Part shown: in pieces, positions 1 through 20,321 of the stretch | Layout of the letters: each line of letters starts with the position of its first letter | Position numbering within the stretch: the stretch's first letter is position 1 | Virus record (IMG/VR): IMGVR_UViG_3300037245_002917 | Location: 1 to 20,321 of that record | Origin: a virus | Direction: 5' to 3' (one strand) | DNA: 20,321 nucleotides | Program-made: the position numbers and the translations under genes | The notes under the pieces: generated by a model | What the model was told of the DNA's origin: nothing | Seen by the model: the letters and a program-made list of their open reading frames with translations, nothing else | The model's database searches: none

Positions 1-212
1 TATCTCACCCTCGGCTCAATCCCACCCTCTACCAGCTTACTACCGGCTATCGCGCATATCACGCCCCTCCCTGGTATCTCTACACTACCGGTATAACCAG
101 CCTGCGAAAGGCAAGTCCCCATCAGACAATCCAGCTTCATCTCCTTAAGCTGCTCATCAGTAGGCGCACTCTTAAACTCATCACCCAAAAACAAATACAA
201 AAATCCACTCAT
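1..212 (-). CDS. Hypothetical phage protein downstream of the tail chaperone (partial, 3' end outside window)
   Basis: An open frame starts with ATG at 212 and runs off the left edge, giving 70 residues beginning MSGFLYLFLGDEF. A GGAG motif lies 8-11 nt upstream of the ATG, just after an R1 repeat, which supports the start. I do not recognise the family. The visible part has a hydrophobic start, an acidic/lysine helix (TDEQLKEMKLD) and a Gly-rich segment. In lambda-type phages the slot after the tail tube and chaperone genes usually holds a second chaperone frame, a small tail protein or the tape measure. The position therefore suggests a tail-assembly role, but that is inference from gene order only. 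Confidence 0.6.
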   Translation of the reverse strand, partial: MSGFLYLFLGDEFKSAPTDEQLKEMKLDCLMGTCLSQAGYTGSVEIPGRGVICAIAGSKLVEGGIEPRVR

Positions 213-228
213 CGATCATCTCCATAAT

Positions 229-387
229 TGTCATCCCTGCGGAGGCAGGAATCCATCTTCTCTTCTATTAGGCTGTGGCCCTTGCCACTCATCCCCGGCT
301 CGATCGGGGATCCATCTTCTCTTCTATCTGGCTGTGGCCCTTGCCACCTCTGTCATCCTCGCGCATGCGGGGATCCATCTTTCTTCT
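229..387. repeat. R1/R2 repeat cluster (three R1, two R2 copies)
   Basis: Three R1 hairpins (229-262, 289-322, 351-387) alternate with two R2 hairpins (270-288, 330-347). R1 reads TGTCAT, a variable stem-loop, then ATCCATCTTCT. The stems differ: CCTGC/GCAGG, CCCCG/CGGGG and CTCGC/GCGGG. R2 is GTGGC-CCTT-GCCAC. The cluster fills the gap between the two leftmost genes, and its right end overlaps the 3' end of the 353-568 gene. Confidence 0.9.
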
Positions 388-568
388 CTTTCCCAGCCAC
401 CCATTCCTCAAACTCATCCCTCGCCGCTTTGAGTTTATCATATTCCACCCGATCACCCGGCAGCGTCAGCAATCTCATCCGATTCCTGATCACCCCAGCC
501 GCCCTGGGATCATCCGCCCGCAATTCCAATGTAAACGTCGGCACCTGTTTTTTTTCATCTTTCGCCAT
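353..568 (-). CDS. Small phage protein, candidate tail assembly chaperone
   Basis: A 71-residue acidic/basic protein beginning MAKDEKKQVPTFTLELRADD. I chose the ATG at 568 because AGGAGA lies about 7 nt upstream; the longer frame from 592 has no such site. It directly follows the tail tube gene, the slot of gpG-like tail assembly chaperones in lambda-like phages. The short, charged sequence fits that role, but there is no diagnostic motif. I saw no slippery sequence for the usual gpG-gpGT frameshift. The last residues (KKDGSPHARG) are encoded by an R1 repeat, so the original stop was probably lost or moved. Confidence 0.6.
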   Translation of the reverse strand: MAKDEKKQVPTFTLELRADDPRAAGVIRNRMRLLTLPGDRVEYDKLKAARDEFEEWVAGKEKKDGSPHARG

Positions 569-586
569 AATTAAATCTCCTGTTAA

Positions 587-649
587 TGTCATCCCCGACT
601 ACGATCGGGGGATCCATCTTCTCTTCTATTAGGCTGTGGCCCTTGCCAC
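587..649. repeat. R1 + R2 repeat pair
   Basis: R1 at 587-624 has a CCCCGA...TCGGGG stem and ends GGATCCATCTTCTCTT. R2 at 631-649 is GTGGC-CCTT-GCCAC. The pair fills the whole gap between the tail tube stop (657) and the SD of the next gene. Confidence 0.9.
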
Positions 650-656
650 CTTCCAA

Positions 657-1562
657 TCACAACAAATCAGCCAGCACGTATGCCAACATCGAATTAGAAC
701 TATCCTTCGTCGGATGAATCTCGATCGACACCTGTTGCGGATCCCCAGTTGAAGTCTTCGCACAAATCATCCCCTGCGCCACCGTTATCTGCGGATGCAC
801 TGTCCCAGCCGCCCTGGATCCACCCTTTATCCCTTTCGCCAGTTGCACCAGCGTACTGCTGGCAATATCAACCCCTTCCTTATACGTATCGAACAAATCC
901 ACATCATTCGATACCACCGTAATAATCGGCTGGCTCACATCGATATATGCCTCCGTAAAATACACCGCCCCGGCCCCCGTCCCACCATCTTTTTCTTTTC
1001 TGACCGCAATCCCAAACGTAATCGATATCGACTGTATCCCTTCCACCAGCGTATTATTCAGCTTCACCGGCCCGGCCCAAAACACCTGATCGATCGCCGG
1101 TGTCCCGACCAGCGACTGGTTTGGCGTCGTCACCAACGGCGCATTTGTCCCATCGGATATAGCATACACCTCGAACTGAATCGATCCCGGCTGTTCGACC
1201 CCCACATTAAGCGACATCGGCACCACAATCCCCCTGTTAACCACCGCCTTTAGCGCACCTGTAGCGGACCGACTGCCAAGACTCTCAGCAAGCTGACAAT
1301 ACAATGTTACATTATCGGCCGTATCGATCGGATACCCCACCAACGGATCCGCCCCAATCGCCGTAAGCAGCGATTCGATCTCGAACGATTCCAGCCTCAC
1401 CATCGAATCGATCGAATTTACAAACCCAATCTTAGGATACTGCTGCCCATCCACTCTCGGCCGCTGAATATCAGCCCCGCTATCGAGCGACTGATCCGAC
1501 ATCCCATTAATCGGATTACTGTTCAGATCCACCATCCATATAAAATAACTTTTATGTGGCAT
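657..1562 (-). CDS. Putative tail tube (major tail) protein
   Basis: A 301-residue protein starting at ATG 1562 with GGAGATGG about 8 nt upstream. It is rich in beta-branched residues and Gly/Asp turns, with no signal peptide or membrane segment. That composition suits a beta-rich virion protein. It sits after the head-tail connector and tail terminator genes and before the short candidate chaperone, which is the place of gpV-type tail tube proteins. About 300 residues is long for a bare tube protein, so an added decoration-type domain is possible. The assignment rests on order, size and composition, not on a recognised motif. A fibre or baseplate protein is less likely at this position. Confidence 0.55.
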   Translation of the reverse strand: MPHKSYFIWMVDLNSNPINGMSDQSLDSGADIQRPRVDGQQYPKIGFVNSIDSMVRLESFEIESLLTAIGADPLVGYPIDTADNVTLYCQLAESLGSRSATGALKAVVNRGIVVPMSLNVGVEQPGSIQFEVYAISDGTNAPLVTTPNQSLVGTPAIDQVFWAGPVKLNNTLVEGIQSISITFGIAVRKEKDGGTGAGAVYFTEAYIDVSQPIITVVSNDVDLFDTYKEGVDIASSTLVQLAKGIKGGSRAAGTVHPQITVAQGMICAKTSTGDPQQVSIEIHPTKDSSNSMLAYVLADLL

Positions 1563-1598
1563 TGTTCCATCTCCAAATATTTGTTATTATCTTTTTCA

Positions 1599-2057
1599 TC
1601 AATTCCAGCCTACCTCGTACGTGACCTGCATCAATCTTTTATCTTCCTTTTCCTCTCTATCGATCTCCGGAAAGCCCGGCCCACCGATAAGCGATATTCT
1701 GCTTATCGCCAGGTACCCCGGCCGCCCCGAAAATTCCTTTATCTCCTCCATAATCTGTCCAACAAAACCATCGAACTCATCCAATGCAACACTATCATCT
1801 TTTTCATCTGTCTCCCAATCAAACCACAATCTAACGCTCCCCATTGGCCAATATGATCCGCTCCCCCCCTGTCCGATCCTTTCATCCTCATAATTATCAC
1901 TAAGCTCTATCAGCGACAACGGCCTACTGGCATCATCTGGCACATCGGTCGTATAGATATATTCCTCCGCCTCGGTAGCATTGGCCGCCCCCACCCACTC
2001 CTGAAACTTAGCGGATCCGGCAACACTATTTTTCAAAAAACCCATCGTCTCTATCAT
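1599..2057 (-). CDS. Putative tail terminator / tail completion protein
   Basis: A 152-residue protein whose ATG (2057) overlaps the stop of the upstream gene by four bases (ATGA), implying translational coupling. It has an alpha/beta pattern: an N-terminal helix region (FLKNSVAGSAKFQEWVG), a central strand (GSVRLWFDWETD), a helix (FDGFVGQIMEEIKEF) and a final strand (RLMQVTYEVGWN). That layout and size match the gpU/gpZ-like tail terminator and completion proteins that sit just before the tail tube gene. No catalytic motif is present or expected. Confidence comes mainly from gene order. Confidence 0.5.
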   Translation of the reverse strand: MIETMGFLKNSVAGSAKFQEWVGAANATEAEEYIYTTDVPDDASRPLSLIELSDNYEDERIGQGGSGSYWPMGSVRLWFDWETDEKDDSVALDEFDGFVGQIMEEIKEFSGRPGYLAISRISLIGGPGFPEIDREEKEDKRLMQVTYEVGWN

Positions 2058-2425
2058 GCTTTATCCCTGTACAATTCCGATCCCACCCGCTTAGTCTGTT
2101 CTGTAAGCGTCCACTCCGCCCTCCAGAAGGCCCCTTCCGTCCTGTGATTATCCAGCGTATATTTCTTACCTCCGCTTTTTATCGTATCCTTATAATCTTT
2201 CGGATCCGGCAAATCACTTTTAGCCACCATCCACGTTTTCCTATGATCAATCAGATGCCCATCACCAGCCAGCCGCCCGGCCCCATCGATCTCCGCAACA
2301 ATAACCGTGATTTCCGTAGGCTCCCCACCAAACGGCGTAAGCGTAACCGTCTGAGGATCACCCAGCTCATCCTGTAACATTGGCACATCAAGTTTCGCGA
2401 TCTCTCTAATTTTACTTTCCACCAT
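2054..2425 (-). CDS. Putative head-tail joining protein (FII-like slot)
   Basis: A 123-residue protein beginning MVESKIREIAKLD. I chose ATG 2425 because GGTGG lies 4-8 nt upstream; the frame to 2443 runs into an R1 repeat. The central segment (TVTLTPFGGEPTEITVIVAEID) reads as a small beta sheet, followed by a charged region (DLPDPKDYKDTIKSGGKKYT) and a final strand. Proteins of this size and pattern in lambda- and Mu-like phages form the connector ring where the tail docks, and the short beta-barrel FII-like family fits best. It is coupled to the next gene by an ATGA overlap. Confidence 0.5.
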   Translation of the reverse strand: MVESKIREIAKLDVPMLQDELGDPQTVTLTPFGGEPTEITVIVAEIDGAGRLAGDGHLIDHRKTWMVAKSDLPDPKDYKDTIKSGGKKYTLDNHRTEGAFWRAEWTLTEQTKRVGSELYRDKA

Positions 2426-2435
2426 CTTTCCACCA

Positions 2436-2625
2436 ATTGTCATCCCCGCGCAAGCGGGGATCCATCTTCTCTGTCATTCCTGCGGAGGCAGGAATCCATC
2501 TTCTCTTCTATTAGGCTGTGGCCCTTGCCACTCATCCCCGGCCCGATCGGGGATCCATCTTCTATTTCCCGCCGGCCCTTGCCGGCTCTGTCATCCCCGG
2601 CTCGACCGGGGATCCACTTCTCTCT
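2436..2625. repeat. Dense R1/R2 cluster (four R1, two R2)
   Basis: R1 copies at 2436-2470, 2472-2508, 2531-2563 and 2589-2625 have four different stems. Two R2-type hairpins lie between them: 2512-2531 (GTGGC-CCTT-GCCAC) and 2571-2586 (GCCGG...CCGGC around CCCTT). The cluster occupies nearly all of the gap between the XhlA-like gene and the connector gene. Open frames here, such as 2440-2631 on the minus strand, are products of the repeats. Confidence 0.92.
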
Positions 2626-2824
2626 ATTCACCGCCTTTTACCATAAAAGTAATTGCAATCCCCGCAAAACCAGTCAGCAGCGCGATCAGCAAACTAGCCC
2701 AATGCGGCAACCGGTTGCGTAAATGCTTAACAGCATTCCACAGGTCCCTATCCGATTCTTCCAGCTTCTCGATTTTCACACCATGTTCTGTCACTTTATT
2801 ATGCCAATCACTCTCAGGCGCCAT
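2624..2824 (-). CDS. XhlA/holin-like small membrane protein
   Basis: A 66-residue protein beginning MAPESDWHNKVTEHG. The first ~40 residues are a charged amphipathic helix with a heptad feel (GVKIEKLEESDRDLWNAVKHL). One clear transmembrane segment follows (ASLLIALLTGFAGIAITFMV), then a short KGGE tail. This is the plan of the XhlA (PBSX) haemolysin/holin-accessory family and related small phage membrane proteins. Its ATG overlaps the stop of the fibre-like gene in a TAATG junction, so the two are translationally coupled. It may anchor a partner or aid lysis. The family call is by architecture, not by a unique motif. Confidence 0.6.
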   Translation of the reverse strand: MAPESDWHNKVTEHGVKIEKLEESDRDLWNAVKHLRNRLPHWASLLIALLTGFAGIAITFMVKGGE

Positions 2825-4104
2825 TACCCACCTCCGGTAAGTACTACATACAACCAGCAAGTTTCGGTTGTAAACGTGATGTTATTCCCAGGTGATGTTC
2901 TTCGTACCCACAGTTCTATCGTATCCCCCACCTCGCAGAGTATCGTCCCGTCCCCCGGCACAGTCACATCCTTTTGGGTGGTCGGGTTAGTGAATTTCGA
3001 TGCGGTATTGGTAAACATAGTAGTATTATTATTCTTCGACGCCAGAAACTCCCAATCATGCGCCACCGCCGTGCCATGCCCGCTCCACCGCCACCTGCAT
3101 CCATACCGCCCTTCCTTCTTAATCTCGATATGATCATCGACATGGTTCGGGTCCACCACGTTAGATGGCCCATTCACGGTAAACGCCATTATCTGATCCC
3201 AGTCCCCTTGCGCCACTGAGGTAAGTGTTATCCCGCCGTTATACCCCGATATCTCCCCTTCGATCAGCCCGCCCGGACTTCCACTAAAGCAAAGCGTCCC
3301 TGCGACCATTTCAATATCTCCGGCAATGTTCATATCCGCATTAAACGTTATCTTATCAGTATATCCCTCAAATTTTGCCAGAAAACCGTCAACCGTATCG
3401 TTTTTGAATATGATGTCAAAATTACTATGCGTCTGATAAATCCGCCCGCCAATTTCCATTCTGTTCGGATCAATTGTCATATAATCCCAAAGATCGTCCT
3501 CTGACTGAATCTCTATGGCATTGCTCGTTAGGTTCAGTTCTCCATCGCTATGAGACCTGACCTTTACCACAACGGCGGAAATATCGATAGGAGATTCCTG
3601 CGAATATAAACTCAATTCCTCCGGTGAAGATGCCCCATACTCAATCCGTGCAAAAGTCTCCAGCTCCGAATAAAAGTCAATCTTTCTGGTATAGACCGTA
3701 TCGGCCTCCATTGTACCGGTTATCTCCGCTGAACCGTCTATATCCAAATCGCTCTTAATAAACAAATTACCCCACGCATCGATTATTAGATCACCGGCGA
3801 TATCTTTAATTTGAGAAGCCTCCATGCCGATAAAGTTGATCGCATGCCCTGTATCCATATTAAGATCACCGCATAAGTTTATATTCCCCGTAGAACTAAG
3901 GGTTGGAACTCTCACCAGATGATTATATATAACCTGTGCTCCGGTGGTAAAATAGAAGTTCCCCCCATCCGATTCGATCCCAGCGATCGGCATTATCTGA
4001 TTCTGATATCGACCGCTCAAATCCTGCGGCGCCGCCGTCGATGCACATCCCCACCCCATCCCAACAATAATCAACATTACAATAAGCGCATTTATAGCTT
4101 TCAT
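2824..4104 (-). CDS. Exported fibre-like protein with C-terminal C1q/TNF-like head
   Basis: A 426-residue protein from ATG 4104. Residues 1-19 (MKAINALIVMLIIVGMGWGC) look like a signal peptide ending in a possible lipobox Cys, although Trp at -2 is unusual. The middle is made of short beta-rich segments with repeated Gly-Asp-Leu/Ile turns (NINLCGDLNMD, DIAGDLIIDAWGN, ITFNADMNIAGDIEM), resembling a fibre shaft. The last ~90 residues (GRYGCRWRWSGHG ... GDTIELWVRR ... TCWLYVVLTGGG) resemble a C1q/TNF jelly-roll head. I rejected the longer frame to 4221 because it crosses the terminator and promoter. The gene lies between capsid and connector genes with its own promoter. It could be a lysogenic-conversion surface protein or a virion decoration fibre. 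Confidence 0.7.
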   Translation of the reverse strand: MKAINALIVMLIIVGMGWGCASTAAPQDLSGRYQNQIMPIAGIESDGGNFYFTTGAQVIYNHLVRVPTLSSTGNINLCGDLNMDTGHAINFIGMEASQIKDIAGDLIIDAWGNLFIKSDLDIDGSAEITGTMEADTVYTRKIDFYSELETFARIEYGASSPEELSLYSQESPIDISAVVVKVRSHSDGELNLTSNAIEIQSEDDLWDYMTIDPNRMEIGGRIYQTHSNFDIIFKNDTVDGFLAKFEGYTDKITFNADMNIAGDIEMVAGTLCFSGSPGGLIEGEISGYNGGITLTSVAQGDWDQIMAFTVNGPSNVVDPNHVDDHIEIKKEGRYGCRWRWSGHGTAVAHDWEFLASKNNNTTMFTNTASKFTNPTTQKDVTVPGDGTILCEVGDTIELWVRRTSPGNNITFTTETCWLYVVLTGGG

Positions 4105-4120
4105 AATATTTTGTCTCACA

Positions 4121-4148
4121 AATATATAGAAGCCAGACTTGTTGTCAA
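4121..4148 (-). promoter_or_regulatory. Sigma70-like promoter for the fibre-like gene
   Basis: On the minus strand a perfect TTGACA (-35; 4143-4148) is followed after 16 nt by TATATT (-10; 4121-4126). Transcription would start near 4114, giving a leader of only ~10 nt before ATG 4104; there is no strong SD there. It lies just downstream of the capsid terminator, so the fibre-like gene has its own start signal. Confidence 0.6.
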
Positions 4149-4185
4149 TCATTGTTGCACCGCAGGTTGCAGACCATCGTTGTAA

Positions 4186-4216
4186 TAAAAGAAAACCGCC
4201 CGCCGTTGCGGGCGGC
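4186..4216 (-). terminator. Intrinsic terminator after the major capsid gene
   Basis: Read on the minus strand, CCGCCCGC-AACG-GCGGGCGG is a perfect 8-bp GC stem (4208-4215 with 4196-4203) and 4-nt loop, followed by TTTTC TTTTATT. It begins 34 nt after the capsid stop codon. It separates the head operon from the promoter-driven fibre/XhlA unit. Confidence 0.85.
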
Positions 4217-4249
4217 AACATTCAAGATATTGATCAAATACCGCCACGC

Positions 4250-5203
4250 TCACGTAGTGATATTATTGAACAAATAAGCCGTCGCAACATTAATCAATTC
4301 CTCATCGGTATATTGACGGGCTCGAATAACATTACCGCGAGTCCTGTCTTCACGATACGATTCCATCACAACGGCAACCGGGCTATCTTCGTCCCACCGG
4401 AACGTCCTGCCGATACACGGCATTTTAATATTATTCTCTGAATTGGTCACGCACAGCATCGCATATTCATTATCCCACAACCGCGCCATACTGGCAGTCT
4501 GTCCCTTTTTGGCCGTATTATACAGGCCCCTACCGATAAGCACCCGATCCACACCGAACGCCTCTGCAAGAAGCATAGCGCTCAGCTCACCCTTGACAAC
4601 CTCCGGATACGTGTATTTGATCCGGTCGATAATCTGAGCATTCAGTCCCAGATCAAGAAAAGTGCTCCTACTGATAACAAGCGTATTAGGTTCGATCCCA
4701 ACCGCCTCTTCGATCGCCAGCTTCCCGGTATTCACATCTTTTATCGGAACTGCATTGGTGGCATCGTCCCATTCGTGGGTAACTCCATGAGCGGTAAAAT
4801 TGGAGGCATTGAAAATCATATCGGCAACACGCTTTTCCTGCCGACGTTTAACAACTCCCAGTGCAACTTCCGCGGCCATAGTCTCCACATCGAAATAATG
4901 GCTATACAGTTTCACCTCAACATCGTCGATCGGCTCTTCGTAACCGTTCTCTTCACAAGCATAATTATCCATCTCGAACTCGAAATCATCGCGTGTATAA
5001 GCCCCTCTGGGCTTTCTCTTTGTCTCCGGTATATTCGCCAGCGCCTCCGCTGGTATCACAGGATATTGCCCCGTTTGTCTCCCAACCGGAAACTCTGGCA
5101 ATACCTCCATACCGATAAAAGTATTCTGATCGTCGAAAAACTCCAAGGCCACTTCCGCCAGGTCCGGCCTTCCTATCGTTGTTCCACTCGCTGGTCTAGG
5201 CAT
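4250..5203 (-). CDS. Major capsid protein
   Basis: A 317-residue protein from ATG 5203 (AAGGAG about 9 nt upstream). Features typical of HK97-fold major capsid proteins are present. The N-terminal arm has FIGMEVLPEFPVGRQTGQYPV. An E-loop-like stretch reads KRKPRGAYTRDDFEFEMDNYACEENG. A helical segment follows (VETMAAEVALGVVKRRQEKRVADMIF). The C-terminal axial domain has IGRTFRWDEDSPVAVV and the ending TDEELINVATAYLFNNI. It follows protease/scaffold and decoration genes exactly as in lambda (C-Nu3-D-E). It has a short leader with a long hairpin upstream and a strong terminator downstream. I cannot tell whether it belongs to the lambda gpE family or a neighbouring family. Confidence 0.85.
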   Translation of the reverse strand: MPRPASGTTIGRPDLAEVALEFFDDQNTFIGMEVLPEFPVGRQTGQYPVIPAEALANIPETKRKPRGAYTRDDFEFEMDNYACEENGYEEPIDDVEVKLYSHYFDVETMAAEVALGVVKRRQEKRVADMIFNASNFTAHGVTHEWDDATNAVPIKDVNTGKLAIEEAVGIEPNTLVISRSTFLDLGLNAQIIDRIKYTYPEVVKGELSAMLLAEAFGVDRVLIGRGLYNTAKKGQTASMARLWDNEYAMLCVTNSENNIKMPCIGRTFRWDEDSPVAVVMESYREDRTRGNVIRARQYTDEELINVATAYLFNNITT

Positions 5204-5239
5204 CGTATCATCTCCTTATTCTTGTTTCCATCGGGCAAC

Positions 5240-5289
5240 AAAAAAAGCGCCCGTTCGGAAGGTTCAGGCTCCCAAACAGCCGCCTTTTT
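5240..5289 (-). terminator. Long hairpin with T-tract between decoration and capsid genes
   Basis: On the minus strand AAAAAGGCG (5281-5289) can pair with CGCTTTTTT (5241-5249) with one G-T wobble. It continues inward with CTGTT/AACGG and GGGAG/CTTCC, and ends in seven Ts (5240-5246). It looks like a terminator or attenuator ahead of the capsid gene. It could instead be a stabilising 5' hairpin for capsid mRNA, since I see no promoter between it and the capsid start. Confidence 0.5.
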
Positions 5290-5354
5290 GTTCTTACCTC
5301 ATCTTCGAGATGGCCTATCTCTCGGATGAACCCGTTAATTATTTTTTCGGCGTT

Positions 5355-6059
5355 CTATTCCGCCGCCCACACACCCTTTTCCTCTTCCACAAGGTAACCA
5401 TCAGTACCCTCTGCCCGAAGATGGATATAATCACCCAGCTTGGCAGTAGTCTTCGTATTGATCCGGTCTTTATCATCCACACCCGCCAGATCGGCACCCA
5501 TGATCTTATCAGCAGCGTTAGGACTAACATTCACCGCAACAGCCGCATTTGCCCCGCCATTCATAACGACAAAATCCAACCCGGCCGCAGTCGCAGGCAA
5601 TGTAACCACCTTGGCATCGACAGTAACATACATCACCTTACCGACATCCTGAATATCGAGCGTCTTATTATCGGCAACAGCCTCGAACGTCTTGCCTACG
5701 AAACTCGCCGGCCATCCCGATGAATCGATCCACACAGCCTCGATCAGATCACCATCGGCAGTAGCCGCCTCCACCGCCTGATATATCGGATTACCGTTTG
5801 GCACAGCATCTACCTTCCCATCGGCAGCAGGGTACAGCAGCGACCCACCCAAAAACGCACCGGCCGCCGTCACCTCAAAACTGCCCGGATCACTCTTCGA
5901 ACGAACCGACACACCTTCACCGTTTCCGACCCCATATTCGGTAACCCCGATAAAATCCCCATCGTCCGAATACTCTATCGTACTCCCGACAATCTTCACC
6001 CGTCTCCTCTTGGCAATCGCCTCCCCCGTTGTATAAGTCTTTTTACCTTCGATAAACAT
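5355..6059 (-). CDS. Capsid decoration/cement protein (DUF2190-like N-terminus)
   Basis: A 234-residue protein from ATG 6059 (GAGGTG 4 nt upstream). The first ~85 residues follow the DUF2190-type cement protein pattern: a GEAIAKRRRVKI strand, DGDFIGVTEYGVGNGEGVSVR, then VTAAGAFLGGSLLYPAADGKV. The C-terminal ~140 residues form an added beta-rich domain (ADNKTLDIQDVGKVMYVTVDAKVVTLPATAAGLDFVV ... GDYIHLRAEGTDGYLV) of the type found in phage virion and carbohydrate-binding modules. The position between protease/scaffold and capsid is that of lambda gpD. The extra domain makes it about twice the usual size and may be displayed on the capsid surface. Confidence 0.7.
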   Translation of the reverse strand: MFIEGKKTYTTGEAIAKRRRVKIVGSTIEYSDDGDFIGVTEYGVGNGEGVSVRSKSDPGSFEVTAAGAFLGGSLLYPAADGKVDAVPNGNPIYQAVEAATADGDLIEAVWIDSSGWPASFVGKTFEAVADNKTLDIQDVGKVMYVTVDAKVVTLPATAAGLDFVVMNGGANAAVAVNVSPNAADKIMGADLAGVDDKDRINTKTTAKLGDYIHLRAEGTDGYLVEEEKGVWAAE

Positions 6060-6118
6060 ATCACACCTCAAAAATTAGAGTTTATTTTTACCTTCGGCCA
6101 AATCACCAGCCGACAATC

Positions 6119-6619
6119 TTACAAATCATTCTCATCCACTTTGATATTCGCCCGTTTCATCGCCTTATGAAGCTCCGGATATTTAACCGAACATTCTCTA
6201 ATCGCCTTACCCCTTTTGCACTTATGCAATTTCGCATATTCATCCACCGCCTCATCGAAATTCGCCGGCCCTCCGGTCTGCTCGTTCTGATCAGGCTCCG
6301 TTTGCTCATCGGAAAATTCCTGATGTGCAGCCTGATCGTTATCGCCACCACCACCGGTTTCACCGCCATTTTCTTCGGCCTTCGCCAGCCTGTCCTTGAG
6401 CACCTTATTCTGCGCAACAGTCGCCTCTCCGACCGTAGCGCCCTTGCCAAACTGCTCGACCAGGAACCCGGGATCATCACTAAACAATCCCTTGAACTCT
6501 CCGAATCGCTTCTTCGCCTCTTCCTGACCTTTCGCAAAAGCCCCATCCACAATCGCTTTATGGATATCGGGATGATCCTTCGCAAAAGATTCAGCCGTCA
6601 TCTGAGTTGTATCAACCAT
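6119..6619 (-). CDS. Internal scaffold protein (Nu3-like nested start)
   Basis: Inside the protease gene an ATG at 6619 (MVDTTQMTAESFAKDHPD) is preceded by AAGGAGA with 6-nt spacing. This ribosome site is as good as any true gene start in the window. It would make a 166-residue protein equal to the C-terminal scaffold part. The same arrangement in lambda (C and Nu3) and related phages provides free scaffold in excess over the protease-scaffold fusion. I infer expression; only the site is seen. Confidence 0.65.
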   Translation of the reverse strand: MVDTTQMTAESFAKDHPDIHKAIVDGAFAKGQEEAKKRFGEFKGLFSDDPGFLVEQFGKGATVGEATVAQNKVLKDRLAKAEENGGETGGGGDNDQAAHQEFSDEQTEPDQNEQTGGPANFDEAVDEYAKLHKCKRGKAIRECSVKYPELHKAMKRANIKVDENDL

Positions 6620-7192
6620 GTCAGTCTCCTTGTCTTTATTTCCATTATGATTAAAAACTTTCGTTTCACATTTATTCAGAGCGCCAAACGTTACAACGCT
6701 CCCTTCCATCACACTCGTATTCGTTATCACCGCCCCCGGCCCTTCAAGCGTATGCCCATTCACCTCAACTTCTTCATTTTCCATAATATGCGTAATCTTG
6801 CTATTCGCCGGATCGAATCGCAACGACGCCTCGAACGGAAATCCATTCATTGCATCGGATCGTATCGATTGCGCATGTTCGTTCTCGAGTTGCCTACCCT
6901 CCATCACAAACTCACCATCGAACGTAGCCGCCGTACTAAATCCAACCCGCCTATCGGTTTCGTGATCATGCAATATCGGCACGCTTTTTTTCGCCAATCT
7001 CATCGACTTCAATTCGAACGCCAGATTTCCCCAAAACCAATGGGCAACAACACTACCATCATACAGCATCAACCGTATATTTTTCTTCTCCTCATCCCCC
7101 GCCTCGAACGCACACTCACCCCGCATATTGAATCTAAACGCATCGACCGGCACATCCACAAGTCTGGTATTTTGATCAAATCTATTCATCAT
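6119..7192 (-). CDS. Head maturation protease fused to scaffold domain
   Basis: A 357-residue protein. Three consecutive ATGs (7195, 7192, 7189) overlap the portal stop; GGGAG is best spaced for 7192. The first ~190 residues are a phage prohead protease of the S78/HK97-like clan. VPILHDHETDRRVGFS gives the His motif (His75, His77), GFPFEASLRF is the counterpart of the GFPWQAS serine motif, and ITNTSVMEGSVVTFGAL is the EiSfV..GA-type strand. The C-terminal ~170 residues are helical, charged and low-complexity (ENGGETGGGGDNDQ), as in scaffold domains, ending in a basic helix (LHKAMKRANIKVDENDL) likely to touch the capsid protein. The scaffold also has its own internal start, as in lambda C/Nu3. 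Confidence 0.85.
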   Translation of the reverse strand: MMNRFDQNTRLVDVPVDAFRFNMRGECAFEAGDEEKKNIRLMLYDGSVVAHWFWGNLAFELKSMRLAKKSVPILHDHETDRRVGFSTAATFDGEFVMEGRQLENEHAQSIRSDAMNGFPFEASLRFDPANSKITHIMENEEVEVNGHTLEGPGAVITNTSVMEGSVVTFGALNKCETKVFNHNGNKDKETDMVDTTQMTAESFAKDHPDIHKAIVDGAFAKGQEEAKKRFGEFKGLFSDDPGFLVEQFGKGATVGEATVAQNKVLKDRLAKAEENGGETGGGGDNDQAAHQEFSDEQTEPDQNEQTGGPANFDEAVDEYAKLHKCKRGKAIRECSVKYPELHKAMKRANIKVDENDL

Positions 7193-8642
7193 CATCACTC
7201 CCGATATCGGCATCTTCTTTTTTCAATTGTTCATTGATCTCCTCGTATTCCAGTCCCTGTCCGCTACAGATAATCGACCGGGTAATAGTCCGATTTTCAA
7301 GATTCTGCTGATTAGACTTAGACTGCTTAAACGGATCCACATAAGGCCATGTCCTGCATTGCACTTCATGCAAAAACGCATCGGGCCGATCAGACAACGC
7401 TTTTTCCTTAATCTTCCGTTCAACCCACCATATCCACACCCGCGAACTATTTGACTTCAGTATTATCTCCTGCTCCACCTCCCAATTCTCCCTGCACTCC
7501 ATATACGCCACTCTGGCATTCATAAACGTAGCGCCCGCATAATCCAGCGTTATCAGCATCAGCGGCATACACAGCGGCCTTCCGATCAAAGACAACATCC
7601 TCAACATAAACGGATCAAACATCGCCCCCGGCCGCGTCTGACCGATCCCGGTAGCGCTCTCCCCAGTCTCACCATATATAATCGTCCCGGCCCCGATCTT
7701 TTCTTCCCGGTTTCCCGTCTCCTCATCAGTCCCTGTCCCACTTCCTGTCCCACCATCGGTAGTATTCCCAAGCGAAGGCGGACCACCCATATCATCTTTT
7801 CGCGCAATGAACATCGAAAACGCGGCGTTAACGCAAGCCGCCACCAACTCCGCATCAACATATTTGCACAGTTTATCGATATAATCGACCGACGATGTCA
7901 GCGCCGGTTCACCACGACTACTGCTAAACCGCTCCGGACTAAACGAATGTATTACTTTTTCGGCCGGATATTTTTGATACCCTTTCGAACCGATAAATCC
8001 CCATTTATTCGGTATCCCAATATAATACCCGATCACCCTGTTCGTTTTATTACTATAGGCAATGCCATTAACAACCCTGAAATTCTTGGCATCGTTTTTT
8101 CCCCAGGGCGTCCCAAGCTGCTCACCCTCGAACGCCTGCAGTTTGCCGTTGTCCAGCAATATCGTCCCATCATCCCCATCCCGCCGATATCCCAAATATA
8201 GCATCCGCAAATATTGATTATATCCGAACCGCCCGGTAGTCTCACACGGCCGATCGACCATCTCCTCTTTCCACAGCGCTTCAGCCGCCTTGTTCCATTC
8301 TGGATCACCCGTCCGCGCATGAATCTTCACTCCCCTGCCAACCACCCCATTCCTCTCCGTCCGCAGCAATCCTTTAACCAACGGGTTATTCCTGGCCATA
8401 TCTCGAATTATATTTCGCAGCTCCGCCAGTCTCATCTCATTAAGCTGCCGGTCACCCGACCCCGTCAAGTCCGACCGTATCGTCCGCGTCCGCCCTCGAT
8501 CAAGCACATTATACCCGAACCTATCGATAGCAGCCCCGGCCGCCCGAAACTGCTTTCTGCGAAACGCCGCCCGGGGCGATACCACCCCAACCACCGAATC
8601 GACTCTCTCACTAAAACTTTTATCTCTCTTACCCAAAATCAT
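7182..8642 (-). CDS. Portal protein, lambda GpB family
   Basis: A 486-residue protein from ATG 8642. It matches lambda-type portal (Phage_portal_2): an N-terminal basic region with AAIDRFGYNVLDRGRTRT, LRNIIRDMARNNPLVKGLLRTERNGVVGRGVKIHAR, YLRMLYLGYRRDGDDGTILL, the characteristic EGEQLGTPWG, VNGIAYSNKTNRVIGYYI, and ARVAYMECRENWEVEQ near the C-terminal third. A Gly/Thr/Ser/Glu-rich insert (GGTGSGTGTDEETGNREEK) breaks the middle. Portal dodecamers form the DNA gate and dock the terminase. The SD is weak, and a 19-bp tandem duplication covers the start region. The stop overlaps the protease start. Confidence 0.9.
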   Translation of the reverse strand: MILGKRDKSFSERVDSVVGVVSPRAAFRRKQFRAAGAAIDRFGYNVLDRGRTRTIRSDLTGSGDRQLNEMRLAELRNIIRDMARNNPLVKGLLRTERNGVVGRGVKIHARTGDPEWNKAAEALWKEEMVDRPCETTGRFGYNQYLRMLYLGYRRDGDDGTILLDNGKLQAFEGEQLGTPWGKNDAKNFRVVNGIAYSNKTNRVIGYYIGIPNKWGFIGSKGYQKYPAEKVIHSFSPERFSSSRGEPALTSSVDYIDKLCKYVDAELVAACVNAAFSMFIARKDDMGGPPSLGNTTDGGTGSGTGTDEETGNREEKIGAGTIIYGETGESATGIGQTRPGAMFDPFMLRMLSLIGRPLCMPLMLITLDYAGATFMNARVAYMECRENWEVEQEIILKSNSSRVWIWWVERKIKEKALSDRPDAFLHEVQCRTWPYVDPFKQSKSNQQNLENRTITRSIICSGQGLEYEEINEQLKKEDADIGSDDDE

Positions 8643-8678
8643 TCCCACAAATCTTTATCATTCCCACAAATCTCTGTC
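8641..8678. repeat. 19-bp tandem duplication at the portal start
   Basis: ATTCCCACAAATCTTTATC (8641-8659) is followed directly by ATTCCCACAAATCTCTGTC (8660-8678), 17 of 19 bases identical. The unit contains the portal start region, so the leader may have been duplicated. Confidence 0.8.
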
Positions 8679-8711
8679 ATCCCCGGCTCGATCGGGGATC
8701 CATCTTCTCTT
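8675..8711. repeat. R1 repeat
   Basis: TGTCAT, stem CCCCG...CGGGG around GCTCGAT, then ATCCATCTTCTCTT. It fills the gap between the SAP-domain gene and the portal gene and abuts the 19-bp duplication. Confidence 0.9.
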
Positions 8712-8715
8712 ACGT

Positions 8716-9174
8716 TTAATCTTCCTCTTCGTCTCCATCCGATTTCCCCGCAGCCCCAATCACCGCTATCAGCTCACCCTTGGACTTATTCCCACCAAGC
8801 AGCTCAATCCCACGTTGCCCCGCATACTGTCGCAACTGGCCAACTGTCAGCCGTTCAAGATCCTGACCGACCACCTCATTCTCATCCTCTTTACCGCTAT
8901 CTTCCTTTGCCACATCTTCCAAATGCTCCCTAAGCCCCGCCAATTCACCCCGCAACTCATCATTTTCCACTCTCAATTCTCCCACTTGCGCCTTAAGTGC
9001 ATCAATCTCCTCGGCAAGCTGCCTTCGTCTTTCCTGATCACTTGCCGCAACTCGCTTCGGCTTGACATTTCCGGTATCTGCAGTCAGCGTAGTCCCACAT
9101 TTTCTGCAATTCTTTTTCTTGCCTGCAACCACTACCCGCTCTCTACCGCAATTCGGACAAACTACCTGTGCCAT
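8716..9174 (-). CDS. Zn-ribbon / coiled-coil / SAP-like head-module protein
   Basis: A 152-residue protein from ATG 9174 with AGGAGA about 8 nt upstream. It has three parts. A zinc ribbon comes first (CPNCGRERVVVAGKKKNCRKCG, four Cys as two CxxC knuckles). An acidic coiled coil follows, about residues 43-95 (EEIDALKAQVGELRVENDELRGELAGLREHLE). A C-terminal SAP/HeH/Rho-N-like helical pair (LTVGQLRQYAGQRGIELLGG NKSKGELIAVI) ends in an acidic tail. SAP/HeH domains bind nucleic acid. Between gpW-like and portal genes it may act in head completion or packaging. The domain calls are firm; the function is inference. Confidence 0.75.
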   Translation of the reverse strand: MAQVVCPNCGRERVVVAGKKKNCRKCGTTLTADTGNVKPKRVAASDQERRRQLAEEIDALKAQVGELRVENDELRGELAGLREHLEDVAKEDSGKEDENEVVGQDLERLTVGQLRQYAGQRGIELLGGNKSKGELIAVIGAAGKSDGDEEED

Positions 9175-9195
9175 TATTATTCTCCTATAATACAA

Positions 9196-9252
9196 TGTCA
9201 TTCCCGCGAAACTTGTCCCCGACTATGATCGGGGAGCGGGAATCTATTTTCT
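9196..9252. repeat. Nested R1 palindrome
   Basis: An outer ATTCCCGC/GCGGGAAT stem (9200-9207 with 9236-9243) encloses a complete second R1-type hairpin TCCCCGA...TCGGGGA (9216-9222 with 9229-9235). A partial TGTCATTCCC follows at 9254. It fills the gap between the gpW-like and SAP-like genes. Confidence 0.85.
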
Positions 9253-9265
9253 CTGTCATTCCCAT

Positions 9266-9460
9266 TCAATACATCGCAACTGTCCTGCCAAGCCCACCTT
9301 CAGCCCGAATCCGCCGTTGCAAAGACCTCTCCCGCTCATAAAGCGTCGATAATTTCCCCCGCAGCACCCTTTGCGTATCCAAGCTATAATCTTGAGCCCC
9401 GTCCTCGATCTTCTCGATCGCCGCCTGAACACTTTCAAGTTGTTGAGCTAAAGTTGCCAT
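9266..9460 (-). CDS. gpW-like head-tail joining protein
   Basis: A 64-residue protein beginning MATLAQQLESVQAAIEKIEDG. The pattern of two helices around a short turn (LAQQLESVQAAIEKIEDGAQ ... VLRGKLSTLYERERSLQRRI) and the gene position between large terminase and portal match lambda gpW. gpW is the ~68-residue protein that seals the packaged head. ATG 9460 lacks a strong SD, and an in-frame GTG at 9478 is an alternative start. Starts further upstream (9583) would overlap the Zn-ribbon gene and add sequence unlike gpW. Confidence 0.7.
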   Translation of the reverse strand: MATLAQQLESVQAAIEKIEDGAQDYSLDTQRVLRGKLSTLYERERSLQRRIRAEGGLGRTVAMY

Positions 9461-9545
9461 TGCGTAATTATGGACCACAAAATCCGTATAAGCGAATTTA
9501 TTCCACTGGCTGGAAAATGGACATGCCAAAACAAGCCCGATAATC

Positions 9546-9785
9546 TTATCTAAGTGGTTGATGAGTCTGGAACTTACGGCCACACGAACTTTTTTTACAA
9601 AAATAATACCGTATTTTCACATTTCCCCTGGTTGGCGTTCCATATTGCTCGTATTCGCTAGCCCCACACCACGGACATTTAAGCGGCGGCGGCAGGTATA
9701 TCACCCCCGTTTTGCGACGTGACCTGGCCCGCTTAGGTTGCTGGCCATCCAGCTCCGGCAAATCATCCAGCAATCCATTACTCAT
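9546..9785 (-). CDS. Small Zn-ribbon protein coupled to the large terminase
   Basis: A 79-residue protein whose ATG overlaps the terminase stop by four bases (ATGA). After a basic linker (QQPKRARSRRKTG) it carries a four-Cys zinc ribbon: CPWCG at about residues 38-42, and FCKKSSCGRKF at about 67-77. This resembles Ogr/Delta-type or transposase-type ribbons. It may bind DNA or assist packaging; no enzyme motif is present. Its first residues (LLDDLPELDG) repeat the last residues of the terminase because of a DNA duplication. Confidence 0.7.
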   Translation of the reverse strand: MSNGLLDDLPELDGQQPKRARSRRKTGVIYLPPPLKCPWCGASEYEQYGTPTRGNVKIRYYFCKKSSCGRKFQTHQPLR

Positions 9786-9817
9786 CCGCCAAGCTCCGGT
9801 AAACCATCCAGCAATTT
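9745..9817. repeat. Imperfect direct repeat spanning the terminase/Zn-ribbon junction
   Basis: Two 32-bp copies (9745-9776 and 9786-9817, offset 41 bp, about 27 of 32 identical) encode LLDDLPELDG at the start of the Zn-ribbon protein and LLDGLPELGG at the end of the terminase. The two copies are read in different frames relative to each other. Confidence 0.8.
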
Positions 9818-11881
9818 CGATCCCGTCGCCCTCGGCCGCCTGCGTTTTTTACGTTGCCCCCGCTTCTTCAGTCCCACCCAATCATTACGATTCCACCACC
9901 ATGCCGCCGCCGCATACACAGTAGCATCAAACTCATGGTTTCCTTTTCGTTTCACAACCCACCGAAAACTAACCCTGCCTCTCGTATCGGTAGTCTCCAC
10001 CCGCTCTTCGGCCGTCAGATGTTCGATAAACCACATCTCCGTATCACAATGCATCGATATATATAATTCGGGCGGCTCAGGCGGATCATTGAAATCCCAT
10101 TCGATATCGAACCGGGTATGCAGCTCTTCTTTGAAACTCGCCGTATGAATCTGCACATAAGACCGCCATTGGCTCTGCGGCAATTTGCGCCCTCTCGAAT
10201 CCGTCTTAATATACCCTTGCGATACCGGCCCATATTGCCGCGGCGTATCCGTAGCCAGCCCCTGGCACGCATAGCAATTCGCATGTCCCCTGCAAAAATC
10301 TTCGACTTCTGTAGTGCGATATCTGCTATCGATATACAGTGCCCCCACGGTTATCCGTCGATCCCCACCAGCGACCGGATAACTCATCGACGCCACAGCC
10401 TCCAGCGAGTTAATCGCCTCTGGCAGCACCCCATATTCGATCAAATGCCGGGCCCCATCTTCTCTCCAGACCCACACACAAAAATATATTTCCTTCTGTT
10501 GGACATCCGCCCCAGCCGTTATATACTCATATCCATCCGGCACAATCAGCGATTCCATATCCCGCCAGATATGTTTTACAAGTTTACTCTCATCGACCTT
10601 GAGCGTCCGCACCTTCCACGGCAGCGCCAGACAGCCATTATAGAACGTCTGTCGTTTCGACAGATCGTCCCCAATCTCCAGCCACTGTTTGGCAAGCTGC
10701 CCCCAACTTACCCACGGCACATACAACCTGGAGAAATGTATCCCCCACCGCCGATTCTTTACCCCACCGCCAACCAATTCATATTGCTTAGTCTCCCCTC
10801 CCGGCAACTCAATTTCCCACCGATCTCTAACATTGTCATCCTCGCGCACGCGGGGATCCATCTTCTCTTTTCTTCCCTTCGTGCCTTCCCCCGCACTGTC
10901 ATCCTCGCGCACGCGGGGATCCATCTTCTCTTCCTTTGCGCCTTTGCGCCTTTGCGCCTTTGCGGGATAATCTTTCTTTATTTCTCTCTGACCTCTGATC
11001 TCAATCTTCTGCCCTTTCGTCACCCTCTTATAATTCCCCAACATCCACCGCTTCTGACCATCCCGTATCTTCCCTTTGCACCCGATACACTCATACCACG
11101 TATTGCCCCTGGCCTCCTCCGGGCTCACACTCTTCCTCGTATCGGTCACCTTCGGCCATTCCACTTGTTTCCACACCAACTTCTGATAATGCCCGCACAG
11201 CGGACAAGGCAGATATATGTACCCCTGATCGGACAGTGCAAATTGTTTCAATATCGAATCCCCGGCCATCACCGGCGTCGACAGATCGATTATCTTATAC
11301 CTACCCTGCCCCATCACCCGCTCACCCGCCAGCTCGAGTGCTCCCGCCTCTTCATTTCGAGCACCTGTCCACTTCGCCGTCTCATCACGAAACACCAGGG
11401 GCGCCGATTTAGTGCCAAGCTGTCCCACACTTTTAGATCCTGCCAATGTCAGATTCCCGCCGAAAAAATCTATATCGAGTACAGGTCGCTTGACAGAGAC
11501 AGGAACTTTCTCACCCAGCGATTTACAACTATCCATCACCTTCTGAATCCGTTTACGCGATACGTACCTCGCATTAAAATCCGTATCGAGAAAGTAAAGT
11601 ATATTCTTCGGATTACAATCGATTATATAGCAGATAATAATCTGAATCGGCAGCGATTTCCCCGACTGCGCCGCCCCCACAATCACTATCTCATCGATAT
11701 CCCGATCCTCAAACGCCCTGAATATCTCAAGATGCCACGGTGTGATATCCGGATTGTATGGCCCCACCAGATCAACCCCCATATCTTTGGTAAGCACAAC
11801 ATTCCCCCGCGCCCACTCCTCGATCCCCACCCTCGGCCGCCACCGCCACGCCTCTCGCTCTCTATCCGTCCATGTTACCAT
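9782..11881 (-). CDS. Terminase large subunit, lambda GpA family
   Basis: A 699-residue protein from ATG 11881 (AGGA 8-11 nt upstream). The ATPase domain has Walker A GAAQSGKS (residues 69-76) and Walker B PLVFRDE (161-167). A GpA-type zinc site follows: CPLC (226-229) and CIGC (265-268). The second half has RLYVPWVSW (about 395) and nuclease-type strands ITAGADVQQKEIYFCVW and TVGALYIDSRYR, then a basic tail. It cuts concatemers and pumps DNA into the head through the portal. Residues ~300-350 are repeat-encoded (YPAKAQRRKG and two MDPRVREDD motifs) and sit in the linker before the nuclease domain, keeping the frame open. The family's usual length is about 600-650. Confidence 0.93.
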   Translation of the reverse strand: MVTWTDREREAWRWRPRVGIEEWARGNVVLTKDMGVDLVGPYNPDITPWHLEIFRAFEDRDIDEIVIVGAAQSGKSLPIQIIICYIIDCNPKNILYFLDTDFNARYVSRKRIQKVMDSCKSLGEKVPVSVKRPVLDIDFFGGNLTLAGSKSVGQLGTKSAPLVFRDETAKWTGARNEEAGALELAGERVMGQGRYKIIDLSTPVMAGDSILKQFALSDQGYIYLPCPLCGHYQKLVWKQVEWPKVTDTRKSVSPEEARGNTWYECIGCKGKIRDGQKRWMLGNYKRVTKGQKIEIRGQREIKKDYPAKAQRRKGAKEEKMDPRVREDDSAGEGTKGRKEKMDPRVREDDNVRDRWEIELPGGETKQYELVGGGVKNRRWGIHFSRLYVPWVSWGQLAKQWLEIGDDLSKRQTFYNGCLALPWKVRTLKVDESKLVKHIWRDMESLIVPDGYEYITAGADVQQKEIYFCVWVWREDGARHLIEYGVLPEAINSLEAVASMSYPVAGGDRRITVGALYIDSRYRTTEVEDFCRGHANCYACQGLATDTPRQYGPVSQGYIKTDSRGRKLPQSQWRSYVQIHTASFKEELHTRFDIEWDFNDPPEPPELYISMHCDTEMWFIEHLTAEERVETTDTRGRVSFRWVVKRKGNHEFDATVYAAAAWWWNRNDWVGLKKRGQRKKRRRPRATGSKLLDGLPELGG
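10833..10985. repeat. In-frame R1-R1-R3 insertion inside the terminase gene
   Basis: Two R1 copies (10834-10870, 10897-10932; stem CTCGCG...GCGGGG) and one R3 block (10932-10985; four CTTTGCGCC-type units then GGGATAATCTTTCTTTATT) lie within the terminase coding sequence. About 150 nt is added without a stop, encoding MDPRVREDD twice and YPAKAQRRKG. Confidence 0.88.
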
Positions 11882-12058
11882 CTATGATTTCCTGTCCAAC
11901 ATTTCTCCGCATCTTTTTATTATTTTCTCCTGTTCAACTTCCAATTTTGCATTCTCAACTTTCAATTTCGAAATGGTTTCTTCTGTTTTGAACAAAAGCC
12001 CAAAACACAAACAAAAATAACATATCCAAAAAATAGTCACCACAAAATCAAACATCAT
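11882..12058 (-). CDS. Small membrane/coiled-coil protein (58 aa) upstream of terminase
   Basis: ATG 12058 (a second ATG follows) has GGAG 4 nt upstream (7 nt to the second ATG). The frame ends in TAG abutting the terminase ATG with no spacer. Residues 3-23 (FDFVVTIFWICYFCLCFGLLF) form one transmembrane segment. The rest is a charged heptad-like helix (TEETISKLKVENAKLEVEQEKIIKRC). The layout resembles small holin-accessory or spanin-like proteins, but it is too short to assign. Start, SD, junction and codon pattern support a real gene. Confidence 0.65.
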   Translation of the reverse strand: MMFDFVVTIFWICYFCLCFGLLFKTEETISKLKVENAKLEVEQEKIIKRCGEMLDRKS

Positions 12059-12077
12059 CTATCTCCATTCTTCCAAT

Positions 12078-12278
12078 CGCCAACAATCGACGAAAGGAAG
12101 TGCTGAATGTTATTTACGCGGCTATCCGCCGCCCGTCGATCTCCAATTGTCATCCTCGCGAAAGCGGGGATCCATCTTCTCTGCGCCTTTTCTTCCTTTG
12201 CGCCTTTGCGCCTTTGCGGGATAATCTTTTTCTCTTATTAGGCTCTGCCCCTTGGCAGTTGGCTGTGGCCCTTGCCAC
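12078..12278. repeat. Composite repeat cassette R4-R1-R3-R2-R2
   Basis: R4 at about 12078-12140 (ATCGACG 12086-12092; GCGGC-TATCC-GCCGC). R1 at 12148-12184 (CTCGC-GAAA-GCGGG). R3 at 12183-12232 (tandem CTTTGCGCC). R2 hairpins at 12240-12258 (CTGCC-CCTT-GGCAG) and 12260-12278 (GTGGC-CCTT-GCCAC). Together with the palindrome at 12288-12318 this fills the gap between the 58-aa and 71-aa genes. Confidence 0.88.
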
Positions 12279-12287
12279 AAATATCCA

Positions 12288-12318
12288 CCGGCAGTAGTCG
12301 CAGCGACTTCGCTGCCGG
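12288..12318. repeat. Palindromic hairpin
   Basis: CCGGCAG (12288-12294) pairs with CTGCCGG (12312-12318). An alternative inner hairpin is GCAGCG-ACTT-CGCTGC (12300-12315). It lies ~50 nt after the 71-aa gene's stop and has no U tract, so it is not a clear intrinsic terminator. Confidence 0.65.
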
Positions 12319-12366
12319 CGAATATCCAAACTCTCATACTACTAACGAATGTGGCGCGGAGCTTCA

Positions 12367-12582
12367 TCAAACAAACCCCGCCGTCCAAAACGGCAGTTTC
12401 TTTACAAGGTCCAAAATTTCGCAACGTCCGCATAAATCATCGAAATAATAACAACGCCTCGGCCGCGGCGATCCGACTAGACCATCCAATCGCAAATCCG
12501 AATCATCCATCGCACTTATCACGAACTCGGACAATTCATCAACCGCATCAAAGAAATATTCCATAAGCTCATCAACCAACAT
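12367..12582 (-). CDS. Hypothetical small acidic phage protein
   Basis: A 71-residue protein from ATG 12582 with AAAGGA about 7 nt upstream. The N-terminal half is an acidic amphipathic helix (MLVDELMEYFFDAVDELSEFV). The C-terminal part has CYYFDDLCGRCEIL (three Cys including CGRC). It follows the 93-aa protein by 11 nt, which suggests one transcription unit. I do not recognise a family. The overlapping minus frame 12122-12433 was set aside because it depends on repeats. Confidence 0.5.
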   Translation of the reverse strand: MLVDELMEYFFDAVDELSEFVISAMDDSDLRLDGLVGSPRPRRCYYFDDLCGRCEILDLVKKLPFWTAGFV

Positions 12583-12593
12583 CCAATGTTCCT

Positions 12594-12875
12594 TTATCTG
12601 GTCACATTCTGATCATCACGGTCCGGATCATCTCTATCCCCGTGCACTGGCTCTTCCACGCCCCCAGCCGCCACTGCCACACTTATACCATCGCCGATAA
12701 CCTCAAGTTGCGGCTCATCGAAACAACAATTATTCACAGGCAATCCCTTTTCCAACTCTTGCGCCTGAACAGTCAAACGAACACATCCACGCAGCCATTC
12801 TGTTCTGGCTACTACAATACCTTCATACCCGCTAATCTTATCCTTCACCATCTTTCCCATAATCTTATGTGCCAT
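12594..12875 (-). CDS. Conserved phage small protein (KDK-GYEGIV... family)
   Basis: A 93-residue protein from ATG 12875 (AAGGAAA upstream). The core VKDKISGYEGIVVARTEWLRGCVRLTVQAQELEKGLPVNNCCFDEPQLEVI follows a pattern I recall from a widespread family of ~70-90-residue phage and prophage proteins: V.D..tg..Gi...r...l.GC.r..vq........FDE.QLe.v. It looks like a small SH3/KOW-like beta barrel. Function is unknown. The C-terminal tail (EEPVHGDRDDPDRDDQNVTR) is acidic and probably disordered. In-frame ATGs at residues 6 and 9 are alternative starts. Confidence 0.7.
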   Translation of the reverse strand: MAHKIMGKMVKDKISGYEGIVVARTEWLRGCVRLTVQAQELEKGLPVNNCCFDEPQLEVIGDGISVAVAAGGVEEPVHGDRDDPDRDDQNVTR

Positions 12876-12944
12876 TTCTTTCTTTTCCTTTCTTAAAACA
12901 AAAAACCAAAATTTAATTAATAACTACTCTTCAATCCCTCTTCT

Positions 12945-13042
12945 TAGCGCCTTTGCGCCTTTACGGGATAATCTTTCTTTATTGGCCCTTGCCTCTTATT
13001 TGGCTCTGCCAGTTAGGCTGTGCCCCTTGGCACCCCTTGCCA
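12945..13042. repeat. R3 tandem and R2-like hairpins
   Basis: CTTTGCGCC-type units and GGGATAATCTTTCTTTATT (12945-12982) are followed by degenerate R2 pieces (CTGCC...GGCAC/GTGCC...GGCAC and CCCCTTGCCACC, up to ~13042). The AT-rich stretch 12896-12944 shows nothing recognisable. Confidence 0.75.
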
Positions 13043-13043
13043 C

Positions 13044-13445
13044 CTACGCCATCGCCACTTTCAACATCAACAACCCAGCCACCACCAAATCATCAATCGC
13101 TTTATTCTGTTCGAGCACAACATTTGCATTTTCAACATTCAGCGATTTCCAATATTCCTTCAGCGTCTCACCGGCGTCAATTGCCTGCTGCGTATCCAAC
13201 CGCGCATACAATTTTCGATATTCACCCACCGGGTCGACCCAATCGCCATTCACAAACGCCTTGATCTCTTCAACGCTCATCCTTACCAACACTGGCGCAA
13301 ATACCTTCGCCAGCGGTTGCAGCTCACTCGGCAACTTCTCAATCAACCCTGGCAGTTTCTCATCGATCATCGTGTCCACCAGAGATTTCTCCGCCTCCCT
13401 TTCCTCTGCAATCGCTTCATTTATATTCTCAGGTATCCTTGTCAT
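13044..13445 (-). CDS. Hypothetical phage protein
   Basis: A 133-residue, mainly helical protein from ATG 13445 with AAGGAAG about 10 nt upstream. The N-terminus is acidic (ENINEAIAEEREAEKSLVDTMIDEKLPGLIEKLP). There is an amphipathic middle (LAKVFAPVLVRMSVEEIKAFVNGDWVDPV) and a hydrophobic C-terminus (DLVVAGLLMLKVAMA) too short to be a certain membrane span. It follows the holin-like gene by 54 nt, which contains a short CTTCTAA tandem. No family is recognised. A partner of the holin-lipoprotein is possible only by position. Confidence 0.6.
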   Translation of the reverse strand: MTRIPENINEAIAEEREAEKSLVDTMIDEKLPGLIEKLPSELQPLAKVFAPVLVRMSVEEIKAFVNGDWVDPVGEYRKLYARLDTQQAIDAGETLKEYWKSLNVENANVVLEQNKAIDDLVVAGLLMLKVAMA

Positions 13446-13499
13446 TTGTTATCACTTCCTTTCATTTATTCATATATTCCACTTCTAACTTCTAACTTC

Positions 13500-13745
13500 T
13501 CACTCTCCCTGGCTCGCCTCCCAGAACAACCGCCAATGATCCGCGTTCAATTCGATCACCGCCGCCGCCTGCTCACACGTAAACTTACCCACATAGCACC
13601 CATCCCTGGGCGGCTCCGCCATGGCCCGCCCCGCCATATCCGCCGACCACGCCACATTCTGCGCCAGCATATTCTCATACCCGGCGTTCAGGTTCACCCC
13701 AGCGCACCCACCGAGCAGCAGCAAACAACACAGCCCAAATATCAC
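13500..13745 (-). CDS. Possible separately initiated lipoprotein (internal GTG start)
   Basis: Within the holin-like frame, GTG 13745 begins a signal-like segment (VIFGLCCLLLLGGC, Cys at residue 14) preceded by AGGGG at ~8 nt. It would yield an 81-residue lipoprotein with no need for the fusion. Its mature part has three more Cys-free helices and DGCYVGKFTCEQAAAVIELN. Internal initiation is inferred from the SD and signal placement. Confidence 0.4.
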   Translation of the reverse strand: MIFGLCCLLLLGGCAGVNLNAGYENMLAQNVAWSADMAGRAMAEPPRDGCYVGKFTCEQAAAVIELNADHWRLFWEASQGE

Positions 13746-13958
13746 AACCTTTGCCCCTGCCGTTTTAGAGCTCACCCCGTTATCTCGGGCAAACGCACCG
13801 ATCCCCAGCGCCCCTATAGCACCCAGAATCAACTCCACTGACATTACCGTTTCCGGATCATCATCCAGCAGATTACCCACCTGCTTCAAAATAAGAATCA
13901 CCGCCACAATAAGTCCGCACACAGTAGTTTTCCAACTCTTCACCAACGCCGTCTTCAT
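13500..13958 (-). CDS. Holin-like protein fused to a lipoprotein domain
   Basis: A 152-residue protein from ATG 13958. Residues 1-70 match small phage holin-like proteins: a basic start (KSWKTT), a membrane segment (VCGLIVAVILILKQVG), an acidic turn (DDDPETV), a second hydrophobic stretch (LILGAIGALGIGAFA), then the typical ARDNGVSSKTAGAK. The frame continues into a second unit with a lipoprotein signal VVIFGLCCLLLLGGC (lipobox LGGC, Cys85) and ~67 periplasmic residues. This reads like a holin and an Rz1-like or other lipoprotein merged in one frame. A GTG at 13745 with AGGGG upstream could start the lipoprotein separately. Membrane topology of a literal fusion would be odd. Confidence 0.75.
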   Translation of the reverse strand: MKTALVKSWKTTVCGLIVAVILILKQVGNLLDDDPETVMSVELILGAIGALGIGAFARDNGVSSKTAGAKVVIFGLCCLLLLGGCAGVNLNAGYENMLAQNVAWSADMAGRAMAEPPRDGCYVGKFTCEQAAAVIELNADHWRLFWEASQGE

Positions 13959-14056
13959 AACACACCTAGCCTTTCCATATCAAGCCTAACCGCCAACGCG
14001 ACGATCAATTATTTACATCATCTGTCCAATCTATCCGATCCGTCCGATCATCTTCA

Positions 14057-14272
14057 TCGCCGACAATCGACGAAAGGAAGTCCTGGACTTATTTATCGCG
14101 GCTATCCGCCGCCCCGTCGATCTCCAATTGTCATCCTCGCGCACGCGGGGATCCATCTTCTCTTCTCTGCGCCTTTTCTTCCTTAGCGCCTTTGCGGGAA
14201 AATCTTTCTTCATTTCTTTTTGCCACTTATCAGGCTGTGGCCCTTGCCACTTAGGCTCTGCCCCTTGGCAGT
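14057..14272. repeat. Composite repeat cassette R4-R1-R3-R2-R2
   Basis: R4 at 14057-14130 (ATCGACG 14066-14072 pairs CGTCGAT 14115-14121; AAGTCCTGGACTT palindrome; GCGGC/GCCGC). R1 at 14129-14165. R3 at 14168-14215. R2 at 14232-14251 (GTGGC/GCCAC) and 14252-14272 (CTGCC/GGCAG). The order is the same as at 12.1-12.3 kb. The last R2 overlaps the stop of the Gp37 gene. No gene is seen in 13959-14250. Confidence 0.9.
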
Positions 14273-15213
14273 TCGTGGTACCGCCTCCCCCCAATCAAAT
14301 CATTATCTTTTCGTTTCCGCACCCCACCCCACCCCTTAAAGAAGAACGGCACCCCTGCATGTTTGCACTGATCATGCAATTTGCGTACCCATTCCTCTTT
14401 CATCGGCCTGGCCCCCGGCCCGGTTTCTCCGCCACATATAACCCAGTCTAATTTTATATCATCCCAACCACAATAACCACGATTTACTACCCCACCATCC
14501 CCATATTCATGCGCCCCACATTTCGGGCACACCCACCAGCCCTCATCATTCGGATCGTCCACCTCCCCATGATCATCCCATCCAGGTTCCCCCTTATACA
14601 TCTTTTTCAATCCACCTTCCGGCGTATCGTTTTCGACAAACCCCAGCCATCCGCAACCACACTGTATATCCGCTAGATACCCCCACAAATCTATCTCCCC
14701 CAACATCGGCTCAATCGAAACGAACCGCACCGCTACATTCATCTGCGCAAGTATTTTTATCTTTCCAACTTCCGATTGATCACAAACCGATACCCCCATC
14801 CAAACATTCTCCGGCCACTTCATAATGGCATGCGCCTTTTGAAACTTCACCGCCCGCCACGGTCGCTTGGTTAATAGTATGAACGTATGTTGCGGATGCG
14901 CAGCAAAAAACCCCTTGAGCATAAGCAACCACTCCCACGGTACCGACTCATGGAACGGATCGCTCATCGAGCACACGAATATCCGCTTAGGTTGTTTCCA
15001 CTTACTCACTTTCTCCAGCACCTGGGGCCGCCATAGTGTCCGTCCACTCCACTTTCCATCGGTTATAACCTGCTGATAATCATCCTTCATCTTTGGATTA
15101 CCTGCCAGCCTAACCGCCATCCGCTCGGCATAGCAGTTTTCGCACCCCAGGCTACATTTCGTACACCCGATTATCGGGTTAACAGTCTTATCACACCATC
15201 CGATATTCGACAT
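14251..15213 (-). CDS. Phage Gp37/Gp68 family protein (DUF5131), radical-SAM-like
   Basis: A 320-residue protein from ATG 15213 with GGAGAT about 7 nt upstream. It matches the Gp37/Gp68 phage family: the start IGWCDKTVNPIIGCTKCSLGCENCYAERMA holds the Cx3Cx2C cluster (Cys20, 24, 27) typical of radical-SAM-like 4Fe-4S sites. Family segments follow: FVCSMSDPFHESVP, FILLTKRPWRA, VWMGVSVCDQ, RFVSIEPMLGEIDL, VICGGETGPGARPM and GVPFFFKGWGG. A zinc-binding insert with two Cys pairs (CGCGW; CPKCG) lies at about 186-250. The reaction is not established for the family. It sits next to the C5-methyltransferase, so a nucleic-acid modification role is plausible. The last residues (LPRGRA) derive from an R2 repeat. 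Confidence 0.9.
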   Translation of the reverse strand: MSNIGWCDKTVNPIIGCTKCSLGCENCYAERMAVRLAGNPKMKDDYQQVITDGKWSGRTLWRPQVLEKVSKWKQPKRIFVCSMSDPFHESVPWEWLLMLKGFFAAHPQHTFILLTKRPWRAVKFQKAHAIMKWPENVWMGVSVCDQSEVGKIKILAQMNVAVRFVSIEPMLGEIDLWGYLADIQCGCGWLGFVENDTPEGGLKKMYKGEPGWDDHGEVDDPNDEGWWVCPKCGAHEYGDGGVVNRGYCGWDDIKLDWVICGGETGPGARPMKEEWVRKLHDQCKHAGVPFFFKGWGGVRKRKDNDLIGGRRYHELPRGRA

Positions 15214-15227
15214 AATTCATCTCCAAT

Positions 15228-15339
15228 TGTCATCCTCAACTACTCTGTCATCCCCGACTCGATCGGGGATCCATCTTATCTTCTCTGCGCCTTTTCTACC
15301 TTAGCGCCTTTGCGCCTTTGCGGGAAAATCTTTCTTCAT
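15228..15339. repeat. Partial R1, full R1 and R3
   Basis: A truncated TGTCATCCTCAACTACTC (15228-15244) is followed by a full R1 (15245-15281; CCCCGA...TCGGGG) and an R3 block (15285-15339). This fills the gap between the methyltransferase and Gp37 genes. The SD of the Gp37 gene lies directly at its left end. Confidence 0.88.
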
Positions 15340-16403
15340 TTCATTCCCATCAACAATTCAAACGCCTCCCTCGCACAGCTCGGCACTACGGCGTTTCCAA
15401 GATTTCTAAGTCTGTCCACCCTAAAGGGTACCCCATCAGCCACTCGACCCACGTCGGGTTCAACAACCCAGCTTGAGATTCCGCCAGGCTCATCCCGTTT
15501 TTCCGCCCTCTCTGAGCCTGTCTTTTCCCTTTGCCGCTGCGTGAATCCCTTGCCGTTACCGTCGGCCATGTCTGTACCGCCAACCCCAGTGGCTTGCCCC
15601 CCTGTTTGTACTGAGCCGTTCTGGTCCCTTCCGATGCCCTCGGCGTCGGCAACATTTTCGCATGCGGTCCCCGCCCCTCCATCTCCAATACCTTTCCCGT
15701 CAATGTCCGGCCCGAGTTCGGGCCCACTCTGCCCTTGTCCGGCTTGCCGCAAAACCCCGCCGCATCCATCACCGTCGCGGTAGGCCACATCTGCCCCCGC
15801 GCCGCCCCCACCAGCGTTTGCCCCCGCTTGCCATCCGGTTTGTTCGAGCCCTGCGTCGCCGCTGCTGCCGAAGGGGTAGGCAACGCACCACCACCGATCT
15901 CTCTTATGCGGAGCTCCCACCTCCTGAGCCGACAACATTCTCCATCTCGCATCATACCCGCAATCGGCCAGTTCCCCGAGCACAACCGCAAGTGCTCCTT
16001 TCGTGATGCCCCGCACATTCTCCAGAAACACAATTCGCGGTCTCGCCATGCGAATAATTCGCATCTGTTGAAAGAAGAGTTCTGACTGTTTCCCTTTGAT
16101 CCCGGCTCTCTTTCCTGCAGAGCTGATATCCTGGCACGGAAAACCGCCCGTAACCGCTTGAATTTCTCCACCGGCTGACCACTCAATTTGTGCAAGTTCA
16201 GATTCTCCGAAAGTTCTAATATTACTCCAGACCGGCGCAACATCGAGATTACCTCTCGCCATCTCTTTCGCGAGAACCCCGACGGCGTATGGGTCGATCT
16301 CACAATAGCAAACGGTCCGGCACCACGGGCCCAGGGCAAGCGAGATCCCCCCGATTCCTGAGAACAAATCGAGCGTCCGCAATCTGTCGGCACCATCAAC
16401 CAT
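15336..16403 (-). CDS. DNA (cytosine-5) methyltransferase
   Basis: A 355-residue C5-methyltransferase. Motif I is DLFSGIGG (12-19), motif IV GGFPCQDIS (86-94, catalytic Cys90), motif VI ENVRG (128-132) and motif VIII APHKRDRWW (164-172). Motif X, RLRNLGNAVVP (331-341), closes the SAM fold. The target-recognition region (~180-310) is a Gly/Ala/Asp-rich, low-complexity segment of the kind common in phage enzymes. It would methylate cytosine in a short site and protect phage DNA from restriction. ATG 16403 is 11 nt from AGGAG; a +1-frame ATG at 16408 is spaced better. The 3' half overlaps a conserved-looking second frame. No partner restriction endonuclease is seen. Confidence 0.93.
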   Translation of the reverse strand: MVDGADRLRTLDLFSGIGGISLALGPWCRTVCYCEIDPYAVGVLAKEMARGNLDVAPVWSNIRTFGESELAQIEWSAGGEIQAVTGGFPCQDISSAGKRAGIKGKQSELFFQQMRIIRMARPRIVFLENVRGITKGALAVVLGELADCGYDARWRMLSAQEVGAPHKRDRWWCVAYPFGSSGDAGLEQTGWQAGANAGGGGAGADVAYRDGDGCGGVLRQAGQGQSGPELGPDIDGKGIGDGGAGTACENVADAEGIGRDQNGSVQTGGQATGVGGTDMADGNGKGFTQRQREKTGSERAEKRDEPGGISSWVVEPDVGRVADGVPFRVDRLRNLGNAVVPSCAREAFELLMGMK

Positions 16404-16408
16404 GTCAT
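15386..16408 (-). other. Overlapping +1-frame ORF with methyltransferase C-terminal motifs
   Basis: From ATG 16408 (AGGAG at 6 nt) a 340-residue frame runs through the C5-methyltransferase gene. Its first half looks like a shadow. From about 15980 to the stop it carries motifs known from the C-terminal region of a second class of phage C5-methyltransferases: WPIAGMMRDG, GGGALPTPSA, WPTATVMDAAG, MLPTPRASEGTR, WPTVTARDSRSG and LNPTWVEWLMGYPLGWTDLE. It could be an alternative C-terminus reached by a +1 frameshift, a separate protein, or a remnant. Expression is unproven. Confidence 0.4.
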
Positions 16409-16435
16409 TTTAGTCTCCTGATTTCTTATCTTCTC

Positions 16436-16583
16436 TGTCATCCTCGCGAAAGCAGGGATCCATCTTCGTTTATTAGGCAGTGGCCCTTGCCACTCCGGTC
16501 GCCGACAATCGACGAAAGGAAGTGCTGGACGTTATTTATCGCGGCTTTCCGCCGCCCCGTCGATCTCCAATTGTCATCCTCGA
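16436..16583. repeat. R1-R2-R4-partial R1 cluster
   Basis: R1 16436-16470 (one stem base changed, GCAGGG). R2 16475-16493. R4 16500-16571 (ATCGACG 16508-16514; CGTCGAT 16558-16564; GCGGC-TTTCC-GCCGC). A partial R1 begins at 16572. No gene is evident between the TerS stop and the methyltransferase start. Confidence 0.88.
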
Positions 16584-17236
16584 CTACTCTGTCATCCCCG
16601 GCTCGATCGGGGATCCATCTTCTATTTTCGTACCATTGCCTTTTAGTTGGCACCGGCCCTTGCCGGTCAGGCTGTGGCCCTTGCCACCCTCGCCACCAAA
16701 CCGCCTACAGCACAGCTCAACTTCCTCATCGACGATCTTCTCGGCCCCCGGAACATCGATCCGCCCTGCGATCCGCCTGCCCAGCATCTCCATCCCGCTC
16801 TTAACCGCCCCAATCTTCGCAATCGATTTTCGTTCCACTTCCTTCCGATCAACCAGCAATCCCTTCATCCTCTCCGCCCGCATCCGCACCAGCTCGGCCC
16901 TATGTTGCCTCTCATCAGCAGAATATTTCTTCAATCGCCTGTCATCGAGCTGTTGAGCCGCTATCTCTTTCTTCAGCCGATCAACTTCCCACTGTCGCAC
17001 AACCACCAGATCATATTTATTCTGCCCAAGTTTCGGCATCCCTTCAACTAAGGCCCAATGCCTCACCGTCCGCTGAGCAGTACAAAAGTACCTCGCCAGC
17101 CCAGCCGTATCCACAATCAGCGCCCCCGGGCCCAGGCTCGAGCCTGCGCCCCCGACTTTCTTCCCGGTTGCCTTCTTCTTTTTTTTTACGGCGACCTTTT
17201 TCTTCTTAATCTTTTTTTTTTACTCACCATCATCAT
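16584..17236 (-). CDS. Terminase small subunit, Nu1-like (start requires a frameshift at A10)
   Basis: The intact frame (open from 17219) encodes a Lys-rich tail (KKKIKKKKVAVKKKKKATGKK). A Nu1-like winged-helix follows (DTAGLARYFCTAQRTVRHWALVEGMPKLGQNKYDLVVVRQWEVDRL), then a helical region (DERQHRAELVRMRAERMKGLLVDRKEVERKSIAKIG). It binds the packaging site and recruits the large terminase. The only ATG upstream (17236, ATGA overlap with the previous gene) reads MMMVSKKKRLRRKRSP and stops, unless the ribosome or polymerase slips -1 in the A10 run at 17212-17221. A GTG at 17114 would instead give 176 residues lacking the basic tail. The C-terminal ~30 residues (from GKGHS) are R2/R1-encoded. 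Confidence 0.8.
16590..16687. repeat. R1 and two R2 hairpins inside the 3' end of terS
   Basis: R1 16590-16625 (CCCCG...CGGGG). R2 variants at 16652-16667 (ACCGG...CCGGT) and 16670-16687 (GTGGC-CCTT-GCCAC). They encode the last ~30 residues of the small terminase frame. Confidence 0.85.
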
Positions 17237-17565
17237 TCCAAAACATAAACATCCGACTTCACCGGCGAATTCTCCAACCGAACCCAGCACCTAACCAGCT
17301 CACCAGGCACAAACACCTTCCCAAATCCAGCCACCTTCGCAGCCCCCTCCAGCCCCCAAAGCTGACCACTAACCAAGGTCGCATACTCATACTCACCATC
17401 CGGTTTCGTATCTATTCTCTTTTCCTCCGGCACCACCACCGGAACCTCCCTCCACTCCTTCGCCCAAATAAACCTATACTCTTTCCCATCCGGCATCATC
17501 AAAGGCACACCAACAGTAACAATCCCCGCCGTCCAGGCCGGCAACACAGATCCATTATTTCCCAT
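17233..17565 (-). CDS. Hypothetical phage protein (110 aa)
   Basis: A 110-residue protein from ATG 17565 (MGNNGSVLPAWTAG). I preferred this start because AGGAAAGGAAA lies just upstream; the frame to 17601 enters a repeat. It is beta-rich with Gly/Pro turns (GIVTVGVPLMMPDGKEYRFIWAKEWREVPVVVPEE ... VFVPGELVRCWVRLENSPVKSDVYVLE) and soluble, with no known motif. Its stop overlaps the ATG preceding the TerS frame, so translation would run directly into the slip site. Function unknown. Confidence 0.65.
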   Translation of the reverse strand: MGNNGSVLPAWTAGIVTVGVPLMMPDGKEYRFIWAKEWREVPVVVPEEKRIDTKPDGEYEYATLVSGQLWGLEGAAKVAGFGKVFVPGELVRCWVRLENSPVKSDVYVLE

Positions 17566-17595
17566 AGCTTTTTCCTTTCCTAAAAACAAAACCAT

Positions 17596-17910
17596 TGTCA
17601 TCCTCGCGAAAGCGGGGATCCATCTTCTATTATTTGGCAGTGGCCCTTGCCACTCCGATCGCCAACAATCGACGAAAGGAAGTCCTGGACTTATTTATCG
17701 TGGCTATCCGCCGCCCCGTCGATCTCCAATTGTCATCCCTGCGCAGGCAGGGATCCATCTTCGTTTGTCATCCTCGCGAAAGCGGGGATCCATCTTCTCT
17801 TCCTCTTCCCTAGTGCCTAATGCCTTCTTCCAAATTGTCATCCCCGACCACGATCGGGGATCCATCTTTTTCTTTTATTGCCTATTGCCTGGTGCCTAAT
17901 GCCTTCTTCC
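17596..17910. repeat. Repeat cluster in the 320-nt gap after the adenine methyltransferase
   Basis: R1 17596-17630, R2 17636-17653, R4 17659-17730 (ATCGACG 17668-17674; CGTCGAT 17717-17723; AAGTCCTGGACTT palindrome), then R1 at 17731-17764, 17766-17802 and 17836-17870. GTGCCTAATGCCTTCTTCC occurs twice (17813-17831, 17892-17910). No gene was found in this gap. Confidence 0.9.
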
Positions 17911-17923
17911 CTGTTTCCTCTAC

Positions 17924-18862
17924 TCATCCAAACAACCCCTTTTCTTTTGGAGCCAGCGATTCCCCATTAATCAACAAAACCTCCGGCGCTTCAGTCTTTT
18001 TGTATCCCCTTGCGCCCCCGTTCGCTATTCCCTTCATCCTATATACCTTCCTTTTAGTCCACCGGCTTGAAGGATAAAGCCCATCCACCCGCTCATCATC
18101 ATAATAGCTAACGATCACCCTCGCCTTTTTGAACCGTCCCAACAACTCCGCCAACCGATTATGATCATCCTGGCCAAATTCATGTTCATATTTCCCGCTT
18201 CCACTTCCACCCGTCCGCGCCCCACCCATCATATACGGTGGATCCACATACATCGCCAGCATGGGACTATCTTCCACCTTCTCGATCAACTCGAATCCAT
18301 CCATATTCATAATATTCACGCGACGCAATCTTTCATGCCAAGCTCTTATCGAATCAACCGCGCTGGCAAACCTAACTCCCCCTGATCCCCCACCAGGTGT
18401 CCATCGCTTGCTAGGTTGATGATTTTGTCGCTTCGTTCCAGACGTTCCGTTCCTGCCAATCCAAGATACGACAAAGTATATATACGCCCTTTCGATATGT
18501 TCATCTGCCACATCTTTAATCGTTTTCGGCGGCTCGATATCCCTGCCCAGGAATTCCACCTTACATTCCTTAAATATATCTTCTGAACACAAAGTCCGAT
18601 ACAGCCTATTGTAGAGTTCCTCCCACCTATCCGATGCAATCACCCTGGCCAGGTTAATCAAATCCCCATGCAGATCGTTCACGATATCATGCGAACACGG
18701 TGGTTTCGCCAGCAGCACCGCCATCGACCCACAAAACGGCTCTACATACATCGAGTGCGCCCCCAGCTCCGAAACAATAGTAGGCGCCAACGTCCGCTTC
18801 CCCCCAAACCACGCCACCAGCGACCCAATCTTCATTTCCTGTTTCTCAATCACATCTTTCAA
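17924..18862 (-). CDS. DNA N6-adenine methyltransferase, D12 class
   Basis: A 312-residue enzyme. The N-terminal AWFGGKRTLAPTIV (17-30) is the D12-class 'GGK' segment. VEPFCGSMAVL (40-50) is the SAM-binding motif I, with D63 shortly after. The catalytic DPPY is at 207-210. The middle (GTKRQNHQPSKRWTPGGGSGGVRF) is a Gly/basic target-recognition part. It would methylate adenine in a short site, presumably for protection from host restriction. I chose TTG 18862, which overlaps the upstream stop in TTGA and has AAGGTG ~5 nt upstream. ATG 18835 (MKIGSL) is the alternative. Confidence 0.92.
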   Translation of the reverse strand: MKDVIEKQEMKIGSLVAWFGGKRTLAPTIVSELGAHSMYVEPFCGSMAVLLAKPPCSHDIVNDLHGDLINLARVIASDRWEELYNRLYRTLCSEDIFKECKVEFLGRDIEPPKTIKDVADEHIERAYIYFVVSWIGRNGTSGTKRQNHQPSKRWTPGGGSGGVRFASAVDSIRAWHERLRRVNIMNMDGFELIEKVEDSPMLAMYVDPPYMMGGARTGGSGSGKYEHEFGQDDHNRLAELLGRFKKARVIVSYYDDERVDGLYPSSRWTKRKVYRMKGIANGGARGYKKTEAPEVLLINGESLAPKEKGLFG

Positions 18863-19704
18863 ATCATCACCTTATGTTTCGCCTTCATAATCGCCGGCCG
18901 CGACCATTCTCTAACCAGTTTTCTCCACTCCGGATCCCGCACTACTGCATCCCAACCACCGCCACCCTCGAACAACATAGCAAACGGCATCAATCCCACT
19001 TTCCAAACCTCCTCCAACCGCGCAAGCGCCTGGCCGATCGTATCATCCTGATAGCCCACCAACACATAGCACCGCAGTTTCTCCCGGTTATACCCCACCT
19101 CTCGCAGCATCTCCGCGGCCCTGACCACACAGGGCCACTGCCCCCGATGATCATAGGCCAAAAATATTTGCTTCACCCGAATACTATTAAGCAATTCGAT
19201 ATGCCAATCATTCAGTAACCTCGCATCCAGCCCACCCGTAAACGATGCCCCCCTCCTTTGTTTCCGCAGCATCTCAAACACTGCTGTGATATGTTCCTTC
19301 GGCGCCGCCAGCAGATTATTATCCAGCACATTATTACCTTCCACAATCGCCAGAGTCCGCAGCTCCCCTTCCCGCTGTGGAACAAAACACCACGGACACA
19401 GATTCGTGCACCCTCGAGTAGTTATCACATATCCCTTTTTCAGATATCTCCCAGCCACAAACTCCCCGCCCCTGTCGTTGTATGCCGGCCCGCCAAGTGA
19501 AACCTTACCCGGGTAATACGCCTCCCACGCCCGCCCCAATCTTTCCGCTTCCCACATATCCCACGTAAACGTACAGCTCACATGCACCTCATCGACCGCC
19601 GGCAGGAAATCCGGAAACACCGGGGCCCCCACAAACGCCATCTCATCATCCGGCGTCGCCTTCGTCGATCGCGGAAACACCCGTATTATCTTTTTATTTT
19701 TCAT
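18859..19704 (-). CDS. Phage radical SAM protein
   Basis: A 281-residue protein from ATG 19704 (GGGGGAG ~4 nt upstream, ATGA overlap with the previous stop). The radical SAM cluster motif is RGCTNLCPWC (Cys99, 103, 106; Cx3Cx2C). GPAYNDRGGEF lies just before it and FTGGLDARLL, IFLAYDH and CYVLVGYQ in the later barrel strands. The first ~70 residues (IRVFPRSTKATPDDEMAFVGAP ... VDEVHVSCTFTWD) resemble a degenerate cobalamin-binding-like domain. The substrate is unknown. Its placement beside two DNA methyltransferases and Gp37 suggests nucleic-acid modification, but that is inference. Confidence 0.85.
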   Translation of the reverse strand: MKNKKIIRVFPRSTKATPDDEMAFVGAPVFPDFLPAVDEVHVSCTFTWDMWEAERLGRAWEAYYPGKVSLGGPAYNDRGGEFVAGRYLKKGYVITTRGCTNLCPWCFVPQREGELRTLAIVEGNNVLDNNLLAAPKEHITAVFEMLRKQRRGASFTGGLDARLLNDWHIELLNSIRVKQIFLAYDHRGQWPCVVRAAEMLREVGYNREKLRCYVLVGYQDDTIGQALARLEEVWKVGLMPFAMLFEGGGGWDAVVRDPEWRKLVREWSRPAIMKAKHKVMI

Positions 19705-20135
19705 CCACTCCCCCACTGAAACCACCCGGCTATCGCCAAGCCAATAAATATCACATCCCTCACCGCCATCCCCCATAACCGCGCCCGCAGATGATACACC
19801 AGGCAGATTACATTAGAGACAAACCAAACCGGAAAGCACCATCGAATCCGCGCATTATTAAGCAGCACCCCACCCACCGCCAGAGCCGTAGCCACCAACT
19901 GCCCCCCCTCAACCAACCCCAATCTCACCCACCGCCGCCACCCCCAATATCCACAACAATTCGGCAATTCAAACTTAACCCGAACACGATTCATCCCTCC
20001 GCATTCCACACATTCTTCATCGATATCCACTTCCCCGCAAAGCTTATTCCTATCCGCAAAACACCGCTGCGCCCACTGAGACCCTGGCACAATTTTCCCT
20101 TGCCGTTTGGTTTTTCCATTTGCCATCTTTGCCAT
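19701..20135 (-). CDS. Zn-binding / PnuC-like small membrane protein
   Basis: A 144-residue protein (MAKMANGKTKRQGK...). The basic N-terminus and Cys pairs (ECVECGGMNR; NCCGYWGW) suggest a small zinc-binding region at about residues 25-55. The C-terminal half has two or three hydrophobic segments (GGQLVATALAVGGVLL; FPVWFVSNVICLVYHLRARLWGMAVRDVIFIGLAIAGWFQW). Their F..W..SN..cl.Y........a..d..f......G...W pattern resembles the short PnuC-like phage membrane proteins. A vitamin-transport role is not established for such short forms. ATG 20135 has GGAG only 2 nt away, and ATG 20126 is an alternative start. Confidence 0.6.
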   Translation of the reverse strand: MAKMANGKTKRQGKIVPGSQWAQRCFADRNKLCGEVDIDEECVECGGMNRVRVKFELPNCCGYWGWRRWVRLGLVEGGQLVATALAVGGVLLNNARIRWCFPVWFVSNVICLVYHLRARLWGMAVRDVIFIGLAIAGWFQWGSG

Positions 20136-20142
20136 AACTCCA

Positions 20143-20321
20143 CTAACCATCAACTTTTACTCGCATAATATGATCGCGCGCCTGCGAGTTCAAAGGTACC
20201 CGCCCGCGCGCCCGAAAATTCAGTTTCCAGCCCACCACCCCCATTTTCAGCCCACTCACCCAAACGGCGGCAAGCCCCAAAAAAACCTCCGCACACAAAA
20301 AACCCGCGCCATACTTCGACC
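20143..20321 (-). CDS. Partial ORF at the right edge
   Basis: An open frame enters from the right edge and ends at TAG 20143-20145, overlapping the head of the next ORF region. It gives 58 residues, including FLGLAAVWVSGLKMGVVGW and a basic tail LNFRARGRVPLNSQARDHIM. No family is recognised. The GC-rich sequence makes open frames common by chance, so it may not be a gene. Confidence 0.35.
   Translation of the reverse strand, partial: SKYGAGFLCAEVFLGLAAVWVSGLKMGVVGWKLNFRARGRVPLNSQARDHIMRVKVDG

Follow-up and report, generated by a model that had tools for sequence, protein, structure and literature searches.

In-frame insertion of a composite of CGTC-1-type REPs into the large terminase gene of a phage

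Introduction

The phage contig analysed here, a virus record of 20,321 nucleotides (20.3 kb; "the window"), carries within its large terminase gene a block of short repeats of the type that fills the spaces between its genes. What kind of event placed them there, is the gene still functional, and are the repeats adapted to coding sequence or simply tolerated by it? An initial annotation recognised two copies of one palindrome (R1) and one copy of a second repeat (R3) in the gene, likened them to the palindromic elements of Rickettsia (RPEs), and suggested that R1 may be adapted to coding insertion.

REPs of the CGTC-1 class have a CGTC, TGTC or CCTC tag, an 8-bp stem starting with AT, a 4-nt loop and a CCA tail (Di Nocera et al. 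2013, PMC3733652). Members include Neisseria dRS3 and Rickettsia conorii RPE-6, and among RPEs the CGTC type has been assigned to RPE-6 and RPE-4 alone. In the same study, CGTC REPs mostly form head-to-head dimers, which is a tendency and not a requirement, with clusters in Neisseria and Wolbachia; in-frame clusters encoding 43–82 aa are known in Thauera and R. conorii, and no dedicated transposase was found. RPEs (RPE-1 and others; Ogata et al. 2000) are described in a review (PMC2229807) as palindromic elements lying in frame in conserved genes, and the same review reports an RPE-bearing guanylate kinase whose product, when tested, tolerated the insert.

Results

Structure and position of the insert

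Besides the two R1 copies and the R3 unit of the initial annotation, the insert holds a degenerate R3-like unit as the spacer between the R1 copies (Table 1); a string from this spacer, GGCACGAAGGGAA, is found again in an R3-like element of a related contig, G001, at position 18124. Read on the + strand, the 27-bp R1 is TGTC-ATCCTCGC-GCAC-GCGGGGAT-CCA, with 8 of 8 stem pairs if G-T is counted, and its tag, AT-starting 8-bp stem, 4-nt loop and CCA tail are all those of the CGTC-1 class. The likeness of R1 to RPE-6 is one of structural class only, and we found no Rickettsia link for the repeats of the window. R1 is also much shorter than the RPEs described in the review cited above, which measure 105–146 bp (PMC2229807). 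Nonetheless, since R1 has the CGTC-1 structure, RPE-6 belongs to the same family and in-frame clusters have been published, the comparison with RPEs holds in kind.

Table 1. Coordinates of the insert, of related repeats and of the genes that carry them. Positions refer to the window unless a contig is named.
Feature	Position	Strand	Remarks
Large terminase subunit gene (GpA type)	9782-11881	-	699 aa, bears the insert; no loss of ATPase, zinc or nuclease motifs
Composite in-frame insert R3-R1-(R3-like)-R1	10833-10985	-	153 bp = 51 codons; ...EIKKDYPAKAQRRKGAKEEKMDPRVREDDSAGEGTKGRKEKMDPRVREDDN...
R1 copy 1, CGTC-1-type REP	10834-10860	+ (tag-to-tail)	TGTC tag, 8-bp stem, GCAC loop, CCA tail
Spacer between R1 copies, degenerate R3-like unit (GGCACGAAGGGAAGAAAAGAGAAG)	10861-10896	-	13-bp match, G001 18124
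R1 copy 2, CGTC-1-type REP	10897-10923	+	identical to copy 1
R3 unit (AGAAATAAAGAAAGATTATCCCGCAAAGGCGCAAAGGCGC...)	~10925-10985	-	matches R3 at window 12983, 14217, 15342; G001 5940, 8028
R3-R1 composite between genes	12148-12229	.	90% identical to insert over 82 bp
R3-R1 composite between genes	14129-14217	.	91% identical to insert
R3 adjoining R1 variant (5-nt loop), between genes	15246-15342	.	80% identical over 98 bp
Small terminase subunit (phrog_57)	16584-17114 (G001 4269-4841)	-	REP at 16590-16617
Mu-type portals with in-frame CGTC-1 REP (VIPAxAGIQ)	L143:1378-2913, L160:9245-11968, L190:2410-3996

The terminase protein matches phrog_15 (E = 3e-107), PF05876 (GpA ATPase; residues 39–282, E = 7e-44) and PF20454 (GpA nuclease; residues 380–662, E = 5e-43). 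Residues D166, C226, C229, C265, D459, D518 and D652, from the ATPase, zinc and nuclease parts, are invariant in an alignment of 56 sequences, and with both domains and the conserved catalytic residues the protein is of the GpA type. As first annotated, the insert lies in the linker, after the C-x2-C zinc motif (C265/C268) and before the nuclease domain. An AlphaFold2 model based on 56 sequences predicts the insert residues to be disordered: residues 305–374 are the sole long internal segment with pLDDT below 50, and the flanking domains mostly score 80–96. Foldseek searches with the model returned terminase folds, those of T4 gp17 and HK97 TerL.

The ORF is unbroken despite the in-frame codons, which agree with the roughly 50 added residues originally estimated; the gene stayed open, as the length gained is divisible by three and the frame is free of stops. 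Taken whole, the insert is open in only 1 of its 3 sense frames, while R1 alone is open in two of three frames on the terminase's strand and in all three on the other. It is scarcely credible that the insert is skipped in translation, by bypassing as in T4 gene 60, or cut from the RNA. Palindromes can form hairpins, and the two R1 copies can fold together on the gene strand (z -2.5), but a single R1 hairpin is weak there (about -4 kcal/mol, not better than shuffles), bypassing needs neither a multiple-of-three length nor an open frame, and on inspection we saw no hallmarks of introns or inteins.

Selection on the terminase gene

A relative of the window, IMGVR_UViG_3300037246_003066 (G001), is a contig of 35.8 kb that was assembled separately; it is 94% identical to the window and collinear with it over most of its own first 20.7 kb. 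Its terminase gene carries an identical insert in an ORF that is likewise open, which makes an assembly artefact very unlikely. Between the two contigs dN/dS is 0.21 for the whole terminase gene, 0.18 for the part preceding the insert and, with 13 nonsynonymous versus 15 synonymous codons, 0.25 for the nuclease half. Values of about 0.2 indicate that the gene is intact and under purifying selection, and most plausibly the protein was constrained while both phage copies already had the insert.

These results bear on a reading in which the terminase is dead and the repeats piled up in a decaying provirus after function was lost. The intergenic spaces are dense with repeats, as this would predict, but the ORF is unbroken, the residues of the ATPase, zinc and nuclease parts are conserved, dN/dS between two insert-bearing phages is low, and the portal, protease and capsid genes are open, which leaves it with very little credence. 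The initial annotation had named inactivity of the gene as one outcome that would overturn its interpretation, and these findings speak against it.

The two contigs differ in several other respects. In the ATPase region of the terminase gene (window 11383–11582) about 200 bp differ by about 31%, the remainder being far more alike, and the gene is thus a mosaic. In the DUF5131 gene (window 14251–15213), 210 bp (70 codons) near 14674 are missing from G001. Window position 20321 and G001 position 1 are the same starting base, which could mark a genome end or a common assembly break.

Absence of the insert from homologues

Alignment with GpA homologues bore out the view of the block as an insertion, more than 100 compared proteins being without it. 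It is missing in 32 of 32 homologues from phages (7) and Planctomycetota (25), in 76 of 77 aligned viral-contig homologues, and in all four of the closest outside homologues looked at (28–32% identical overall, at most 35% in the ATPase part). The one exception among the 77, L135, has an unrelated stretch of 29 residues at the insert site. All compared homologues are distant (22–35% identical), and the insert boundaries are therefore approximate; no close relative without the insert was found. The canonical linker at this site has about 4 residues, MLxxGxW or similar, which the window exceeds by about 70 residues, 51 of them repeat-derived. Some 8–20 of the extra residues, depending on the alignment, lie upstream of R3 (QKIEIRGQ...) and match no known repeat. 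No REP was found at the loci retrieved for other terminases (110 loci).

Copies of the repeats in the two contigs

BLAST of the insert against the window gave matches at 17 places including itself, the best non-self matches (E = 2e-30, 4e-26 and 4e-20) being far above chance. The composite at 12148–12229 is likely the kind of source unit from which the insert came. In the composite at 14129–14217, the R3-bearing segment of 64 bp (about 14162–14225), between R2 and R1, is missing from G001 and was gained or lost recently. Copies that fit the CGTC-1 pattern number 12 in the window and 9 in G001, all with an 8-bp stem, 4-nt loop, CCA tail and at most one stem mismatch, and R1 also occurs in variants whose loop is 5 or 6 nt long. 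The tag is TGTC in 12 of 12 window copies, both terminase copies included, and in G001 TGTC in 8 and CGTC in one, counts that are conditional on a scan pattern that demanded such a tag.

In total we counted 17 REPs in the window and 24 in G001, and 41 of 41 have one orientation relative to genes, a uniformity that could stem from strand-specific insertion or from composite units having spread. As the copies are related by descent and amplification, they do not stand for 41 independent events. Gene interiors, from ORFs called mechanically, make up about 71% of the window, yet only two of its 17 REPs lie inside an established gene (P ~7e-7 for a number this low if the copies are treated as independent). 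This points to coding insertions being selected against, with a single case tolerated.

The same counts run against the suggestion that R1 is adapted to coding insertion, or that R1 and R3 are specialised for it, as proposed for RPE-1, with the open frame kept by selection. The R1 frame used in the terminase is indeed open, and RPE-6 belongs to the same superfamily (PMC3733652). However, an open frame needs no adaptation when one in three sense frames is open, and in neighbouring R3-R1 composites between one and three sense frames contain stops. This part of the initial annotation is not supported by the analysis, and we consider such specialisation very improbable.

A second terminase gene is also affected. 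In the small subunit, R2 and an R1 variant together encode the C-terminal ~33 residues, the last of which differ in G001. This repeat-encoded tail fits tolerance at protein ends and linkers.

Host, carriers and REPs in other viral contigs

The exact R1 pattern had no match in genome contigs, and a looser pattern gave single matches in a Phycisphaerae MAG and in Povalibacter; among 392 Planctomycetota genomes two had a REP, one copy each. With single copies only, none of these looks like the host. A host call from tblastn with portal and capsid was likewise rejected, the matches being ~25% identical and spread over many hosts. A plasmid search gave no match, the R3 pattern was found among viral contigs in G001 only, and no transposase was seen by Pfam among ten large ORFs of G001.

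Scanning IMG/VR with the general CGTC-1 pattern yielded at least 80 loci with at least 148 REPs. In at least 27 REP-ORF pairs the REP lay inside an ORF of at least 150 aa, in a scan where ORFs were mechanical and some contigs may contain host DNA. Among the matches listed, three REP-internal ORFs are Mu-type portals with the REP at the same aligned position (Table 1). The portals of L143 and L160 are 68% identical, and their REPs may share one event; that of L190 is only 28% identical to L143. Reference phages are without the VIPAxAGIQ motif, yet PA1/KOR has VDQAGAGIAQ at that position, so that independence of the portal insertions is likely but not proven. Like the terminase insert, the portal REPs are of the CGTC-1 class and lie in frame in a variable region of a head gene; they differ from it in being single, in their opposite reading orientation, in having no R3 and in occurring in other phages. 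In L214 (1579–5559), a tail-fibre-J-like ORF has an in-frame REP near its N-terminus (aa 97).

Recurrence at one portal site, the repeat-encoded tail of the small terminase, and an identical insert in two phages whose terminase genes differ outside it are the observations that would favour an adaptive role, in which a lengthened, charged linker alters motor assembly, DNA gripping or ATPase-nuclease coupling and was selected. We nevertheless rejected the identity of the insert as a sign of selection. The gene is mosaic, and the insert and the next ~250 bp show almost no differences between window and G001; with the adjoining sequence so nearly free of change, the identity of the insert is put down to recombination or recent common ancestry. 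The segment is, moreover, predicted to be disordered, and the many homologues compared manage without it. Adaptation thus appears improbable.

Discussion

As a whole, the locus is very probably best explained as a tolerated, near-neutral insertion of a REP composite into a flexible terminase linker. Repeats that probably spread between genes would have supplied a composite, R3 plus R1 followed by a second R3-like/R1 unit, of the type filling the phage's intergenic spaces, which would then have entered the large terminase gene. The landing site would be a non-conserved linker from the zinc/ATPase part to the nuclease part, where translation of the repeats would add about 51 charged and disordered residues, an addition tolerated by the motor. 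We infer that the terminase is made with the insert and works, and that the effect of the insert is near neutral; the repeats presumably came by the mechanism that spreads CGTC REPs.

The kind of event is already known in bacteria; its setting in a phage packaging gene is new, and the literature searched yielded no relevant case of a REP within a phage gene. As with bacterial CGTC-1 REPs, the copies described here are mostly intergenic and sometimes in frame within genes, and as with RPEs a palindromic insertion in frame leaves a conserved gene open. In contrast, CGTC-1 REPs have been described from bacteria, mainly as head-to-head dimers, whereas here they occur on a phage contig and in a packaging motor gene, in a single orientation and paired with R3.

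In-frame REP insertion, described for bacterial chromosomes, is thereby extended to an essential phage motor gene, and purifying selection still acts on the gene that carries the insert. A tentative and rather unlikely extension is that linker sites in phage head and packaging proteins, such as the ATPase-nuclease linker of GpA and a C-terminal site in Mu-type portals, repeatedly accept in-frame REPs, so that phages would carry REPs between bacterial genomes and sample the linkers they encode. REP arrays on phages could help to explain how repeats with no known dedicated transposase are transferred to distant bacteria.

Follow-up and report, generated by a model that had tools for sequence, protein, structure and literature searches.

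How many proteins does the methyltransferase gene of this phage encode, and which of them recognizes the DNA target? The window (the whole 20,321-nt stretch analysed, virus record IMGVR_UViG_3300037245_002917) is a fragment of a tailed phage, in which the major head protein, the maturation protease, the portal and both terminase subunits are recognisable. On its minus strand, frame A gives a 355-aa C5-cytosine methyltransferase, while a second frame, B, displaced by +1, is open for 351 codons (15386-16441). The earlier note on this DNA pointed to the peptides WPIAGMMRDG, LPTPRAS, WPTVTARDSRSG and LNPTWVEWLMGYPLGWTDLE in frame B, all of which are there, and placed the overlap at 15386-15980. 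The overlap is real, but those positions take in only its C-terminal part, for it spans nearly the entire methyltransferase gene. I propose that the locus very probably encodes a two-subunit C5-cytosine DNA methyltransferase, with an alpha subunit read from A and a nested beta subunit read from B, a proposal built from sequence comparison. The features on which the argument turns are these:

15336-16403, minus strand: frame A, the proposed alpha subunit, with the C5-methyltransferase large domain (motifs I-VIII), a linker and motif X
15386-16408, minus strand: frame B (+1), the proposed beta subunit, with a putative start at ATG 16408
16415-16419, minus strand: AGGAG, separated by 6 nt from the ATG of B and by 11 nt from that of A, read from the sequence
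16347-16373, minus strand: motif I of A (LDLFSGIGG), from alignment A1 and the sequence
16131-16145, minus strand: motif IV of A (GFPCQ), which holds the catalytic cysteine and is invariant in alignment A1
15888-15914, minus strand: APHKRDRWW, A's motif VIII region, where alignments A1 and A4 both show conservation
15464-15857, minus strand: target-recognition region, conserved in B as judged by substitutions at each codon position, disordered in the model of A
15413-15463, minus strand: putative motif IX in frame B (LNPTWVEWLMGYPLGWT), from the peak of a score matrix and codon fixation in A
15381-15401, minus strand: motif X in frame A (LGNAVVP), from the sequence and a confident helix in the model

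The motif X noticed earlier at the end of frame A (RLRNLGNAVVP) is in place, as is the AGGAG 6 nt ahead of the +1-frame ATG at 16408; A's own ATG, at 16403, lies 5 nt beyond that of B. By its motifs, frame A belongs with the C5-methyltransferases: I, IV (PCQ), VI, VIII and X are present and IX is absent. It matches PF00145 at 2.1e-34, restricted to profile positions 2-161 of 324, and phrog_363 with an E-value of 1.5e-61. Frame B, over residues 83-347, matches positions 24-283 of 329 in the profile of phrog_1008 (E 1.7e-27).

Is frame B a protein at all? It might be supposed that conserved residues and codon bias in A produce its motifs as a by-product, and similarity to the B profile is by itself no proof otherwise: permuted A genes still reach about 65 bits. 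The observed score, however, exceeds that of every one of the 20 permutations in each of the 86 genes. Then there is the matter of stop codons. Synonymous codons of A were shuffled within each gene and stops counted in frame B from the PCQ motif to motif X, a procedure that leaves codon-pair effects out and whose controls are calibrated. Homologues were gathered by conserved A peptides only, because choosing by B was to be avoided. The gene in the window has no B stops where 2.8 are expected (p 0.02), and 78 phage homologues selected by A have 46 in place of 393, as against 946 in place of 945.7 in their +2 control frame. Among cellular C5-methyltransferases lacking a B match, 21 in number, B-frame stops are not depleted (236 versus 220.8 expected), and nor are they in 329 flanking genes (4873 versus 4974). 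The depletion starts about 10 codons before PCQ and ends some 15-20 codons beyond A's EPxVGRV. From -10 to +100 codons around PCQ, 73 of 74 genes are free of stops in B (4.0 expected), and B is open still further towards A's start in 51 of 75 A-selected genes, the window's included (29.7 expected). Permutation with calibrated controls rules out an artefact of codon bias and shows, at the level of codons, that both frames are kept open by selection. The by-product reading, contradicted as well by the wobble pattern of B taken up below, is scarcely credible, and the suspicion of overprinting that the earlier note voiced, both frames being meaningful, is borne out.

Which of the two proteins does selection act on, region by region? 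The first position of an A codon is the wobble position of B. One set of comparisons consisted of 25 pairs hand-picked from a similarity list, of which 18, those where the motif patterns were found, gave counts. In this set, differences at A's first, second and third codon positions numbered 26, 17 and 109 before B opens, 162, 78 and 255 from PCQ to motif VIII, 333, 84 and 58 from motif VIII to motif IX, and 5, 1 and 23 past the end of B. A second set, of 46 loci and 105 mutually non-independent pairs, agrees with the first in the core of the VIII-IX region (275, 76 and 70) and gives 113, 16 and 657 past B. Since A's first position is B's wobble position, these counts show purifying selection between motifs VIII and IX to be acting on B, not on A. 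Taken along the gene, they show constraint starting on A, moving to B and ending on A again. The window and its close relative L084 can be compared directly: within the recognition region, 6 of 9 differences alter A and not B, and outside it, 10 of 17 alter B and not A. The earlier note had allowed for free drift of frame B among relatives. B is not drifting freely; it is A's reading of the recognition region that, by these counts, drifts.

The AlphaFold2 model of A consists of a confident large domain up to residue 182, which matches M.HhaI (Foldseek 1.2e-12), a stretch with pLDDT of about 30 at residues 183-335, and a confident motif X helix. It is disordered exactly where the constraint sits in B. 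The model of B is poor (mean pLDDT 57), and little weight can be given to its best Foldseek match in a viral library, another phage protein named as a methyltransferase. Searches of Pfam and the PDB with B gave no significant match. Alignment of the B family to cellular enzymes by hhalign was not significant, the nine aligned columns falling at motif IX; with motif X included, the E-value is 0.0018 and the probability 15. The poor model of B and the lack of significant matches count against the two-subunit proposal.

Motif IX deserves a closer look. The most conserved part of B, LNPxWVEWLMGYPxGWT, is shaped like motif IX of C5-methyltransferases, cellular examples of which are RRLTPRECARLMGFPD. 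A score matrix for motif IX, built on the small base of four cellular sequences (two near-identical pairs), peaks at this site in 131 of 133 B proteins, where about 2 would be expected. Beneath the motif, the choice among synonymous codons of A is nearly fixed as B requires in genes selected by A: GTG in 39 of 39, GGT in 43 of 44 (background 0.12), GCT in 43 of 43 (background 0.14) and GGG in 42 of 44 (background 0.19). The best reading of the two frames is that B carries target recognition and motif IX, both absent from A. The idea in the earlier note that the two frames encode alternative methylase C-termini gives way here, as B holds the recognition region and the motif IX that A is without.

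How far does the arrangement extend? A scan of viral contigs with B left 594 relatives among the candidates kept, and at the first 20 loci examined the -1 frame was always an intact methyltransferase. Profile phrog_1008 matches 124 of 125 B proteins. The open frame of B lies fully within that of A in 153 of 160 cases, the others being L049, L187 and L199, where motif X is in B, and L060, L069, L212 and L241. No stand-alone B gene was found among the 160. Homologues of B, which the earlier note had suggested looking for, are many, and every strong one lies on an A gene. Among gammaproteobacteria, 19 of 274 genomes have a match to B, several of them weak or interrupted by stops. A tblastn search of plasmids with two B proteins gave no enterobacterial match and did not recover M.EcoHK31I.

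Might B be a separate protein of some other function, a regulator or an anti-restriction factor for example, that overlaps A incidentally? The empty searches of Pfam and the PDB would suit such a protein, but it would have to account for the motif IX that A is without, for loci where B runs on into motif X, and for no strong B match having been found away from an A gene. This seems very improbable.

In the two-subunit model, frame A would give rise to an alpha subunit responsible for cofactor binding and catalysis (motifs I-VIII), followed by a long disordered linker and, after it, motif X. From a start of its own, frame B would give rise to a beta subunit with the target-recognition region and motif IX, and the two would join into one enzyme, in the fashion of M.EcoHK31I. 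Separate translation of B and its association with alpha are what I infer from this division of motifs and constraint. The beta subunit may begin at ATG 16408. Combinations of a Shine-Dalgarno sequence and ATG are concentrated 25 to 11 codons ahead of PCQ in many loci and close to the start of A in others; the mean Shine-Dalgarno strength at ATGs of frame B is no higher than in the other frames, a further point against the proposal. As for the start of A, the stretch of L101 near 2490-2510 that was read has no ATG, GTG or TTG ahead of motif I in frame A, where an ATT after GAGGAGG may serve. The enzyme would modify phage or host DNA, probably shielding phage DNA from restriction.

The main rival to two subunits is a single chain made by programmed frameshifting: motifs I-VIII read in A, a shift to B for the recognition region and motif IX, and a return to A for motif X. 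Joined where the constraint switches, the frames yield the canonical order of motifs, and one shift would be enough at loci with motif X in B. Most loci, however, would require two. Nor does frameshifting need B to be kept free of stops starting some 10 codons ahead of PCQ, a good way upstream of motif VIII, or A to be open through the recognition region, as it is in most loci (partly by construction). I consider frameshifting unlikely, and judge a separate subunit the more likely product of frame B.

The motifs are not divided in the same way everywhere. With classes assigned by regular expressions, the main pattern fits 126 of 150 loci and 24 fit it incompletely; the same count gave no A-frame stops where 416 were expected, partly by construction, A having been chosen as the open frame that reaches the motif. 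In L049, L187, L199 and L291 (Streptomyces phage Samy), A stops shortly after motif VIII, and the recognition region and motifs IX and X are all in B, a layout that L090 resembles. In a clade made up of L177 and L294-L317, A holds motif IX as well as motif X. There B ends ahead of motif IX, the recognition region is still conserved in B, and the wobble pattern passes from A to B and returns to A at motif IX (4, 0 and 41 differences). In a tree of the large domain, whose root and cellular rows are unsure because of long branches, loci that keep IX and X in alpha group as a single clade (100/98), and those with X in beta are scattered over several places. A more distant C5 lineage, L384 (1413-2324), has a +1 frame B with a canonical-looking motif IX, RRMLPSEYEILQGFPEGWT. 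Its B has a sub-threshold match to PF00145 at profile positions 173-295 and its A matches positions 2-169; it may represent an independent occurrence of this layout.

How might such a family have arisen? I put at somewhat better than even the chance that this family of phage and prophage C5-methyltransferases arose by reciprocal overprinting. The halves of an ancestral single-chain enzyme would have come to lie in different frames, and each frame would have extended anew across the opposite half. Motifs IX and X, both small, would have moved between the subunits more than once, so that beta has recognition and IX, recognition with both IX and X, or recognition alone. The earlier note entertained the origin of one class wholly from the other. 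That does not fit: conservation follows A in motifs I-VIII and X and follows B in recognition and motif IX, and the two read through each other.

If the two-subunit model is right, then many orphan methyltransferase genes of phages encode two subunits of which one is normally annotated, and the annotated protein expressed alone would therefore lose activity or specificity. The model joins two protein families that are listed apart, phrog_363 and phrog_1008, and offers a large natural data set on long same-strand overlaps in double-stranded DNA phages. The origin of such overlaps becomes testable because each frame looks to be part old, part new. If reciprocal overprinting is true, target specificity would reside in a second subunit, separate and for the most part overlooked in gene annotation.

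The window has other features of some interest. Dispersed intergenic repeats with the core TGTCATCCTCGCGAAAGCGGGGATCCATCTTC occur at 14117-14165, 15216-15285, 16424-16629 and 17584-17897, and longer blocks, of 112 nt at most, are repeated as well. A second methyltransferase (phrog_56, 17924-18862) adjoins a radical SAM domain protein (phrog_9298, 18859-19776), both on the minus strand. A 589-aa open frame on the plus strand (10118-11887) runs antisense to the gene for the terminase large subunit (9782-11881).

There are precedents for some of this. One such two-frame enzyme is already known, M.EcoHK31I, whose small subunit is encoded in another frame within the gene for the large one. Lee, Kam and Shaw reportedly described it in 1995 as a C5-methyltransferase of two polypeptides. 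The arrangement described here appears to span a large and mostly unrecognised family of phage genes. No report of this two-frame family was found in the openly licensed literature, where absence is weak evidence. In M.EcoHK31I, motifs I-VIII and X are on the large subunit and motif IX is on the second polypeptide (PMC3404938). Judged by that layout, the window is similar: A has motifs I-VIII and X without IX, and motif IX is in a second frame whose product would be a polypeptide of its own. The two differ in that the recognition domain of M.EcoHK31I has been placed, by prediction, in the large subunit (PMC3404938), a point against the nested-beta reading, whereas the constraint on recognition in the window lies in the frame of the small subunit. 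M.AquI also consists of two polypeptides, divided between motifs VIII and IX (PMC3404938). The loci L049, L090, L187, L199 and L291 are like it, with IX and X on the second frame; the window is not, since its motif X remains in A.

In PHROGs, phrog_363 and phrog_1008 are separate families, both named DNA methyltransferase; here they are two frames of one gene. An annotated counterpart exists in Paenibacillus phage Shelly (NC_041909; L094:1816-2853), where gp56, which has a B match, is a +1 internal gene within the cytosine methyltransferase gp55, annotated with no function beyond 'DNA methyltransferase' and 'g55 internal gene'. Several sister phages have two methyltransferase features at the same place. 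In ShiLan, a homing insertion has left an HNH endonuclease hidden within a phage DNA methylase gene, in a frame other than the methylase's own (PMC11855218). A hidden HNH insertion was considered for the window and rejected, as B overlaps the enzyme's own conserved motifs and no HNH family is among its matches. The two cases share a phage DNA methylase gene that harbours a second protein out of its own frame, but here the overlapping frame appears to encode the recognition half of the enzyme itself. Set beside these systems, what is new is the breadth of the arrangement, the evidence for recognition in beta, and two further ways of partitioning the motifs.
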